In this document: one piece after another, positions 1 to 64,000 of the stretch
How the letters are laid out: each line of letters begins with the position of its first letter
Numbering within the stretch: position 1 is the first letter of the stretch
Origin: Sedimenticola sp.
Lineage (GTDB): Bacteria > Pseudomonadota > Gammaproteobacteria > Chromatiales > Chromatiaceae
Length of the DNA: 64,000 bases
Assembly (NCBI GenBank): GCA_026984735.1
Contig: JALSRN010000101.1
Location: forward strand, 34,176 to 98,175
Reading direction: 5' to 3'
Made by a program: the position numbers and the translations under genes
Notes under the pieces: model-generated
What the model was told of the DNA's origin: nothing
The model's input: the letters and a program-made list of their open reading frames with translations, nothing else
Databases searched by the model: none

Positions 1-2483
1 GGCGGCTCCACGCCGCTGAGAACCGCTTGAAATCCTTCCAGCGCCTTTCCTTGCAGACGGATCTCCAATTCGTGCCAGCCAGGATCGAGAAACAGGGGAA
101 GGAATCGCATCGTCGTTTTTTCCACGGGGGCGTCCAGCGTGAACTCCCGACCGTCCACCCGCACCTGTGCCGGTCCGCGCAGGCGCAAGGCGAGTTGGTG
201 GAACCCCCGCTTTTTCACCTGGAACTGACCCGTGAACAGCGCCGCCGATACCTCTTTTGCCTTTTTCGCCCACGGGGCTCGTTTGCTGTCGAGCCTGGTG
301 ACGAGCGTCCTCTCGATCCGGTCGGTTCCACCTCCGTCGGAGTAAGAGTAAGTGAGCCGCAGCCCTTTTTGCCAAGGACCGGGATCCCGGCGCGGCCGCT
401 CGGTGTGCGGCGAGGTTACCTTGAGGGGCACTGGATTGCTGAACACCCGCCTTCCGCGGGGGGTCGTGGCCACCGCCTGGACGGTGACTTGGCCCAGGCC
501 CAAAAGAGAGCTGGGCAGGATCGTCTCCCATGCGCCGCTGCCCGCTTCGAGCTCGATCAGGGTGCGGGTGCCGACGCGAACGGCCACTTGACTCGCAGGT
601 GGGGCGCTGCCCGCCAACATGAAAGGGGTTTCGAAAGGAGCCTGCCGGTTTTCCGCCTTGAGCAGAGAGTGCAGTCCGTGATTGTCCACGCGAATCCAGT
701 GGTGTCGGGTGGTGCGCGTTCGCCGAGGCGCCTTTTCCACGGCGACCAGATGCAGTTCGTGATATCCGTCGCCCACCGTCTTGGTGTCGTAGATCAGAGG
801 CTTTCCGGGGAGCGCTCGTGCCACGATCCGGCCGTCGACCCACAGCTCCAGATGGTCGGTTCGTTCATCGCTCCTCGTGGGGAAGCGCATGGTGCCGCGC
901 CAAGGCCGATCGAGGGGAAGCTTGGGCAGGATGCGCTTGCGGGCTCCGCTGAAAGGGCGGGTCAGCGGATCGCCCACCAACAGCGCCTGGTAGGGCGAAG
1001 CGACGGCCATGTACCAAGATTCGCCCAGGCTGTATCCCAAAGCATAGTAGTAGTGCATCAGCGGCAGGGGAAACTTCTCCGCGAAGGCATAGGGTTCGGT
1101 CACCGCGCCGCTGGAGCCGGCGGCGCCTTGGCGCAGAAATTCGGTGAGCTTGGTTTGATGGTCATTGTCGAACACGGCTCCGTAGCTCGTGAAGGATTCG
1201 GCGATGGCGCCGGGCAGCATGCGGCTTCCGGAATTTTTCCAACGGAAGTTTCGGGTGCCGGCCACGAGTCCGATGATGTCCTTTCGCCGTCGCGGCAGAA
1301 TGCCGTCCTCCCCGTTTTTCCCCTTGGTGAGGATCGCGCAGCGGTGACCGATTTTTCTCAGCAAGCCGCAAGTTTCTGCAAACCACGGCTGACGGGTCTC
1401 CGTGCGGACGTCGTCATTTTCCATCAGATAGACCGTCCCTTTTGGACGAGTGGCATCGCTATGAGCCGCGCGGCTGAGATAATGCTGGATCTCGTTCAGG
1501 CTGTTTCCATGCTGGCCGGTGTAAGCCAGCAGGGCGCTCAGTTTGTACTGGTCGTGATTCGTGCCGCCGGGCAGTCCACCGCGGCTCCAATGGATGGTTG
1601 CGGCAAAGCCCAAAGGGGGTTCGAAACGGGCACGGGGCCGGTCTATCCGTTCCACCAGTGTCAGAAACCGGCGAGTCTTTTTGAGCGGAACCAGCCATTT
1701 GTCGTTGCGTAGGGTCAGGCTGTTGTCGTAACCGAGCTGCACGGCTGCTTCTAGTTGCTCTAGAGCGGCTTTCTTACGGCCGATCTGGGCGAGCACTTCC
1801 GCCATTCTGATCCGCAGGCGAGGATGGTCGCCATGAGTTTGAAGGAGTGGCCGAAGCAGTCGTAAGGCTTCATCGGCGTCTCCTTTTTTCAACGCTTGTT
1901 GTTCCTTTTTTAGCCGTTTGAGGTCTTCTGCTGAAAAACTGACGGCTTTTTTTGGGGGTGGAAAGAGTTGCCGGCGGTAGTAGTCGTTGGCGCGAGCGCC
2001 GATATAGTCCACCTTGCCGTCCAGCACCTGATTGGAGAAATAGGTCAAAGCGGTGATGGAAGCGCTTCCACCGAGATAACGGTGTGCCGAAATGCCGTTT
2101 TTTTTCAACGTCTTTTGGATGTCCACGGCGAAGGGAAAGTCGGCGGAATAGACGATGGTGTCGATATCCGCGTCGATTTCCATCCGCTCCATATACCGAC
2201 GGATCGGTTTCAAAATTCGCTCCACGAAATCTTCCATGGAAAGCCGTTCGATCGAGGGTAGGTTATGGAGTACCACCATGTGGCTCTGGGGAATGGGACG
2301 TAACGAGAGCCAATGGTTAGCCACAGTGAGCGACAATGGAGAGTCGCCGTTGATCACCACTAGGGTGGTTTCTGGCGAAGGGCTTGCCTCGGTCCGAGGA
2401 CAGGTGAATACCATGATGGCCAGCAAAAGAGCTGACGACAAAATTGTTGGGAAACTGAGAAGTTTGTTTCGAATGTTCGTCAC
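1..2483 (-). CDS. TIGR03790 family secreted protein (3' end beyond window)
   Basis: This gene is missing from the ORF track because it runs off the left edge; about 827 residues are visible. The start is a GTG at 2483 that overlaps the upstream stop as GTGA. A signal peptide is present (LSSALLLAIMVF). The core matches the TIGR03790 family: an early segment TLVVINGDSPLSLTVANHW, then GAAGSSGAVTEPYAF and the hallmark ALLVGDPLTRPF near residue 500. A TPR-like helical stretch (about residues 185-260) sits between the two halves of the core. Roughly 300 residues of beta-rich, Ig/PA14-like sequence follow the core. Function is unknown. From memory, the family occurs only in genomes with an exosortase, so a cell-envelope role linked to PEP-CTERM proteins is plausible. 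Family call is firm; role is inference. Confidence 0.85.
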   Translation of the reverse strand, partial: MTNIRNKLLSFPTILSSALLLAIMVFTCPRTEASPSPETTLVVINGDSPLSLTVANHWLSLRPIPQSHMVVLHNLPSIERLSMEDFVERILKPIRRYMERMEIDADIDTIVYSADFPFAVDIQKTLKKNGISAHRYLGGSASITALTYFSNQVLDGKVDYIGARANDYYRRQLFPPPKKAVSFSAEDLKRLKKEQQALKKGDADEALRLLRPLLQTHGDHPRLRIRMAEVLAQIGRKKAALEQLEAAVQLGYDNSLTLRNDKWLVPLKKTRRFLTLVERIDRPRARFEPPLGFAATIHWSRGGLPGGTNHDQYKLSALLAYTGQHGNSLNEIQHYLSRAAHSDATRPKGTVYLMENDDVRTETRQPWFAETCGLLRKIGHRCAILTKGKNGEDGILPRRRKDIIGLVAGTRNFRWKNSGSRMLPGAIAESFTSYGAVFDNDHQTKLTEFLRQGAAGSSGAVTEPYAFAEKFPLPLMHYYYALGYSLGESWYMAVASPYQALLVGDPLTRPFSGARKRILPKLPLDRPWRGTMRFPTRSDERTDHLELWVDGRIVARALPGKPLIYDTKTVGDGYHELHLVAVEKAPRRTRTTRHHWIRVDNHGLHSLLKAENRQAPFETPFMLAGSAPPASQVAVRVGTRTLIELEAGSGAWETILPSSLLGLGQVTVQAVATTPRGRRVFSNPVPLKVTSPHTERPRRDPGPWQKGLRLTYSYSDGGGTDRIERTLVTRLDSKRAPWAKKAKEVSAALFTGQFQVKKRGFHQLALRLRGPAQVRVDGREFTLDAPVEKTTMRFLPLFLDPGWHELEIRLQGKALEGFQAVLSGVEP

Positions 2484-4909
2484 TGGTCATTCCACGACGA
2501 GTCTTGCGCGGTGGCTGAAGCACGAATTGACATCTTGGAGTGGGGAAGCGGTGCGGCGTCCGTAGCCCTCCGCCAGGCTCCATGAATCCTACGCGTCAGC
2601 CAGTAACCTACCGCAATGCCAATGAACTCCAGCACCAGATCCGTGCTTCCCGCGATCTTTTCAGGAAGGGCTAATTGGCCCACCTCCACCGCCAATGGCC
2701 AGATCAGTACCGGCGTCAAACAGGCAGTTCCCCGAAGCTCTTTCCTGTGGCAGCTCATTCCCAGTGCCGCCAGGCCACCCAGCGGCATGAAAAAGGCCAC
2801 CTTGTGAATCAACTCGGTTACAGCCCTGTACTCGGTTCCGTAATAGTAGCTGAGGAAAGGAATCCGAAAGAAACCGGTAAGTTTTTCATTGATGAAGGAC
2901 GGTTGGAGACGAAAATCGAAGGGATACCAAAATATGGCCAGTAACACGCCACACCACCCCAGCAAAGCCGCGCAAGCGATGGCGGGACAGCGGCGATGTT
3001 CGAGGAACGACGAAGCGGTTTTCGTCGAAAAACCATGGGAAAGAAGACGGGTGCCCATCCGAGCGCCAAGCAATCCCCCTAACGTTGCCGTGAAGACGTC
3101 GGTGACGTCGGTCACCCGGGAATAGACGAAAAGCTGCATCGTCTCCAGCAACAACGCCAGAGCGGTCGTGACTGCCCATGATTTGAGAAGCGAAAGATTC
3201 CGGGAGAGCACCAGCAACAGACCCACCGGCACCCAGAGCAGCGTGTCCGTGGCCAGGGCATAGGCCCATTCGACCGGCGATCCGACATGAAAGCCGAACG
3301 GAATCAAAACAAGTTGACCATTTTTCCATTTATGGTAGATCTCCACGGGGCTCAAGGTGAGATCGAGGGGAAGTACGCCGTAAATGAAAACCACGGCCAG
3401 GTAGGCCCGGAGCAGATATTCGGCCAGTTGCGACCCCTCCACCGCCTGGTGGAATCCTTCCGCCCAGGCGACGATCTTTTCGCCTCTCCATCCCCACAAT
3501 AACAGACCGGCGGCGGCTCCCAGAAACTCGGCCACCAGATCGTTGAGGGAGACCGTCCTCTGGGGAAAGAAGAGCTGAGTGAACTCGATCATCGATGCCA
3601 GCACGACGGCGAACCCCAACATCAGGATGTATTTGACCGGGCTACATTTCGAAAACCGGCGAAAGAGGGCACAACCGAAAAATGTGAGGGGGATGAACAG
3701 AAGAATATTGGCCACCCAGTCGGCACGGGAACCGATGCCCAGCTGCAGGTAGCGGATTTGGAGGAAAGCGCGCCAAGCTTCATTCCAAGGTCGGGGATGG
3801 AAATCCAGAGGGACCAGGCTGCCATAGATCACGAAAAACAGATAACCGAGGAACAGGGCCGGCCAGAACCAGCGCGGTTTCTTCTTTCGCGGAAGCGCAT
3901 TCGTTCTAGAGGTTGCGACATTCGTTGATGGAAGGGCTTTCGAAGGCGAAGGGATGGGCCGGGTTCCTTTTTCTCGGCGAGACGATGAATTTCCACGATG
4001 GAATACAGGGTACTGAGAGAGTCCGAGCAGCAAAACCATTCCCAGATGGCCGGCGAGATATCGGATCAGCAGTTCACCACCCTGCGCATAATGGTTCCGG
4101 TCGGTGCTGAGCAGGAAGGAGAGGCCGGAGAAGACTTGTCCGTATTTGTACACCCGGGGATTCATGGCGAGGTTGATCGACAGAAACCCCGCCGCCAGCG
4201 TGAGCGCCAGCAACACCAGCAACGCGCCGGTCTGCCCGAAGCTGCCCCCCAGGCGGGCACCCATGGCGCTGCCGCCCACCGCCACCAGCAGCAGCCAGAG
4301 GGATAGAAAAAGGCCATAGCCCCCCTTGGCTCCTGTCGTCAACAGCTCCACCAGATTGTCGGTGGCCGCTTGATCCACCACCACCCAGTAGCAGAGGGGC
4401 ACCAAGAGCACCGCCAGGAGCGTCCAGGCTCCGAAAGGACGAAACCGGCCCGACCGGAGCCCGTTGAAGAGCAGAGCTCCCCCTATCAGCATGAGGTCCA
4501 CCCATCCGAACAGCGCAGCGAAACGCAAGGCGCGCTCCAGCTCCCCCGGCCAAGTCAGCACCGGGTTGCCCACGATATCGTGAATGCTTTCCAGCGGAAC
4601 GCTCAGGCGAAGGAAAAGATAGGTGAGGAGCGCGTGGACCAGAATCGCCGGCGGAGTTTGCCGGAGTCCCCGTGACGGATCGCTTTGCAGGCGTAACGAA
4701 AGCCACGCAGGGATCGAGAAGGCGAAAAGCGTCACCCCCGCAAGCAGCGCCGCGGCGACAGGGGCCGGCCAGCGTTCGAACAGTTCATGAACGTTGTAAG
4801 GGATGGCGGGAACCAGGGAAACCCCCCACAACGACAGAGCGGCGATGCTCCATGCCGCCAGAAAGGGAGGGGCATGGAGGCTGGCTCGCTGTTCCTCGAT
4901 CCTCTTCAA
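2480..4909 (-). CDS. Polytopic membrane protein with three tandem VanZ-like domains
   Basis: About 809 residues with roughly 20 predicted membrane segments. The first ~340 residues hold about eight helices of no family I recognise. Three VanZ-like units follow, each a first helix ending in a (Y)PLDF/PFDF-type motif, a helix with a conserved acidic/hydrophobic ELTQLF-like segment, and a closing helix after a D-L pair: IYGSLVPLDFHPR...MIEFTQLFF, IYGVLPLDLTLS...LLETMQLFV and IFWYPFDFRLQ...AVEVGQLAL. The track start at 5023 lies inside the upstream gene. I prefer TTG at 4909, which overlaps the upstream stop as TTGA. The 3' end overlaps the TIGR03790 start by 4 nt. VanZ domains are found in teicoplanin resistance and in envelope loci; the substrate here is unknown. 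Confidence 0.8.
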   Translation of the reverse strand: MKRIEEQRASLHAPPFLAAWSIAALSLWGVSLVPAIPYNVHELFERWPAPVAAALLAGVTLFAFSIPAWLSLRLQSDPSRGLRQTPPAILVHALLTYLFLRLSVPLESIHDIVGNPVLTWPGELERALRFAALFGWVDLMLIGGALLFNGLRSGRFRPFGAWTLLAVLLVPLCYWVVVDQAATDNLVELLTTGAKGGYGLFLSLWLLLVAVGGSAMGARLGGSFGQTGALLVLLALTLAAGFLSINLAMNPRVYKYGQVFSGLSFLLSTDRNHYAQGGELLIRYLAGHLGMVLLLGLSQYPVFHRGNSSSRREKGTRPIPSPSKALPSTNVATSRTNALPRKKKPRWFWPALFLGYLFFVIYGSLVPLDFHPRPWNEAWRAFLQIRYLQLGIGSRADWVANILLFIPLTFFGCALFRRFSKCSPVKYILMLGFAVVLASMIEFTQLFFPQRTVSLNDLVAEFLGAAAGLLLWGWRGEKIVAWAEGFHQAVEGSQLAEYLLRAYLAVVFIYGVLPLDLTLSPVEIYHKWKNGQLVLIPFGFHVGSPVEWAYALATDTLLWVPVGLLLVLSRNLSLLKSWAVTTALALLLETMQLFVYSRVTDVTDVFTATLGGLLGARMGTRLLSHGFSTKTASSFLEHRRCPAIACAALLGWCGVLLAIFWYPFDFRLQPSFINEKLTGFFRIPFLSYYYGTEYRAVTELIHKVAFFMPLGGLAALGMSCHRKELRGTACLTPVLIWPLAVEVGQLALPEKIAGSTDLVLEFIGIAVGYWLTRRIHGAWRRATDAAPLPHSKMSIRASATAQDSSWNDQ

Positions 4910-5313
4910 GGCCGGTCCCTGGTGGAAAACGTCAGGTAAAAAAGTGTGCCGCCGATGCCCACAAGGTTCAAGGCGATGTCGGTGAGCGACCCGAATCGCC
5001 CCGGCACGTGGAGTTGGTGCCACTCGTCGAAAAAAGCATAGGCCAGGGTGATCGCCAATGTGAGAAGAGCGGCATTTCGGGCGCTCTTCAATGAGGGGAA
5101 GAGGGCGCGATACCAGAGGGCGGCGAGGCCGCCGTAAAGGGGCACGTGAAGCAGGTTCTGCACGTTCGCCGGGGTCCAGTGCAACAGCTTTTCGCCCAGG
5201 GTGCGGGGGGCCTCCAGGTCGGGAATGGAGGAGAGCAGATAGATGCCGGCCATATAGGCGAGGGGCGGGCCGAAGCGCCGCAGCGGCGAAAGAGCGGTTT
5301 TCCGGATTTGCAT
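4906..5313 (-). CDS. VanZ family membrane protein
   Basis: 135 residues with four hydrophobic segments. It has the VanZ pattern: LLSSIPDLE in the first loop, NLLHVPLYGGLAALWY, a helix ending FFDEWHQLHVPGR, and SLTDIALNLVGIGG. This single-domain form is the usual family length. It opens the operon that continues into the triple-VanZ protein and the TIGR03790 protein, with a 4-nt TTGA overlap. The ATG at 5313 is the only good start. It sits 45 nt downstream of the traB-like stop, so it could be read through from that gene. Function is not established; VanZ-like proteins are envelope-associated. Confidence 0.82.
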   Translation of the reverse strand: MQIRKTALSPLRRFGPPLAYMAGIYLLSSIPDLEAPRTLGEKLLHWTPANVQNLLHVPLYGGLAALWYRALFPSLKSARNAALLTLAITLAYAFFDEWHQLHVPGRFGSLTDIALNLVGIGGTLFYLTFSTRDRP

Positions 5314-5358
5314 CGGGGGTTCCTTGCCGTGTTCATCGCCCTGCGTAGGGGCGTACCC

Positions 5359-6570
5359 TCAACCGGCGCCGGCCAGCTTGCCTGCGATCAGAAAACCGGC
5401 TAGATAGGTTCCCGCCGCCGAGCCGAGGGTGCTGAACAGGAACACCAACAAGGTGCGGGAGACCCGGTTTTTCCACCAGCCGGTCCAGCGGGCGGTGTCC
5501 CGGCGAAGGTCGCGGAAGTCCCGAACGGTGGGCTTGCGCAACCACAGCTCCGCCGCCGCGGCGACCATGCCGGCGCCGATGGTGGGATTGAGCGAGGTGA
5601 TCGGGGCGGCGACGAAGGCGGTGAGCACGGTGAGGGGGTGGGCGGCGGCCAGCGCCGCGCCGACAGCCGAAAGGGTACCGTTGATGAAGACCCAGTTCCC
5701 CACCAGCTCCCATCCCAGCCTGGGGCTGCGGGCGAACCCCAGGACGAAGCCGGCGAGCACCAGGGCCACCACGATCCAGGGAACGAGTTTGGGCCAGCGC
5801 GACCCCTCCGGCACGGCCTCCAGCTCTTCGATCTTGCGTTGCGGGTCCTCGAAGCCGGACCGCAGGTACCGTTTCAGACCCTTGAGATGGCCGGCGCCCA
5901 CCACCGCGAGAATCTCTTCTTGCCCGTTGTCGTCGATCTCCTGGAGGAGCCTGGCCGCCATGTACTGGTCCCGCTCCTCGATGAGCGGGCGGTAGAGATC
6001 GCGGCGGTCATGGGCGAATTCGGCGAAGGTGGTCTCCAGGATGTCGCCCTCCTTCAGCTTCTCGATCTCCTCCTCCTCCACCTCTTCACGGGAGAGCAGG
6101 GAGAGCGCCAGTCCGGTGAGCAGCGTCCACCGTTTCCACCAGGGCAGAGCCGCGGCGGTGCGCTTGAGGGTGATGCCGATCTCCCGGTCGATGAGCAGCA
6201 GGGGGAGGCTGTGCCGTTCGGCCATCTCGATGGCCTTGCGCTGTTCGGCGCCGGGCTCGATGCCAAACTGCTCGGCGATGCGTTGCTGGTAGGCGGCCAT
6301 GGCCAGGCTGGCGGCGACCATGGCCGCCTTGCCCTGGCGGATCACCTGCATCAGATCCATTTGGGCGAGATGGTCCGGCGTGACGAGCGCCTGGTAACGG
6401 CTGGCGCAGAGCTCCACCGCCACCGCCTGGAAGGCGCCGTTGTCGATGAGCCGTTCCACCGCCTCGGCGCTGGCCCTGGAGACGTGCGCCGTGCCGAGCA
6501 GGGTCACTTCGCTGCCGTTCACCGGCAGGGTCTCGAGGGGTTCGGCGGTCATGGAGTCGTCGCGTCTCAA
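5359..6570 (-). CDS. TraB/PrgY family protein
   Basis: 403 residues. The N-terminal two thirds carry the TraB-type domain: VTLLGTAHVSRASAEAVERL near residue 23, a second signature VAVELCASRYQAL, and VVGAGHLKGLKRYL near residue 230. The C-terminal third is hydrophobic with about four membrane segments (for example WIVVALVLAGFVLGF). The family is named after an enterococcal pheromone shutdown protein and is widespread in bacteria and archaea with poorly known function; a metalloprotease-like role has been proposed. It follows the RND transporter by only 4 nt, so it is probably cotranscribed with the pump. An alternative start is the ATG six codons downstream (MTAEPLET). Confidence 0.88.
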   Translation of the reverse strand: MRRDDSMTAEPLETLPVNGSEVTLLGTAHVSRASAEAVERLIDNGAFQAVAVELCASRYQALVTPDHLAQMDLMQVIRQGKAAMVAASLAMAAYQQRIAEQFGIEPGAEQRKAIEMAERHSLPLLLIDREIGITLKRTAAALPWWKRWTLLTGLALSLLSREEVEEEEIEKLKEGDILETTFAEFAHDRRDLYRPLIEERDQYMAARLLQEIDDNGQEEILAVVGAGHLKGLKRYLRSGFEDPQRKIEELEAVPEGSRWPKLVPWIVVALVLAGFVLGFARSPRLGWELVGNWVFINGTLSAVGAALAAAHPLTVLTAFVAAPITSLNPTIGAGMVAAAAELWLRKPTVRDFRDLRRDTARWTGWWKNRVSRTLLVFLFSTLGSAAGTYLAGFLIAGKLAGAG

Positions 6571-6574
6571 AGAG

Positions 6575-9500
6575 TCAGGCGGGTTCGAGGGCGTCGGCGG
6601 CGCTCTCGTCGATGCGGTCGAGAAGCTGCGTCAGCTCGCGCAGCCGGCCGTCGCCGGGGCGCAACCTTTCGGCCTTCCGCAGATGGCGCCGAGCCCGGGC
6701 AGTATAGCCCACATCCCAGCCCCACTGCTGCAGCCACCGGATCATGGCCTGGGCGACGCCGAGATGGGCGGCGAAGTTGGACGGCAACCCCTTGGCCACC
6801 TGCTCCAGGTGCCAGATGGCCCGTTCGTTGTCGTTCTGGGCGAGCCGTTTCCGCCCTTCGACGTAGTGTTCCCACAGCACCGGCTGCTCCGCGATGGCGG
6901 CGAGGTCCTCCAGGTCGCGCGACTCCTCGGGGGAGCGGAGCCGGATGAGCATCAGCCGCAGCCGTTGCAACGGTCCGGGATTCAGCAACGCCGGGTCGGG
7001 CGGCAGCGTCGCCGCTTCGGGCTCTCGTCGGCGGCGCCTGCTCTGCAGCATGGCGTAGAGCGGCGGCACCAGGAAGAGGGTGAGCAGGGTGGAGAAGCCG
7101 AGCCCCCAGACGATGGCGGTGGCCACCGGGCTCCAGACGAGCGATTCGCCGCCCCAGCCCGCCGCCAGCGAGAAGAGGCCGGCCATGGTGGTGAGCGAGG
7201 TGATGATGATGGGCAGCAGCCGGCGGCGGGAGGCGAGCACGATGGCCGCGGCCAGTCCGCCGCCGCGCTGCAGGTTGTGGTTGGCGGTGGAGATGAGCAC
7301 GATGGCGTCGTTCGCCGCGATGCCGGCCAGGGCGATGACGCCGTAGAGGGTGACCAGGCTCAGGGGAATGTGGTTCACCAGCAGGCCGAGGATCACCCCG
7401 GTGAACGCCATGGGGACGGTGGTGAGGATCAGCAGCGGCTGCAGATAGCTGCGGAACTGGGTGCCGAGGATCATGTAGATCAGGCCGATCCCCAGCAGGA
7501 AGAGACGGCCCATGCTCGTCAGGCTCTCCTGGATGTCGTCCAGTTCGCCGGAGAAGTCCAGGGCGACGCCGGGATAGTCGCCGGCGATCTCTTTCCAGAG
7601 CGCCTGGATCCGGTGGTTGGCGCTGAGGGTGTCCGTCACCTCGCTGTCGAGGTCCGCGGTGACCGTGAGGGTGCGGCGAAAGTCCTGGTGGCGGATGTTG
7701 CCTTCGGTGGTGCGGGTTTCGTGCTTCACCAGCTTGCCGAGGGGAACGTCGCCGCCGCCGGGCAGGCCCACCGGCCAGTCGAGAAAGGACTTCACGTCCT
7801 GGAGCCTCTGCGGCCGCGCCTTCACCCGCACTTTCCAGGTCTCCCCTTGGTGCCGCATGTCGGCCACCGCCAGGCCGTCCACGTAGAGCGCCAGGGTGGT
7901 GGAGACGTCGCCGGGGGGGATGCCGGCGCGCTGGATGGCGTCGGCGTCGAGGCGCAGCGACAGCTGGGTGCCGGCCCGGACGTCGTCGTTGTGGATGTCG
8001 CGAATGCCGGGGATGGAGGCCATGAGCCGCTGCAGGCGGGCCGCGGCGGCGCGGACCTCGCGGATGTCGTCGCCACGGATCTTGACGCTCACCGGCGCCT
8101 CGCTCGGCGGCCCGGTCTTGCGCCGTAGAAAGGAGATCCGCTCGGGGCCCGGCAGGTCGGTGAGCGACGCCCGCATCCGCTCGATCACCTCATCCACCGA
8201 AAGGTGGTCGGAAGAGGAGGGCGGCAGGCTCACCATGATCTGGCCGATGTTGTCGCTCAGGCGCGGCTCCTTGTCGGTGATCTCCATGCCGGCCACGGTG
8301 GTGAGGTTCTGCAGCTCGCCGACGGGGACCGCTTGGCGGATGCTCCGGGCCATGCGCTCGAGGGTGGCGCGGGTTTCGGTGAGAGGGGTGTCTGGCGGCA
8401 TCTCCACGTTCACGTAGAAATAGCGGAACAGGTCGTTGGCGAAGAAGTTGACCTTCACCGCGCCGGTCAGCAGGGCGGCGAGGCAGAGCAGCGTCAACGC
8501 CGAGCCGAGGCCCACCGCCATGCCCGGGTGGCGCATCACCTTGAGCAGCAGGCGCGTGTAGCGGTGCCGCAGGCGTCGGGTGAAGCGGGTGCGCCACTGC
8601 TGGAAGCGCCCCGCCTTCAGGGGATCGGCGCGGGACTCCACCACATGGGCGGGCAGCAGCCAGAAGGCCTCCGCCAGGCTCACCACCAGCGCCACGGTCA
8701 CCACCAGGGGCACCACCTCCATGAACTGGCCGAGCACGCCGGGCATGAGCATGAGCGGCAGGAAGGCGGCGATGGTGGTGAGGGTGGCGGCGCTCACCGG
8801 CACCCACATCTCCCGCACCGCGCTGGTCGCGGCCTGCAGGCGCGGCAGGCCCTTTCTCAGATTGGTGTAGATGGCTTCGGCCACCACCACCGAATCGTCC
8901 ACCAGCATGCCGAGCACGATCACGATCCCCAGCAGCACGGTGACGTTCAGGGTTTCGCCCATGGCGTCCAGCGTCCAGAAGGTGCCGGCGAGGGAGAAGA
9001 CCAACCCCATGCCGGTGAAGAGCGCGATCTTCCAGCCGAGGAAGAGCGTCGCCACGAACACCACCAGCAGCAACCCGATGAGAGCGTTGTTCTCCATCAC
9101 GCCGATGGCGCTGCGGGTGGCCACCGTCTGGTCGTAGGCCAGCGCCAGTTGCACGCCCATTTTCTTCAAGAGCGGATTGCGCTCGTGAATGTACTTCTTG
9201 ATGCGGTCGAGCAGCTCCAGGTTGTTGGCGCGGTCGGTCTTGAAGAGCGAGAGCATCACCGCCGGCTCGCCTTCGTAGGCCACCAGTTGCCGCGCCTTCT
9301 CCCTCCCCTGGCGTATGCGCGCGACGCTGCGAAGGGGCACTTCCTGTTGGAGCGCCACCAGCGGCAGCCCTTCGAGATGGCGGGGGTCGTTGCTGGTGCC
9401 CTGCAAGCGCACCAGCCACTCCTGGTCGCTGAATCGAATTCGGCCGAGGGCCTGGTCGTGGAAATAGGCGCGCACCGTGTCGGCCAGCGCCTTGGGGGAG

Positions 9501-10090
9501 ATGCCCAGGCCGATGAGTTTCTCCGGTTCGAACTCCACCAGCAGTTCCGGGTCCCGCATTCCCCAGGCATCGATGCGGTCCACCCCGCTCAGCCGTTGGA
9601 GATCCTTCTTCGCCTGCTGGGCCGCTTTGCGCAGCTGTTCGTTGTCGTCCAGGCCGTAGACGGTCACCACCGCCGTGGGAAAGGTGTTGGAGCTGGTCAA
9701 TTCCAGCACCAGCGGCTCGCGGCTGCCTTCGGGAAGCTGGTCTTCGATTCGCTGGATGGCGCGCCGCACCTCCTGAATGCGTTTGTCGAAGGTGCGGGGA
9801 TCGAGCTCCTCGAAGCGCACCACGATGTTGGAGGCGCCGTAACGGCTGGTGCTGGAGACGAACTTGATGTTGCTGACGCGCGCCAGCTCGGTCTCGATGA
9901 GGTCGGTGACCCGTTTCTCCACGTCCTCCGCGGCGGCGCCTGGCCAGCCGGTCCAGATCACCAGCCAGTTGAAGTTCACCGGCGGATCCTGTTCGCGGGG
10001 CATCTGGGTGTAGCTCAGCCCGCCGATGACCACCACCAGCAGAAAGGTGAGATTGACCAGAATGGGGTTGTTCAACAGGCGGCGGTACAT
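6575..10090 (-). CDS. RND efflux transporter with C-terminal TPR-like extension
   Basis: Inner-membrane proton-driven pump, 1171 residues. It starts MYRRLLNNPILVNLTFLLVV, which fixes the start at 10090; the longer track ORF only adds out-of-frame adaptor sequence. The ATG overlaps the adaptor stop by one base (TGATG). RND hallmarks are the first helix, two large periplasmic loops, and the TM4 proton-relay segment GMLVDDSVVVAEAIYTNL. The transporter core ends near residue 1020 (VPPLYAMLQSRRRRRE). The last ~150 residues are cytoplasmic and helical, with two TPR-like units around ERAIWHLEQVAKGLPSNFAA and ARRHLRKAERLRPGDGRL. Such a tail is unusual. No outer-membrane channel gene is adjacent. The substrate is unknown; it resembles the heavy-metal/multidrug AcrB-like group. 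Confidence 0.92.
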   Translation of the reverse strand: MYRRLLNNPILVNLTFLLVVVIGGLSYTQMPREQDPPVNFNWLVIWTGWPGAAAEDVEKRVTDLIETELARVSNIKFVSSTSRYGASNIVVRFEELDPRTFDKRIQEVRRAIQRIEDQLPEGSREPLVLELTSSNTFPTAVVTVYGLDDNEQLRKAAQQAKKDLQRLSGVDRIDAWGMRDPELLVEFEPEKLIGLGISPKALADTVRAYFHDQALGRIRFSDQEWLVRLQGTSNDPRHLEGLPLVALQQEVPLRSVARIRQGREKARQLVAYEGEPAVMLSLFKTDRANNLELLDRIKKYIHERNPLLKKMGVQLALAYDQTVATRSAIGVMENNALIGLLLVVFVATLFLGWKIALFTGMGLVFSLAGTFWTLDAMGETLNVTVLLGIVIVLGMLVDDSVVVAEAIYTNLRKGLPRLQAATSAVREMWVPVSAATLTTIAAFLPLMLMPGVLGQFMEVVPLVVTVALVVSLAEAFWLLPAHVVESRADPLKAGRFQQWRTRFTRRLRHRYTRLLLKVMRHPGMAVGLGSALTLLCLAALLTGAVKVNFFANDLFRYFYVNVEMPPDTPLTETRATLERMARSIRQAVPVGELQNLTTVAGMEITDKEPRLSDNIGQIMVSLPPSSSDHLSVDEVIERMRASLTDLPGPERISFLRRKTGPPSEAPVSVKIRGDDIREVRAAAARLQRLMASIPGIRDIHNDDVRAGTQLSLRLDADAIQRAGIPPGDVSTTLALYVDGLAVADMRHQGETWKVRVKARPQRLQDVKSFLDWPVGLPGGGDVPLGKLVKHETRTTEGNIRHQDFRRTLTVTADLDSEVTDTLSANHRIQALWKEIAGDYPGVALDFSGELDDIQESLTSMGRLFLLGIGLIYMILGTQFRSYLQPLLILTTVPMAFTGVILGLLVNHIPLSLVTLYGVIALAGIAANDAIVLISTANHNLQRGGGLAAAIVLASRRRLLPIIITSLTTMAGLFSLAAGWGGESLVWSPVATAIVWGLGFSTLLTLFLVPPLYAMLQSRRRRREPEAATLPPDPALLNPGPLQRLRLMLIRLRSPEESRDLEDLAAIAEQPVLWEHYVEGRKRLAQNDNERAIWHLEQVAKGLPSNFAAHLGVAQAMIRWLQQWGWDVGYTARARRHLRKAERLRPGDGRLRELTQLLDRIDESAADALEPA

Positions 10091-11106
10091 CAGGGCTTCG
10101 TCACTTTCACCGGCTGCCCGTCGCGCACGCTGAAGCGGCCGGCGTCGATCACCAACTGGCTGGGGGGCAGGTCCACGCGGGCGGGCAGCCCCTGGACGGC
10201 GCCGGTGAGCGGGTGGAAGCGCGCCACGCCCTTCTCGTAGAGAAAGAGCCCCAGTCGGCCCTCTCTCTGCACCAGGTAGTCGGCGGGCACGTGAGGCGCC
10301 GCCTCTTCCCACCGGAGTCGGCCGGCCGCGCCGGGCGGCGCGCTTTCGTTCCGAAACAGGTAGCGCACCTCGTAGCTGCGGATCCGCTTCTTCAGCAGGG
10401 GGATGACGGCCCGCAGCCGCAAGGGAAACGCCTTGCCCTCCACCAGGAAGCTCTGGCGGCGCGCCTCTTTCATGGTCTTGAGATCCTGCTGTTGCACCTG
10501 GGCGCTCACCTCCAGGTTGTTCAGATCGACCAGCCGCAACAGGGGGGTGCCCGGCGTGGCGTAGTCGCCCTGGCTGGCGCGGCGCTCGGTGACCACGGCG
10601 TCGAAGGGCGCCGTCACCGTGCAGCGGGATTCGCGCCAGCGCGCCTCTTCCAGGTCGGCCTCGTGCACGTTCACCTCCGCTGAAAGGCGGTTGAACTCGG
10701 AGCTGCGCTGGTTGAACTGGTCCGAAGAGATGTTGTGCGACTTCACCAGCTTCTGGGCGTCCTTGAAGCGCTTGCGGGCGTAGTGGAGGCGCGCCTGCGC
10801 GGCGGACAGCGCCGCCTCGGCCCTTTTGCGGGCGATCACGTAGCTGCTGCAATCGATGCGGGCCAGCAGGTCGCCCGCCTTCACCCGGTCGCCGGGGCGC
10901 TGGGCGATCTCCACCACTTTTCCGGCGATCTCGGCGCCGATGAGCGTGTCGTTGAGGCTCACCACCGTGGCCGGCGCTTCTCTCACGGGGTGGAAGAGCA
11001 GCTTTTTCAGCGGCGCCACGGTCACCGGAACGGGATTGGTCCCCGCGGGGGCGCCGGCGACCGCGAGCCACAGCAGCAGAAGCAGGATGGTTTGGCAGCG
11101 TTTCAT
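10090..11106 (-). CDS. RND efflux periplasmic adaptor (HlyD/AcrA family)
   Basis: 338 residues. A signal peptide comes first (TILLLLLWLAVAGAPA), followed by the lipoyl-like half AEIAGKVVEIAQRPGDRV, a coiled-coil hairpin rich in Ala/Arg/Glu (about residues 95-170), the second lipoyl half CTVTAPFDAVVTERRASQGD, and the beta-barrel and membrane-proximal parts. It would bridge the inner-membrane RND pump downstream (1-nt stop/start overlap) to an outer-membrane channel. A 7-bp GC hairpin (GGCCGGC/GCCGGCC) lies just upstream of the start codon, close to the ribosome binding site, and could modulate translation. A TATAGT -10-like box is visible further upstream on the minus strand. Confidence 0.93.
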   Translation of the reverse strand: MKRCQTILLLLLWLAVAGAPAGTNPVPVTVAPLKKLLFHPVREAPATVVSLNDTLIGAEIAGKVVEIAQRPGDRVKAGDLLARIDCSSYVIARKRAEAALSAAQARLHYARKRFKDAQKLVKSHNISSDQFNQRSSEFNRLSAEVNVHEADLEEARWRESRCTVTAPFDAVVTERRASQGDYATPGTPLLRLVDLNNLEVSAQVQQQDLKTMKEARRQSFLVEGKAFPLRLRAVIPLLKKRIRSYEVRYLFRNESAPPGAAGRLRWEEAAPHVPADYLVQREGRLGLFLYEKGVARFHPLTGAVQGLPARVDLPPSQLVIDAGRFSVRDGQPVKVTKP

Positions 11107-11422
11107 CTCTGTTGGGGCCGGCGAGGTGCCGGCCGGAAAGCGGGCGTCGCTCTGAAAATCGGCTGAAAGTCGCTCAACTATAACTTCTCATGGCTTGTCG
11201 GTCCGCTTCCCACTTCACGTTCCAGCCATCGGCCGCAATCGATGGCCGGGACCTTGGCGGCCCTTGAGCGTCCCAAGGGCCTTTTCCATAGGGAGCCTTG
11301 GCGGCATTCCTTGCCGCCCTTCGGCGCGGCACCTTGCCACCAGCGCGCTCGTGGTGGCCGAGGGTGACATGGATCGGTGCCGGGTTAATAATAGCGCCTT
11401 CTCGACGAGGGGAGAGCGAACC
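11107..11422. other. Divergent intergenic region
   Basis: 316 nt between the divergent efflux operon and the lipoprotein gene. I see no coding potential. It holds a -10-like TATAGT for the minus-strand operon, a hairpin GGCGGCA-TTCCT-TGCCGCC at 11300-11318, and a good sigma-70-like promoter for the plus-strand gene (listed separately). Confidence 0.6.
11364..11392 (+). promoter_or_regulatory. Sigma-70-like promoter for the lipoprotein gene
   Basis: GTGACA (5 of 6 to TTGACA), a 17-nt spacer and AATAAT (5 of 6 to TATAAT), ending 30 nt before the ATG at 11423. Spacing is ideal; prediction only. Confidence 0.5.
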
Positions 11423-11848
11423 ATGCGGTCTGCCGGAAAATGGGAAAAGAGGGCATTGCTGCTGTCACTGGTGGGGCTGGCGGTGCTGGTTACCGCCTGC
11501 TCCTCTCTGGAACAGGCCGGCAGTCAACGGAAACTGCAGACGCAGCTGCGCAGCTACGACCATGCGGTGCGGTGGGGCGACCTGCAAGGGGCGTACGCCT
11601 TCGTGAAACCGGGCGGCGAGCCGCTGGCGGTGCCAAATGGCCTGGAGAACATCCGGGTCACCGACTACGAACCTCTCACCACCGTTACGGAAGAGGAGGG
11701 AAAGCGGGTTCGCCGGCAGGTGAAGATTCAGTATGTGCGCCGTGACCGGCAGGTGGTTCGCACCTTCGTCGACGAGCAGGTTTGGGAGTACGACGACAAG
11801 CTCGGCAACTGGTTCCGCACCAATGCGCCGCCGGAGTTCGAGCGGTGA
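11423..11848 (+). CDS. Small conserved lipoprotein of unknown function
   Basis: 141 residues. I place the start at the ATG preceded by GGAGAG, not at the track start 76 codons upstream, because the protein then begins with a clean lipoprotein signal: basic n-region, hydrophobic stretch and lipobox VTAC, with Cys at residue 24. The mature part is soluble and contains a repeated acidic/aromatic pattern (YDHAVRWGDLQGAYAFV, QVWEYDDKLGNWFRTN). I do not recognise a named domain; similar short lipoproteins occur in other gammaproteobacteria. The stop overlaps the next gene by 4 nt (GTGA), so the two products are probably made together. Confidence 0.8.
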   Translation: MRSAGKWEKRALLLSLVGLAVLVTACSSLEQAGSQRKLQTQLRSYDHAVRWGDLQGAYAFVKPGGEPLAVPNGLENIRVTDYEPLTTVTEEEGKRVRRQVKIQYVRRDRQVVRTFVDEQVWEYDDKLGNWFRTNAPPEFER

Positions 11849-12519
11849 GGCGCGTCCCCTTCAGCGAGCGGCCCGGCCGGCACGAACGCCACTATCGGCG
11901 GCGTCTCCATCCACTTTTCCCCCGCCCGGTCGAGAAGGTGACCGACGACGACCTGCTGGAGGCGCAGCGGCTCGATCACGAAGAGCTGGTGGAGGTCCTC
12001 TCCTCCTTGCGCGAGCTGGTGGGGCGGGCGGCGCGGTTGCGGCCCAATGAGGAGAGCCAGGTGGTGCTCGACCTCAAGGCGGAATTGGAGCGTCACTACG
12101 AAGAGGCGTGCCGCCTGGCCGACGCCCAAGGCGCCAACAAGGAGGCCATCGCCCATCTCATCGAAGTGATCATGAACACCATCCGCCGAGCGGCGGCGGG
12201 CGACCCGCTGGCGGAGCGGGAGCTGGCCCAGGAAGCGGAAGCGCGAAGGCTCCATTTCCAGCTGCTCGAATCGCCCCTGGTGGCGGATCTGCTGCATCCG
12301 CGGACATTGGTGCAGCCGGACGAGCTGCCGGTGGTGCTGCTCACCGACCCCCAGGATCAGGTGGAGGCGGCGCTGGAACTGTTCGACGACGATCAGCTGG
12401 GGCTGCTGCTGAAAGAGGCGCGCCGCCTGCTGGAAGAGACGGGCGGCGCGGGTTGGGAGCCGGAGCGGGAGCGGCTCGCCTGGCTGGAGGCCCGGCTGGC
12501 CGCCCGAAGGGGAGGTTGA
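11845..12519 (+). CDS. Conserved hypothetical protein, helical and cytoplasmic
   Basis: 224 residues from a GTG start that overlaps the lipoprotein stop (GTGA). The track start at 11782 lies inside the lipoprotein gene. The sequence is rich in Glu, Arg and Leu, with long predicted helices and no signal or membrane segment, for example DLLEAQRLDHEELVEVLSSL and QVEAALELFDDDQLGLLLKE. I recognise no domain. The tight coupling to the lipoprotein gene suggests a shared process. Function unknown. Confidence 0.75.
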   Translation: MRRVPFSERPGRHERHYRRRLHPLFPRPVEKVTDDDLLEAQRLDHEELVEVLSSLRELVGRAARLRPNEESQVVLDLKAELERHYEEACRLADAQGANKEAIAHLIEVIMNTIRRAAAGDPLAERELAQEAEARRLHFQLLESPLVADLLHPRTLVQPDELPVVLLTDPQDQVEAALELFDDDQLGLLLKEARRLLEETGGAGWEPERERLAWLEARLAARRGG

Positions 12520-12526
12520 GCGGGGT

Positions 12527-12838
12527 TCACACGCCGAGATCGGGGTTCTCCCTCACCAGCCGGTCATAGCCGCTTTCGCGGTACGCTTCCAGCCCTTTCG
12601 GGGTGACGGCCTGGAACCCTTCCGGGACGGTCTCGTCGTCGGGATTGCCCCGGTAGATCTGGTGCAACGAGATCGCCGGCTGCACCACCGAGGGCGTCGG
12701 ATCGGTGCTCCGGTAGTGGAGGGTGCTGGTCTCGGCGGCCAGGTCTTCGCTCCCGATCTGGCGTTCGTAGGCGAAGTCGCCGGCCACCGCAAGGTTGGCG
12801 ATCAGGCCGAGTACGGGTAATGTGATCAATGCTTTCAT
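12527..12838 (-). CDS. Small secreted hypothetical protein
   Basis: 103 residues starting at MKALITLPVLGLIANLAVAG, a convincing signal peptide with AxA-like cleavage near residue 20. GGAGAG lies six bases before the ATG, which rules out the 510-residue track ORF extending antisense through ubiD. The mature protein is acidic, with one Tyr-rich segment and no cysteines. It converges with the preceding plus-strand gene and diverges from ubiD. Function unknown. Confidence 0.7.
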   Translation of the reverse strand: MKALITLPVLGLIANLAVAGDFAYERQIGSEDLAAETSTLHYRSTDPTPSVVQPAISLHQIYRGNPDDETVPEGFQAVTPKGLEAYRESGYDRLVRENPDLGV

Positions 12839-12937
12839 GGTTCTCTCCTCGTGACTTTGTGGTGTGGGTGCCTCTGTGTCAAAAGAGACCCGTCCGCCGC
12901 CCCTTTCATTTCCAGCCGACGAAGGTGAACGCCTGCC

Positions 12938-14404
12938 ATGAACTACCGGGACCTGCGTGATTTTCTTTCCCGCCTCGAGGAGCGGGGCGAGCTGAAGCGG
13001 ATCGGGGTGGAGGTGGATCCCCGTCTCGAGATGACCGAGATCAGCGACCGGGTGCTGCGCGCCGGCGGCCCGGCCCTGCTTTTCGAAAGGCCCAAGGGAC
13101 ACCGCATCCCTGTGCTCACCAATCTGTTCGGCACCACCGGGCGGGTGGCGCTGGGCATGGGCGAGGAGAGCGTCGACGCCCTGCGCGAAGTGGGGAGGCT
13201 GCTGGCGGCGCTCAAGGAGCCCGATCCGCCCAAGGGGATGAAGGACGCCTGGGAGAAGCTGCCGCTCTACCGCAAGGTGCTGGACATGGCGCCCAAGGAG
13301 CGGCGCGGCGCTCCCTGCCAGGAGGTGGTGCTGGAAGGGGAGGCGGTGGACCTGGGCGCGCTGCCGGTGCAGACCTGCTGGCCGGAAGACGCCGGCCCCC
13401 TGGTGACCTGGGGGCTGGTGATCACCCGCGGCCCGGAGAAGCCGCGACAGAACTTGGGCATCTATCGCATGCAGGTGATCGGCCGCAACCGCCTCATCAT
13501 GCGCTGGCTGGCCCACCGCGGCGGCGCGCTCGATTTCCGCGAGTGGCAGGCCCGCCATCCGGGCGAACCCTTTCCGGTTTCGGTGGCCCTGGGCGCCGAT
13601 CCGGCCACCATCCTGGCGGCGGTGACGCCGGTGCCCGACACGCTGTCGGAATACGCCTTCGCCGGGCTGTTGCGTGGTTCCCGCACGGAAGTGGCCCGCA
13701 GCCTGGGCAGCGATCTCCAGGTGCCTGCCTCGGCGGAGTTCGTGCTGGAGGGGGTGATCCATCCCGGCGAGACGGCCCCCGAGGGGCCCTTCGGCGATCA
13801 CACCGGCTACTACAACGAGGTGGAGACGTTTCCGGTCTTCACGGTGGAGCGCATCACCCACCGCCGCGATCCCATCTACCACAGCACCTACACCGGCCGC
13901 CCGCCCGACGAGCCGGCCATCCTGGGAGTGGCGCTCAACGAAGTCTTCGTGCCCCTGCTGCAGAAGCAGTTTCCCGAGATCACCGACTTCTACCTGCCGC
14001 CCGAAGGGTGCTCCTACCGGCTGGCGGTGGTGAGCATGAAGAAACAGTATCCCGGCCACGCCAAGCGGGTGATGTTCGGCGTCTGGTCCTTCCTACGGCA
14101 GTTCATGTACACCAAGTTCGTCATCGTCACCGACGACGACGTGAACGTGCGCGACTGGAACGACGTCGTCTGGGCCATCACCACCCGCATGGATCCGGCG
14201 CGCGACACCCTGGTGGTGGAGAACACTCCCATCGACTATCTCGATTTCGCCTCGCCGGTGTCGGGACTGGGGTCGAAGATGGGGCTGGACGCCACCTCCA
14301 AATGGCCGGGCGAGACGGAGCGCCAGTGGGGGCGGCCCATCATCCGCGACCCGGAGGTGGTGAAGCGGGTGGACGCGCTCTGGAGCCGGCTCGGCCTCGA
14401 TTGA
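12938..14404 (+). CDS. ubiD: 4-hydroxy-3-polyprenylbenzoate decarboxylase UbiD
   Basis: 488 residues, close to the 497 of the E. coli enzyme. It begins [19 protein letters not shown], typical of UbiD, and shows family blocks such as [26 protein letters not shown] (the Glu-rich active-site region) and [19 protein letters not shown]-like sequence near residue 400. It decarboxylates the polyprenyl-4-hydroxybenzoate intermediate of ubiquinone synthesis and needs prenylated FMN made by UbiX, which is not in this window. It stands alone, with purC convergent downstream. A weak hairpin CGCGGT-TCG-ACCGCG followed by TTT at 14441-14458 may end transcription. Confidence 0.96.
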
Positions 14405-14504
14405 GGCGGCCGTTCCATCTCGATACGCCGTCGTTCCGGCCGCGGTTCGACCGCGTTTCCCTCCGCGCGGGAAGGGCGAGGGGCGACTTCTTTTCGGTGC
14501 CGGG

Positions 14505-15398
14505 TCAATAATCCGCGCGGCCGGTGATCCGCCGTTCCGCCTCGCGGTACTTTTCGGCCGTCTTGTCGATGATCTCCTGGGGCAGTTCCGGCGCCGGAGG
14601 GCGCTTGTCCCAACCGATGGACTCCAGATAGTCGCGCACGAACTGCTTGTCGAAACTGGGTGGGCTGATGCCGGGCCGGTACCGGTCCGCCGGCCAGAAG
14701 CGCGAAGAGTCGGGGGTGAGCACTTCGTCGATGAGATGGAGGCGTCCCCCTTCGTCGAGGCCGAACTCGAACTTGGTGTCGGCGATGAGGATGCCCCGCT
14801 CCCGCGCGTGGGCCGCCGCGTCCGTATAGATCTCCAGGCTCGCGCGGCGCACCTCTTCCGCCAGTTCCCGCCCCACCAGGGCGGCCACGTGGTCGAAATC
14901 GATGTTCTGGTCGTGCTCGCCCAGGTCGGCCTTGGTGGAGGGGGTGAAGATGGGCTCGGGCAGGCGCTCGGCCAGGCGGAGCCCCGGCGGCAGGGGAATG
15001 CCGCAGACGGCGCCGCTTTTCTGGTAATCTTTCCAGCCGGAACCGATGAGATAGCCCCGAACGATCGCCTCCACGGGCAGGGGCTGCAACCTGCGCACCA
15101 CCACGGCGCGATCGCCCAGCCGTCGCCGCTCGGCCGGATCGGGGACCACCGCTTCCACGGGAATGCCGGCGAGCTGGTTGGGCAGGATCGAAGCGGTGCG
15201 CTCGAACCAGAAGTTGGAGACGCGCGTCAGGACCTCGCCCTTGCCGGGGATGGGTTGGGGGAAGACCACGTCGAAGGCGGAGAGACGGTCGGTTGCGACG
15301 ATTAGCAGGTGTTCGTCGTCCACCGCGTAGATGTCCCGGACCTTGCCGCGGCCCAGCAGTTCAAGGCCTGAAAGATCGGACTGGTAGAGGGCGGTCAT
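14505..15398 (-). CDS. purC: SAICAR synthetase PurC
   Basis: 297 residues from the ATG at 15398 ([20 protein letters not shown]). The track start adds 19 unlikely residues. This is the longer PurC type, against ~237 residues for the E. coli form. Motifs include [13 protein letters not shown] (ATP site), [18 protein letters not shown] and [16 protein letters not shown]. It joins aspartate to CAIR in purine synthesis, in the cytoplasm. A TATAAT box on the minus strand (15427-15432) lies upstream, right at the start of the divergent gene. Confidence 0.96.
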
Positions 15399-15426
15399 GA
15401 GCAGCGGGTGAAAGAGCGAAAACCGG

Positions 15427-15432
15427 ATTATA
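15427..15432 (-). promoter_or_regulatory. -10 box for purC
   Basis: A perfect TATAAT on the minus strand, 29 nt before the purC ATG. It ends four bases before the ATG of the divergent gene, so its -35 region would lie within that coding sequence. No clear -35 match is visible. Confidence 0.4.
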
Positions 15433-15435
15433 CCC

Positions 15436-15873
15436 ATGGAGAATCCAACCCACACCGATTACCTCGCCGCCTTCCGCGGCAGCTTCACCTCCGCCCTGCG
15501 CTGGCCCCAGCTGGACGCGCTCTGGGAGCGGCTTCGCGCCAAGCCGGAAGGGTGGTATGTCTACGCCGTGGGCGAGGCGCCTCCCGCCGAGCCGGCCAGC
15601 GCCGAGGCGTTTCTCGATTTCCTCACCGAGATCGACCGTCTGCTGCGCGCCGAGCACGACGAGGACTACTGCGGCATCGTCTATGCCGACGATCCGCAGG
15701 ATCCTTCCATGGTGAAGATCTACGATCCCAACAATCTCGGCGTGGTGTGCGGCTACAGCGACAATCCGCCCCTGCCCGGCTGGGTGCTCAGCCGCATCCC
15801 GCCGGTGGATCTGGAAGCGGAACGCCCCCCGCCCAACAACCGGCGGCGGTGGTGGCGGAAGCTGTTCGGCTAG
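15436..15873 (+). CDS. Conserved hypothetical protein
   Basis: 145 residues, soluble and acidic, ending in a basic-aromatic tail ([10 protein letters not shown]). It contains a segment [20 protein letters not shown] followed by [16 protein letters not shown] recognise no named family. No clear Shine-Dalgarno precedes the ATG, and the 37-nt gap to purC leaves little room for its own promoter, so the exact start is uncertain. It precedes the MbcA/ParS-like gene by 77 nt. Confidence 0.72.
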
Positions 15874-15950
15874 CTTCGGCTGGCGCCGGCGCGAATAACC
15901 AAGTAAAATACTCTACAATTAGCATGACAACGAACATTTGGAGTGAGACG

Positions 15951-16376
15951 ATGAGTGACGAAACCAAGAAGCAGGCGCTGGCCGACATCACCCGTGCGGT
16001 GATGCACGTGCTGGACAACTGGAGGCTCGATACCGACACCATGCGCCAAGTGCTCGGCATGCCGGAGGATGTGCGCGCCCGGGCGTTCGCCAAGTTCCGG
16101 GAGGGGAGCGCCACCTTTCCCTCCGACCCGCAGGTGTTGCGCCGTTGTGAGTATGTACTGCGCATCGCCGACGCGCTGCGCACCGCCTACCCGGTGAACC
16201 CCAAGATGGGAGGGCGCTGGATTCACCAGCGGCAGAAGCGCTTCGGGGGACGTACCCCCATCTCCATGATTCTCGAGGACGGCGAGACCGGGTTGGCGGT
16301 GGTGTTGGGGGAAGTGGACTGCACCTTCGCGTGGGACTGCACCGGCTCCAAGGCCGTCTCCGCCGCTGGAAAGTGA
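15951..16376 (+). CDS. MbcA/ParS/Xre-like (DUF2384) protein, orphan antitoxin-like
   Basis: 141 residues from the ATG preceded by GGAGTGAG; the track ORF runs into the previous gene in another frame. The C-terminal half resembles the MbcA/ParS/Xre toxin-binding domain: a helix with alternating leucines, then FGGRTPISMILEDGETGLAVV, similar to the family pattern FG.RP..LI..G..GL..V. In toxin-antitoxin systems this domain pairs with a RES-domain toxin. No RES gene lies on either side, so this looks solitary, either a former antitoxin or a regulator. Family assignment is probable, not certain. Confidence 0.65.
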   Translation: MSDETKKQALADITRAVMHVLDNWRLDTDTMRQVLGMPEDVRARAFAKFREGSATFPSDPQVLRRCEYVLRIADALRTAYPVNPKMGGRWIHQRQKRFGGRTPISMILEDGETGLAVVLGEVDCTFAWDCTGSKAVSAAGK

Positions 16377-16578
16377 TGCGGAGGGTCTTCCCAGAGCTGT
16401 TATGCACACGCTTTTCGAAAGTGAATGAAACTCTGGTCGTTGCGCGACAATAATGTGTCTCTTTTTGAAAATACCTCCCAAGTATTTGAAAAAAATAGAG
16501 TAATCGAGTTGAGCAATTTTTGTACGATCTGACGAAAATCAAGAATTCATGGGCCTCGAGGCTCTTTTCCCCGGTTTG

Positions 16579-16609
16579 ATCCACAAAGTTTTCCACAGGT
16601 TTTGTGGAT
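16579..16609. repeat. Inverted repeat with DnaA-box-like sites
   Basis: Perfect 9-bp arms ATCCACAAA / TTTGTGGAT around a 13-nt spacer that contains TTTTCCACA, a match to the DnaA box pattern TTWTNCACA. The flanking 9-mers TGATCCACA and (reverse strand) CAATCCACA match TTATCCACA at 7 of 9 positions. Confidence 0.6.
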
Positions 16610-16630
16610 TGGATCTTCCCCCCTCGGTGT

Positions 16631-16652
16631 ACGCCCTCGAAGGGCGTATAAT
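16631..16652 (+). promoter_or_regulatory. TATAAT box with adjoining palindrome, typA promoter
   Basis: ACGCCCT-CGA-AGGGCGT is a perfect inverted repeat whose last T is the first base of TATAAT (16647-16652). No good -35 hexamer is visible. The palindrome would place a bound regulator directly on the promoter. Confidence 0.4.
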
Positions 16653-16684
16653 CGCCGGCTTCTGCAGCGATCCCTCCTCTCTTC

Positions 16685-18499
16685 ATGACCGACAATCTGC
16701 GCAACATCGCCATCATCGCCCACGTGGATCACGGCAAGACCACCCTGGTGGACGAGCTCCTGAAGCAGTCGGGCACCCTGGGAGAACGCTTCGGCGAGAT
16801 CGAACGGGTGATGGACTCCAATGAGCTGGAGAGGGAGCGGGGTATCACCATTCTCTCCAAGAACACCGCCATCCGCTGGGGCGACTACCGCATCAACATC
16901 GTGGACACTCCCGGCCACGCCGACTTCGGCGGCGAGGTGGAGCGAGTGCTCTCCATGGTGGATTCGGTGCTGCTGCTGGTGGATGCCGTGGAGGGTCCCA
17001 TGCCGCAGACCCGCTTCGTCACTCAGAAGGCCTTCCAGCACGGCCTGAACCCCATCGTGGTGGTGAACAAGATCGACCGTGCCGGGGCGCGGCCCGACTG
17101 GGTGATCGACCGGGTCTTCGACCTCTTCGACCGGCTGGGGGGCAGCGACGAGCAGCTCGACTTTCCCGTCGTCTACGCCTCGGCCATCGAAGGCTACGCC
17201 GGCATGGAGGCGTCGGTGCGCGAGGGCGACATGACGCCGCTGTTCCGGACCATCGTGGAGCGCTGTCCGCCGCCGCCGGTGGATCCCGACGCTCCTTTTC
17301 AGATGCAGATCTCCAACCTCGATTACAACAGTTACGTGGGCGCCATCGCCGTGGGCCGCGTCACCCGAGGCACGGTGCGGCCCAACCAACCGGTGGCGGT
17401 GCTGGGCCGGGACGGGTCACAATACCGGGCGAAGATCGGCCGCGTCTACGGTTATCTGGGGCTGGAGCGGCACGAGGTGGAGCAGGCCACCGCCGGCGAC
17501 ATCGTGGCCATCACGGGGATCGAGGCGCCCAAGGTCTCCGATACCCTCTGCGATCCCGAGCACCCCCAGGCGTTGCCGCCGCTCACCGTGGACGAACCCA
17601 CGGTCTCCATGACTTTCCAGGTGAACACTTCCCCCTTCGCCGGGCGGGAAGGGAAGTACCTCACCTCCCGCCAGCTCAAGGAGCGGCTGGAGCGGGAGCT
17701 GATCCACAACGTGGCGCTGCGGGTGGAGGAGGGGCCGGATCCCGAGAAGTTCAAGGTTTCTGGAAGGGGCGAGTTGCACCTCTCCATTCTCCTGGAGAAC
17801 ATGCGGCGCGAGGGATACGAGCTGGCCGTCTCCCGCCCCGAGGTGATCTTCCGCGAGATCGACGGCGAGGTGTGCGAGCCCTACGAACTGCTCACCGTGG
17901 ATGTGGAGGAGGCGCATCAGGGCGCCGTCATGGAGGCGCTGGGGCGGCGCCGTGGAGAGCTCAGGGAGATGCAGCCCGACGGCAACGGCCGGGTGCGGCT
18001 GGACTACGTCATCCCCTCCCGCGGGCTCATCGGCTTCCAGACCGAGTTCATGACCACCACCTCGGGCACCGGCCTTCTGTATCACGTCTTCGACCGCTAT
18101 GGCCCCGCCCGGTCGGGCGGCATCGCGCCACGCCCCAACGGGGTGATGATCTCCAACACCACGGGCAAGGCGCTGGCCTACGCCCTGTTCAATCTGCAGG
18201 AACGGGGCAAGCTCTTCGTCGCGCACGGCGAGGAGATCTACGAAGGACAGATCGTCGGTCTCCATGCCCGCGACAACGACCTCACGGTCAACCCCACCAA
18301 AGGCAAGCAGCTCACCAACATTCGCGCCGCCGGCAAGGACGATGCCCTGATCCTCACCCCGCCGGTGCGCTTTTCGCTGGAACAGGCGCTGGAGTTCATC
18401 GAGGAGGACGAGCTGGTGGAGGTGACGCCCGAGGCGATTCGGTTGCGCAAGAAACATCTGAAGGAGCACGAGCGCAAGCGGGCGAGAAGAGCCGGCTGA
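16685..18499 (+). CDS. typA: Ribosome-associated GTPase TypA/BipA
   Basis: 604 residues, the usual length. N-terminal GTPase motifs are [15 protein letters not shown] (P-loop), [21 protein letters not shown] and NKIDRAGA. They are followed by EF-Tu domain 2, EF-G-like domains III and V, and the BipA-specific C-terminal domain ([13 protein letters not shown]...[20 protein letters not shown]). It acts on the ribosome in 50S assembly and stress or cold adaptation. It starts with ATG after a weak ribosome binding site and appears monocistronic. Confidence 0.97.
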
Positions 18500-18548
18500 G
18501 ATTGACGGCCTGTAACTTGGCGCATTTGCGCGCGCCTTCCGGCAATTT

Positions 18549-18695
18549 TCAGCGCTGGCTCACCAGCCCGACGAAGAGCAGCTTTACCACCAGCCACGCC
18601 AGCCCCAGCAGCCGCAGGGGGAGCAGCAACAGGCTCTTCCACGCAGGTTCCCCGCGGTTGTCGGCCTCTTTCGTCTTGGGGAGGGCGATGCACAT
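18549..18695 (-). CDS. Small membrane protein of unknown function
   Basis: 48 residues from the ATG at 18695, which has AAGGAA six bases upstream; the track start is 14 codons further out. It has one strongly hydrophobic helix at the C-terminus (LLLLPLRLLGLAWLVVKLLFVGLV) after a charged N-terminal part. Sits alone between typA and the slp genes, in opposite orientation. Too short to assign; the ribosome binding site and the clean helix support a real gene. Confidence 0.5.
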   Translation of the reverse strand: MCIALPKTKEADNRGEPAWKSLLLLPLRLLGLAWLVVKLLFVGLVSQR

Positions 18696-18806
18696 GGTTT
18701 CCTTATACCCTTTCCACTTTCTTTCCAGCCATGACAAATCTCAGCCGCTTTACGAAGGGACCGGCCCTTCCGGCGCGCTCGGGCGGTTTTGGGGTATATT
18801 CGACGG

Positions 18807-19316
18807 ATGAGACGGCTTCTTCTCTTTGCGCTGGCGCTGCTGTTGGAGGGCTGCGCGGGCCCTCTGCCCCGATCCATCACCCAGCCTCCGCCCGTGGCGG
18901 TCTCGGTGCGGCAGGCGCAAAAGGAGGTGATGCGCGATCTCTCCCGGGAGGTGCGTTGGGGCGGCGAGATCATCGAGGTGTGGAACCGCAGCGACCACAC
19001 CGACGTGCTGGTGCTCGGGCGTGAACTGAAGAGGGGAGGCGAGCCCCGAGAGGAAGGCGAGGTGGACGGCCGCTTCATCGCGCGTTTCGGCGGTTTCATG
19101 GACCCGGCGCGATTCCCCAAGGGGCGCATGCTCACGGTGAGCGGCCCGCTGATCGGGGTAGAGACCCACCCGGTGGGGGACTACCCTTACCGCTATCCCG
19201 TGGTGCAGGTGACGGCTTGGCATCTGTGGCCCCAATCCGAGCCACGCTCCTATTATCATGATCCCTGGTGGCCCTACTATCCCGGCTGCCTCTGGAGATA
19301 CCCCTGCTGGTGGTGA
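18807..19316 (+). CDS. Slp family outer-membrane lipoprotein (copy 1)
   Basis: 169 residues from MRRLLLFALALLLEGCAG, a lipoprotein signal with Cys at residue 16; its -2 glutamate is unusual for a lipobox. The body matches the Slp (starvation-inducible lipoprotein) family: VRWGGEIIEVWNRSDHTDVLVLG, a conserved DGRFIARFGGFMDPARF region and GRMLTVSGPLIG near residue 110. The C-terminus is Trp/Tyr-rich (YYHDPWWPYYPGC). Slp proteins are outer-membrane lipoproteins linked to stationary phase and acid stress. A second copy follows after one base. Confidence 0.85.
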   Translation: MRRLLLFALALLLEGCAGPLPRSITQPPPVAVSVRQAQKEVMRDLSREVRWGGEIIEVWNRSDHTDVLVLGRELKRGGEPREEGEVDGRFIARFGGFMDPARFPKGRMLTVSGPLIGVETHPVGDYPYRYPVVQVTAWHLWPQSEPRSYYHDPWWPYYPGCLWRYPCWW

Positions 19317-19317
19317 G

Positions 19318-19845
19318 ATGCGCCTCGTCGTTCCGCTCTTCTTCTCTTTCTCGTTGGTTCTGGCCGGCTGCCAGAGCACCGGGGGGATCGAACCTTCTGG
19401 TCCCACCCCGGCGCAGCTCTCTCGCACCGCCGATCCTTCGGTCAAGGGGCGGCGCTTCACTTGGGGCGGCACTGTCATTCAGGTGAAGAACCTGCGGGAC
19501 CGCACGCTGGTGGAGATCATGGCCTATCCCCTGAACGGGGAGGGCAGGCCGCGTATCGGGCGGTCCCCGCTGGGCCGGTTTCTCGCCGACCACGAAGGGT
19601 TTTTGGAGCCGGCGGAGTACCCCGTGGGAACGCTGGTCACCGTCACCGGCCCCCTGTTGGGCTACACCGATGGCAAGGTGGGCGATGCCGGCTATCGCTT
19701 TCCCGCCTTGCGGGCGGACGAGATTCGGGTGTGGCCGGCGCCTGCCGCCGCCGCTGGGCCACGCCCCGCGGTGCACGTGGGCGTGGGCGTGGGGGGCGGC
19801 AGTCGCGGCGGCTGGAGCAACATCGGCATCGGCGTGGAGTTCTGA
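19318..19845 (+). CDS. Slp family outer-membrane lipoprotein (copy 2)
   Basis: 175 residues. The ATG at 19318 begins one base after the copy 1 stop and gives a standard signal with lipobox LAGC (Cys at residue 18); the track start lies inside copy 1. It shares the Slp blocks with copy 1 (FTWGGTVIQVKNLRDRTLVEI, LGRFLADHEGFLEPAEY, GTLVTVTGPLLGYTDGKVG). The tail is Gly/Val-rich. The two copies diverge strongly outside these blocks, so the duplication is old. The MOSC gene follows after one base, so all three are likely one transcript. Confidence 0.87.
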   Translation: MRLVVPLFFSFSLVLAGCQSTGGIEPSGPTPAQLSRTADPSVKGRRFTWGGTVIQVKNLRDRTLVEIMAYPLNGEGRPRIGRSPLGRFLADHEGFLEPAEYPVGTLVTVTGPLLGYTDGKVGDAGYRFPALRADEIRVWPAPAAAAGPRPAVHVGVGVGGGSRGGWSNIGIGVEF

Positions 19846-19846
19846 G

Positions 19847-20644
19847 ATGAATGAGATGAAGCTTACGGCTCTCTATCGTTATCCAGTGAAATCGATGCGC
19901 GGCGAATCGCTGCAGCGGATGGAGGTGGATGCGCGCGGACCGGCCTTCGACCGCCACTGGATGGTGGTGAACGAGAAGGGGCGTTTTCTCACCCAGCGGG
20001 AGCTGCCCCGCATGGCGCTCATCCGCCCGGAGGTGGTGGAGGGGGGGCTGCGCTTGCGGGCTCCGGGCATGCCTGAGCTGGAAGCGCCATCGCCCTCCTT
20101 CTCGGAGAGCGTGGAGGTCCAGGTCTGGAAAGACCTCTGCCGGGCTCTGCCGATGGGGGAAGCGGCGGACCGTTGGCTGAGAGAGTTTCTCGGCCTGCCT
20201 TGCCGGCTGGTGGAGTTTCCTCGCGAGGAGCACCGTCGGGTGGATCCCCACTACGCCACCGCCGGCGACGAGACCGAGTTTTCCGACGGCTTCCCTTTTC
20301 TGCTCATCTCCCAGGGTTCGCTGGACGATCTCAACCGCCGCATGCCGCGTCCCCTTCCCATGGAACGCTTCCGGCCCAATCTGGTGGTGGAGGGTTGCGA
20401 GCCCTACGCCGAGGACGAGTGGAAGCGCATCCGCATCGGCGACATCCCCTTCCGGGTGGTCAAACCCTGCTCCCGCTGCGTCATTCCCACCGTCAACCCG
20501 GAAACCGGCGAGCGCGAGGGCAACGAGCCGCTGAAGACTCTGATGACCTATCGCAAGGAGGGGGGCAAGGTCTTCTTCGGCCAGAACCTCATCCACGACG
20601 CCGAAGGAGTGCTCGAGGTGGGAATGCCGGTGGAGATCCTGTAA
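19847..20644 (+). CDS. MOSC domain protein (YcbX/mARC type)
   Basis: 265 residues from MNEMKLTALYRYPVKSMRGE; the track ORF is longer only because of frame openness in copy 2 of slp. An N-terminal MOSC_N barrel (YPVKSMRG...RHWMVV) is followed by a MOSC domain with FRPNLVVEG and the motif PCSRCVIPTVNPETG, whose second Cys is the likely molybdenum cofactor ligand in mARC/YcbX-type enzymes. The family reduces N-hydroxylated bases and sulfoxides. Unlike E. coli YcbX there is no C-terminal ferredoxin domain, so a separate electron donor is needed. Confidence 0.88.
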   Translation: MNEMKLTALYRYPVKSMRGESLQRMEVDARGPAFDRHWMVVNEKGRFLTQRELPRMALIRPEVVEGGLRLRAPGMPELEAPSPSFSESVEVQVWKDLCRALPMGEAADRWLREFLGLPCRLVEFPREEHRRVDPHYATAGDETEFSDGFPFLLISQGSLDDLNRRMPRPLPMERFRPNLVVEGCEPYAEDEWKRIRIGDIPFRVVKPCSRCVIPTVNPETGEREGNEPLKTLMTYRKEGGKVFFGQNLIHDAEGVLEVGMPVEIL

Positions 20645-20729
20645 TCTGAAGGCTGCTTTCGGCGCCGTCGACCGGTCGGGCGGGATCGAGTGCCGGGGGG
20701 TTGATCGAGTGGGAGCCCTTCCGAGGACG

Positions 20730-21737
20730 TCATCCGCCGTAATAGCTTCGATACCACTCCACGAACCGCCCGATCCCCTCTTCCAGAGGAGTGTCGGGCC
20801 GGTAGTCGAAATCCCGGATCAGGTCGTCCACATCGGCATAGGTATCGGGCACGTCGCCCGGCTGCAGGGGCAGGTACTCCTTCTTCGCTTTCACGCCCAG
20901 CGCTTTTTCCAGAGTCGAGATATAGTCCTCCAGCTCCACCGGTTGGTGGTTGCCGATGTTGTAGACCCGCCAGGGCGCCTGGCTGGAGCCGGGGTCCGGG
21001 TCGTCGCCGCTCCACTGCGGATTCGGCGCGGCGGGCTTGTCCAGCACCCGGATCACCCCCTCCACGATGTCGTCGATGTAGGTGAAGTCGCGCTTGTGTC
21101 TGCCGTAGTTGAACACCTTGATGGTTTCGCCGGCGAGGATGGCGCGGGCGAACTTCTGCAACGCCATGTCGGGCCGGTCCCAGGGGCCATAGACGGTGAA
21201 GAAGCGCAGGCCCGTGGTAGGCAGGCCGTAGAGGTGGCTGTAGGTGTGGGCCATGAGCTCATTGGCCTTCTTGGTGGCGGCATAGAGGCTCACCGGATGG
21301 TCCACGTTGTGGTGCACCGAAAAGGGCATGCGGGTGTTGGCGCCATACACCGAGCTGGAGGAGGCGTAGACCAGGTGTTCCACCCCCGTGTGGCGGCAGC
21401 CCTCGAGGATGTTGGCGAAGCCCACCAGGTTGCTGTCCACGTAGGAGAGGGGGTTCTCCAGGGAGTAGCGCACGCCGGCCTGGGCCGCCAGGTTCACCAC
21501 CCGCTGGGGACGGTGTTCGGCGAAGGCCCGAGCCACGCCTTCCCGGTCCGCCAGGTCCAGGCGCAGATGGGCGTAGCACGGATGGTCGGCATGGCGGGCC
21601 AGGCGCGCCTCCTTGAGGGCGGGATCGTAGTAGTCGTTGTGGTTGTCGATGCCGATCACTTCGTCGCCTCGCTCCAGGAGGCGCAAAGTGAGGGCCGAAC
21701 CGATGAAGCCGGCGGAGCCGGTGACCAAGACCTTCAT
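20730..21737 (-). CDS. UDP-glucuronate 4-epimerase (NAD-dependent)
   Basis: 335 residues, extended SDR fold. NAD site [10 protein letters not shown] at residue 7, catalytic Ser region ASSSSVYG and YxxxK ([12 protein letters not shown]), then [16 protein letters not shown] and [17 protein letters not shown]. These are diagnostic of the CapI/GAE branch that converts UDP-glucuronate to UDP-galacturonate. It follows ugd by one base, which makes the substrate, so the pair forms a two-step pathway for capsule, LPS or exopolysaccharide precursors. The specificity call rests on motif resemblance and context. Confidence 0.9.
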
Positions 21738-21738
21738 T

Positions 21739-23061
21739 TTAGAGGCGACCGATGCCGTCGTAGTGGAATCCCATCTCCCGCATCCGTTCCGGGTCGTAGA
21801 TGTTGCGGCCGTCGAAGAGGACGGGCTGGTTCAGCTTCTCTTTGATGGCTTCGAAGTCGGGGCTGCGGAAAAGATTCCACTCGGTCACCACGGCCAGCGC
21901 GTCGGCGCCTTCGGTGGCTGCCTCCGGGGTGTCGCACAGCTCCAGATCGTCACGCTCGCCGTAGATGCGGCGGCACTCGTCCATGGCCACGGGGTCGTGG
22001 GCCTTCACCTTCGCGCCCGCCTCCCACAGCGCCTCCATCAGGACCCGGCTGGGAGCCTCGCGCATGTCGTCGGTGTTGGGCTTGAAGGCCAGGCCCCACA
22101 AGGCGATGGTCTTGCCGGCCAGTTGGCCGTCGAAATGGTCGTGAATCTTCTCGTAGATGCGCCGCTTCTGGTCGCGGTTCACCGCTTCCACCGCATTGAG
22201 GAGGCGGGCGTCGTAGCCTACCTCACGGGCGGTGCGCTCCAGCGCCTGGACGTCCTTGGGGAAGCAGGAGCCGCCGTAGCCGCAGCCGGGGTAGATGAAG
22301 GCGTAGCCGATGCGGCTGTCCGAGCCGATGCCGTGACGCACCTTCTCGATGTCGGCGCCCAGCCGCTCGGCCAGATTGGCCAGCTCGTTCATGAAGCTGA
22401 TCTTGGTGGCCAGCATGGCGTTGGCGGCGTATTTGGTGAGCTCGGCCGAACGGATGTCCATGGCGATGAGCCGATCGCGGTTGCGGTTGAAGGGCGCGTA
22501 GAGCGCGCGCAGCAGTTCGGTGGTGCGAGGGTTGTCGGTGCCGATGACGATGCGGTCGGGCTTCATGAAGTCCTCGATGGCCGCTCCCTCCTTGAGAAAT
22601 TCGGGGTTGGAGACCACGTCGAACTCCACCGATTTGCCACGCTTGGCCAGGGTCTCCTCGATGCGGGAACGAACCTTGTCGGCGGTGCCCACCGGCACCG
22701 TGGATTTGTCCACCACGATGCGGTACTCGTCCATGTGCTCGGCGATGGTCTGGGCCACGGCGAGCACGTATTGCAGATCGGCCGATCCGTCCTCGTCGGG
22801 CGGCGTGCCCACCGCGATGAACTGGAAGAGGCCGTGCTTCACCGCCTCTTCCGGATCGGTGGTGAAGGCCAGCCGGCCGGCGGCCATATTGCGCTCCACC
22901 ATCTGGTCCAGATCGGGTTCGTAGATGGGGATGACGCCGCGGCGGAGCTTGTCGATCTTCTCTTGGTCCACGTCCATGCAGAGGACGTCGTTGCCCACTT
23001 CGGCCAGGCAGGCGCCGGTGACCAGGCCCACGTAGCCGCTTCCGAATATGGTGACTTTCAT
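21739..23061 (-). CDS. ugd: UDP-glucose 6-dehydrogenase
   Basis: 440 residues. N-terminal NAD domain [23 protein letters not shown]; catalytic Cys in [20 protein letters not shown] (Cys near residue 260); C-terminal UDP-binding domain with [18 protein letters not shown]. It oxidises UDP-glucose to UDP-glucuronate with two NAD. It is the first gene of a two-gene operon with the epimerase. A TATAAT on the minus strand at 23094-23099 lies 33 nt upstream of the start codon. Confidence 0.97.
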
Positions 23062-23093
23062 GGTGGCTTGTCCCTTCCTGAAAAAATGGGGGG

Positions 23094-23099
23094 ATTATA
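23094..23099 (-). promoter_or_regulatory. -10 box for ugd
   Basis: Perfect TATAAT on the minus strand between the amidotransferase stop and the ugd start. No convincing -35 hexamer; the short imperfect palindrome ACTCC-GG-GGAGT lies just upstream. Confidence 0.4.
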
Positions 23100-23122
23100 T
23101 CCCACTCCGGGGAGTTGGTTTT

Positions 23123-24943
23123 TCAGAGGCCGACGGCGTGCTGGTTCAACCACTCTTCGAGCATGACCAGCACCCAGATGAAGACGCCGTAATAGGTGGC
23201 GTGGCCGCTCTGCTGGGCCTCGATGATCCTGCCAATGAACTTCTCGTTGAGGAAACCCCGTTTCTCGATGCCTTCCAGCCGTTCGTGGGAGAAGGCGGCG
23301 AGAGGAGGATGCGCCTGCATCCACAGGCCGAAGGGGAGGCCGAAGCCGTGCTTGTGCTTCTCCAGCGTTTTGCGCGCGAGGAACCCCTTCATGGCGCGGC
23401 GGTAGAAGGCGCGCAGTTGCTGGCCGCGCAGCAGCATCCGTTCCGGCACGCCGGCGGCGAATTCCACCATCTCTTCCTGCAGCAGCGGGTAGCGGACATC
23501 GATTCCCGCCAGTTCGCACATCCGGTTCACCTTGCGAAGGTCGTTGTCGGCGAGGGTGAACTTGTGGTCCAGAAAGAGCATCCGCTTGACCAGGCCGGCA
23601 TCGTCGCACTGCTGCCAGCGGGAGCGCAGCAGCCGGATGGGGGCTTCGGCGTCCACTTGCTCGAGGAATCCAGGGTCGAAGATCTCCTGGAGCGCGAAAC
23701 GGTGGAGGAAGTTGTAGGTCTCCAGCCGTTCCGGCATGGGCACCTTGGCCTGCTCCACATAGCTGTGAAGCTTGCGCAGGGGCGGCAGCCGGCGGGCCAG
23801 GGGCTCCACCAGAAGGCTCTTGAGCGGGCCCGGCACTCCGTCGTAGAGCGCGAAGAGCTTCTGTTTCGCGTAGCGGGCGTTGCCAGCGAAGATCTCGTCG
23901 CCGCCGTCGCCTGCGAGAAGCAGTTTCTTGCCCGCTTCGCTCGCCATGCGCGCGCAGTAGTAGGCCGGAACGGCGGAGGCGTTGCCGAAAGGCTCGTCGT
24001 AGGCGGCGGCGGCCAGGGGGATGGCTTCCAGCACGTCCTGCGGAGTAACGTAGTATTGGTGCAGCCGGGCGCCGAAATGGTCGGCGGTGGCGCGGGCGTA
24101 CTCCATCTCGTCGAAGCCCTCGGCATCGAAACCGATGGCGAAGGCGTCCACCGGCTGTGACTGGATCTTCTGCAACACGCCGGTCACCGTACTGCTGTCG
24201 AGTCCGCCGCTGAGAAAGGTGCCGAGGGGACTCCCCGCCGGCGCGTTGCTGCGCACCACCTGTTCCAGCCTCTCATGGAGCTCTTCCGCCAGCGTCCGCT
24301 CGGGGACGTCGCGCTCCGAAAAGGCGAGCTGCCAGTACCGGTGCACCTTCACCCTTCCGTCGGCATACTCCAGGCATTGCCCGGGTTCCAGCTTGCGCAC
24401 GTTTTCGAAGAGGGTGCCGGGGCTGGGCACCATGTGGAAATAGAGATAGTTGAACAGCCCCTGGAGATCTATGGAGGGTTGGAGCCGGGAGTGTGCGAAG
24501 AGGCTCGAGATCTGGCTGCCGAAGAGCAGCGTATCCTCCACGAGGCTCCAGGCCAGCGGCCGGATGCCGAGCCGGTCCACCGCGAGGAGCGCCCTTCGGT
24601 GCCCAGGGTCGATGACCGCCAGGGCGAAGTCGCCCGCCAGTCGCTCCAGTACGTCGGCGCCATGACGACGGTACTCTTCGATCAGCGCGCCGGCGTCTCC
24701 CTCCTCGGCGGCCAGCCGCTCCAGTTCCCGGTCGGTCCATCGCGGATGGCCCTCGATGGCGGCGCACAGGCCGCCTCGGCAAACGCTAGAGGCCGTTCCC
24801 GCCCCTCCCGCAGCCGTTCCTCCTTTTTCCAGTGCGGCTGTTTCCTGCTCCTCCGGCGCCGGTGCGGTGCGCGAGCACATCCCGCGCAGCAGCGCCTCGC
24901 CGTTTTCTTCCTGGTCGCCGATCCAGCCGCAGATGAAACCCAT
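23123..24943 (-). CDS. Asparagine synthase-like amidotransferase with degenerate N-terminus
   Basis: 606 residues from MGFICGWIGDQE; the track start adds 14 residues. The C-terminal synthetase domain is intact: PP-loop FLSGGLDSSTV near residue 235, LLLAGDGGDEIFAGNARY and DNDLRKVNRMCELAGIDVRYPLL. The N-terminal class II glutaminase domain keeps LAGDFALAVID and AVDRLGIRPL, but the protein does not begin Met-Cys. The nearest Cys is residue 5, so the usual N-terminal nucleophile is missing. It may use ammonia or be processed unusually. Such proteins are common in polysaccharide and exosortase-linked loci, in line with the ugd/epimerase neighbours. Confidence 0.88.
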   Translation of the reverse strand: MGFICGWIGDQEENGEALLRGMCSRTAPAPEEQETAALEKGGTAAGGAGTASSVCRGGLCAAIEGHPRWTDRELERLAAEEGDAGALIEEYRRHGADVLERLAGDFALAVIDPGHRRALLAVDRLGIRPLAWSLVEDTLLFGSQISSLFAHSRLQPSIDLQGLFNYLYFHMVPSPGTLFENVRKLEPGQCLEYADGRVKVHRYWQLAFSERDVPERTLAEELHERLEQVVRSNAPAGSPLGTFLSGGLDSSTVTGVLQKIQSQPVDAFAIGFDAEGFDEMEYARATADHFGARLHQYYVTPQDVLEAIPLAAAAYDEPFGNASAVPAYYCARMASEAGKKLLLAGDGGDEIFAGNARYAKQKLFALYDGVPGPLKSLLVEPLARRLPPLRKLHSYVEQAKVPMPERLETYNFLHRFALQEIFDPGFLEQVDAEAPIRLLRSRWQQCDDAGLVKRMLFLDHKFTLADNDLRKVNRMCELAGIDVRYPLLQEEMVEFAAGVPERMLLRGQQLRAFYRRAMKGFLARKTLEKHKHGFGLPFGLWMQAHPPLAAFSHERLEGIEKRGFLNEKFIGRIIEAQQSGHATYYGVFIWVLVMLEEWLNQHAVGL

Positions 24944-25041
24944 GTGTTCTAATCCCGTTGATCTTTGTTCAAGCGAAAAAACCAATTTTACGCCAATCGT
25001 CCGCGTTCATGCTTCGGCCGAAGGCGTCCCCGCTGAAGGGC

Positions 25042-25956
25042 TTATTTCTTCTTTTTCCCGCGCTTCGCCCGGGGGTGCGTTGCGTCGTAGACCCGTGCCA
25101 GGTGCTGAAAATCGAGATGAGTGTAGATTTGCGTGGTGCCGATGTCGGCATGCCCCAGCAGCTCCTGCACGGCGCGCAGATCGCCCGAAGACTCCAGCAG
25201 GTGGCTGGCGAAGGAGTGGCGCAGCAGGTGGGGATGGAGGTGACGGACCGCCTGGCGATGGCGGGCGTGCTGCTCCAGCCGGTGCTGGACGGTGCGGGCG
25301 CTGATGCGTCTGCCCCGTTTGCTGACGAAGAGGGCGGGTTCTTCGGGAGCCGCCAGGCGGTGACGGACCTTCAGCCAGCGGTCCACCGCTTCCAGCGCCT
25401 TGGAACCCACCGGCAGCCGGCGGGTCTTGGCGCCCTTGCCGGTGACCTCCAGCATGGCGTCACGGCGATCCAGGTCGTTCAGGTCGATAGAGATCAACTC
25501 CGCCAGGCGCAGTCCGCAAGAGTAGGCGAGTTCCATCATCGCCAAGTCTCGGATCTCCAGGGGAGTTCCGCTCTCCACCGACAAGAGCCTCTCCATCTGG
25601 TCGACCTCCAGCACCGCCGGAAGTTTTGCGCGGACCTTGGGGGTGCGAACCCCCCGCGCCGGATTTTCCTGGATTTTTCCCTCCAACATCAGATACCGGA
25701 AGAAAGTGCGCAGCGCGGAGAGCCGGCGCCGCAGGCTGGTGGCGGAGAGGCCACGCCGGTTTTCGGCGGCGGCGTAGCGGCGAATGTCGGACTGGCGCAG
25801 ATCCGGCCAGGCCAGTTTTCCCTGCTGCCGGTTCCAGGAAGAGAAGTGGGCAAGGTCCTTTCGGTAGGCGTCGATCGTGCGGGGAGAGAGACGCCGCTGG
25901 TGGGCGAGGTGGTCGAGGAAGGCTTCGACGAGCGGGTCGGCCGGCTCGCTTTTCAT
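25042..25956 (-). CDS. xerC: Tyrosine recombinase XerC
   Basis: 304 residues, typical of XerC. The N-terminal SAM-like DNA-binding domain is [22 protein letters not shown]. Catalytic residues are visible: Arg in [13 protein letters not shown], Lys in [37 protein letters not shown] and the nucleophile Tyr in that segment. It resolves chromosome dimers at dif together with XerD. The ATG overlaps the DUF484 stop by 4 nt (ATGA). The track ORF extends wrongly through DUF484. It is the last gene of the lptM-lysA-dapF-DUF484-xerC operon. Confidence 0.96.
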
Positions 25957-26624
25957 CCGCCGTCGCGGCGGGCCACCGCCTGCAAAGTGAGGCTCACCAG
26001 CTCTCCCAGCCGGATGAGGAAATCCACTCCTTTGCCGGCATGGAAACGGTCGCGGTCGCGGCTGCCGATGGCCAACACTCCGGCGAGCTCGCTGGTGCGT
26101 ATGGGAATCAGCGCCGCCGAGCCGCTCTCTCCCGCCTGATCGCCGAAGAGCACCTTCAATTTTTCGCCGCTGAGAGGACCGCAGGTGGGCTTGTCGGTGC
26201 GCATGAACTTGCGGAAGATGGCCAGGCCCGCCTCGCTCACGCGGGCCTCCTCCAGATCTTCGGTGGAAAAGAGCTTGAGCTCCACCGCGTCGGCGTTGAA
26301 GCGCGCTCGCAGTTCGTCCTGAAGGATGGCCAACACCTCTTCCACCGTGGTTGCGCCGATGAGGTCGAGGGTCAGGCGATGAAGCCGCTGGTTGAGTTGT
26401 TCGTTCTCGCGGGCCACGGCGATCAGCTCCTGGAGCTGCTTCTGGTAACGTGCCGCTTTGTCCTGAAGCATGCGGATCTTGTGCTCCAGCAGGGAGACCG
26501 CTTCGCCGGTGCGATGGGGGACCTCGATGTCCTCCAGCACATCCTCGTGGCGCAGAAAGAAGTCGGGATGGTCGAGAAGATAACGGGCGATCGCCGCTTC
26601 TTGTTCGCTGTCGATCTCGTTCAT
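25953..26624 (-). CDS. DUF484 family (GAF-like) protein
   Basis: 223 residues. It begins with helical sequence [22 protein letters not shown], the DUF484 signature, then a coiled coil ([20 protein letters not shown]), then a GAF-like domain with [20 protein letters not shown]. The function is unknown, but the gene sits between dapF and xerC throughout gammaproteobacteria. It overlaps both neighbours by ATGA. Confidence 0.93.
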
Positions 26625-27448
26625 AGTTCAATCTCGCCTTCGAATACCCGAATGGCGGGTCCCGCCATCCAGACGGGTTCCGCCCCACCTTTCCAGCTTA
26701 TCACAAGATCTCCGCCCCGCAGGTGGACCTTCACCTCTTCATCCAGCAGCCCGCGCAGCCGTCCCGCCACCACGGCCGCGCAGGCACCGGTGCCGCACGC
26801 CAAGGTTTCGCCCACGCCGCGCTCCCACACGCGAAGATCGATTTCCCCGGGATTGCGGATGGACATGAAGCCCACGTTGACCTTTTCCGGAAAACGCTCG
26901 TGCGTTTCGATGAGCGGCCCCAAGGTGGCGACAGGCGCCACGGAGAGATCGTCCACCATCACCACCGCATGGGGGTTTCCCATGGAGAGGGCGCTGATGG
27001 AGACGAGCTGCTTCTCCACTTGCAAGCTGTAGGTGGAACTGGCGTGCGCGGCGCGGAAAGGGATGCGTTCCGGCTCGAGGATGGGGGCGCCCATGTTGAC
27101 GACCACCTGGTCCCCTTTGAGAAAGAGCCGGATGGCCCCCTTGCGGGTGCCCACGTCGATGATCTCTTTGCGGGTGAGCCCCTTTTCATGCACGAAACGG
27201 GCGAAGCAGCGGGCGCCGTTGCCGCACTGTTCCACTTCGCCGCCGTCGGCGTTGAAAATGCGGTAGTAGAAATCGGTGTGCTCGTCGCGGGCCGGTTCCA
27301 CCAGCAGCACCTGGTCGCAGCCCACGCCGAAACGCCGGTCGGCGAGGAAACGGATCTGCTCCTCGTTCAGTTCCACCTGCTGATGGATGGCGTCGAAGAC
27401 CACGAAATCGTTGCCGAGTCCTTGCATCTTGGTGAACTTCAGCTTCAT
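26621..27448 (-). CDS. dapF: Diaminopimelate epimerase DapF
   Basis: 275 residues from [19 protein letters not shown]; the ATG overlaps the lysA stop (ATGA), so the track's eight extra residues are not real. Both catalytic cysteines are present in their motifs, [13 protein letters not shown] and [14 protein letters not shown]. It interconverts LL- and meso-diaminopimelate for lysine and peptidoglycan synthesis, directly before the step done by LysA. Confidence 0.97.
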
Positions 27449-28689
27449 GGCAGCAAATGTTCTCCCCGCCACAGATCTTCAATTCGTTCACGCTCCCGGA
27501 CCAGATAGGCCTGGTCGCCGTCCACCATCACTTCGGCGGCGCGGGGGCGGCTGTTGTAGTTGGAAGCCATGGCGAAGCCGTAGGCGCCGGCGGAGCGGAC
27601 GGCCAGCAGGTCCCCCTCCTCGAGAGCAAGGCGGCGCTCCTTGCCCAGAAAATCGCCCGTTTCGCAAATGGGACCCACCAGATCCCAGGTCCTCACTTTC
27701 CCATCGCGCGCGCGCACCGGCACGATCTCCTGCCAGCTGCCATAGAGAGCGGGGCGCAGCAGGTCGTTCATGGCGGCGTCCACGATGGCGAAATTTCTGG
27801 CCTCGGTGAGCTTGAGATACTCCACCCGGGTCAGCAGCACCCCGGCGTTGGCGGCGATGGCGCGGCCCGGCTCCACCAAAATCTCCAGCTGGCGCCCCCG
27901 CAACCGGCGGGCCACGGCGTTCGCATACTCGGCGGGCGCGGGCGGCTCTTCGTCGCGGTAGGGCACGCCCAGCCCGCCGCCGAGATCGAGATGGTCGAGG
28001 GCGATGCCTTCCTCGCCGAGACGATCCACCAGCGCCAGCACCCGGTCGAGCGCATCGAGAAAGGGAGAGAGTTCCAGCAACTGGGAGCCGATGTGGCAGT
28101 CCACCCCCGAGAGGCGCAGGCCAGGCAGCTCCAGGGCGCGGCGGTAGAGGCGCAGCGCCTCCTCCATGGGGACGCCGAACTTGTTCTCTTTCAAGCCGGT
28201 GGAGATGTAGGGGTGGGTGCGGGCGTCCACGTCGGGATTGACGCGCAGGGCCACGGGCGCCTCGGCGCCGTGGGCGGAGGCCACCCGGGAGAGCCGCTCG
28301 AGCTCCGCTTCCGATTCCACGTTGAAGCAGCGGATGCCCAGTTCCAGGGCGCGCTCCATCTCGTCCACCCGCTTGCCCACCCCCGAGAAGACGATGCGTC
28401 CGGGATGACCGCCGGCCTTCACCACCCGCTCCAGCTCCCCCAGCGAGACGATGTCGAAACCGGAGCCGAGGCGGGCGAGCAGATCGAGAACGGCCAGGTT
28501 GGAGTTGGCCTTCACCGCGTAGCAGACCAAGTGGGGCCGGTTTCCGAAAGCGTCGTCGAACGCCCGCCAGTGGCGCTCCAGAGTGGCGCGGGAGTAGATG
28601 TAGCAGGGCGTGCCCCAGCGGCGGGCGATCTCCTCCAGGGGCACCTCCTCGGCATGGAGGTGGCCTTCACGGTAGCGAAAGTGGTCCAT
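27445..28689 (-). CDS. lysA: Diaminopimelate decarboxylase LysA
   Basis: 414 residues, PLP-dependent fold III. The PLP lysine is in [15 protein letters not shown] near residue 58; other marks are HIGSQLLEL, a glycine-rich [11 protein letters not shown] phosphate site and [10 protein letters not shown] with the active-site Cys. It converts meso-DAP to lysine. It starts three bases after the lptM stop, a gene order (lptM-lysA-dapF) conserved in Pseudomonas-like bacteria. Confidence 0.97.
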
Positions 28690-28692
28690 GGG

Positions 28693-28809
28693 CTACTGTT
28701 GATGTTGCTGTTGTTGCGGCGGCGGCATGTAGAGCGGTCCCTTGTGTCCGCAACCGCCCAGAGCCGGCAACAGGGCGAGGAGCAGAAAGGGCAGGGAGAA
28801 GCGCAGCAT
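28693..28809 (-). CDS. lptM: Small lipoprotein LptM (YifL type)
   Basis: Only 38 residues and absent from the ORF track. Reading the minus strand from the ATG at 28809 gives a lipoprotein signal MLRFSLPFLLLALLPALGGC followed by GHKGPLYMPPP and a Gln/His tail. The block CGxKGPLYxPP is the hallmark of LptM (formerly YifL), which in E. coli helps assemble the LptDE lipopolysaccharide translocon. Its position just before lysA/dapF matches other gammaproteobacteria. Confidence 0.9.
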   Translation of the reverse strand: MLRFSLPFLLLALLPALGGCGHKGPLYMPPPQQQQHQQ

Positions 28810-28829
28810 CGACGACTGTCTCGTGACTC

Positions 28830-28856
28830 TCAAAGGCGCTAGTATAACGCCTTTGA
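28830..28856. promoter_or_regulatory. Inverted repeat with overlapping divergent -10 boxes
   Basis: TCAAAGGCG-CTAGTATAA-CGCCTTTGA: perfect 9-bp arms in the 66-nt gap between lptM (minus) and the esterase (plus). The centre reads TATAAC on the plus strand and TATACT on the minus strand, each 5 of 6 to TATAAT, so a bound protein could control both genes. Could also act as a simple hairpin. Confidence 0.5.
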
Positions 28857-28875
28857 AACTTTACCCGGAGCGTCC

Positions 28876-29526
28876 GTGGACTATCCATCGCCTCTGGTCG
28901 TCGATCCTTCTGGAAGCGTGCGCCATTCGATCGTCTGGCTGCACGGCCTGGGGGCGGACGGTCGCGATTTCCTGCCGGTGGCCGAGGCCCTGCGCCTGCC
29001 GCCCGAGCTGGGGGTGCGCTTCCTCTTCCCCCAAGCGCCGCGACGGCCGGTGACGGTGAACGGTGGGCTGGCGATGCCGGCCTGGTACGACATCTATTCC
29101 CTGGAAGCGGGCGCGCCGGTGGATCTCGAGGGGATCCGGCGTTCCGTGGCCTACGTGCAATCGCTGGTGCGGCAGGAGCAGGCGCGGGGCGTGGAGCCGG
29201 AGCGGGTGGTGCTGGCGGGCTTTTCCCAGGGCGGGCTGGTGGCGCTGGCGGCGGCCCTCCACGGTCGCGAAGCGCTGGCGGGGGTGGCGGCGCTCTCCAC
29301 CTATCTGCCGCAGGCGGTGGTGCCGGAGATCGCGATCCCGCGCCGCGTCTTTCAGGCCCACGGCCGCCAGGACGAGGTGGTGCCCCTTTCGGCGGGAGTG
29401 GCGGCGCGAGACCGCCTGTTGGCCCAGGGGCACCAAGTGGCGTGGCACCAATACGACATGGGCCATACGGTTTGCGCGGAGGAGGTGGTCGATCTGCGGG
29501 TCTGGCTCATGGAAGCGCTGAGGTAG
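28876..29526 (+). CDS. Alpha/beta hydrolase, carboxylesterase/phospholipase family
   Basis: 216 residues from a GTG start with GGAG seven bases upstream. Motifs: WLHGLGADGRDF oxyanion region, nucleophile elbow LAGFSQGGLVAL (Ser near residue 114), the acid in AHGRQDEVVP, and His in YDMGHTVCAEEV. This is the YpfH/EstB family of cytosolic carboxylesterases or lysophospholipases. Physiological substrate unknown. It is divergent from lptM. Confidence 0.93.
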   Translation: MDYPSPLVVDPSGSVRHSIVWLHGLGADGRDFLPVAEALRLPPELGVRFLFPQAPRRPVTVNGGLAMPAWYDIYSLEAGAPVDLEGIRRSVAYVQSLVRQEQARGVEPERVVLAGFSQGGLVALAAALHGREALAGVAALSTYLPQAVVPEIAIPRRVFQAHGRQDEVVPLSAGVAARDRLLAQGHQVAWHQYDMGHTVCAEEVVDLRVWLMEALR

Positions 29527-29565
29527 GGCGGATGGAAGCCGCTCCGCATCGATATCGGCCTCTCC

Positions 29566-29934
29566 TCAATCGTACTCTTCGGCCCGGCGGGCGTCGCCCC
29601 GGACTTTCTCCGCCGGATAGCGCCGTTCGTTGATGGCGATCTTGCGGTTGGCGGCATCCAGAAGGTCGATCTCCAGCCGCTGGCCGAGCCGGACCAGATA
29701 GATGAGGATGTCGGCCAGCTCCAGGGCCACCGCCTCCTTTTTTTCCGGGGAGAGATTTTCGCTCTGCTCCTCGGTCAGCCATTGGAAGTGCTCCAACAGC
29801 TCGCCCGCTTCTCCCGCCAGCGCCATGGCCAGGTTCTTTGGAGAGTGGAACTGTTCCCAGTCGCGTTGCCGGGCGAACTGCAGCAGCCGCTGGTCGAGTC
29901 GTTCGAGGCTGTCTTTCATGGAAGGCGCGCTCAT
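29566..29934 (-). CDS. MazG-like nucleotide pyrophosphohydrolase
   Basis: 122 residues. It matches the short MazG-like/RS21-C6 group: DWEQFHSPKNLAMALAGEAGELLEHFQW with the ExxE metal-binding pair, and EKKEAVALELADILIYLVRL with ExxD. Such enzymes hydrolyse non-canonical or excess (d)NTPs, often dCTP derivatives. The ATG overlaps the stop of the TonB-like gene (ATGA). It is the last gene of the gshB-apbE-tonB-mazG operon. Confidence 0.92.
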   Translation of the reverse strand: MSAPSMKDSLERLDQRLLQFARQRDWEQFHSPKNLAMALAGEAGELLEHFQWLTEEQSENLSPEKKEAVALELADILIYLVRLGQRLEIDLLDAANRKIAINERRYPAEKVRGDARRAEEYD

Positions 29935-30815
29935 TTGGAGGAGAAGAGCCGGTTGTTGCTGAGGAACTGCCAGGTTCGGGTGATGTCGAGGATGTCCACC
30001 TCCTTGCGGATCTCTTCCGGGAAGGGGGCGAAAGGCGCGGCGAGGCGGACGATGCGGACGGCGGCGTCGTCCAGGATCTTGTGGCCGGAAGAGCGCAATA
30101 CCTGGATCTCCGCCACGCTCCCGTCGGCCCGCACCGCCACGTGGAGCAGCAAGTCGCCGTAGAGCTTCTTGCGGCGGGCGGCGTCGGGGTAGTTGAGATT
30201 GCCCACCCGTTCCACTTTTTTGCGCCAGGCTTCCAGATAGGCGGCATAGCGGTACTCCTGGGTGCTGGCGTTGATCGCCTTGCGCCGCGGCCTTTGAGAG
30301 GCGTAGCGGCTGTTGCGGTCGAGCTCCGCGGTGAGGCGGGCGATCTCCTGACGCGTGCTCGAAAGCAACTGAGCGACGTCCGGACGGGGGCGGGCCTTCA
30401 CCGGCGTCCGCCGGGCGGGGGGGGTGCGACGAGGTGCGGGGCGGGAGCGGGCGACCACCTTGGGCGCGCGGCGTTGCTGGGGCGCCGGGGTCCCGCTGCG
30501 GATTCGCTCCACGGCGGCCTTTCGGGCGCGATGGAGCGCGGGGCGGCTGGGCGCGGCAGGGGGGCGGCTCTTCCCCTTCTGCGCCGCCGCGCCCTCGTGG
30601 CTGGCATTGGCGAGGAAATCGGCTTTCTTTGGTTTTTTCGTCGGCTTCGCGGGAGGCATCAAGACCACGTCCAGGCGCTTCTGCACCTGCGGTTTCGGAG
30701 GGGGTGGAAAGCGGAAGCCGACGCCCAGAAGCACCACTCCGTGCACCAGGGCGGCGATCGCCAGCATGGTGGCCAGGCGGCCGTTCTCCTCGGGATGACG
30801 GGAAAGAGCGCTCAT
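29931..30815 (-). CDS. TonB-like energy transducer (TonB3 type)
   Basis: 294 residues. N-terminal anchor ATMLAIAALVHGVVLLGVGF with the His typical of TonB, a Pro/Arg/Lys-rich periplasmic linker (residues ~35-140), a short coiled segment, and a C-terminal TonB domain (YLEAWRKKVERVGNLNYPDA, LHVAVRADGSVAEIQVLRSSG, ILDITRTWQF). No exbB/exbD nearby. In Pseudomonas aeruginosa tonB3 also lies beside gshB and pilG and is needed for twitching motility, so a type IV pilus link is more likely than siderophore uptake. ATGA overlap with apbE; the 585-residue track ORF is an artefact. Confidence 0.9.
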   Translation of the reverse strand: MSALSRHPEENGRLATMLAIAALVHGVVLLGVGFRFPPPPKPQVQKRLDVVLMPPAKPTKKPKKADFLANASHEGAAAQKGKSRPPAAPSRPALHRARKAAVERIRSGTPAPQQRRAPKVVARSRPAPRRTPPARRTPVKARPRPDVAQLLSSTRQEIARLTAELDRNSRYASQRPRRKAINASTQEYRYAAYLEAWRKKVERVGNLNYPDAARRKKLYGDLLLHVAVRADGSVAEIQVLRSSGHKILDDAAVRIVRLAAPFAPFPEEIRKEVDILDITRTWQFLSNNRLFSSK

Positions 30816-31885
30816 GGGCGGGGGCGGTTCTTTTCCTTCGGCGGCATCAGGGGCGGACTCAACTTCACCCTTTGTCGTTTCGGCTCGAACAGTTGGACCC
30901 GCCTGGCCATGGCGGGGTTCATGTGGATGACCCCGTCGCTGTCCACCAGCAGCACATAGCGGATACCCATCTTCCTGGCGATGCGGTGCCACCCTTTGGG
31001 GCCGGCCACGAAGAGCGCGGTGGCGGCGGCGTCCGCCACCGTGGCGTTGTCGTGGATCACGGTGACCGAGCGGGTGCCGCGGGCCGGATAGCCGGTGCGG
31101 GGGTCGATGATGTGGTGATACCTCTTCCCTTCCCACACGCAATACCGTTCGTAGTCGCCCGAGGTGAAGACGCTCTCGTCGCCGGCGATGTCGACGAACC
31201 CGAGGGTTCCGGAACCGGAAGGGCTGCGGATGGCGATGCGCCAGGGGTGACCTCCACGGGAGCCGATGGCGCGAAGGTCGCCGCCGCTGTTGACGATGGC
31301 GTTTTCGATGCCCAGCTCTTTCAAGTGATCGATGGCCAGGTCGATGCCGTAACCCTTGCCGATGGCCCCGAAATCCAACTGCACCGCTGGATTCTTGGAG
31401 CGGAGGAAGATGCCGTCCACCTTGATGTCGGCCATGGTGGGGTGGGCTTCGACCAATTTTGCGATCTCCTCCGGATCCGGCAGACCTTTGCACTGCAACG
31501 GATCCTGGTGGAACCCCCAGAGCGCGATCAGCTTGCCGATGGCGGGGTCGAACAGTTCGTCGCTGCGCGCGGCCAGCGTCTTGGACCGTTTGACCAGCTC
31601 CAGCACCGATGGCGGCGCCGCGAAGCGGACTCCTTCCGCCAGCAGTTGGTTGGTGCGTCCCAAGGGGCCGGGATTCCAGGCGTGCCATGCCTTGTGCATG
31701 GCGGCGAAATCTTTTTCGAGAGCGTCCACCGCGGCTTCCGCCCGCGGGCGGGAGACGCCCACGATGCTCACGTCGTTGAGGGTGCCGAAGGCGAGGAAAC
31801 GGCTGTTGTAGACCGGTTCGGTCCGGTTGCAGCCGCCGAGCGGCAGGAGTGCCAGAAACAGGAAAAAGAGAAAGAATCTGTTCAT
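30812..31885 (-). CDS. apbE: FAD:protein FMN transferase ApbE
   Basis: 357 residues with lipoprotein signal LFLALLPLGGC (Cys near 19). ApbE blocks: AFGTLNDVSI, WHAWNPGPLGRTNQL, DPAIGKLIALWGFH, LDFGAIGKGYGIDLA, NSGGDLRAIG, HHIIDPRTGYPA and NATVADAAATALFV. It transfers FMN from FAD to Thr in periplasmic flavoproteins such as NqrBC/RnfG. No target is in the window. It lies between gshB and the tonB-like gene, with ATGA overlaps on both sides. Confidence 0.96.
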   Translation of the reverse strand: MNRFFLFFLFLALLPLGGCNRTEPVYNSRFLAFGTLNDVSIVGVSRPRAEAAVDALEKDFAAMHKAWHAWNPGPLGRTNQLLAEGVRFAAPPSVLELVKRSKTLAARSDELFDPAIGKLIALWGFHQDPLQCKGLPDPEEIAKLVEAHPTMADIKVDGIFLRSKNPAVQLDFGAIGKGYGIDLAIDHLKELGIENAIVNSGGDLRAIGSRGGHPWRIAIRSPSGSGTLGFVDIAGDESVFTSGDYERYCVWEGKRYHHIIDPRTGYPARGTRSVTVIHDNATVADAAATALFVAGPKGWHRIARKMGIRYVLLVDSDGVIHMNPAMARRVQLFEPKRQRVKLSPPLMPPKEKNRPRP

Positions 31886-32832
31886 CCGGAGAGCTTCTGT
31901 TCGATGCGGTCCATCAACATGCCGCTGATGTTGAGGCGGTAGAGACGGTCCAGTTCGCGAATGCAAGTGGGGCTGGTGACGTTGATCTCGGTCAGGTAGT
32001 CGCCGATCACGTCGAGCCCGGCGAAGAGTATACCCGCCTCGCGCAGGCGGGGGGCCACCTGCTTCACGATCCATCGGTCTCTTTCGGACAGCGGAACCCC
32101 CTTGGCGGTTCCGCCCGCGGCCAGATTGCCCCGGGTCTCGCCGGGCCGGGGGATCCGCGCCAGCGCCCATGGCACCGCTTCGCCGTCCACCAGCAGGATG
32201 CGCTTGTCTCCTTCCTCGATCTCGGGGAGAAAACGCTGCGCCATCACATATTTGCTCTGGCGCGCGGTCATGGTTTCGAGGATCACGCCGGTGTTGGGAT
32301 CTCCGCTGCGCAGCCGGAAGATGGACTCGCCTCCCATGCCGCCGAGCGGCTTGAGCACGATGTCGCCATGGCGTTCGAGAAAGCGCAGAAGATCGGCGAA
32401 GCGGCGGGTCACCACCGTCGGCGGCGTGCACTGCGGAAACCAGGCGGCGTAGAGCTTTTCGTTGGCGTCCCGCAGGGCGCGCGGATGGTTCACCACCAGG
32501 GTGCCCCGGGCCGCCGCCTGCTCCAGCAGGTAGGTGGCGTAGATGTACTCCATGTCGAAGGGCGGGTCCTTGCGCATGAGGACGACGTCCAGCTCGGCCA
32601 GGGGGCGGGTGACCTCGTCGCCTAGGGCGAACCAGTCGGCGGGGTCGTCCCGCACCTCCAGAGGCCGCATGTGGCCCATCGGTTCCTGATGGAGAAGGAA
32701 AAGTCCGTCCATCTCCATGTAGTGGATCCGCCATCCGCGTCGCTGCGCCTCCAGCAGCATGGCTAGGCTGCTGTCCTTCCGGACTTTGATGGATTCTATG
32801 GGATCCATCACAATTCCCAGGCTTGGTGTCAT
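31882..32832 (-). CDS. gshB: Glutathione synthetase GshB
   Basis: 316 residues from MTPSLGIVMDPIESIKVRKD, matching the E. coli length; the track start adds 29 residues. ATP-grasp signatures: LMRKDPPFDMEYIYATYLLE, VLKPLGGMGGESIFRL, RGNLAAGGTAKGVPLSERD and INVTSPTCIRELD. It makes glutathione from gamma-glutamylcysteine. First gene of the operon, divergent from pilG, as in Pseudomonas. Confidence 0.97.
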   Translation of the reverse strand: MTPSLGIVMDPIESIKVRKDSSLAMLLEAQRRGWRIHYMEMDGLFLLHQEPMGHMRPLEVRDDPADWFALGDEVTRPLAELDVVLMRKDPPFDMEYIYATYLLEQAAARGTLVVNHPRALRDANEKLYAAWFPQCTPPTVVTRRFADLLRFLERHGDIVLKPLGGMGGESIFRLRSGDPNTGVILETMTARQSKYVMAQRFLPEIEEGDKRILLVDGEAVPWALARIPRPGETRGNLAAGGTAKGVPLSERDRWIVKQVAPRLREAGILFAGLDVIGDYLTEINVTSPTCIRELDRLYRLNISGMLMDRIEQKLSG

Positions 32833-33119
32833 GGTATGTTTGCCTTCAGTTTTTGGTTTTTCGTCAGTGTTTTGTGGATCAAAGCACAAGAATTTTCTGC
32901 TGCTCTTGCGTGGCTGCAACCACCTTGCTATGTTGCCTCACGAAAGGCAAATAATGACAAAAAAGGGGGTTGTAGGGGGGCAATGGAATCTTGGGACCAT
33001 GTATCGAAGAGGCGTGCCGGACGGTGCGATTCCGTAGCCGGTGCGTTGGAGGTTTGCGAAAAACTTTCAATTTTCATGGAGCAACGGCAGCGAGCCAATC
33101 AGTGGTATGGGGTGACGAT
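32833..33119. other. Divergent gshB / pilG intergenic region
   Basis: 287 nt without a credible gene; noticeably AT-richer than the flanks, as expected for two divergent promoters. I cannot point to a promoter with confidence. GGGGTGA just before the pilG GTG is the ribosome binding site. Confidence 0.5.
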
Positions 33120-33524
33120 GTGAGTGAAGAGCAGACAGAGCCCGCCCTGGAGGGGCTCAAGATCATGGTGATCGACGACAGCAAGACCATCCGGCGCACT
33201 GCCGAAAATCTGCTGCGAAAGGCGGGATGCGAGGTGATTACCGCCACAGATGGCTTCGAGGCACTTTCCTTGGTGGCAGACCATCGTCCGGATCTCATCT
33301 TCGTGGATATCATGATGCCCCGCTTGGACGGCTATCAGACCTGTGCGCTGATCAAGAGCAACCAAACTTACAGTGACACACCGGTGGTGATGCTTTCTAG
33401 CAAGGATGGTCTTTTCGATCGCGCCAAAGGAAGGCTGGCCGGCTCGGACCAGTATCTGACCAAGCCCTTCACCCGCGAAGAGTTGTTGGGCGCCATCCGC
33501 CGCCATATCGACCAAGCTGCATGA
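33120..33524 (+). CDS. pilG: Type IV pilus response regulator PilG
   Basis: 134 residues from the GTG at 33120, preceded by GGGGTGA; the longer track start is not supported. A single receiver domain very close to Pseudomonas PilG: LKIMVIDDSKTIRRTAE, FVDIMMPRLDGYQTCALIK (phosphoacceptor Asp) and VMLSSKDGLFDRAKGR. It carries Chp signals to the pilus machinery, mainly promoting extension. First gene of pilGHIJ-chpA-chpC. Confidence 0.96.
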   Translation: MSEEQTEPALEGLKIMVIDDSKTIRRTAENLLRKAGCEVITATDGFEALSLVADHRPDLIFVDIMMPRLDGYQTCALIKSNQTYSDTPVVMLSSKDGLFDRAKGRLAGSDQYLTKPFTREELLGAIRRHIDQAA

Positions 33525-33620
33525 GACTCTGCCAGGCGGGCGGGAGGGCTCCTTCTCCGCTGCGCCTGAAGTGTCAAAGTGGAGACGAAGAATACATTCA
33601 CAATTTGAGTGACGAATAAC

Positions 33621-33983
33621 ATGGCAAAGGTATTGATCGTTGACGATTCTCCCACCGAGGTCCACATCTTCAGCTCTGCGCTCAGTGATGCCGGCCACGA
33701 TGTGCTTGTGGCCAGCGACGGTGAGGAGGGGGTGAGAAAGGCCAACGAACAGCAGCCCGACGTCATTCTCATGGATGTGGTGATGCCAGGGCTCAACGGT
33801 TTTCAGGCTACACGCAAGATTCACCGTAACTCCTCCACTCGGCACATCCCCATCATCATCGTCACCACCAAGGATCAGGATACGGACCGGGAATGGGGTA
33901 TGCGCCAAGGTGCCAAGGACTATTTGGTGAAACCAGTGGACATGAAAGAGTTGCTGCAGAAGGTATCGCAGCTGGTGTCTTGA
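33621..33983 (+). CDS. pilH: Type IV pilus response regulator PilH
   Basis: 120 residues from ATG at 33621 (MAKVLIVDDSPTEVHIF), the PilH length. Receiver domain with LMDVVMPGLNGFQATRKI, VTTKDQDTDREWGMRQGAKDYLVKPV, characteristic of PilH. It acts with PilG downstream of the ChpA kinase, usually as a phosphate sink or retraction regulator. 96 nt after pilG, 4 nt before pilI. Confidence 0.96.
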   Translation: MAKVLIVDDSPTEVHIFSSALSDAGHDVLVASDGEEGVRKANEQQPDVILMDVVMPGLNGFQATRKIHRNSSTRHIPIIIVTTKDQDTDREWGMRQGAKDYLVKPVDMKELLQKVSQLVS

Positions 33984-33987
33984 GACG

Positions 33988-34542
33988 ATGACCAATTCCT
34001 CGCACTCCCTCGTATCTGAAGTGCTGGAAAAGCTGGCCGAGTACGCCTCGCGCAGCGAGCAGCAAGAGGAGAAAGTGCCCGCTGCTCTGGTTCGGGATGA
34101 AGACTGGCAGGGGTTAGCTTTCGTCGTCGATGGAGTGAAGCTCGTGGTAGCCATGGAAGAGGTGCGTGAGATTCTGCCCTACCCGGAGTCGGTGACCCGG
34201 GTGCCGGGCACCAAACGCTGGATGCTGGGGCTCGCCAACGTGCGTGGGGAGCTGTTGCCCATCATGGATCTGCAGCAGTTTCTCGGTGCTCCGCCGGTGG
34301 TGATCAACGATCGCTGTCGAGTGATGGTGATTCGGAACCGGGGCACCTCCACCGGCTTGCTCGTCCCTTCGGTGATCGGCATGCGTCATCTGCCATTGAA
34401 CCAGAGGGTTGTCGATGCTGAGTTCGAAGGGATGGTGGGGCGCTACGTATACGATATTTTCAGCCTGGAGGATGGGGTATGGCCGGTGTTCAGTATGGCG
34501 GCGCTGGCCATCGACCACCGTTTCCTCTCGGCAGCGGCATGA
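33988..34542 (+). CDS. pilI: CheW-like coupling protein PilI
   Basis: 184 residues. After a charged N-terminal extension of ~40 residues comes a CheW domain: LAFVVDGVKLVVAMEEVREIL, PGTKRWMLGLANVRGELLPIMDLQQFLG. It couples the receptor PilJ to the kinase ChpA. Starts 4 nt after pilH. Confidence 0.94.
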   Translation: MTNSSHSLVSEVLEKLAEYASRSEQQEEKVPAALVRDEDWQGLAFVVDGVKLVVAMEEVREILPYPESVTRVPGTKRWMLGLANVRGELLPIMDLQQFLGAPPVVINDRCRVMVIRNRGTSTGLLVPSVIGMRHLPLNQRVVDAEFEGMVGRYVYDIFSLEDGVWPVFSMAALAIDHRFLSAAA

Positions 34543-34605
34543 CAAAAGAAAGGGCTTGGATGCCGGCTCCAGAGTCGCGGGACCAACATGCATGAAACCT
34601 GAATC

Positions 34606-34622
34606 GGTGGGCAGCGCCCACC
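34606..34622 (+). terminator. Hairpin between pilI and pilJ
   Basis: GGTGGGC-AGC-GCCCACC, a perfect 7-bp stem followed by CTCATTT rather than a real U tract. It may attenuate, protect or process the mRNA rather than terminate, because the operon continues. Confidence 0.35.
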
Positions 34623-34641
34623 CTCATTTCGAGGTGAGAAA

Positions 34642-36756
34642 ATGGCTGTAAGAGCGCACAAGGGTCAAGAACGGTCGGCACTCATTCCATTGCTGTCCGT
34701 CTTGTTGGTTCTCTCCATGGTATCCGGCATCCTCGCCTTTGTGGCCTGGTCCCGGCACAGTGCTCACATCGAGAAAGATCTCCTCTATGCAGCGGATCAG
34801 CGCGTTCTGGCCCACCGGATCGCCAAGTATGCGGTGGAGGCTGCAGGCGGGAAGGAGGCTTCCTTTGCTAGGTTGCGGGATTCCCGGGACCGTTTCTCGG
34901 AACTGCTGAAGATCCTCGAAAACGGTTCGCCGAGCGAAGGTCTCCCTCCCTCTCCGAAAGATGTACAGCCTCTTCTCCGCCAAGTGGAGAACAGCTGGAA
35001 GGAGCTTCGGTCGCACGTGGATGCCATCCTCAACAACCAGGATGCCATCCTCTCAGTGCACGAGATCACCGCCACCATCAAAGACACGCTTCCCGATTTG
35101 CTGGAGCTCTCCACCGATATCACCAATGAGCTGGTGGAGCAGAAGGCCGATCCTGCGCAGGTCTATTATGCAACCCGGCAGCTCTTTCTGGCCCAGCGCA
35201 TCGACTCCTCGCTCGGCGATGTGCTGGCGGGTGGCTCGGCCACCGCATTGGCGGTGGATCAACTTACCCAGGACGTGGATGAGCTGAAAACGGTGGTAGA
35301 TGCGCTGCTCAATGGCAGCGGAGCGCTCGGCGTCAAGCCGCTCAAAGAGAAGGACCTCAAAGAGGATCTGCTTGAGATCACGGCCATTCTGGGGGATATC
35401 GACGACTCACTCGGCAGCGTGTTGAACATGATCCCTAAAGTGCTTCCGGCTCTGGAGGCAGTGGGAGAAGTGGGACTGGAGGAGAAGGCTCAGCAGGCGG
35501 TGGAAGCGGGCAAGGTGCTGCCCGACATGGATGTTCCCACAGCGTTGGCTTCGGCTTCGGACAAAGTGGCCGATTCGATCAAAACTTTAATCGCTGGCTA
35601 CCGGCAGGAGGCGGGACGCTTCAAGGTCGGTCCTCTGGCGGTGGGGCCCGTATTGATCACCGGACTTGGCGCCCTCACCGTTGCTCTGCTGGTGCTGTTG
35701 GGTATCGCACTGGTGCGCCGCGCGCGCCGGCAGGAACAGGCCATCTCGGAACAGTATCAGCGCAATCAGGAAGCCATTCGCCGCTTGTTGGACGAGATGG
35801 GAGACCTGGCCGATGGCGACCTCTCAGTGGAGGCGACGGTGACCGAGGATATCACCGGCGCCATTGCCGACTCCATCAATTACGCCATCGAAGCGATGCG
35901 CGAGGTGGTGCAGTCCATCAACGACACGGCCGAGGAGGTGTCGCAGTCTTCACAGGAGACCCAGGCCACCATCATGCACTTGGCGGAGGCGGCCGAACAC
36001 CAGCGAGATGAGATCACCGGTGCCAGCACCACCATCGACAAGATGACCAATGCGCTGGTGGAGATGGAAGGTACCGCCATGCGGTCGGCCGAAGTGGCGC
36101 AGCGCTCGGTGGAGCTGGCCGGCAAGGGGGGCGAGGCGGTGCGGCGCACCATCCATGGAATGGATAACATCCGCGAACAGATCCAGGAGACCTCCAAGCG
36201 CATCAAGCGGCTGGGGGAAAGCTCTCAGGAGATCGGCAACATCGTGGAGCTCATCGAAGACATTGCCGACCAGACCAACATCCTGGCCCTGAATGCCGCC
36301 ATGCAGGCGGCCATGGCCGGGGAAGCGGGGCGGGGTTTTGCAGTGGTGGCGGACGAGGTGCAGCGCTTGGCCGAACGTTCCGCCAACGCCACCAAGCAGA
36401 TCGAGGCATTGGTGCAGACCATCCAGGCGGACACCAAAGAGGCGGTCAGTTCCATGGAGTCCAGCACCACCGAGGTGGTCAGCGGCGCGGGGCTTGCCGA
36501 AGACGCTGGCGCCGCTCTGCAGGAAATCGAAAAGGTGTCGCAGGAGATTGCCGAGATCATCACCCGGCTGGCTGCTTCGGCTCAGTCTGAATCGGCCGAG
36601 GCCCGGCAGCTCAACGATACCATGGGCGTCATCAGGGAGATCACCCAACAGACCACCGACAGCAGCAGCAACGCGGCCGAGGCTATCGGGGAGCTGGCCC
36701 GCAAAATCGACCAATTGCGCCAGTCCGTGGCTGGTTTCGTGCTGCCTGAGAACTGA
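34642..36756 (+). CDS. pilJ: Methyl-accepting chemotaxis protein PilJ
   Basis: 704 residues with GAGGTGAG before the ATG. Membrane helix 1 at ~14-35, a long periplasmic sensor (~36-330, PilJ-type four-helix repeats), helix 2 at ~333-356 (LITGLGALTVALLVLLGIAL), a HAMP region, and the signalling coiled coil with the tip EDIADQTNILALNAAMQAAMAGEAGRGFAVVADEVQRLAERS. This variant tip (AAMQAAMAGEAG) is typical of PilJ. It senses surface contact or pilus state and feeds ChpA. Confidence 0.96.
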   Translation: MAVRAHKGQERSALIPLLSVLLVLSMVSGILAFVAWSRHSAHIEKDLLYAADQRVLAHRIAKYAVEAAGGKEASFARLRDSRDRFSELLKILENGSPSEGLPPSPKDVQPLLRQVENSWKELRSHVDAILNNQDAILSVHEITATIKDTLPDLLELSTDITNELVEQKADPAQVYYATRQLFLAQRIDSSLGDVLAGGSATALAVDQLTQDVDELKTVVDALLNGSGALGVKPLKEKDLKEDLLEITAILGDIDDSLGSVLNMIPKVLPALEAVGEVGLEEKAQQAVEAGKVLPDMDVPTALASASDKVADSIKTLIAGYRQEAGRFKVGPLAVGPVLITGLGALTVALLVLLGIALVRRARRQEQAISEQYQRNQEAIRRLLDEMGDLADGDLSVEATVTEDITGAIADSINYAIEAMREVVQSINDTAEEVSQSSQETQATIMHLAEAAEHQRDEITGASTTIDKMTNALVEMEGTAMRSAEVAQRSVELAGKGGEAVRRTIHGMDNIREQIQETSKRIKRLGESSQEIGNIVELIEDIADQTNILALNAAMQAAMAGEAGRGFAVVADEVQRLAERSANATKQIEALVQTIQADTKEAVSSMESSTTEVVSGAGLAEDAGAALQEIEKVSQEIAEIITRLAASAQSESAEARQLNDTMGVIREITQQTTDSSSNAAEAIGELARKIDQLRQSVAGFVLPEN

Positions 36757-36787
36757 GCCGGCAGGAGCCCGCGGTCGAGGGAATTAG

Positions 36788-39700
36788 ATGAACGAAGTCG
36801 AGAAACCCGATTATGCCACCTTGCGCTGGGTCAAGGAGGGATTGGACGAGACCATCCAGTTGGCGCGGCGTGCTCTGGAATCCTATGAAGAGGCCGGATT
36901 TCAGGGAAACGCCTTGGGTACATTCTTAGAGCGGATCCATCAATTGCTTGGCACCCTGCGCATGGTCCAGGTCTATGGTGGCGCCATGCTGGTGGAAGAG
37001 ATGGAGGCGGTGGGCCAATTGATGCAGCAGGGCGCTTTGGCCGGAGATGAGCGCCTTGCGGAGTCGCTCATGCTTGGACTGGTGCAGCTGCCGGGCTATC
37101 TGGAACGGCTGGAGAGGGGAGAACCGGATATTCCCCTGGCATTGTTGCCAGTGCTCAACGACTTGCGCGCCGCCCGCGGTGTGGCGCCGGCATCGGAAGT
37201 GGTGCTCTACGCGCCCAACCTCAACCGCGTAGTGGAGCGGGAGCCAGTGATTCCAGGATCCGGGAATGCCGAGATTCCGGCTCTCGTCAAACAACAACGG
37301 GTTCGTTACCACCATGGGTTGTTGGGTTGGTACCGAAACGAACAGGAAGAGGAGGGACTCGGCTTGGTGTTGGACGTCATCCGGCGGATCAACGCCGTGG
37401 CGGGAACCCGTCGGCTGCGCCGTCTCATGGATTCCGCCGAAGCCCTGGTGATCATCCTATCCGATGGCGAATTTGCCGCCGACGCCGAGGTTAAACAGCT
37501 CTTCAGCCGCCTCGACCGCGTGCTTCGCGAATTGATCGAGAAGGGCGAAGAGAACGCCATGGAGCAGTTCCCCATGGAGCTGCTCAAGAGCATCCTCTAT
37601 TTCGTCTCCCGCTCCCATTCCACGGATCTTGTGGTGCAATCGGTGAAACGTACCGCCGATCTGGCGAACAGCTTCCCCGAAGGAATGGGTGAACCTTCTA
37701 CGGTCCAGGTGGCCGCGGCCGATGAAAGTGTGCTGTCGGCGGTGACATCGGAGTTAGTGGGAGATCTCCGTTTTATCCAAGAAGGCATGGATCTCTTTAT
37801 TCGGGGTGATTGGGAAGAGCTCGAACGTTTGCAGGGGTTGGCCGATAGGCTGCACAAGGTGGCGGATACGCTGGGGGTGCTCGGCAAGGGCGCGCTGCGC
37901 GAACGATTACTCCGGGTTGTGGAGACGATCCAGGAAATCGAATCGGGTCGGCTGGAACCCGAGGAAGAACAGCTCATGGAGGTCGCTACCCGCTTGGTGG
38001 AAGCCGAAGCGATTCTTGTCGGCGAGGGTGCAGAAGCGGTGGCCGGAGATGTGGGAACCGATGCGGCTGGCGCCGAGCGCGAAGCCAGAGCCCGGGCGGT
38101 GATCCAGGAGGCTTCCCTGGAGTTCTCTCGAATCAAGGAAGGGTTGGAGCGTTATATACATGATGCTTCGGAAAGGGAGCGCCTGCAGGACGTTGCCGCC
38201 GATGTGCACAAGTTGTCGGGCGTTTTCAATCTCATCGGGCTGGATGCCGTGGCGACCCTGCTCAAGGAGGCGGAACCGGAACTACGCCGGCTGGCCGAAC
38301 AGGAGGTGGAGCTCATTCCCCAGCAGCAGGGCGCTCTGGTGGATCTTTTCGCGGCCCTGGATTATTACCTGGAGGCGAGGCTGGAAGGGCGCAGTGGCCT
38401 GGATGCCATCCTCGATGAGGCGGATGCCTCTCTGCGGCGCCTCATCAGTCTGGACGAGGCGATCCAGAGCGAAATCCACCCCGAGTTTCTGGAAACGTCT
38501 CCCGAACCGCCCGCGAACGGCGCCGAGATCGTTCCTATTCACAGCGAGGCCGTCGAAGCCGCGGAAACATTGGTGGAAGCGGCGAAGCCGAAGGAGGAAA
38601 CGCCTTCCCCGGAGATCGTGGAAGAGGGTGGCTCTTCCACTCCGAAGGAGGTCGTTTCTCCTCCCGAGGAGGGCGCTCCCGCCATGGTGGAAATGGACGA
38701 GATCGATCCAGAGATCTTCGAAATCTTCATGGAAGAGGCAGGTGAGGAACTCGAAGTCATCAACGAAGAGTATCCCAAGTGGCGCGTCGATCTTTCCGAT
38801 GAAAAGGCGCTGCAAACCTTCCGCCGTTCTTTCCACACCCTCAAGGGAAGCGGGCGCATGGTGGGCGCCAAGGTGATCGGCGAGTTCGCGTGGGCCGTGG
38901 AGAATCTTCTCAATCGGGTCATGGACGGTACGGTTCCGGCGGACGCGGATGTGCTCGCCTATCTCGACGAAGCCGTTGCTGCCGTGCCCCTGCTGGTGGA
39001 AGCGCAGAAGACGGGCACACCGGCGAGGGTGGATGTGGCGGCGCTGGAAGCCCGCGGTTTCGAGTTGGCAGAACCCAGGGAGCCCCAAGAGGGAGAACAG
39101 CCCATGGAGGCGGAGCCGGAAACGGTGGAGGCGAATAGGAGGGAAACAGAGGAGATGTTCATCGGCGAAGCGCCCGAGCTGCCGCCGGCCGCCATCGTCT
39201 TGGATGAGGATCTGCACGCGGTCTTCCGTTCCGAAGCGGAGGGTCACCTGGAAGTGGTGGAACAATTTATCGCACGGTGCCATGAAGGATGTCGCATCTC
39301 CCCCGAGGTGGTCCGCGCATTGCACACGTTGCGGGGAAGTTCTCACCTGGCCGAAGTGGAGCCCATGGCGGTGCTGGCAGGGGAGATGGAGATCTATTGC
39401 AACCATCTGCACCAGCTCGACCACGCCTGCGGCAAGGAGGAAATAGGACTGCTGCGGGAGTTTCAAAACGTCATGAAGAATATGCTCGGCGCCATCAATC
39501 GTGCCGGCAGCGAGCTTCCCGATTGGGGGAAATTGGTGAAGGCCGTTCGCACCGCCGACCAAGCACTGCCCGAAGTGCTTTCGGATCTCGAGCCGGTGAG
39601 CGAAAGCGAGCTTCTACAGGATCCGGTGGCCGATGGCGAGGTTGTCGCGGCCTTCATGGAAGAGGCTGCGGAGATCCTGGAGCGGTTGGATGGAAAATTG

Positions 39701-42643
39701 GGGCAATGGGCCGAGGGTGCCGATGATGAGGGGCTTTTGGAAGAGATCCGGCGCGACCTCCATACTCTGAAGGGAGGGGCGCGCATGGCCGGGCTGATGC
39801 CGTTGGGGGATCTGGCGCAACCATTGGAGGCTTTTTTCGAAGCGCTCGCCCAGAGCGCTGGCTCGGTGGATTCTGATACCCAGTCGCAGGTTCGCAAGTT
39901 GGTGGAGGTTATCGAAGACGGCCTCGATGCGCTCCACCTTAATGGAAAGCTGCCCGACCTCTCCCACAGCGTGGCCGAGGCCGAAAAGCTGGCTTCCGGT
40001 ATGGAAGCGCTGCTCTGCACGAAAGAAGCTGGCGTCGAAGAGAAGGAGGAGCTGCCCCCTCAGGAGCCCGAGTCCATCCTGCTCACGGAGAATTGGGGAG
40101 GAGAGACTTCCGACCATCCCGAATCCTCCTTTTTGCGGAAACCACCGCCCGCCAGGCCGGAGGTGGATCCGGAACTGCTCGAACTGTTCCTGGAGGAAGC
40201 TGGAGAGATCTCCGAGCGGCTCGAAGAGCAGCTGACCGAGTGGGAACGTGAGATCACTTCGCAAGAAGCCATCGACGGCCTCATGCGCAACCTACACACC
40301 CTCAAGGGAAGCTCCCGCTTTGCGGGCCTCTTTTCCATGGGTGACCTCGCTCATGCACTCGAGTCCCTTTTTGAGAAGCTGGCGGGAGGGGAACTCGAGC
40401 CCAATGGGGAGTTGGTACCGTTGGTGCGCCAGGGCATCGATCGGTTCGAGCAGGGCATCGAGCTTCTGCAACGCGGACAAGGACTGACCGATCTCGGGGA
40501 GATCACCTCGGCCATCGAGTCGGCAGCGGCCGGAGGGGAGTGGGTGCTGCCTTCTGGTGCCGTGGATTCTGAGTACACACTGATCTCCGAGTCCTTTTCC
40601 ACGACCATGGTCTCGGAGATGGGAGAGGAAGCCACCAGCTTCCAGCAGGAGTCCGATTCCTCCCTGCTGTTCAGCTCTCAGGTGCTGACCGATTCCGAGT
40701 TGTTGGGTGAACCGGAGCCCGCTGGCGACGATCATGTGATCCCTTTTCCGAAGGAGGGAACCATTGGCCACAACGAGCGTCGCCGGCCACCGCCTCTGCA
40801 AGCTGAAGAGGAGCGGGCCGACAAGGAGGAGCGGGTTCGGGTACTGGCCGAACTGCTCGATCAACTGGTGAACAATGCCGGTGAAGTAAGTATCTACCGG
40901 GCGCGCCTGGAACGGCAGAATCTTCAGGTGCAGCACAACATCGAAGAGCTCAATGCCACCATCGCGCGGCTGCGTTCCCAACTGCGGGCTTTGGAACTGG
41001 AAACCGAGGCGCAGATCCGTTCACGCCACGAGAGGGAGCGGGAGGAAGAGCGCTATCAGGATTTCGATCCTCTGGAGATGGATCGCTACTCTACATTGCA
41101 GCAGCTTTCCCGGGCCCTTTCCGAGACCATCAGCGACCTCTCCAACATCGGCGAATCGTTGAGCGAACAGATGAGGGACGCCGACACTCTGCTCCTGCAA
41201 CAGGAGCGGGTCACCAACGATCTGCAGGACGGATTGCTGCGCAGCCGCATGGTGCCTTTCAAGCGCCAAGCCTCCCGCCTGCAGCGGGTGGTCAGACAGA
41301 CGGCGCAGACCCTAGGAAAGAAAGCCGAACTTGACGTCATCGGTGCCGAAGGGGAGATCGATCGTACCATCCTCAACCGCATCACGGGGCCGTTGGAGCA
41401 CCTGCTCCGCAATGCGGTGGCGCACGGTATCGAGGCCCCCGATCAGCGCCGGGAGTCGGGTAAGCCGGAGACCGGCAAGGTTTCGCTGGTGCTGGCGCGC
41501 GAAGGAAGCGAGGTGGTGCTCACCGTCTCCGACGACGGTGCCGGGCTGGATGCGGGCGCCATCCGCCGCAAGGCGGTACAGAACGGCTTGCTCGATGAAC
41601 AGGCCGAGGTGGACGAAGACGCGCTCTATCAATTCATTCTGCAGCCGGGGTTCTCCACTGCGGCCGAGGTGAACCAAGTAGCTGGCCGGGGAGTGGGGAT
41701 GGATGCCGTGGTGGCAGAGATCAAGCAGCTCGGCGGTTCGCTGGAGATCATGTCCCAGCAGGGACGGGGCAGCAGTTTCGTCATCCGTCTCCCCTTCACC
41801 CTGGCCATCTCCGAGGCGCTGTTGGTGGAGGTGGCGGAAGACGTCTACGCCATTCCTCATGGTGCCACCGAAGTCATCATTCGTGTCTCCCGCGAGGATC
41901 TTCTGGCCTGCTACCGAGGGCGCTCTCCCGGCATCGAATACGGGGGCCATCTCTTTCCAGTGCGTTATTTGGGGTCCCTGCTCGGAGTTGCGGATCCCGC
42001 TATTCCAGACAATGCCAAGTGGCTGCCGCTGCTGCTGGTGCGTACGGGAGAGCAGCGGATGGCCGTTCAGTTGGACCGCCTCATCGGCAACCAGCAGGTG
42101 GTGGTCAAGTCCATCGGCACCCAGCTTGCAGGAGTGCGCTGGTTCACCGGCGCCACCATCCTGGCGGACGGCAAGATCGCGCTTCTTCTGGACATGAACG
42201 CAGTGGTCCGTTCCGCGGCCATGGCGCAGCTCGCCACGGCGCCTGCGGCGCCGGAGGAGGAGAGGGGCATCACGGTGATGGTGGTGGACGACTCCATCAC
42301 CGTGCGCAAGGTCACCAGCCGATTGCTGGAGCGCCACAACATGCAGGTCCTCACGGCGAGAGATGGCGTGGACGCCATCACCGTCCTCCAGGACCACAAG
42401 CCCGATGTGATGCTGCTCGACATCGAGATGCCGCGCATGGACGGTTACGAACTGGCGCGCCACATCCGCAACACGCCCGAGCTGGAGAACATTCCCATCA
42501 TCATGATCACTTCGCGCACCGGCGACAAGCACCGCAAACGGGCGCTGGAGCTTGGAGTGGACCGCTACCTCGGAAAGCCCTACCAGGAGAACGATCTTCT
42601 GGAGAACATCTACGAGCTGTTGGGGGAGCGGGCCTATGGCTGA
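36788..42643 (+). CDS. chpA: Hybrid chemotaxis kinase ChpA/PilL with multiple Hpt domains
   Basis: 1951 residues. Domain order: N-terminal Hpt-like region (H51 in RIHQLLGTLRM), two degenerate Hpt units (H356, H474), four canonical Hpt domains (H683 FHTLKGSGRM, H846 LHTLRGSSHL, H992 LHTLKGGARM, H1170 LHTLKGSSRF), dimerisation, HATPase (LLRNAVAHGIEAPDQRR near 1540, DDGAGLDAG), CheW-like, and a C-terminal receiver (VMVVDDSITVRK; phosphoacceptor D1878 in LLLDIEMPRMDGYE). It phosphorylates PilG and PilH to control twitching. Shorter than Pseudomonas ChpA (~2470 residues). The Hpt segments are separated by acidic Pro/Glu linkers. Confidence 0.96.
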   Translation: MNEVEKPDYATLRWVKEGLDETIQLARRALESYEEAGFQGNALGTFLERIHQLLGTLRMVQVYGGAMLVEEMEAVGQLMQQGALAGDERLAESLMLGLVQLPGYLERLERGEPDIPLALLPVLNDLRAARGVAPASEVVLYAPNLNRVVEREPVIPGSGNAEIPALVKQQRVRYHHGLLGWYRNEQEEEGLGLVLDVIRRINAVAGTRRLRRLMDSAEALVIILSDGEFAADAEVKQLFSRLDRVLRELIEKGEENAMEQFPMELLKSILYFVSRSHSTDLVVQSVKRTADLANSFPEGMGEPSTVQVAAADESVLSAVTSELVGDLRFIQEGMDLFIRGDWEELERLQGLADRLHKVADTLGVLGKGALRERLLRVVETIQEIESGRLEPEEEQLMEVATRLVEAEAILVGEGAEAVAGDVGTDAAGAEREARARAVIQEASLEFSRIKEGLERYIHDASERERLQDVAADVHKLSGVFNLIGLDAVATLLKEAEPELRRLAEQEVELIPQQQGALVDLFAALDYYLEARLEGRSGLDAILDEADASLRRLISLDEAIQSEIHPEFLETSPEPPANGAEIVPIHSEAVEAAETLVEAAKPKEETPSPEIVEEGGSSTPKEVVSPPEEGAPAMVEMDEIDPEIFEIFMEEAGEELEVINEEYPKWRVDLSDEKALQTFRRSFHTLKGSGRMVGAKVIGEFAWAVENLLNRVMDGTVPADADVLAYLDEAVAAVPLLVEAQKTGTPARVDVAALEARGFELAEPREPQEGEQPMEAEPETVEANRRETEEMFIGEAPELPPAAIVLDEDLHAVFRSEAEGHLEVVEQFIARCHEGCRISPEVVRALHTLRGSSHLAEVEPMAVLAGEMEIYCNHLHQLDHACGKEEIGLLREFQNVMKNMLGAINRAGSELPDWGKLVKAVRTADQALPEVLSDLEPVSESELLQDPVADGEVVAAFMEEAAEILERLDGKLGQWAEGADDEGLLEEIRRDLHTLKGGARMAGLMPLGDLAQPLEAFFEALAQSAGSVDSDTQSQVRKLVEVIEDGLDALHLNGKLPDLSHSVAEAEKLASGMEALLCTKEAGVEEKEELPPQEPESILLTENWGGETSDHPESSFLRKPPPARPEVDPELLELFLEEAGEISERLEEQLTEWEREITSQEAIDGLMRNLHTLKGSSRFAGLFSMGDLAHALESLFEKLAGGELEPNGELVPLVRQGIDRFEQGIELLQRGQGLTDLGEITSAIESAAAGGEWVLPSGAVDSEYTLISESFSTTMVSEMGEEATSFQQESDSSLLFSSQVLTDSELLGEPEPAGDDHVIPFPKEGTIGHNERRRPPPLQAEEERADKEERVRVLAELLDQLVNNAGEVSIYRARLERQNLQVQHNIEELNATIARLRSQLRALELETEAQIRSRHEREREEERYQDFDPLEMDRYSTLQQLSRALSETISDLSNIGESLSEQMRDADTLLLQQERVTNDLQDGLLRSRMVPFKRQASRLQRVVRQTAQTLGKKAELDVIGAEGEIDRTILNRITGPLEHLLRNAVAHGIEAPDQRRESGKPETGKVSLVLAREGSEVVLTVSDDGAGLDAGAIRRKAVQNGLLDEQAEVDEDALYQFILQPGFSTAAEVNQVAGRGVGMDAVVAEIKQLGGSLEIMSQQGRGSSFVIRLPFTLAISEALLVEVAEDVYAIPHGATEVIIRVSREDLLACYRGRSPGIEYGGHLFPVRYLGSLLGVADPAIPDNAKWLPLLLVRTGEQRMAVQLDRLIGNQQVVVKSIGTQLAGVRWFTGATILADGKIALLLDMNAVVRSAAMAQLATAPAAPEEERGITVMVVDDSITVRKVTSRLLERHNMQVLTARDGVDAITVLQDHKPDVMLLDIEMPRMDGYELARHIRNTPELENIPIIMITSRTGDKHRKRALELGVDRYLGKPYQENDLLENIYELLGERAYG

Positions 42644-43121
42644 TTCGAACGACGCCGTGACTGAAGAGCAATGCCTCCTGATTCCGCAACGGCAGACCCC
42701 TCTGCTGCTTCCGTCCGCGTCGGTAATCGAGATCATCGGTTATCGGGAATTGAAGGAAGGAGGGGAAGCCGCGCCTGCGTGGCTGCTGGGGCGGTTCGAG
42801 TGGCGCCATCTGCAGCTGCCGCTGATCTCCATGGAACGCTTGCTCGGAGTAGAGCGGCAAAGGCGCCGGGGACGCAAACGGATCATCGTCATCCATGTTT
42901 TCGACGAGCGCCTGAAATACCCCTTCGTGGGCGTCGATGCCACCGGCATGCCCCGTCTGGTGAATATCGACGAGGCGGCGCTGAAGGTGGAGGCTTCCGA
43001 AGGGTGGCCGTTGGAGTGGCCGGTGCTCTACAAGGTGAGCGTCCAGGGCAACGAGGCGCTGGTACCGGATCTCGATCGCCTGGGCGATCTGATCGTTTCG
43101 CTGGAGCCGGCGGCGGCCTGA
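42636..43121 (+). CDS. chpC: CheW-like protein ChpC
   Basis: 161 residues starting at ATG 42636, which overlaps the chpA end by 8 nt; the track start lies inside chpA. CheW fold: LLPSASVIEIIGYREL, WLLGRFEWRHLQLPLISMERLLG, VGVDATGMPRLVNID. This corresponds to ChpC, a second coupling protein of the Pil-Chp system that may link extra receptors. pilK (methyltransferase) and chpB (methylesterase) are not present. Confidence 0.87.
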   Translation: MADSNDAVTEEQCLLIPQRQTPLLLPSASVIEIIGYRELKEGGEAAPAWLLGRFEWRHLQLPLISMERLLGVERQRRRGRKRIIVIHVFDERLKYPFVGVDATGMPRLVNIDEAALKVEASEGWPLEWPVLYKVSVQGNEALVPDLDRLGDLIVSLEPAAA

Positions 43122-43136
43122 GGTGTTTTCTCTCCC

Positions 43137-43868
43137 TCAGCGGAAGTCTCCCCAAAGCGCCTGCGCCGCGGCCAGCGCCGCCAGCGGCGCCGTTTCGGCG
43201 CGCAATATTCTCGGCCCCAAGCGGACGCCCCTGCAGCCAGCGGCGTAGGCGAGCCGGCGCTCTTTATCGCTCAATCCCCCTTCGGGTCCGATCAAAAGGC
43301 CGAGCCTTCCCGTGGGCGGTGGCTGGTCCGGCAGGGAAGAGCGCGCCCCCGGATCCAGAAGCAGCACCGGCGGCTCCGCTCTTTCGAGCCAGGGCGCCAG
43401 CCGCGAGGGTGGATGCAAGGGCGGCAGATAGCGTCGTCCCGACTGCTCGCAGGCGCTGATCACCACGCCCTTCCAGTGGGCTATCCGCCGCTCCAGCCGT
43501 TTTCCTTCCATTCTCACCAGGGTGCGCTCGGTGAAGAGTGGCTGCAGGCTGGCCACCCCAAGCTCCACCGCTTTCTGCAGGGCGAAGTCCATGCGTTCGC
43601 CGCGCGGGATTCCCAGCGCCAGGTGGAGTGCCAGGCGGGGGGGAGGCTCGGGTTCGCCCGCCTCAAGAATCTCGGCCTCGGCTCTCTCCTTATGGAGGCG
43701 GACCAGGCGGGCGCGATAGTCACGACCGTCCCGTCCGTTGAACAGCAGAAGCGGGGCGCCCTCACGCAAGCGTAGAACCTTGATCAGGTGCCGAGCCGTG
43801 CGTTCGGGAAGCGCCACCCGTTCCCCCGCGTTCAAGGAAAGATCGACATGGCTACGAGGCAGGCGCAC
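43137..43868 (-). CDS. rsmE: 16S rRNA m3U1498 methyltransferase RsmE
   Basis: 243 residues, SPOUT fold. N-terminal PUA-like part (HLIKVLRLREGAPLLLFNGRDG), then ERTLVRMEGKRLERRIAHWKG and the knot LGLLIGPEGGLSDKERRLA, LGPRILRAETAPLAAL. It uses SAM to methylate U1498 of 16S rRNA. One base after the metF start on the minus strand, so it is probably cotranscribed with metF. Confidence 0.96.
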   Translation of the reverse strand: MRLPRSHVDLSLNAGERVALPERTARHLIKVLRLREGAPLLLFNGRDGRDYRARLVRLHKERAEAEILEAGEPEPPPRLALHLALGIPRGERMDFALQKAVELGVASLQPLFTERTLVRMEGKRLERRIAHWKGVVISACEQSGRRYLPPLHPPSRLAPWLERAEPPVLLLDPGARSSLPDQPPPTGRLGLLIGPEGGLSDKERRLAYAAGCRGVRLGPRILRAETAPLAALAAAQALWGDFR

Positions 43869-43869
43869 C

Positions 43870-44703
43870 CTATCGATTCAGCCCTTCGCAGATGGCCAGG
43901 GTGGCCCTCGACTGGTTCATGGTGTAGAAGTGGAGCCCCGGCGCCCCGCCTTCGAGCAGTTTTCGGCACAGCTCGGCGACCACCTCCACGCCGAATTGGA
44001 AAAGCCCCTCGGCGTCGTCGCCGAACGCTTCCAGCCGCTTTCGCAGCCAGCGCGGAATCTCCGCCCCGCAGGCGTCGGAGAAGCGGGCCAGATTGGCGTA
44101 GTTGGTGATGGGCATGATGCCCGGGACGATGGGAATCGTAATGTTCCGCTTGGCGCAGTCGTCGAGAAAGCGCCAGTAGGCGTCGGCGTTGTAGAAGTAC
44201 TGGGTGATGGCGCCTGAAGCGCCTGCTTCCACCTTGCGTTTGAAGTTGTCCAGGTCCTGCCAGGCGGTGGGGGCCTGGGGGTGGAATTCGGGGTAGGCGG
44301 CCACCTCGATGCGGAACTGGCCGGGAAATTCCGCCTGGATGAAGGCCACCAGTTCGTTGGCGTAGTTGAAGTCGCCGGGTTCGCCGGCTCCGGCGCCGGA
44401 AGGAAGGTCGCCCCGCAAGGCCACCAGACGTTCGATCCCTTCGCTGCGATAGCGCTGGAGGATGTCGCGGATCTCTTCGCGGCCGGCGCCGATGCAGGAG
44501 AGGTGGGGAGCGGTCTCGATGTTTCGGCTGCGCAGCCACTCCACGGTGGCGAAAGTGCGCTCACGAGTAGAGCCGCCGGCTCCGTAGGTGACGCTGAAAT
44601 ATTCGGGATCCAGCGCCCGGAGGGCTTCGACCGTCTCCTTGAGCTTTTCCATGCCCTTTTCGGTCTTGGGCGGAAAGAGTTCGAAGCTGAACTGTGTGGT
44701 CAT
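43870..44703 (-). CDS. metF: 5,10-methylenetetrahydrofolate reductase MetF
   Basis: 277 residues. FSFELFPPKTEKG with the catalytic Glu, FSVTYGAGGSTRERT, HLSCIGAGREEI, LVALRGDLPSG, GAITQYFYNADAYWRF and PIVPGIMPITNYANLARF are all MetF blocks. It reduces methylene-THF to methyl-THF for methionine regeneration, matching the ahcY and metK genes upstream. Confidence 0.97.
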   Translation of the reverse strand: MTTQFSFELFPPKTEKGMEKLKETVEALRALDPEYFSVTYGAGGSTRERTFATVEWLRSRNIETAPHLSCIGAGREEIRDILQRYRSEGIERLVALRGDLPSGAGAGEPGDFNYANELVAFIQAEFPGQFRIEVAAYPEFHPQAPTAWQDLDNFKRKVEAGASGAITQYFYNADAYWRFLDDCAKRNITIPIVPGIMPITNYANLARFSDACGAEIPRWLRKRLEAFGDDAEGLFQFGVEVVAELCRKLLEGGAPGLHFYTMNQSRATLAICEGLNR

Positions 44704-45047
44704 GGGGTAATCGTGAAAGAAAGGTTCCGGGGAGCGGCGCGTCGATCATCGCGCTTTCGGAAAAAGGAGGCGTGAAGTCGGCGGTTTGCAGCTGGCAGAT
44801 TGCAGCGGCGCAATCGCAGGAACAGCCCTGCCCAGCCTGAAGGGCTGCATGGGGACCGTCGGGGACGCCGTGAACACTTCGTACCTGCGGAGTCGGTCTC
44901 GGCTTCCATGCCGCGGACACCCCGCCCCTTTTTCCCTTTCAGGCCCTCGAACCGGGCTTCGCAGCGGCTCAGGACCCGATTCATGGGATTGTCCTGCATG
45001 GGGCCGTGGCGGGCGGCAAGTCGATCATCCGCTTTGCCAACCGCCGC
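44704..45047. other. Intergenic region between ahcY and metF with hairpins and repeat-like sequence
   Basis: 344 nt. The track ORF at 44700-44999 overlaps the metF start and has no domain, so I treat the stretch as non-coding. Hairpins: GATTGC-AGCGGC-GCAATC (44798-44815) and CAGCCCT-11 nt-AGGGCTG (44823-44847). ACGCCGTGAA and ACTTCGT at 44865-44882 recur, inverted, in the gap-pgk repeat. I see no known riboswitch signature. Confidence 0.5.
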
Positions 45048-46460
<1,413 letters not shown>

Positions 46461-46494
46461 GTCATTTCTCCTGAAGGTTGGTTCTCAGAAAAAA

Positions 46495-46555
46495 TGAGCG
46501 CCGTTGTTTCATGTCCGAGCCTGGCCCGGCATGGCCGGGTTGCAGCGCTCCTCGG
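46495..46555 (-). ncRNA. SAH riboswitch in the ahcY leader
   Basis: On the minus strand the leader contains CCGAGGAGCGCTGC, a hairpin CCCGGC-CAT-GCCGGG, CCAGGCTCGG and, after a short linker, AACGGCGCTCA. These are the conserved parts of the SAH (ahcY) riboswitch: P1 is CCGAG/CTCGG, and the pseudoknot is GAGCGC with GCGCTC. The class binds SAH and turns expression on. A T6 run follows directly (CTCATTTTTT) and then the ribosome binding site. Confidence 0.93.
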
Positions 46556-46564
46556 AAAAGACGG

Positions 46565-46570
46565 ATTGTA
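46565..46570 (-). promoter_or_regulatory. -10 box for the ahcY leader
   Basis: TACAAT on the minus strand, nine bases before the 5' end of the SAH riboswitch. Transcription would thus start at or just before the aptamer. No good -35 match. Confidence 0.45.
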
Positions 46571-46618
46571 GGCCGGGCGGCGGTTCGACGCCAGATGGCA
46601 TCCCGCCCTCTGGGCGCG

Positions 46619-47785
46619 CTACAGCCCGGCCGCTTCGCGCAGCGCCTCCGCCTTGTCGGTGCGCTCCCAGGTGAATTCCGGCTCTTCGCGGCCGAAGTGG
46701 CCGTAGGCGGCGGTCTTGCGGTAGATGGGGCGCACCAGATCCAGCATCTGCTGGATGCCGTAGGGGGTGAGGTCGAAATGTTCGCGCACCAGGCGGGCGA
46801 TCTTCTCCTCCTCGATCTTGGCGGTGCCGAAGGTTTCGATGCTCACCGAGGTGGGCTGGGCCACGCCGATGGCGTAGGAGACCTGGATCTCGCAGCGGTC
46901 GGCCAGCCCCGCGGCGACGATGTTCTTGGCCACGTAGCGTCCGGCATAGGCGGCGGAGCGGTCCACCTTGGAGGGGTCCTTGCCCGAGAAGGCGCCGCCG
47001 CCATGGCGGGCCATGCCGCCATAGGTGTCCACGATGATCTTGCGGCCGGTGAGGCCGCAGTCGCCCACCGGGCCGCCGATGACGAATTTGCCGGTGGGGT
47101 TGATGTGGATGCGGGTATCGCCGGTGATCCACTCTTCGGGGATCACCGGCTTGATGATGTTCTCCATCACCGCTTCGTGCAGATGGGGCTGGTCGATGTC
47201 GGGGGCGTGCTGGGTGGAGAGCACGATGGCGTCGGCACCGACGATTTTTCCATCCCGGTAGCGCAGGGTCACCTGGCTCTTGGCGTCGGGGCGCAACCAG
47301 GGCAGCACCTGGGTCTTGCGCATCTCGGCCTGGCGCTGCACCAGCCGGTGGGCGTAGTGGATGGGAGCCGGCATCAACACCTCGGTTTCGTTGGTGGCAT
47401 AGCCGAACATCATGCCCTGGTCGCCCGCGCCCTGCTCTTCCGGGGCTTCGCGATCCACGCCCTGGGCGATGTCTCCGGACTGCTTGCCGATGAGCGACAT
47501 CACCGCACAGGTGGAGCCGTCGAAACCGACGTCGGAGCTGGTGTAGCCGATGTCGCACACCACCTTGCGCACCAGTTCGTCCAGATCCACCCAGGCTTCG
47601 GTGGTGATCTCGCCGGCGACGATGACGGCGCCGGTCTTCACCAGGGTCTCGCAGGCCACCCGCGCCCGCTGAGGGTTGGGATCCTGTTCGAGGATGGCGT
47701 CGAGCACCGCGTCGGAGATCTGGTCGGCGACCTTGTCGGGATGGCCCTCGGCCACCGATTCGGAAGTGAAGATGAAATCGCTCAT
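46619..47785 (-). CDS. metK: S-adenosylmethionine synthetase MetK
   Basis: 388 residues from [20 protein letters not shown]; the track ORF reads through the leader. Signatures: [15 protein letters not shown] (methionine/ATP site), [19 protein letters not shown] (P-loop-like) and [17 protein letters not shown]. It makes SAM from methionine and ATP. The gene has its own promoter and a SAM-II riboswitch with attenuator. Confidence 0.98.
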
Positions 47786-47829
47786 GGTGGTCCCTGTTCC
47801 TGTCGTTGGGTTCCGGCGGCCCGGAAATG

Positions 47830-47865
47830 AAAAAAACCCGTCCTGCCGTGCGGCTGAGACGGGTT
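47830..47865 (-). terminator. Rho-independent attenuator in the metK leader
   Basis: Minus strand: AACCCGTC, a 15-nt loop, GACGGGTT, then an unbroken T run; 8-bp perfect stem. It lies between the SAM-II aptamer and the metK start. The loop contains AGCCGCAC, complementary over 8 bases to GTGCGGCT of the aptamer. Confidence 0.85.
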
Positions 47866-47883
47866 CGCGGCGTGGCCGGAATC

Positions 47884-47940
47884 TCGCTTTAGCCGCACTT
47901 CTATAGCGCCCGCAATCTGAGGTCAAATCGGCGCTTGGCG
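47884..47940 (-). ncRNA. SAM-II riboswitch in the metK leader
   Basis: Minus strand: P1 AGCGCC / GGCGCT encloses the loop GATTTGACC...ATTGCG; a linker ATAGAAGTGCGGCTAAAGCGAG follows. The order P1, GATTT, ACC, TTGC, P1', AAA-like linker, GCTAAA is that of the SAM-II (metA/SAM_alpha) class. The pseudoknot can form as TTGCG with TGCGG and CTC with GAG. SAM binding should favour the downstream terminator and switch metK off. The class call is from recalled consensus, not a model search. Confidence 0.85.
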
Positions 47941-47944
47941 GGTC

Positions 47945-47972
47945 ATTATTCAGGAACGCCCGCCATTGTCAA
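47945..47972 (-). promoter_or_regulatory. Sigma-70-like promoter for the metK leader
   Basis: Minus strand: perfect TTGACA, 16-nt spacer, AATAAT (5 of 6). The predicted transcription start, about 47938, coincides with the 5' edge of the SAM-II aptamer. Confidence 0.75.
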
Positions 47973-48040
47973 CTTTTTCTTCTTCTTCGCCGCTGCTATA
48001 TTGCTGCGCCTCAGCGCCATTCATCGGGAGGGAAAAGCTC

Positions 48041-48601
48041 ATGGTCTCGTTGCAAACCCCCGTCTGCGAATTTGGCAAGCCCGCGGTGGATTTCGCCCTG
48101 CCCGGCGTGGACGGCCGCGTCTGGACCCTCGACGACTGCAGGGGAGAGAAAGGCACCCTGGTGATGTTCATCTGCAACCACTGCCCCTATGTGAAGGCGA
48201 TCCGGGACCGCTTGGTGCGCGATACCCGGGAGTTGTTGGACTACGGGGTGAAGTCGGTGGCCATCATGTCCAACGATCCCTCCCTCTACGAGGAGGACTC
48301 CTTCGAGAACATGAAGAGGGTGGCTCGAGAGTACGACTTTCCCTTTCCTTACCTTTTCGATGAGACCCAGGAGGTGGCCAAGGCATACGGAGCCGTCTGC
48401 ACGCCCGACTTCTTCGGATACAACGCCGATCTGGAGCTCCAGTACCGAGGCCGTCTCGACGCCAGCCGCAAGGAGGCGGCGCCGCCGGATGCGCGTCGCG
48501 AGCTCTTCGAAGCGATGAAGCAGGTGGCCGAGACCGGCCGGGGGCCGGAGGAGCAGATTCCGAGCATGGGCTGCTCCATCAAGTGGAAAGAGGCGCCCTG
48601 A
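48041..48601 (+). CDS. Thioredoxin-fold (AhpC/TSA-like) protein
   Basis: 186 residues from ATG 48041, with GGGAGG upstream; the track start precedes the ribosome binding site. It has an N-terminal strand pattern (AVDFALPGVDGRVWTLDD), then VMFICNHCPYVKAI, a CxxC redox motif typical of this thioredoxin/peroxiredoxin-like family, and VCTPDFFGYNADLELQYRGRLD. No signal peptide. Divergent from metK and sharing its promoter region. A TATATT box lies at 47997-48002. Substrate unknown. Confidence 0.87.
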   Translation: MVSLQTPVCEFGKPAVDFALPGVDGRVWTLDDCRGEKGTLVMFICNHCPYVKAIRDRLVRDTRELLDYGVKSVAIMSNDPSLYEEDSFENMKRVAREYDFPFPYLFDETQEVAKAYGAVCTPDFFGYNADLELQYRGRLDASRKEAAPPDARRELFEAMKQVAETGRGPEEQIPSMGCSIKWKEAP

Positions 48602-48889
48602 GCCTCGCAACTGGTTGATTCGGCAGGGGAGAGGGCGGCTGGCGCGGTTCGCAACAGTTTCGGTTTATGGGCATATTCAAAACCTAGGGTATTGCCCGAT
48701 TGCCACCCTTGTTATGCTTTTGCGACAATGACGAACTGACTTCGTTTCGGGGGCGACGAACATCATCCTGCCGCCGGCGCCATCCCGCCGGTGCCCGAGG
48801 GTTCCAGATTCTTGTCCCGCTGTCCCCAGAGGACGGCGGATGGGGAACATTCGTCGAGATTGCAACCACAATGATTCAAGGAGGGGCTT
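48602..48889. other. tkt upstream region
   Basis: 288 nt without a gene. It contains a leader hairpin CCGCTGTCC-CCAGA-GGACGGCGG shortly before AAGGAGGGG, the tkt ribosome binding site. The promoter is presumably here, but no strong -35/-10 pair stands out. Confidence 0.5.
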
Positions 48890-50887
48890 ATGTCCTCGCG
48901 TAAAGATCTAGCCAATGCCATCCGTGCGCTCAGCATGGATGCCGTCCAGAAAGCGAAATCCGGCCATCCCGGCGCACCCATGGGGATGGCGGACATCGCC
49001 GAGGTGCTGTGGCGGGGCCACCTCAAGCACAACCCCGCCAACCCCAAGTGGTACGACCGTGACCGCTTCGTCCTCTCCAACGGCCACGGCTCCATGCTCA
49101 TCTATTCCCTGTTGCACCTCACCGGCTACGATCTGAGCATCGACGATCTCAAGGCTTTCCGCCAGCTCCACTCCAAGACCCCCGGCCATCCCGAGTACGG
49201 TTACACGCCGGGAGTGGAGACCACCACCGGTCCTTTGGGGCAGGGGATCACCAACGCCGTGGGCATGGCGCTGGCCGAGCGCACCTTGGCGGCCCAGTTC
49301 AACCGTCCCGGCCACGACATCGTGGACCACTACACCTGGGTGTTCCTGGGCGACGGCTGCATGATGGAGGGAATCTCTCACGAGGCCTGCTCGCTGGCCG
49401 GCGTCTGGGGGCTGGGCAAGCTCATCGCCTTCTGGGACGACAACGGAATCTCCATCGACGGCCATACCGAGGGGTGGTTCCGCGACGATACGCCGAAGCG
49501 TTTCGAGGCCTACGGCTGGCATGTGATCCGCGACGTGGACGGCCACGATCCCGAAGCCATCGACAAGGCGATCCACGAAGCCAAGTCGGTGAACAACAAG
49601 CCCACCCTCATCTGCTGCAAGACCATCATCGGCTATGGCGCGCCCAACCTGTGCGGTTCCCACGACTGCCACGGCGCGCCGCTGGGCGAGGACGAGATCA
49701 AGGCCACCCGCGAGAACCTCAACTGGCCTTATCCCCCCTTCGAGATTCCCGACGAGATCTACCAGGCGTGGGACGCCCGCGAGGCGGGCAAGGCGGCCGA
49801 GGCGGCGTGGAACGAGAAGTTCGCCGCCTACAAGGTCGAGTATCCCGAGCTGGCGGCCGAGTTCGAACGGCGGATGAAGGGCGAACTGCCCGAAAATTGG
49901 GAAGAGGTGGCCGACGACTACATCAAAGCCGCCGACGAGGCGGCCGAGAGCCCGGCCACCCGCAAGGCGTCGCAGAAGGCGATCACCGCCTACGCCAAGG
50001 CGCTGCCCGAGTTCCTGGGGGGGTCCGCGGACCTGACGCCCTCTAACCTCACCGCCTGGCCCGAGTCCAAGACCATCACCGACACCGTGGCCGACGGCAA
50101 CTACATCTCCTACGGCGTGCGGGAGTTCGCCATGTCGGCCATCATGAACGGAGTGGCCCTCCATGGCGGTTTCATTCCCTTCGGCGGCACTTTCCTGATG
50201 TTTTCCGAATACGCCCGCAACGCCCTGCGCATGGCCGCGCTGATGGGCGTGCAGAGCATCTTCGTCTACACCCACGACTCCATCGGCCTGGGCGAGGACG
50301 GCCCCACCCACCAGCCCGTGGAACAGATCTCCACCCTTCGGCTGATGCCCAATATGCACACTTGGCGTCCCTGCGACGCGGTGGAGACGGCGGTGGCCTG
50401 GCGCGCCGCCATCGAGCGCAAGGAGGGCCCCACCAGTCTGGTCTTCTCGCGCCAGGGGCTGCCCCATCAGGTGCGTTCCGACGAGCAGCTCTCCCTCATC
50501 GCGCATGGTGGCTACATTCTCAAGGATTGCGAGGGCAAGCCGGAGGCGATCATCATCGCCACCGGTTCGGAAGTGGCTTTGGCCATGGAGGCCGCCAAGC
50601 AGTTGGAAGAGGAGGGCAAGAAGGTGCGCGTGGTCTCCATGCCGTGCACCGAGGTCTTCGACCTCCAAGACCACGAGTACCGCGAGTCGGTGCTGCCTTC
50701 CGACGTCACCGCTCGGGTGGCGGTGGAGGCGGGCGTCACCGATTTCTGGTGGAAGTACGTGGGCCACCAGGGCCGCATCATCGGCATCGACCGTTTCGGC
50801 GAGTCGGCGCCGGCCAATGTCCTCTTCCCGCACTTCGGCTTCACCGTGGATCACGTGGTGAGCGCCGTCAAGGGCGTGATCGGCTGA
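48890..50887 (+). CDS. tkt: Transketolase
   Basis: 665 residues. Thiamine diphosphate enzyme: [34 protein letters not shown], the TPP motif [18 protein letters not shown] with [11 protein letters not shown], and [22 protein letters not shown] in the pyrimidine-binding domain. It exchanges two-carbon units between sugar phosphates in the pentose phosphate and Calvin cycles. Head of tkt-gap-pgk-pyk-fba, though a terminator follows it. Confidence 0.97.
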
Positions 50888-51967
<1,080 letters not shown>

Positions 51968-51980
51968 TCGACCAGGAAAA

Positions 51981-52082
51981 GCCGGCTCGGCGTTCACTTC
52001 ACGGATCTCGGCAGCAGGGATGCTGCCACGAAGTCTCCAGGGATGGATTCACGGCGTTCCGTGAAGTGAATGGTGAGCCGGC
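51981..52082. repeat. Long imperfect palindrome between gap and pgk
   Basis: Nested arms: GCCGGCTC/GAGCCGGC outside, then a 13-bp perfect TTCACTTCACGGA/TCCGTGAAGTGAA, and an inner hairpin GGCAGCA-GGGA-TGCTGCC. Between them lies AGGGATGGATTCACGGCGT, of a type I recall from dispersed intergenic repeats in gammaproteobacteria. No U tract follows the outer stem. Confidence 0.85.
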
Positions 52083-52160
52083 CATCCCGTTCCAGAATCA
52101 TTTGCCAAGGCATCGGGCCTTTGCAAATCGTTCTGAAAGACCTTCAGCAGGAGAGACAAG

Positions 52161-53342
52161 ATGTCCATAATCAAGATGACCGACCTCGACCTTTCCGGCA
52201 AGCGCGTGCTCATCCGCCAGGATCTCAACGTGCCCATCAAGGACGGCAAGGTCGCCTCCGACAAGCGTATCCGCGCTTCCCTCCCCACCATCGAAAAGTG
52301 CGTGGAGGCCGGCGCCCGGGTGATGCTCATGTCCCATCTGGGCCGGCCCACCGAGGGCGAGTACGACGAACAGTTCTCCCTCAAGCCGGTGGCCGACTAT
52401 CTTTCCGGCCTTCTGGGCCAGGAGGTGAAGCTGGTCAAGGACTATCTCGACCGGGTTCCGGAGGTGGACCAAGGCCAGGTGGTGCTTCTGGAGAACGTTC
52501 GTTTCAACAAGGGCGAGAAGAGCGACGACGAGGAGCTTTCCAAGAAATACGCGGCTCTGTGCGACGTCTACGTGATGGACGCGTTCGGCACCGCTCACCG
52601 GGCCCAGGCCTCCACCCACGGCGTGGCCCGCTTCGCTCCAGTGGCTTGCGCCGGTCCGCTCCTGGCAGGCGAGCTGGAGGCGCTGGGCAAGGCGCTCAAC
52701 GATCCCGAGCGGCCCATGGTCGCCATCGTCGGCGGTTCCAAGGTCTCCACCAAGCTGACTGTTCTGGAGAGTCTCTCCAAAGTGGTGGATCAGCTCATCC
52801 CCGGCGGCGGCATCGCCAACACCTTCATCGCCGCGGCGGGCTACGACGTGGGCAAGTCGCTCTACGAGCCCGATCTGGTGGACGAGGCCAAGCGCCTGAT
52901 GGAGGCGGCCAAGGCCAAGGGAGGCGAGATTCCCGTGCCCACCGACGTGGTGGTGGGCAAGGAGTTCTCGGAGGACGCCGAGGCGACGGTGAAGAAGGTG
53001 GACGAAGTGGCCGAGGACGACATGATCTTCGACATCGGCCCCGAGACCGCGGCGCGCTTCGCCGAGATGATGAAGGCGGCCGGCACCATCGTCTGGAACG
53101 GCCCCGTGGGCGTCTTCGAGTTCGACCAGTTCGGCGAGGGCACCAAGGCGCTGGGCGAGGCCATCGCCGAGTCCAAGGCCTTCTCCATCGCCGGCGGCGG
53201 CGATACCCTGGCGGCCGTGGACAAATACGGCCTGGCGGATCGTATATCCTATATCTCCACCGGCGGCGGCGCTTTCCTCGAGTTCCTGGAGGGCAAGAAG
53301 CTGCCCGCCGTCGCCATTCTGGAGGAGCGAGCCGGCGGTTGA
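52161..53342 (+). CDS. pgk: Phosphoglycerate kinase
   Basis: 393 residues with AGGAGAG before the ATG. Substrate site [50 protein letters not shown], and ATP-binding [15 protein letters not shown] and [13 protein letters not shown]. It phosphorylates 3-phosphoglycerate in carbon fixation or makes ATP in glycolysis. Follows the gap-pgk palindrome; pyk starts 31 nt later. Confidence 0.98.
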
Positions 53343-53373
53343 CGCCGGAGACAACCTCGACGGGAAACCTTTG

Positions 53374-54822
53374 ATGCCAAGACGAACGAAGATCGTAGCC
53401 ACGCTGGGGCCGGCCACCGACGACCCCAAGATGCTGGACGAGGTGATCGCCGCCGGCGTGGATGTGGTCCGTCTGAACCTTTCCCACGCCACCCACGAGG
53501 AGCATGCCGAGCGCGCCGAGCGGATCCGCAACCGCTGCCGCGCCTCGGGGCGCCAGGTGGGGGTGCTGGTGGATCTTCAAGGACCCAAGATCCGCATCGG
53601 CGGATTCGCCGAGGGGCCGGTGGTGCTGCACGAGGGGGATCACTTCATTCTCGACGCGGCGCTGGATCCCGAGGGCGGCAACCAGGAGCGGGTGAGCGTC
53701 ACCTACAAGGCGTTGCCCGAAGAGGTCTCTCGTGGCGACACCCTGTTGCTGGACGACGGGCAGATCGTCCTCTGGGTGGAAGAAGTGATCGATCAGGAGG
53801 TGCGCTGCAAGGTGACCGTGGGCGGCGTTCTCTCCGACAAGAAGGGGCTGAACAAGCAGGGCGGCGGCCTCTCCGCGCCGGCGCTCACCGACAAGGACAA
53901 GGAGGATATCCGCTTCGCCGCCTCCATCGACGCGGACTACCTGGCGGTTTCGTTCGTGCGCTGCGCCGAGGACGTCAACACGGCGCGCAAGCTGTTGCGC
54001 GAGGCGGGCGGCGAAGGGGGCATCGTCTCCAAGATCGAGCGGGCCGAGGCGCTGGAGTGCATCGACGAGATCATCGACGCCTCCGACGCCATCATGATCG
54101 CCCGGGGCGACCTGGGCGTGGAGATCGGCGACGCCGAACTGCCCGCCGTGCAGAAGGATCTCATCAAGAAGGCGCGTTCCATGAACTGCGTGGTGATCAC
54201 CGCCACCCAGATGATGCAGTCCATGATCGACAGCCCCATCCCCACCCGCGCCGAGGTGTTCGACGTGGCCAACGCCGTGCTGGACGGCACCGACGCGGTG
54301 ATGCTCTCCGCCGAGACCGCCGCCGGCAAGTATCCCGGCAGGGCGGTGGAGGCCATGGTGCGGGTCTGCGCCGAGGCGGAGAAGCAGGCGGTGACCCGCG
54401 TCTCCGACCACCGTCTGCACAGCGTCTTCGGCCGCATCGACGAGGCCATCGCCATGGCCTCCATGTACACCGCCAACCACCTGGGCGTGAAGGCGATCGC
54501 CGCACTCACCGAGTCGGGGTCCACCACCAAATGGATGTCACGCATCTCCTCGGGCATTCCCATCTACGCCCTGACCCCCCACGTCTCCACGCGGCGCAAA
54601 GTGACTCTCTACCGGGGGGTCTATCCGGTGAGCTTCGACGTCACCGGCGTCAATTCTCAGAAGGCCAACTTCGAGGTGATCGAGGAACTGAGGCGGCGGG
54701 GAGCGGTGCGCGACGGCGACTTGGTGATCATCACCAAGGGGGATCTTTCCGGAGTGCAAGGAGGCACCAACGTGATGAAGATCGTCCGGGTGGGTGACGT
54801 CTATGTTCCCGAAGACCAGTGA
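53374..54822 (+). CDS. pyk: Pyruvate kinase
   Basis: 482 residues from ATG 53374 (MPRRTKIVATLGPAT); the track takes the TTG just before. LDLQGPKIRIGGF-like segment, the catalytic GGIVSKIERAEALECIDEI (Lys/Glu), IMIARGDLGVEIG and VITATQMMQSMIDSPIPTRAE. It makes ATP and pyruvate from PEP. Its place among Calvin/gluconeogenic genes is common in autotrophic gammaproteobacteria and gives an exit of fixed carbon to biosynthesis. Confidence 0.97.
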   Translation: MPRRTKIVATLGPATDDPKMLDEVIAAGVDVVRLNLSHATHEEHAERAERIRNRCRASGRQVGVLVDLQGPKIRIGGFAEGPVVLHEGDHFILDAALDPEGGNQERVSVTYKALPEEVSRGDTLLLDDGQIVLWVEEVIDQEVRCKVTVGGVLSDKKGLNKQGGGLSAPALTDKDKEDIRFAASIDADYLAVSFVRCAEDVNTARKLLREAGGEGGIVSKIERAEALECIDEIIDASDAIMIARGDLGVEIGDAELPAVQKDLIKKARSMNCVVITATQMMQSMIDSPIPTRAEVFDVANAVLDGTDAVMLSAETAAGKYPGRAVEAMVRVCAEAEKQAVTRVSDHRLHSVFGRIDEAIAMASMYTANHLGVKAIAALTESGSTTKWMSRISSGIPIYALTPHVSTRRKVTLYRGVYPVSFDVTGVNSQKANFEVIEELRRRGAVRDGDLVIITKGDLSGVQGGTNVMKIVRVGDVYVPEDQ

Positions 54823-54873
54823 TACCGCATATTCAATCAACCAGAGCGAACCCGATCAGATAAGGAGAGAATC

Positions 54874-55938
54874 ATGGCACTGATTTCCATGCGTCAACTA
54901 CTCGATTACGCGGCCGAGCACGATTTCGGCATGCCCGCCTTCAATGTGAACAACATGGAGCAGGTTCACGCCATCATGCAGGCGGCCGACGAGTGCGACA
55001 GCCCCGTCATCATGCAGGGCTCGGCCGGCGCCCGCGCCTATGCGGGCGAGCCCTTCCTGCGCCGTCTCGTGCAGGCCGCGGTGGAGATGTACCCCCACAT
55101 CCCCGTGGTGATGCACCAGGACCACGGCGCCGAGCCGGGGGTCTGCCTGCGCTCCATCCAGTCCGGCTTCACCTCGGTGATGATGGACGGCTCGTTGATG
55201 CCCGACATGAAGACCCCCTCCACCTATGAATACAACGTGGAGACCACCCGCAAAGTGGTGGAGATGGCCCACGCCGGCGGCGTCTCGGTGGAGGGCGAGC
55301 TGGGCTGCCTGGGCTCGCTGGAGACCGGCATGATGGGCGAGGAGGACGGTCACGGCGCCGAGGGCAAGTTGGATATGGACCAGCTTCTCACCGACCCCGA
55401 CCAAGCCGCCGATTTCGTCAAGCAGACCGGGGTGGACGCCCTGGCCATCGCCATCGGCACCTCCCACGGCGCCTACAAGTTCACCAAGCCCCCCACGGGC
55501 GAAGTGCTGCGCATCGACCGCATCAAGGAGATCCACGCGCGCATCCCCGACACCCACCTGGTGATGCACGGCTCCTCCTCGGTGCCTCAGGAGTGGCTCA
55601 AGATCATCAACGAGTATGGCGGCGACATGGGCGAGACCTACGGCGTGCCCGTGGAGGAGATCGTGGAGGGCATCAAGCACGGGGTGCGCAAGGTGAACAT
55701 CGACACCGACCTGCGCATGGCTTCCACCGGCGCCATCCGCAAGCATCTGCACGACAACCCCAGCAACTTCGACCCGCGCAAGTTCCTCAAGGCCGCCACT
55801 CAGGCCATGAAGGAGATCTGCAAGGCGCGCTACGAGGCTTTCGGCAGCGCCGGTCACGCCGCCAAGATCAAGCCCGTCTCGCTCGAGGAGATGTACAAGC
55901 GCTACGAGAGCGGCTCGCTGGATCCCAAGGTGAGCTGA
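54874..55938 (+). CDS. fba: Fructose-1,6-bisphosphate aldolase, class II
   Basis: 354 residues, AAGGAGAG upstream. Zinc ligands in [12 protein letters not shown], acidic [16 protein letters not shown], substrate loop [10 protein letters not shown] and [13 protein letters not shown], and [17 protein letters not shown]. Belongs to the CbbA-like branch seen in autotrophs. Last gene of the operon, followed by a terminator. Confidence 0.97.
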
Positions 55939-55961
55939 ACGGCTCCGATTCCTTTGCTGCG

Positions 55962-55985
55962 AAAGGGCGCTTCGGCGCCCTTTTT
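55962..55985 (+). terminator. Rho-independent terminator after fba
   Basis: AAAGGGCGC-TTCG-GCGCCCTTT followed by TT and C/T-rich sequence: 9-bp stem with a stable UUCG tetraloop, 24 nt after the fba stop. Confidence 0.92.
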
Positions 55986-56017
55986 CCTTTCCGCGGCGGA
56001 GAGGGCGAGGGAGAAGG

Positions 56018-56443
56018 TCAGGATGGCGGCTGAATGCCGTGCCGAATCAGCCAGTCCCGGTCCAGCTCCCAGCGCACGCCGCGCACCTTGGAATCGGCCA
56101 CCACCAGCGCCTTGGCCCGTTTCTGGGCCTGGGCCAGGCGGCGTTGGGCCTTTTGAAAGCGGGGGGAGTCGGGGCTGGCGCCGCTCACCTCGGGAAAGAT
56201 GCGCGCCAGCACCTCGGCCACGGGCACCTCGGTGGATCGGGGCGTGCTCATCACCGCGATGCCGTTCTCCAGCCGCACCACCCGGAAAGGGTAGGGAAAG
56301 GCGGAGACGAGGGGATCGGCCTCCAGCCGGCTGTTCAGCTTGCGCACCTCGGGGGGTTGATAGAGCACCGCCACCACCAGCGCGGCCACCAGGGCCAGGA
56401 GAACGGCTGCATAGATCTTCGTACCGCGGTCGAGTTTCGCCAT
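56018..56443 (-). CDS. Membrane-anchored protein of unknown function
   Basis: 141 residues from MAKLDRGTKIYAAVLLALVA; the track offers a start 20 codons upstream with no better ribosome binding site, so the start is uncertain. One N-terminal membrane helix (IYAAVLLALVAALVVAVLY), then a ~110-residue, probably periplasmic domain: PYPFRVVRLENGIAVMSTPRS, ARIFPEVSGASPDSPRFQKA and a helical tail with VRGVRWELDRDWLIRHGI. Family not recognised. It lies between the fba terminator (convergent) and the ECF sigma gene upstream, 220 nt away. Confidence 0.72.
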   Translation of the reverse strand: MAKLDRGTKIYAAVLLALVAALVVAVLYQPPEVRKLNSRLEADPLVSAFPYPFRVVRLENGIAVMSTPRSTEVPVAEVLARIFPEVSGASPDSPRFQKAQRRLAQAQKRAKALVVADSKVRGVRWELDRDWLIRHGIQPPS

Positions 56444-56663
56444 GGAGAAGGGGACCTTTGGATGTTCGCCCTGCTTGGTCGCATGCGCGCGAGTTAAAGT
56501 CAAGTTTATACGCGGAAAGAGGAGCGGGAGCCATGACGATCCTCATTCGTCAGGAGTCACCCTCGTCCCTTGTTTTCCGTTAACCCGGGTTCTGGAGCGA
56601 CATCCGGGCTGAACGGCCGCCGGCACCCCTTTTCCACTTCCCGAATCCCCGTGACGAGGCGGG

Positions 56664-57197
56664 TCAGGCTGCTTGGGGCTCTTCGCTCTCCAGCAGGGCG
56701 CGCAGTTTGTTGCGTGCCCGGAACAGCCGGGTGCCCGCGCCGGCCACCGAGAGGCCGAACTTCAGGGCGATCTCTTTCTGGGAGTAGCCGTGGATCACCT
56801 GCAGCAGCAAAGGCTCGCGATACTCCTCGGGCAGCTTTTCCAGGGCGTTGCGCAGCACGAAGGCTTCGGTGGAAGTGTCGTAGTAGGAGTGGCTGTCGCC
56901 GATGGCCTCCATGGGAATGTCGCTGTAGCGCGGCTGGATGCGTTCGAAACGGCGGGCGTTCTCCCTTCTCAGGATGGTGATGAGCCACCCTTTGGCGGCC
57001 TTGGGATTGTGCAGCTTGTCCAGCGACCGCCAGGCGCGCAGCAGCGTTTCCTGGACAAGATCGTCGGCGACGGCGGGATCTTTGGTCAGCCAGAGCGCAT
57101 AGTGGCGCAGATCGTCCCGGTGGCGGCCGACGAGCCGCATGAATCGGGCATGGTCTTGGGAGGCGGGGGCGAGGGGTTGAGCGGTCTCGGCCGGCAT
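56664..57197 (-). CDS. ECF-type RNA polymerase sigma factor
   Basis: 177 residues from MPAETAQPLAPASQDHARFM, with AGGAAG upstream; the 784-residue track ORF is an artefact. Region 2: RLVGRHRDDLRHYALWLTKD, ADDLVQETLLRAWRSLDKL, KAAKGWLITILRRENAR. Region 4: ALEKLPEEYREPLLLQVIHG, YSQKEIALKFGLSVAGAGTRLFRARNKLR. No anti-sigma gene is adjacent, so its regulation is not visible. A sigma-54 regulator gene lies 170 nt upstream. Confidence 0.94.
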   Translation of the reverse strand: MPAETAQPLAPASQDHARFMRLVGRHRDDLRHYALWLTKDPAVADDLVQETLLRAWRSLDKLHNPKAAKGWLITILRRENARRFERIQPRYSDIPMEAIGDSHSYYDTSTEAFVLRNALEKLPEEYREPLLLQVIHGYSQKEIALKFGLSVAGAGTRLFRARNKLRALLESEEPQAA

Positions 57198-57367
57198 GTG
57201 GGTCTTCCTGGTTTCCGATGGTTGTGTACAAGGGAGCAGCAGGAAGCGTGCCAGCATTATAAGGCGTTGATATTTCTCACATAGTTTCGGTAGAAAGGCG
57301 CCGGGGAGGGGTTGGAAGTAATGTTTCGTTACTTCCGTGGGAGAGGAACGTAACTTTTCGTGGTTCC

Positions 57368-58711
57368 TCAGGGAAGCTCGATTCCGTATTTGCGGATCTT
57401 GCGGTCGAGAGCGGGACGGGAGATGCCGAGGATACGGCAGGCGTTGGCCTTGTGGCCGCCGGTGTGTTCGAGGACCCGCCGGATGTGGCGCGCTTCCATC
57501 TCCTCCAGGGTCGGAAGTTCTTTCTCCTCCTCGGGGACGGTGGCTGGGCTCTCCGGTTCCGCAGCGCCGGGAAAGTGGATCATGTGGGCGGTGATGGCGC
57601 CGTCGCGGGCCTGCACCAGCGCTTGGGTGAGAACGTTCTCCAGCTCGCGCACGTTGCCGGGCCAGCGGTGGGCCAGCAATTTCGCCCTGGCCTCGTCGGT
57701 GAGGGGGGGAACCGGCCGCTCCATGCGCAGCGCCGCCCGTTCCAGAAGGGCCTGGATCAGCAGCGGCAGATCCTCCGGCCGTTCGCGCAGCGGAGGGAGA
57801 TGGATGGTGATCACCTCGAGGCGATAGGCGAGATCTTCCCGAAAGAGTCCTTCGCGGGCCATTTCGAAGAGGTCGCGGTGGGTGGCGGCGATGATGCGGC
57901 AGTTGACCGGCACCGGCGCCGTGGCGCCCACCGGTTCCACCACCTGCTCCTGCAAGGCGCGCAGCAGCTTGGCCTGCAGCGGCATCGCCAGCTCGCCGAT
58001 CTCGTCCAGAAAGAGGGTGCCGTCGCGGGCCTGCTGGAAGCGCCCCGGCTTGCGGCTCACGGCTCCCGTGAAGGCCCCCTTCTCGTGGCCGAAGAGTTCG
58101 CTCTCCAGCAGGGTGTCGACGATGGCGGCGCAGTTGACGGCGACGAAGGCGCCGCTGCGGCCGCTGTACTGGTGCACCAGCTTGGCCACGATCTCCTTGC
58201 CGGTGCCCGATTCGCCGGTGATGAGCACCGGGGCGTTGCTCTGGGCGGAGAGGGCGATCTGCTTGCTCACCGCCAGCATGGCGTCGCTGCGGCCGATGAG
58301 CTCGCGGGCGCGGGCGGGGCGGTCTTCCGGCTCTTCGGCGGTGGCGGCGCGACCGGCCAGCGCCTTCTCCACCGTGGCTTGCAACAGCTCGGTCTTCACC
58401 GGCTTGTGGATGAAATCGCAGGCGCCGTCCTGAATCGCCTGGATGGCCAGTTCCAGGTCGTGCACCCCGGTCATCATGATGATGCGGGTGCCGGGGACGA
58501 GCTCGAGCAGCCGGGGGATGAGGGTGTTGCCGAGCCCGTCCGGAAGCTGCTGGTCGAGCAGAATCAGGTCCGGCTGCAGCGTCTCGGCCTGTTGGAGCGC
58601 CTCTTCGCAGTGGAAAGCGGCATGGGGCTCGTAGCCCTGCTCCTGGAAGTGCAGCGCCAGCATCTGATTCAGCGAGGCGTCGTCTTCCACGATGAGCAGG
58701 CGGACGCTCAT
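57368..58711 (-). CDS. Sigma-54-dependent response regulator (NtrC family)
   Basis: 447 residues from [19 protein letters not shown]; its ATG overlaps the DUF423 stop (ATGA). Receiver (phosphoacceptor Asp in [14 protein letters not shown]), AAA+ domain with Walker [16 protein letters not shown], sigma-54 contact motif GAFTGA, Walker [11 protein letters not shown] and [14 protein letters not shown], and a Fis-type helix-turn-helix [28 protein letters not shown]. No histidine kinase is adjacent, so it is an orphan. It is the last gene of a three-gene coupled operon. Confidence 0.95.
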
Positions 58712-59088
58712 GCCGGCGCCTCCCGCCATGCGGTCCACGCCAGCAGCAGCCAGCCGGCGACGAAGGCGGTGCCGCCGAAGGGGGTGACGGCCCCCAGCCA
58801 GCGTTGGCCGCTGAGGGCGAGAAGATAGAGGCTGCCGCTGAAGAGGAGGATTCCCAGAGTAAAGGCGAGGGCGGCCCGGCGCAGTCCGGGTGCGGGCGCC
58901 TGGCGCTGCAGAAGGGCGGTGGCGAGCAGCGCCAGGGCGTGGAGCCCCTGGTAGTGTACCGCCTTTTCCCACACCTCCATGCGGAAGGCGGGGAGCTGTC
59001 CAGCCAGGGCGTGGGCACCGAAGGCCCCCAGCACCACGGTGAAGAAGCCGGCCAGGGCGCCGGCGAAGAGGGTGGCGCGGGCGTTCAT
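58708..59088 (-). CDS. DUF423 family membrane protein
   Basis: 126 residues with four membrane helices. It begins ATLFAGALAGFFTVVLGAFGAHAL, the DUF423 signature, and continues WEKAVHYQGLHALALLATALL and SGSLYLLALSGQRWLGAVTPFGGTAFVAGW. E. coli YgdD is a homologue; function unknown. ATGA overlaps on both sides with the thioredoxin/HEAT gene and the response regulator. Confidence 0.93.
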   Translation of the reverse strand: MNARATLFAGALAGFFTVVLGAFGAHALAGQLPAFRMEVWEKAVHYQGLHALALLATALLQRQAPAPGLRRAALAFTLGILLFSGSLYLLALSGQRWLGAVTPFGGTAFVAGWLLLAWTAWREAPA

Positions 59089-59726
59089 GCGCCGAGCCTC
59101 TCCAGCGACTCGGCGGCGATCTCCCGCACGTCGGGATTTTCGTCCTCGAGCAGGCTTTCCAGCCGGGGACGAGCCTGGACGTCTCCCGCCAGTCCCAGAT
59201 AGTGGGCGGCGTCGGCGCGCAGATCGGCGCGGGGAGAGGCGGCCAGCTCCATCAAGGGGGGTACCAGCGGTTTCAACGCGCCTTTCTCGGCCAGCGCTTC
59301 GAAAATGGCCCCCACGCCGAACTTCACGCCCAGAGACTGCTCCTTCTCCTGCATCAGCTCCAGCAGGTCCGCGAGCCGTTCGGGGTGTTTCAGCAGATAG
59401 GCCACCGCCTGGTCGAGCTGCCGCTGCTCCAGCAGTTCCCGCAGATAGGCGGCGCCGGCCCCGCCCGCGGCGGCTTTCGCCGCCCAGTCGCGCAACTCCC
59501 CCAACGTGTAGTCGCCGGCCAGCTCGAAAGGGCCGATGCGGGTCCAGGGAACCGAGCGGGTGCCCGCCTCTTGCGCCGCTTCGGGGTGGACGGCGACGTT
59601 CACCACTTCCAGTCGGCCGATCTCGCCCTTTTTCACCAGTTCGGAAAGGCTGGCGAGCACCGCCTGGCAGTGAGGGCAGCCGGGGGCGATGAGGAGCAGG
59701 GCGTCGGCAGGGGCGTTCTCGGTCAT
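59085..59726 (-). CDS. Thioredoxin-like domain plus HEAT-repeat protein
   Basis: 213 residues from MTENAPADALLLIAPGCPHC; the track start is 50 codons upstream without support. The N-terminal ~75 residues form a thioredoxin-like half with the redox motif CPHC and the cis-Pro region RSVPWTRIGPFELAG. The remainder is helical; the C-terminal ~80 residues are HEAT/PBS-lyase-like repeats (LVPPLMELAASPRADLRADA, ARPRLESLLEDENPDVREIA). No signal peptide. First gene of the operon with DUF423 and the regulator. Confidence 0.82.
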   Translation of the reverse strand: MTENAPADALLLIAPGCPHCQAVLASLSELVKKGEIGRLEVVNVAVHPEAAQEAGTRSVPWTRIGPFELAGDYTLGELRDWAAKAAAGGAGAAYLRELLEQRQLDQAVAYLLKHPERLADLLELMQEKEQSLGVKFGVGAIFEALAEKGALKPLVPPLMELAASPRADLRADAAHYLGLAGDVQARPRLESLLEDENPDVREIAAESLERLGA

Positions 59727-60044
59727 GGCTGGATCCGATTCTACACGGGAGGCGCCGCGCGCCAAACCGCGGTGCGACCATGGCGCTGGAGGCAAGGAGG
59801 AAGATAAAGCCTCTTTATGCCTGCTGCGGGTAAAATTGTTTGGCCTTTTTGCCGGCAAAAAACTATTTTTACTCACCCCTTTTGCCCCGGGGCCGCATCC
59901 GTGCGCCGGTTGCCGTCCGGCGGCGGGGCCAGGGGTGATCGACGAGATTGCGGAAGGGTTGGGGCCCCGGTTCAGATCCTTCCGAATTAAAGAAGGCCGC
60001 CTTGGCGGCGACCATCCACTGCAGTGTCAACCTAGGAGAAATCG
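59727..60044. other. Divergent intergenic region upstream of aprB
   Basis: 318 nt with no gene. The left third is AT-rich and holds the perfect 16-bp palindrome TTTTTGCC/GGCAAAAA at 59846-59861. The right end contains GCCGCC-TT-GGCGGC (59996-60009) and the aprB ribosome binding site AGGAGA. Promoters for aprB and the minus-strand operon must lie here; none is clear-cut. Confidence 0.55.
59846..59861. promoter_or_regulatory. Perfect palindrome upstream of aprBA
   Basis: TTTTTGCCGGCAAAAA, 16 bp, fully symmetric, in the AT-rich part of the region between the divergent aprB and thioredoxin/HEAT genes. Could be an operator for a dimeric regulator or a short bidirectional hairpin. Confidence 0.45.
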
Positions 60045-60512
60045 ATGCCTACATTCGTACGTACCGATAAGTGCGATGGCTGCAAGGGTCAGGACAAGAC
60101 CGCTTGCATGTACATCTGCCCCCACGACCTCATGAAGCTGGACATGGACGGCTCCCTCACCGGCCATGCCATGAAGTCGTTCAACCAGGAGCCGGATCAG
60201 TGCTGGGAGTGCTACTCCTGCGTGAAGATCTGCCCACAGAACGCCATCGAGGCACGTCCCTATGCCGACATCGTGCCCCTGGGCGCTTCCGTGCAGCCCC
60301 TGCGCGGCACCGACTCCATCATGTGGACCATCAAGTTCCGCAACGGCACCATGAAGCGCTTCAAGTTCCCCATCCGCACCACCCCCGAGGGTTCCATCGA
60401 TCCCTACGGCGGCAAGCCCGAGGCCGATATCTCCAAGATCAGCGAGCCCGGCTTCTTCGTCCAGGTCAACGGCTACCGCGCCGGCGATCCCAGCGAGCTG
60501 ATCTGCAAATAA
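60045..60512 (+). CDS. aprB: Adenylylsulfate reductase beta subunit AprB
   Basis: 155 residues. Two [4Fe-4S] clusters are bound by CDGCKGQDKTACMYICPHD (widely spaced first motif, typical of AprB) and CWECYSCVKICPQN. The C-terminal tail wraps AprA (DPYGGKPEADISKISEPGFF). It passes electrons between the AprA flavin and a membrane partner. In sulfur oxidisers AprBA runs in reverse, making APS from sulfite and AMP. AGGAGA precedes the ATG; aprA starts 37 nt after the stop. Confidence 0.98.
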   Translation: MPTFVRTDKCDGCKGQDKTACMYICPHDLMKLDMDGSLTGHAMKSFNQEPDQCWECYSCVKICPQNAIEARPYADIVPLGASVQPLRGTDSIMWTIKFRNGTMKRFKFPIRTTPEGSIDPYGGKPEADISKISEPGFFVQVNGYRAGDPSELICK

Positions 60513-60549
60513 CTTTCCGACTTGAAAACTTTCTACAGAGGTAACTGAA

Positions 60550-62556
60550 ATGGCAGGAGAATTCGGAAATCCCGAAATCGTCGAAGAGGAGGTCGATATC
60601 CTCATCATCGGCGGCGGCATGGCTGCCTGTGGTGCCGCTTACGAGATCGGCCCCTGGATCGACGCCGCGAAAAAAGAGGGCGTGGACATCAGCGTGAAGC
60701 TGGTGGACAAGGCCGCCGTGGACCGTTCCGGCGCCGTGGCCCAGGGCCTGTCGGCCATCAACACCTACATCGGTCCCGAGCAGGATCCCGCCGACTACGC
60801 CCGCATGGTCTCCAACGACCTCATGGGCATCACCCGTGACGACCTGGCCTACGACCTGGGCCGCCACGTGGACGAGTCGGTGCACCTGTTCGAAGAGTGG
60901 GGTCTGCCCATCTGGAAGATGGACGAGAACGGCGAGCGCCACAACGGCGCCGAGGGCCTGCCCGCCCTGAAGGACGGCGGCAAGCCGGTGCGTTCCGGTA
61001 AGTGGCAGATCATGATCAACGGCGAATCCTACAAGTGGATCGTCGCCGAGGCCGCCAAGAAGGCCCTGGGCGTGGACAACATCCAGGAGCGCGTCTTCAT
61101 CGTCAAGCTGGTGAACGACAAGAAGGACAAGAACCGCGTGGCCGGCGCCGTCGGCTTCTCGGTGCGCGAGCACAAGCTCTATGTCTACAAGTTCAAGGCC
61201 TGCCTGCTGGCCGCCGGCGGCTGCGTGAACATCTTCCGTCCCCGCTCCGTGGGCGAGGGCCAGGGCCGCGCTTGGTATCCCGTCTGGAATGCCGGTTCCA
61301 CCTACGCCATGGCTGCCGAGGCCGGCGCCGAGCTGACCATGATGGAGAACCGCTTCGTGCCCACCCGCTTCAAGGACGGCTACGGTCCTGTGGGCGCCTG
61401 GTTCCTGCTCTTCAAGTCCAAGGCCACCAACGGCCTGGGTGAGCTCTACATGGTGCGCAACAAGGAGATGCTGGACGACTACCCGCCCTACGGCCAGGCT
61501 GCCGTGCCGGCCTCCTGCCTGCGCAACCACCTGATGCTCAAGGAGATGCGCGAAGGTCGCGGCCCCATCTGGATGGACACCGTCACCGCCCTGGCGGAGA
61601 TGCGCGAGAAGCTCTCCCCCCGCGAGGTGAAGCACCTCGAGGCGGAGGCCTGGGAGGACTTCCTCGACATGTGCATCGGTCAGTGCGGCATCTGGGCGGG
61701 CGAGAACATCGAGCCGGAGAAGAAGAACTCCGAGCTGATGCCCACCGAGCCCTACCTGCTGGGTTCCCACTCCGGCTGCTGCGGCATCTGGGTCTCCGGT
61801 CCCGAGGACGTGGGAGCGCCCACCACCGAGGAGCATCCCGAGAAGGACAAGATCCCTTCGCACCTGCCCGAGGGCTGGAGCTGGGGCTACCGCGGCATGA
61901 CCACCGTGACCGGCCTCTTCACCGCTGGTGACGGTGTCGGCGCTTCCGGTCACAAGTTTTCCTCCGGCTCTCACGCCGAGGGACGCATGGCCGCCAAGGC
62001 GATGGTCAAGTTCGTCATGGACAACAAAGACTGGACGCCCGAGCTCGACACCTCGGTGGAGGATCTGGTCGAGGAGATCTACCGTCCTGTGCGCAACTAC
62101 CTCGAGCACAAGGACTACACCACGGCCATCGACATCAACCCCAACTACATCACTCCCCGGATGCTGCAGTTCCGGCTGCAGAAGATCATGGACGAGTATG
62201 TGGCGGGCGTTGCAACCTACTACACCACCAACGAGCACATGCTCGAGCTGGCCGAGCAGAAGCTGGAGATGCTGAAGGAAGACTCCCTGAAGATGCGCGC
62301 CAAGGACCTCCACGAGCTCCTGCGCGCATGGGAGAACTACCACCGCATCCTCACGGCCGAGGCGCACATGAAGCACATCCAATTCCGCGAGGAGTCGCGT
62401 TATCCGGGCTTCTACTACCGGATGGACAAGAACTTCGTGGACGAGGAGAACTGGAAGTGCTTCGTCAACTCCGTCTACGACAAGGAGACCAAGACCTGGA
62501 CCTGCTTCAAGCGGGCTCATAAGGACCTGGTCGACAAGTCCAAGCTGTTCAAGTAA
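60550..62556 (+). CDS. aprA: Adenylylsulfate reductase alpha subunit AprA
   Basis: 668 residues. FAD-binding N-terminus EVDILIIGGGMAACGAAYEIG, DKAAVDRSGAVAQGLSAINT, NRFVPTRFKDGYGPVGAWF near the active site, HSGCCGIWVSGPEDVG and the FAD loop GVGASGHKFSSGSHAEGR. Fumarate-reductase-like flavoprotein that forms the active site for APS/sulfite. Codon use is strongly biased (mostly GCC, CTG, AAG), suggesting high expression. Ends at a strong terminator. No aprM, qmo or sat gene is in the window. Confidence 0.98.
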   Translation: MAGEFGNPEIVEEEVDILIIGGGMAACGAAYEIGPWIDAAKKEGVDISVKLVDKAAVDRSGAVAQGLSAINTYIGPEQDPADYARMVSNDLMGITRDDLAYDLGRHVDESVHLFEEWGLPIWKMDENGERHNGAEGLPALKDGGKPVRSGKWQIMINGESYKWIVAEAAKKALGVDNIQERVFIVKLVNDKKDKNRVAGAVGFSVREHKLYVYKFKACLLAAGGCVNIFRPRSVGEGQGRAWYPVWNAGSTYAMAAEAGAELTMMENRFVPTRFKDGYGPVGAWFLLFKSKATNGLGELYMVRNKEMLDDYPPYGQAAVPASCLRNHLMLKEMREGRGPIWMDTVTALAEMREKLSPREVKHLEAEAWEDFLDMCIGQCGIWAGENIEPEKKNSELMPTEPYLLGSHSGCCGIWVSGPEDVGAPTTEEHPEKDKIPSHLPEGWSWGYRGMTTVTGLFTAGDGVGASGHKFSSGSHAEGRMAAKAMVKFVMDNKDWTPELDTSVEDLVEEIYRPVRNYLEHKDYTTAIDINPNYITPRMLQFRLQKIMDEYVAGVATYYTTNEHMLELAEQKLEMLKEDSLKMRAKDLHELLRAWENYHRILTAEAHMKHIQFREESRYPGFYYRMDKNFVDEENWKCFVNSVYDKETKTWTCFKRAHKDLVDKSKLFK

Positions 62557-62579
62557 TCACAGCCTGACAGCGGAGGACG

Positions 62580-62614
62580 AAAAATCCGGGCGCCGCGAGG
62601 CGTCCGGATTTTTT
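62580..62614 (+). terminator. Rho-independent terminator after aprA
   Basis: AAAAATCCGGGCGCC-GCGA-GGCGTCCGGATTTTT: 15-bp arms with one G-T pair, then more T. Begins 24 nt after the aprA stop. Confidence 0.95.
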
Positions 62615-62770
62615 GCTGCTGCGTCGCCGAAAGGTTCACCGCACCGGACGGAGCAAAAGCCTTCTCCCCCTTCGTCGGCCAGATCAGCGGTTTGCCGAGC
62701 CGCGAGGCCGCGACGCGGGTTTTTCAAGCCAAATCCCCGCCGGAAACGGGTCTGCAAAAAGAAGGGAATT

Positions 62771-62785
62771 GGTCGATAATCGACC
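62771..62785. promoter_or_regulatory. Palindrome overlapping a -10-like box
   Basis: GGTCGAT-A-ATCGACC, perfectly symmetric around one A, containing GATAAT. It lies 54 nt upstream of the ykgJ-like start in an otherwise gene-free 220-nt stretch after the aprA terminator. Confidence 0.45.
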
Positions 62786-62838
62786 CGTTCCGTCCTCCGA
62801 CCTGTTCGAGAGCCCCTTGCGGGCCGAGGTTCAAATCC

Positions 62839-63804
62839 ATGAGTGAAGAAAAGTTCGATCTCCCCTATGACAGCCCGGTGTTGCCTCAGGTGCTGGAGCC
62901 TGGGAGCAAACTGAAGTTCGATTGCCACCCCGGCATCTCCTGCTTCAACGCCTGTTGCAAGATGGCCGACATCACCCTGGCGCCCTACGACATTCTGCGG
63001 CTGAAGAGGCGCATGGGCATGACTTCGGAAGAGTTCCTGCGGGAATACACCGTGCCTTTCCCCATGGATCAGGACAAGGTGCCGGGGCTGAAGCTCAAGA
63101 CCGACGAGACGGGCGCCTGTCTCTTTCTCGACCCCGAGAAAGGGTGTACCGTCTACGAAGACCGTCCCACCGTCTGCCGTTACTATCCCCTGGCCATGCT
63201 CACCATCCGCGAAAAAGGGTCGAGCCAACCCATCAAGCAGTATTCGCTGGTGATGGAGGAGCACTGCAAGGGCCATGAGCAGGCGCGGGAGACCACGGTG
63301 GAGGAGTACCGCAAGGAGCAGGGATGCGACGAGTTCGACTTCTACAACCAGGGCTGGTATGAGCTGATCCTGAAGAAGAAGTCGGCCGGTCCCGGCGTGG
63401 GCAAGCCCAACGAGATGAGCCTGCAGCTCTTTTTCATGGCCTCCTACAACACCGACATGTTCCGTCGCTTCGTGCTCAGCGACAAGTTCAAGGCGAGCTA
63501 CGATCTTCCCGAGGAGACCTACCAACAGATCGAAAAGGACGATGTGGCGCTTCTCCAATTCGCCTACAAGTTCCTGCGCCAGGCGCTGTTCGGAGAAAAG
63601 CTGGTGCCGGAGAAGCCGGGCGCCTGGGAGAAGCGGGTGGCGGAGCGGCGCGAGATCTGGGAGGCCCGCACCAGGGCCGAAATCGAGGCGCGCAACCGCC
63701 GGGTGGAAGAGATGATGCGCAAAGAGACGCTGGGGGAAGGGGAGGCCGACGCCATGCCCGATCCCGGCGACAGCGAGTGCGGCTGTTCTTCCGAGGAGCG
63801 GTGA
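62839..63804 (+). CDS. YkgJ family cysteine cluster protein
   Basis: 321 residues from ATG 62839 (MSEEKFDLPYDSPVLPQVL); the track start is 49 codons earlier with no support. The N-terminal half has the YkgJ (CxxxCxxCC-type) metal-cluster pattern: FDCHPGISCFNACCKMADITL, CLFLDPEKGCTVYEDRPTVCRYYPL, and a later EEHCKGHEQ. The C-terminal half is helical and charged, ending with ECGCSSEE. YkgJ proteins are thought to bind zinc or iron and are otherwise uncharacterised. It has its own promoter region after the aprBA terminator; a sulfur-oxidation role is only suggested by position. Confidence 0.87.
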   Translation: MSEEKFDLPYDSPVLPQVLEPGSKLKFDCHPGISCFNACCKMADITLAPYDILRLKRRMGMTSEEFLREYTVPFPMDQDKVPGLKLKTDETGACLFLDPEKGCTVYEDRPTVCRYYPLAMLTIREKGSSQPIKQYSLVMEEHCKGHEQARETTVEEYRKEQGCDEFDFYNQGWYELILKKKSAGPGVGKPNEMSLQLFFMASYNTDMFRRFVLSDKFKASYDLPEETYQQIEKDDVALLQFAYKFLRQALFGEKLVPEKPGAWEKRVAERREIWEARTRAEIEARNRRVEEMMRKETLGEGEADAMPDPGDSECGCSSEER

Positions 63805-64000
63805 GTGCAGGCTCCTGGCTCGGCATCGCGCCAGAGCGCTCCCGTTTTGGCGTTTCGATCGCTCGACGGCTTATTCTCTTCATCCGCGGTCACGCCATCC
63901 GGTTCTTCCCGGGATCTTTTCGCGCAAGCCCCGTAAAGGGTGAGGCGCAGGGAAGCGCCGCACGGCATCTCTTTATTAGCAGGATGTTGAAAAAGTCCTT
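63805..64000. other. Right-end non-coding stretch with IS-end-like tail
   Basis: 196 nt after the ykgJ-like stop. No ORF with coding character or ribosome binding site. The last bases, TTAGCAGGATGTTGAAAAAG, resemble the outer end of some transposable elements (a GTTGAAAAA core), but the element itself would lie beyond the window. Confidence 0.35.

Follow-up and report, generated by a model that had tools for sequence, protein, structure and literature searches.

Do three overlapping genes encoding a VanZ protein, a triple-VanZ protein, and a secreted TIGR03790 protein form an envelope system of their own in Sedimenticola sp., and how do they relate to exosortase? An earlier note, made from sequence alone, proposed such an exosortase-linked system. 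We analyzed the 64,000-nucleotide stretch that begins with these genes (hereafter the window; bases 34176–98175 of contig C101 in a 2.44 Mb assembly of 101 contigs), together with its genome, related genomes, and the literature.

Organization of the three-gene locus

The operon is present as proposed, with the VanZ, triple-VanZ, and TIGR03790 genes in this order, joined by 4-nt overlaps at TTG and GTG starts (Table 1). HMM searches of the products place one VanZ domain in P0002, three in P0001, and TIGR03790 in P0003. The P0003 gene is cut by the window edge and ends 70 nt outside, giving a full-length protein of 850 aa (L003:10107-12659). The TTG start of P0001 has AGGGA a few bases upstream, and the homolog in a congener begins at the same alignment position. 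A gene for a TraB-type-like membrane protein, recognized by eye, lies 45 nt upstream of the trio on the same strand. A promoter scan found no sigma-70-like site upstream of the trio, a result that must be read knowing that a sigma-70 model says little for this organism.

Table 1 Features of the trio and of its three proteins within the window.
Feature	Position	Strand	Evidence or remark
P0002, single-domain VanZ, 135 aa, ATG start	5313-4906	minus	PF04892 41.2 bits; NF037970 57.3 bits
TTGA overlap, VanZ stop / triple-VanZ start	4906-4909	minus	
P0001, triple-VanZ, 809 aa, TTG start	4909-2480	minus	PF04892 123.6 bits, three stretches
Eight-helix membrane domain, P0001 N-terminus, residues 1-320	3950..4909	minus	no Pfam match
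VanZ domain 1 of P0001, ~residues 348-475	3485..3868	minus	ADWVAN, IEFTQ, SLNDLVAEFLG motifs retained
VanZ domain 2 of P0001, ~residues 495-625	3035..3427	minus	LETMQ and DVTDVFTATLGG retained
VanZ domain 3 of P0001, ~residues 643-785	2555..2983	minus	VEVGQ and STDLVLEFIG retained
GTGA overlap, triple-VanZ stop / TIGR03790 gene start	2480-2483	minus	
P0003, secreted TIGR03790-subfamily protein, GTG start	1..2483	minus	TIGR03790 88.6 bits
TPR helical insert, P0003 residues 185-281	1641..1931	minus	PF14559 5.6e-8 at 197-249; helices in model
Ser430-Tyr465 of P0003, at the positions of the ordinary-TIGR03790 His and Cys	1089..1196	minus	alignments
PA14-like C-terminal beta domain, P0003 ~residue 700 onward	1..386	minus	Foldseek; range inferred from strand pattern

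A congener (G376; JALXAM010000044, Sedimenticola sp.) retains all three genes in a rearranged form. Its single VanZ gene overlaps the TIGR03790 gene by 4 nt, and its triple-VanZ gene sits on the opposite strand. The genes that follow encode, in the same order as here, a deacetylase-like protein, a GT4 glycosyltransferase, a sulfotransferase, a GT2 glycosyltransferase, a TPR protein, and a sulfatase-fold protein. The overlaps had been taken to imply fixed stoichiometry; because the triple-VanZ gene is inverted in this congener and 4-nt overlaps are ordinary in operons, that claim is not supported.

VanZ domains and their fusion partners

Both VanZ proteins exceed the PF04892 gathering score of 30.1 bits (P0001, 123.6; P0002, 41.2). 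The best PF04892 stretch in P0001 spans residues 360–472, in VanZ domain 1, and VanZ domain 3 is the third PF04892 match of a genome scan. The Lipocone active-site motifs (the H3 Glu in ExxQ and the H4 Asp) are present in all three VanZ domains of P0001. P0002, which retains a DEWHQ...SLTD motif, carries them as EWHQ...TD. Most relatives fused to heparinase or Wzy have another residue in place of the H4 Asp of VanZ domain 2, which P0001 keeps. The congener homolog of P0001 is 50% identical over residues 20–791.

The predicted eight-helix domain was indeed found ahead of the three VanZ domains, with no counterpart in Pfam. Of 369 class genomes, only 3 have it clearly, and in each it accompanies a triple VanZ. 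It is fused at the N-terminus in the window's genus and at the C-terminus in G010, whereas G247 encodes it separately, in a gene with a 4-nt overlap with the triple VanZ. A low-confidence structure model of the triple VanZ (pTM 0.53) gave no significant fold match in a structure search.

Among relatives, the triple VanZ is fused to heparinase II/III-like (Hepar_II_III) or O-antigen-ligase-like Wzy_C domains. In the congener G380, a protein combining double VanZ with Kelch is encoded next to a PcRGLX-like protein. The triple VanZ is an exchangeable part, and its fusion partners handle polysaccharide. Where the partner is a polysaccharide lyase or resembles an O-antigen ligase, the fusion is consistent with action on a completed chain.

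P0003 and a proposed peptidase-like family

P0003 scores 88.6 bits against the NCBIfam cut-off of 67 bits for TIGR03790, in two stretches separated by the TPR insert. Its AlphaFold2 model (pLDDT 84.7) consists of a signal-peptide-like helix, two α/β halves split by this insert, and β domains. The description of the third protein as a secreted TIGR03790 member holds. A Foldseek search with the model ranked Ig-like proteins first, ahead of gingipains K and R (TMt ~0.39, probability 1.0). The gingipain structure 4rbm was found at rank 18 (prob 1.0, TMt 0.39, E 1.9e-6, with a predicted model as query), and the PA14 carbohydrate-binding domain 6xa5 matched with TMt 0.52 and E 2.5e-6. Sequence search returned no Pfam C25 match for P0003, so its gingipain likeness rests on one model and a conservation pattern.

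That pattern separates two groups of sequences. In the alignment of ordinary TIGR03790 proteins, a His (28 of 29) and a Cys (29 of 29) lie 35 residues apart; H444 and C477 of gingipain K are 33 apart (PMC6426963). Among the variants of the window's subfamily, the Cys is replaced by Tyr or Phe in 11 of 11 and the His by Ser or Thr in 9 of 11, the two that still have the His being planctomycete members. Searching solved structures by sequence, with two alignments as queries, turned up nothing useful. We rejected an active peptidase for P0003 because both residues are lost, being Ser430 and Tyr465. From one predicted model and the conservation pattern, TIGR03790 appears to be a peptidase-like family with a dead branch that includes P0003. 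Its TPR and PA14-like domains make P0003 best read as a non-enzymatic adaptor, which would keep glycan and partners close to the VanZ proteins.

The trio heads a polysaccharide cluster

The cluster headed by the trio continues for ~20 kb outside the window, so the real unit is longer than three genes. The downstream genes on the same strand encode a weak GH57/deacetylase-like protein, GT4 and GT2 glycosyltransferases, and a sulfotransferase (PF13469), and continue with a TPR protein, a sulfatase-fold membrane protein (PF00884), and a GNAT protein (PF13480). A second deacetylase-like protein was recognized there by eye and has no Pfam match. Convergent on these genes are a Wzx-type flippase, an FkbM-like methyltransferase, another glycosyltransferase, and, ~11 kb from the trio, the exosortase-A-associated O-glycosylation ligase TIGR03097 (297.6 bits; cut-off 188.1). 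The trio is firmly clustered with polysaccharide genes, and the cluster probably makes a sulfated surface polysaccharide. A separate envelope system, in which VanZ proteins feed TIGR03790, is not supported, since the trio is one block of this larger cluster.

The exosortase of the genome lies on a different contig, C38. It passes the general exosortase test (PF09721, 195.5 bits; TIGR02602, 149.4 bits against a cut-off of 105.55) and falls below the XrtA cut-off (TIGR03109, 152.5 versus 208 bits). The locus around it is standard, with TIGR03018, TIGR03016, WecB, TIGR03108, and TIGR04063. At least five PEP-CTERM proteins in the genome match above the PF07589 cut-off. The exosortase and PEP-CTERM proteins that the earlier note had suggested looking for are therefore both present, in addition to the TIGR03097 ligase of the cluster. 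In weighing the trio as a module of such clusters, we counted against it the placement of the exosortase on another contig, along with a genome (G052) that has no detectable exosortase.

Multi-VanZ proteins travel with the exosortase system

We surveyed 369 genomes of the class, defining multi-VanZ as a match over 60 bits. Exosortase occurs in 127 genomes and multi-VanZ in 23; all but one of the latter, 22 of 23, also carry exosortase (Fisher p 2.9e-10, without correction for phylogeny). A strong multi-VanZ match is missing from 105 of the 127 exosortase genomes. When the 22 genomes were joined by two with weaker matches (G309 and G055), multi-VanZ and exosortase shared a contig in 13 of the 24. 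Counting one genome per family, the two genes lie ≤60 kb apart in 7 of 17 families, where 1.0 is expected (p 2.6e-5); this cut-off was picked after the distances had been seen, and 40 and 100 kb give similar results.

The multi-VanZ gene is sometimes found inside the XrtA operon. In G070 and G200, a triple-VanZ-heparinase gene adjoins a TIGR03108-type amidotransferase and an exosortase, the G070 pair reaching 1027 bits with the TIGR03108 model and 337 bits with the XrtA model, respectively. Within the window's genus, the multi-VanZ genomes (G000, G376, and G380) all have exosortase; among twelve other congeners examined, exosortase is strong only in G382 and weak in G381. Multi-VanZ proteins of the triple-VanZ kind thus travel with the exosortase system. 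Lack of exosortase in this genome, or of the pairing in any other, had been named as grounds for dropping the proposal, and neither was seen.

Recurrence of the VanZ pairing with a TIGR03790 subfamily

A scan of an 85,462-species genome collection with two peptide patterns, which yields a lower bound, located at least 13 loci of the TIGR03790 variant, spread over Gammaproteobacteria, Planctomycetota, and a MAG of Azoarcus. In the Azoarcus MAG (L072), the variant locus is followed by two small toxin-antitoxin-like genes and then by a gene for a 1184-residue protein of VanZ repeats and heparinase II/III. The gammaproteobacterium G309 (L073) has a triple-VanZ-heparinase, the TIGR03790 variant, TIGR03097, and an XrtA exosortase (365 bits) within ~37 kb. 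Several variant loci have no VanZ, most of them on short contigs, and G052 combines a triple-VanZ-heparinase and the variant with no detectable exosortase.

Around ordinary TIGR03790 genes, VanZ was found at none of 34 loci, read for ~9 kb in both directions or, at some loci, only as far as the contig end; we therefore rejected a general VanZ–TIGR03790 partnership. Set against the recurrence with the variant, this count restricts the VanZ link to the window's subfamily. The expectation that VanZ would stand beside TIGR03790 in other genomes thus holds for that subfamily (congener, Azoarcus, and G309) and fails for the family as a whole. The class genomes do not support the description of TIGR03790 as strictly confined to exosortase bearers: 32 of 37 carriers have an exosortase match, and some of the other five are incomplete genomes.

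A model for the trio and its alternatives

We propose, with about even confidence, that the trio acts on lipid-linked glycan, as a module of membrane and periplasm within a cluster for exopolysaccharide or O-glycan of the exosortase-A type. First, a flippase would bring the glycan, linked to undecaprenyl diphosphate, through the inner membrane. Its phosphate linkage may then be attacked by the VanZ (Lipocone) domains, which would either pass the finished, probably sulfated chain from its carrier lipid to an acceptor or set it free so that the carrier is recycled. In the periplasm, P0003 would act as an adaptor, holding the chain and partner proteins at the VanZ proteins. Most simply, with a flippase, a ligase, a sulfotransferase, and a lyase for company, VanZ would take the chain off undecaprenyl diphosphate; we infer the reaction, the direction of transfer, and the adaptor role. 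The lipid-carrier reaction is a published prediction. The Lipocone analysis predicts that VanZ attacks phosphate linkages in the head groups of outer-leaflet lipid carriers, and it associates VanZ-1 with genes for exopolysaccharide (PMC12419801).

A possible but doubtful extension concerns descent: TIGR03790 proteins may be an unrecognized family of gingipain-like cysteine peptidases in exosortase bacteria, of which the window's branch would have lost the dyad, gained TPR and sugar-binding parts, and become an adaptor for a multi-VanZ enzyme of the lipid carrier that finishes or attaches the glycan of the exosortase-A pathway.

Of the alternatives, the one that survives best, though we think it unlikely, is that VanZ merely tunes the undecaprenyl carrier pool or resistance to envelope-active compounds and sits here because genes of this sort tend to collect in polysaccharide clusters, with P0003 an unrelated surface protein. 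VanZ is common, being present in 23 of 24 genomes from a mixed sample, and is known from teicoplanin resistance (PMC7146870). Such a role sits poorly with three genes that stay together in the rearranged congener, with the same subfamily pair in Azoarcus and G309, and with triple VanZ fused to lyase or ligase domains.

A little less probable is that VanZ is a missing ligase. It would attach glycan to a lipid anchor or to the new C-terminus that exosortase cleavage leaves on PEP-CTERM proteins, and P0003 would present the glycan. The adjacency of triple VanZ to exosortase and amidotransferase genes in G070 and G200 and the exosortase in 22 of 23 multi-VanZ genomes agree with this idea, and terminal polysaccharide transfer is one possible VanZ reaction proposed by the Lipocone authors (PMC12419801). 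However, the cluster already contains the TIGR03097 ligase, and G052 has triple VanZ without exosortase. Moreover, ligation by VanZ cannot be a general exosortase step, because 105 of 127 exosortase genomes have no strong multi-VanZ match.

We consider it improbable that the operon acts on proteins, P0003 being a peptidase that, partnered by the VanZ proteins, would process PEP-CTERM proteins or release them once exosortase has acted. The concentration of TIGR03790 in exosortase genomes (32 of 37), the gingipain-like modeled fold, and the His/Cys spacing of ordinary members, 35 against 33 in gingipain K (PMC6426963), speak for it; the replacement of the Cys by Tyr or Phe in P0003 and the variants, and of the His by Ser or Thr in all but two, speaks against it. 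A peptidase role is already unlikely for the window's subfamily and may hold for ordinary TIGR03790. Finally, that the trio are chance neighbours with no common function is barely credible: VanZ is near none of the 34 ordinary TIGR03790 genes and several variant loci, mostly on short contigs, have no VanZ, but the neighbourhood is kept, with differing gene order, in two congeners and the pairing appears again in Azoarcus and G309, which largely refutes it.

Relation to known systems

We read the trio as a multi-VanZ module of exosortase-A-type polysaccharide clusters. Its four VanZ domains, three plus one, share the ExxQ and Asp motifs of VanZ/Lipocone proteins (PF04892; Burroughs et al. 2025, PMC12419801), and its exopolysaccharide gene neighbourhood resembles that of VanZ-1 in that study. 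P0001 differs in carrying what look, from their residues, like three active copies behind an undescribed eight-helix domain. The word "exosortase" is absent from PMC12419801, and the available part of the account includes neither the exosortase linkage nor the triple-VanZ-heparinase and Wzy_C fusions.

The PEP-CTERM/exosortase A clusters (Haft et al. 2006, PMC1569441; TIGR03097, TIGR03108, TIGR03109) are matched by TIGR03097 in the trio's cluster and by TIGR03018, TIGR03016, TIGR03108, and TIGR04063 around the C38 exosortase. Unlike them, the two clusters of this genome are on separate contigs and the exosortase is under the XrtA cut-off. VanZ is not mentioned by Haft et al.

P0003 resembles the TIGR03790 family in scoring over the curated cut-off and in coming from an exosortase-bearing genome. 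In contrast to ordinary members, it has a TPR insert that splits it, carries additional Ig-like and PA14-like domains, and is devoid of the His/Cys pair and of three further invariant Cys. With gingipains (peptidase family C25, clan CD), its model appears to share a two-part α/β fold followed by an Ig-like domain (4rbm, 1cvr), but P0003 has no Pfam C25 match and no catalytic residues.

Our literature search found no paper on VanZ with exosortase or with PEP-CTERM, in keeping with the view of the VanZ and TIGR03790 pairing as undescribed; it also found none on TIGR03790 or on VanZ with heparinase and exopolysaccharide. The function of ordinary TIGR03790 was not found in print, and the conserved His/Cys pair would make protease activity a concrete hypothesis for these proteins. 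A triple VanZ joined to lyase or ligase domains and travelling with exosortase is a single gene that bears on two questions: how polysaccharides of the exosortase pathway come off their lipid carrier, and what role VanZ domains play.

Multi-VanZ genes and their neighbors

The window's genome carries one more VanZ gene away from the trio, on another contig (C13, locus L017), scoring 31 bits. An O-antigen-ligase-like (Wzy_C) domain lies C-terminal to the triple VanZ in fused proteins at loci L145, L149, and L152. A single VanZ gene and a sulfotransferase gene precede the double-VanZ/Kelch gene of congener G380. Genomes G169 and G309, from two different genome families, have a gene read by eye as a trypsin-like serine protease near the multi-VanZ gene (loci L142 and L157).

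Features near or containing VanZ repeats
Locus and coordinates	Feature	Basis
L142:6896-7843	Trypsin-like serine protease gene near multi-VanZ	By eye
L157:8104-8874	Trypsin-like serine protease gene near multi-VanZ	By eye
L150:5773-13085	Two tandem multi-VanZ-heparinase genes (genome G338)	
L059:5427-8971	Double-VanZ and Kelch β-propeller protein, then PcRGLX-like polysaccharide lyase relative (G380)	

Conserved residues of ordinary TIGR03790 proteins

In TIGR03790 proteins outside the window protein's subfamily (loci L106-L139), 35 residues separate a nearly invariant His from an invariant Cys, and three more Cys are also invariant. This conservation suggests that ordinary TIGR03790 proteins may constitute an unrecognized cysteine peptidase family.

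Follow-up and report, generated by a model that had tools for sequence, protein, structure and literature searches.

Dispersed palindromic repeats are common, and their conserved cores have rarely been explained. They include the REP/BIME sequences and the REPINs associated with RAYT transposases. REPs consist of a GTAG or GTGG head and one hairpin of 20-35 nt, whose sequence is fixed in each species (PMC2817692). Pseudomonas fluorescens carries the R178 intergenic repeat (Silby et al. 2009, PMC2718517), which is 101 bp long with an internal 11-bp inverted repeat and is present in 18, 28 and 9 copies in three strains. Paired hairpins with ANGGA loops are found in CsrB/C, RsmX/Y/Z and the TwoAYGGAY RNA (RF01731), the last being a predicted CsrA binder (PMC4333381). 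The SELEX consensus of CsrA is RUACARGGAUGU, its NMR-defined site is an ANGGAN hexaloop in which CsrA contacts the A and the GGA, and the CsrA dimer bridges two sites best when over 18 nt separates them (PMC7652899). Stem-loops at 3' ends are also established as setting transcript stability and stoichiometry in operons (PMC8219983). The element described here resembles the REP/BIME and REPIN repeats in its short, intergenic, dispersed, palindromic and polymorphic nature, and shares the paired hairpins with ANGGA loops of the Csr/Rsm RNAs. Those RNAs are sRNAs or unplaced motifs, whereas the present family is a dispersed mobile repeat.

The window, a 64,000-nt stretch of a Sedimenticola sp. draft genome, contains a 102-nt palindrome (51981-52082, plus strand) between gap (glyceraldehyde-3-phosphate dehydrogenase; 50963-51967, plus strand, ORF open from 50906) and pgk (phosphoglycerate kinase; 52161-53342, plus strand). 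Pfam confirmed both genes (PF00044 and PF02800 for gap, PF00162 for pgk), with the gap stop at 51967 and the pgk start at 52161. The preliminary description had reported the palindrome at this location, and its coordinates and arms proved exact on re-inspection: an outer 8-bp pair, GCCGGCTC/GAGCCGGC (51981-51988 with 52075-52082), a perfect 13-bp pair, TTCACTTCACGGA/TCCGTGAAGTGAA (51993-52005 with 52058-52070), and an inner 7-bp hairpin, GGCAGCA-GGGA-TGCTGCC (52010-52027). Its account of the inner structure was right for this first hairpin and overlooked a second one, TCC-AGGGAT-GGA (52036-52047), which turns the fold into a three-way junction. In both RNA and DNA folds the 5' arm of the outer stem (51981-52005, plus strand) pairs with the 3' arm (52058-52082, plus strand). 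Hairpin 1, read as GGCAGC-AGGGAT-GCTGCC (52010-52027, plus strand), presents an ANGGAN hexaloop at 52016-52021, and hairpin 2 (plus strand) presents another at 52039-52044, 23 nt after loop 1. It is followed by the fixed 3' motif TTCACGGCGT (52048-52057, plus strand), comprising the bulge TTCAC plus the GGC that closes hairpin 2. The high RNA stability that had been claimed was borne out, with a folding energy of -72.4 kcal/mol over 151 nt compared to -50.3 ± 4.6 for shuffled sequences (z -4.8); the DNA fold of the 102-nt element gave a z of -9.5 against shuffles. As also claimed, there is no U tract after the GC stem, as an intrinsic terminator would have, and a scan of 51981-52082 for an intrinsic terminator and a sigma-70 promoter found neither.

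One suggestion of the preliminary description was a mobile palindromic repeat, and the genome search agreed with it, since the window copy is not unique and belongs to a family dispersed in its own genome and across Gammaproteobacteria. The 20-nt core CAGGGATGGATTCACGGCGT has 13 matches within 3 mismatches in the draft genome, including the window copy, while the reversed control pattern has none. The cores of the further copies differ from that of the window copy by 2-3 mismatches. Judging the folds by eye, 12 of the 13 matches look like true members (about 11 convincing ones besides the window copy), and the remaining one (C94) lacks the family fold and falls in what looks like coding sequence. 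The arms of the window copy have no second occurrence in its own genome. The core is present in 45 of 195 genomes of the order, with 65, 46, 23 and 5 copies in four Sedimenticola congeners. Among named genomes, at least 119 core-bearing stretches were found, from hosts including Sedimenticola, Xanthomonas, Stenotrophomonas, Luteimonas, Pseudomonas, Halopseudomonas, Microbulbifer, Marinobacter, Rheinheimera, Thiocapsa, Ectothiorhodospira, Thioalkalivibrio and Methylotuvimicrobium. Matches within 2 mismatches numbered 626 in Methylotuvimicrobium buryatense 5G, 62 in Xanthomonas hortorum and 29 in Marinobacter salarius. A phage or plasmid origin of the family was considered and rejected, as there were no phage matches and plasmid carriage was seen in one Enterobacter plasmid. 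This plasmid, from Enterobacter chuandaensis, is one of the few matches beyond the usual hosts; it holds an inverted pair of copies (L254:3755-3853 and 3978-4073), with a gene for a 6-phospho-beta-glucosidase on one side and one for a LacI-type regulator on the other.

Thirty-seven diverse copies were aligned without gaps over 96 columns (alignment A1). The family folds as a three-way junction with a long outer stem of variable sequence, a hairpin 1 with a variable stem, a short-stemmed hairpin 2 and the fixed 3' TTCACGGCGT, whose columns 65-74 are invariant in A1, although this motif partly served as a detection criterion for copies. With the structure read from the sequences, 34 of the 38 pairs showed two-sided changes, including all ten pairs of the hairpin 1 helix (columns 23-32/39-48). 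The cells with two-sided changes numbered 436 compared to 150.6 in shuffles, 84.2% of cells paired compared to 55.9% when shuffled, and the covariation score of 0.708 stood against 0.20 after shuffling and no more than 0.273 when the structure was slid. The sequence of the outer stem is essentially free, and the arms of one copy pair better with each other than with the arms of different copies (mean duplex energies of -36.9 and -24.4 kcal/mol, respectively, in named hosts). A covariance model of these copies matched the window copy at 51984-52079 with 88.4 bits (E 2.7e-24), a score that is not independent, as this copy is one of the 37 training sequences.

All A1 copies except the window's were picked for a GGA in loop 1, which is therefore not independent in that alignment. 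With the loop bases left unconstrained, hairpin 1 had at least four contiguous pairs in 127 of 193 copies, and in these 127 hexaloops position 1 was A in 119, followed by any base and then by G in 114, G in 115 and A in 117; in 107 the distance from the start of loop 1 to loop 2 was 23 nt. When the six loop bases of hairpin 2 were left free in ten genomes, ANGGAN was found in 145 of 150 copies among the matches listed (a manual count), with all four bases at each N position. What the sequences of the family preserve is a three-way junction that displays two ANGGAN hexaloops at a spacing of 23 nt.

Mismatches in the arms indicate which strand folds. Strand-symmetric mutation alone predicts equal numbers of G.T and A.C mismatches, and 95 G.T were counted against 36 A.C; by copy the excess was 32:6 in named hosts and 23:5 in the Sedimenticola group, although the copies share kinship and the p-values of this test are not strict. 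In hairpin 1 the mismatches were 18 G.T and 6 A.C in named hosts, and 9 G.T and 16 A.C in the Sedimenticola group. Because of the G.T excess in the outer stem, the strand carrying GGA probably folds as a single strand, either RNA or ssDNA.

The constant bases of the loops suggest a reader of the folded strand. A dimeric protein would grip both loops at once, and the known protein that would best fit this recognition is CsrA/RsmA, acting on RNA. Hairpin 2, CUACAGGGAUGUA, was set beside the SELEX consensus RUACARGGAUGU, and the family has ANGGA in hairpin hexaloops at two sites more than 18 nt apart. CsrA is encoded in the same genome as the window (G000:C17:4898-5053, E 7.4e-26) and in 178 of the 195 genomes of the order, too widely to be discriminating; the CsrA search gave no match in three element-bearing genomes (G194, G207 and G211, 70-84% complete). 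The conservation extends beyond ANGGA to AGCC and TTCACGGCGT, which CsrA does not require. We regard the family as a dispersed palindromic repeat of a known type, for which CsrA binding is the leading mechanism that we infer from the sequences.

Many copies lie at unrelated sites, and close relatives differ in their presence. A spacer of about 450 bp with two copies in G008, a Sedimenticola congener, corresponds to 19 bp in its close relative G002, with flanks up to 96% identical. A comparison of these two genomes gave no clean empty sites with exact junctions, and entire spacer clusters differ. With a rough ORF caller, 23 copies were sense to co-directional genes, 28 antisense, 27 in convergent and 19 in divergent spacers; the same caller placed 72 copies in long ORFs, which were taken as mostly spurious. 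Two chromosomes with noisy GC skew, and therefore low power, showed opposite or unclear trends in replication-strand bias. The window itself holds a second copy, between ahcY and metF (44846-44941, minus strand, sense to the genes; CM 30.7 bits, E 8.9e-7), which is decayed, with many outer pairs and loop 2 gone. Because there is no orientation bias, close relatives differ and copies decay, the family behaves as a mobile MITE/REP-like repeat that is not generally retained by the host, and it probably carries dual CsrA-type sites. It differs from REPs in being about 100 nt long and three-way, with stems that vary freely and loops that are fixed. The assignment to RAYT-type REPs was rejected, as the A1 consensus does not show their layout, in which a GTAG/GTGG head immediately precedes one short hairpin (Table 1 of PMC2817692).

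Some copies carry additional segments. In L098:14720-14917 and L103:2876-3073, an extra structured segment of 104 nt follows CAGGG in the loop of hairpin 1, and similar segments after CAGGG are seen in the Sedimenticola copies L066, L083, L090, L108 and L110, so another small element may be targeting this loop. In L088, L094, L130 (G013), L178, L207 and L246, the CAGGG or CAGG of hairpin 1 is followed by an insert of another kind, which also bears a hairpin and often contains CCATCCCTGG, the usual loop in reverse complement. In G008 (L095-L114), family copies are often flanked on both sides by GTAGGTCGGGCTTCAGCCCGAC REP-like palindromes. An unrelated repeat of about 160 bp (L098:11454-11613) has dozens of copies with 84-90% identity in G002.

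At the gap-pgk spacer, the window copy was compared with the sequences in relatives. A perfect stem longer than that of any of 60 shuffles lies within the first 110 nt after gap in 23 of the 27 gap-pgk spacers examined (counting the window's), and the arms of these stems are unrelated in sequence between clades. In two of them, G004 and G007, the longest stem is the downstream conserved repeat, and a gap-proximal hairpin is also present there. The family itself occurs in this spacer in three arrangements: sense and beside gap in the window genome, antisense and beside gap in G013, and antisense further down the spacer, beside a simple gap hairpin, in G008 and G002. The window copy thus sits where relatives have their hairpin after gap, and it has probably taken over as the gap 3' stem-loop. 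The preliminary description had also considered a role in mRNA protection or processing, which appears plausible given that a hairpin of unrelated sequence is maintained at this position in relatives. Lying in sense orientation directly after gap, the window copy would be transcribed with the operon in place of the simple hairpin of relatives. At the gap end of the tkt-gap-pgk-pyk-fba message it would act as a stabiliser or as punctuation, and it would also offer CsrA a docking site there. In G012, the arms that form the simple hairpin of G008 recur in the gap 3' hairpin, where they enclose an insert of about 46 nt. The idea taken from this, that the core inserts into the loops of existing hairpins, was not adopted, as the insert matches hairpin 1 alone, and weakly (12.4 bits, E 0.49).

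Taken as a whole, a mobile palindromic repeat whose GGA strand is read by a CsrA-like dimer, and which here forms a gap 3' stem-loop, is a reading on which we are evenly divided. The wider proposal, a pan-gammaproteobacterial element that spreads ready-made dual CsrA/RsmA-binding sites and whose transposition continually rewires or titrates the post-transcriptional Csr/Rsm network, is somewhat less likely than not. Against a transcribed regulatory role are the lack of a sense/antisense bias and the fact that divergent spacers are not avoided; the antisense gap-pgk copies of G013 and of G008/G002 also count against this reading. The absence of orientation bias fits a selfish, non-autonomous DNA that is moved as top-strand ssDNA by an HUH/Y1-type (REP/RAYT-like) transposase recognising the two GGA-loop hairpins, with any RNA effects accidental; this is also possible, on somewhat less than even terms. 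It would account for presence and absence between genomes with flanks about 96% identical, for the decay of the old copy at 44846-44941, and for the position of G008 copies among GTAGGTCGGGCTTCAGCCCGAC palindromes resembling RAYT-type REPs (PMC2817692), and a folded ssDNA intermediate also predicts the G.T excess. However, a transposase partner was not found, in a search covering DUF3800 only, no consistent replication-strand bias was seen (two chromosomes, low power), and a loop with A and GGA fixed and both N positions free is the contact pattern of CsrA. The stems change freely while pairing holds, and the two loops retain precisely the bases contacted by CsrA/RsmA. If the loops bind CsrA, a repeat with up to hundreds of copies would supply many overlooked binding sites to a regulator that acts globally on metabolism and lifestyle; if a transposase reads them instead, the family would define the DNA on which an unknown mobilisation system acts.

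Selection by the host for a cis element of the gap-pgk operon, a stabiliser or attenuator of the gap 3' end, would explain why a strong hairpin of unrelated sequence lies at the same position in nearly all relatives, why the gap-pgk copy is intact while the second copy in the window is decayed, and why at least two other arrangements place the family in the same spacer. We nevertheless consider it improbable, as the core belongs to a genome-wide family and the element is not itself conserved in the spacer, where its position and orientation vary by species. Far less probable still is membership in the Rfam family DUF3800-IV RNA (RF02963), which likewise has a core with an inner hairpin set between long pairing arms and gave a weak match at precisely the element's boundaries (22.8 bits, E 0.16). 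This score is far under the gathering score of 60.7, and the Rfam scan of the element found nothing above gathering. The consensus letters differ, and the DUF3800 protein is absent from G000, G008, G012 and G013, of which G008 and G013 are copy-rich congeners. With a sub-gathering score and no gene association, this identity is largely refuted.

Open-access literature yielded no description of the core letters or of a CsrA-linked repeat. Within the literature searched, the structure shared across the class, with its two CsrA-type loops, appears not to have been described; copies in single genomes may have been noticed before. R178 of P. fluorescens may belong to the same family.

A second inverted repeat, CAGAATCATTTGCCAAGGC-GCCTTTGCAAATCGTTCTG, lies just before pgk at 52092-52136. 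Fifteen members of the genus and one relative further away carry it at the same position, and its arms change in pairs, for example AAGGC/GCCTT against AAACC/GGTTT; it is a candidate conserved leader hairpin or operator of pgk. Elsewhere in the window, an SAH riboswitch (RF01057; 46489-46559, minus strand, 70.5 bits) was found upstream of ahcY, within a metK-ahcY-metF cluster.
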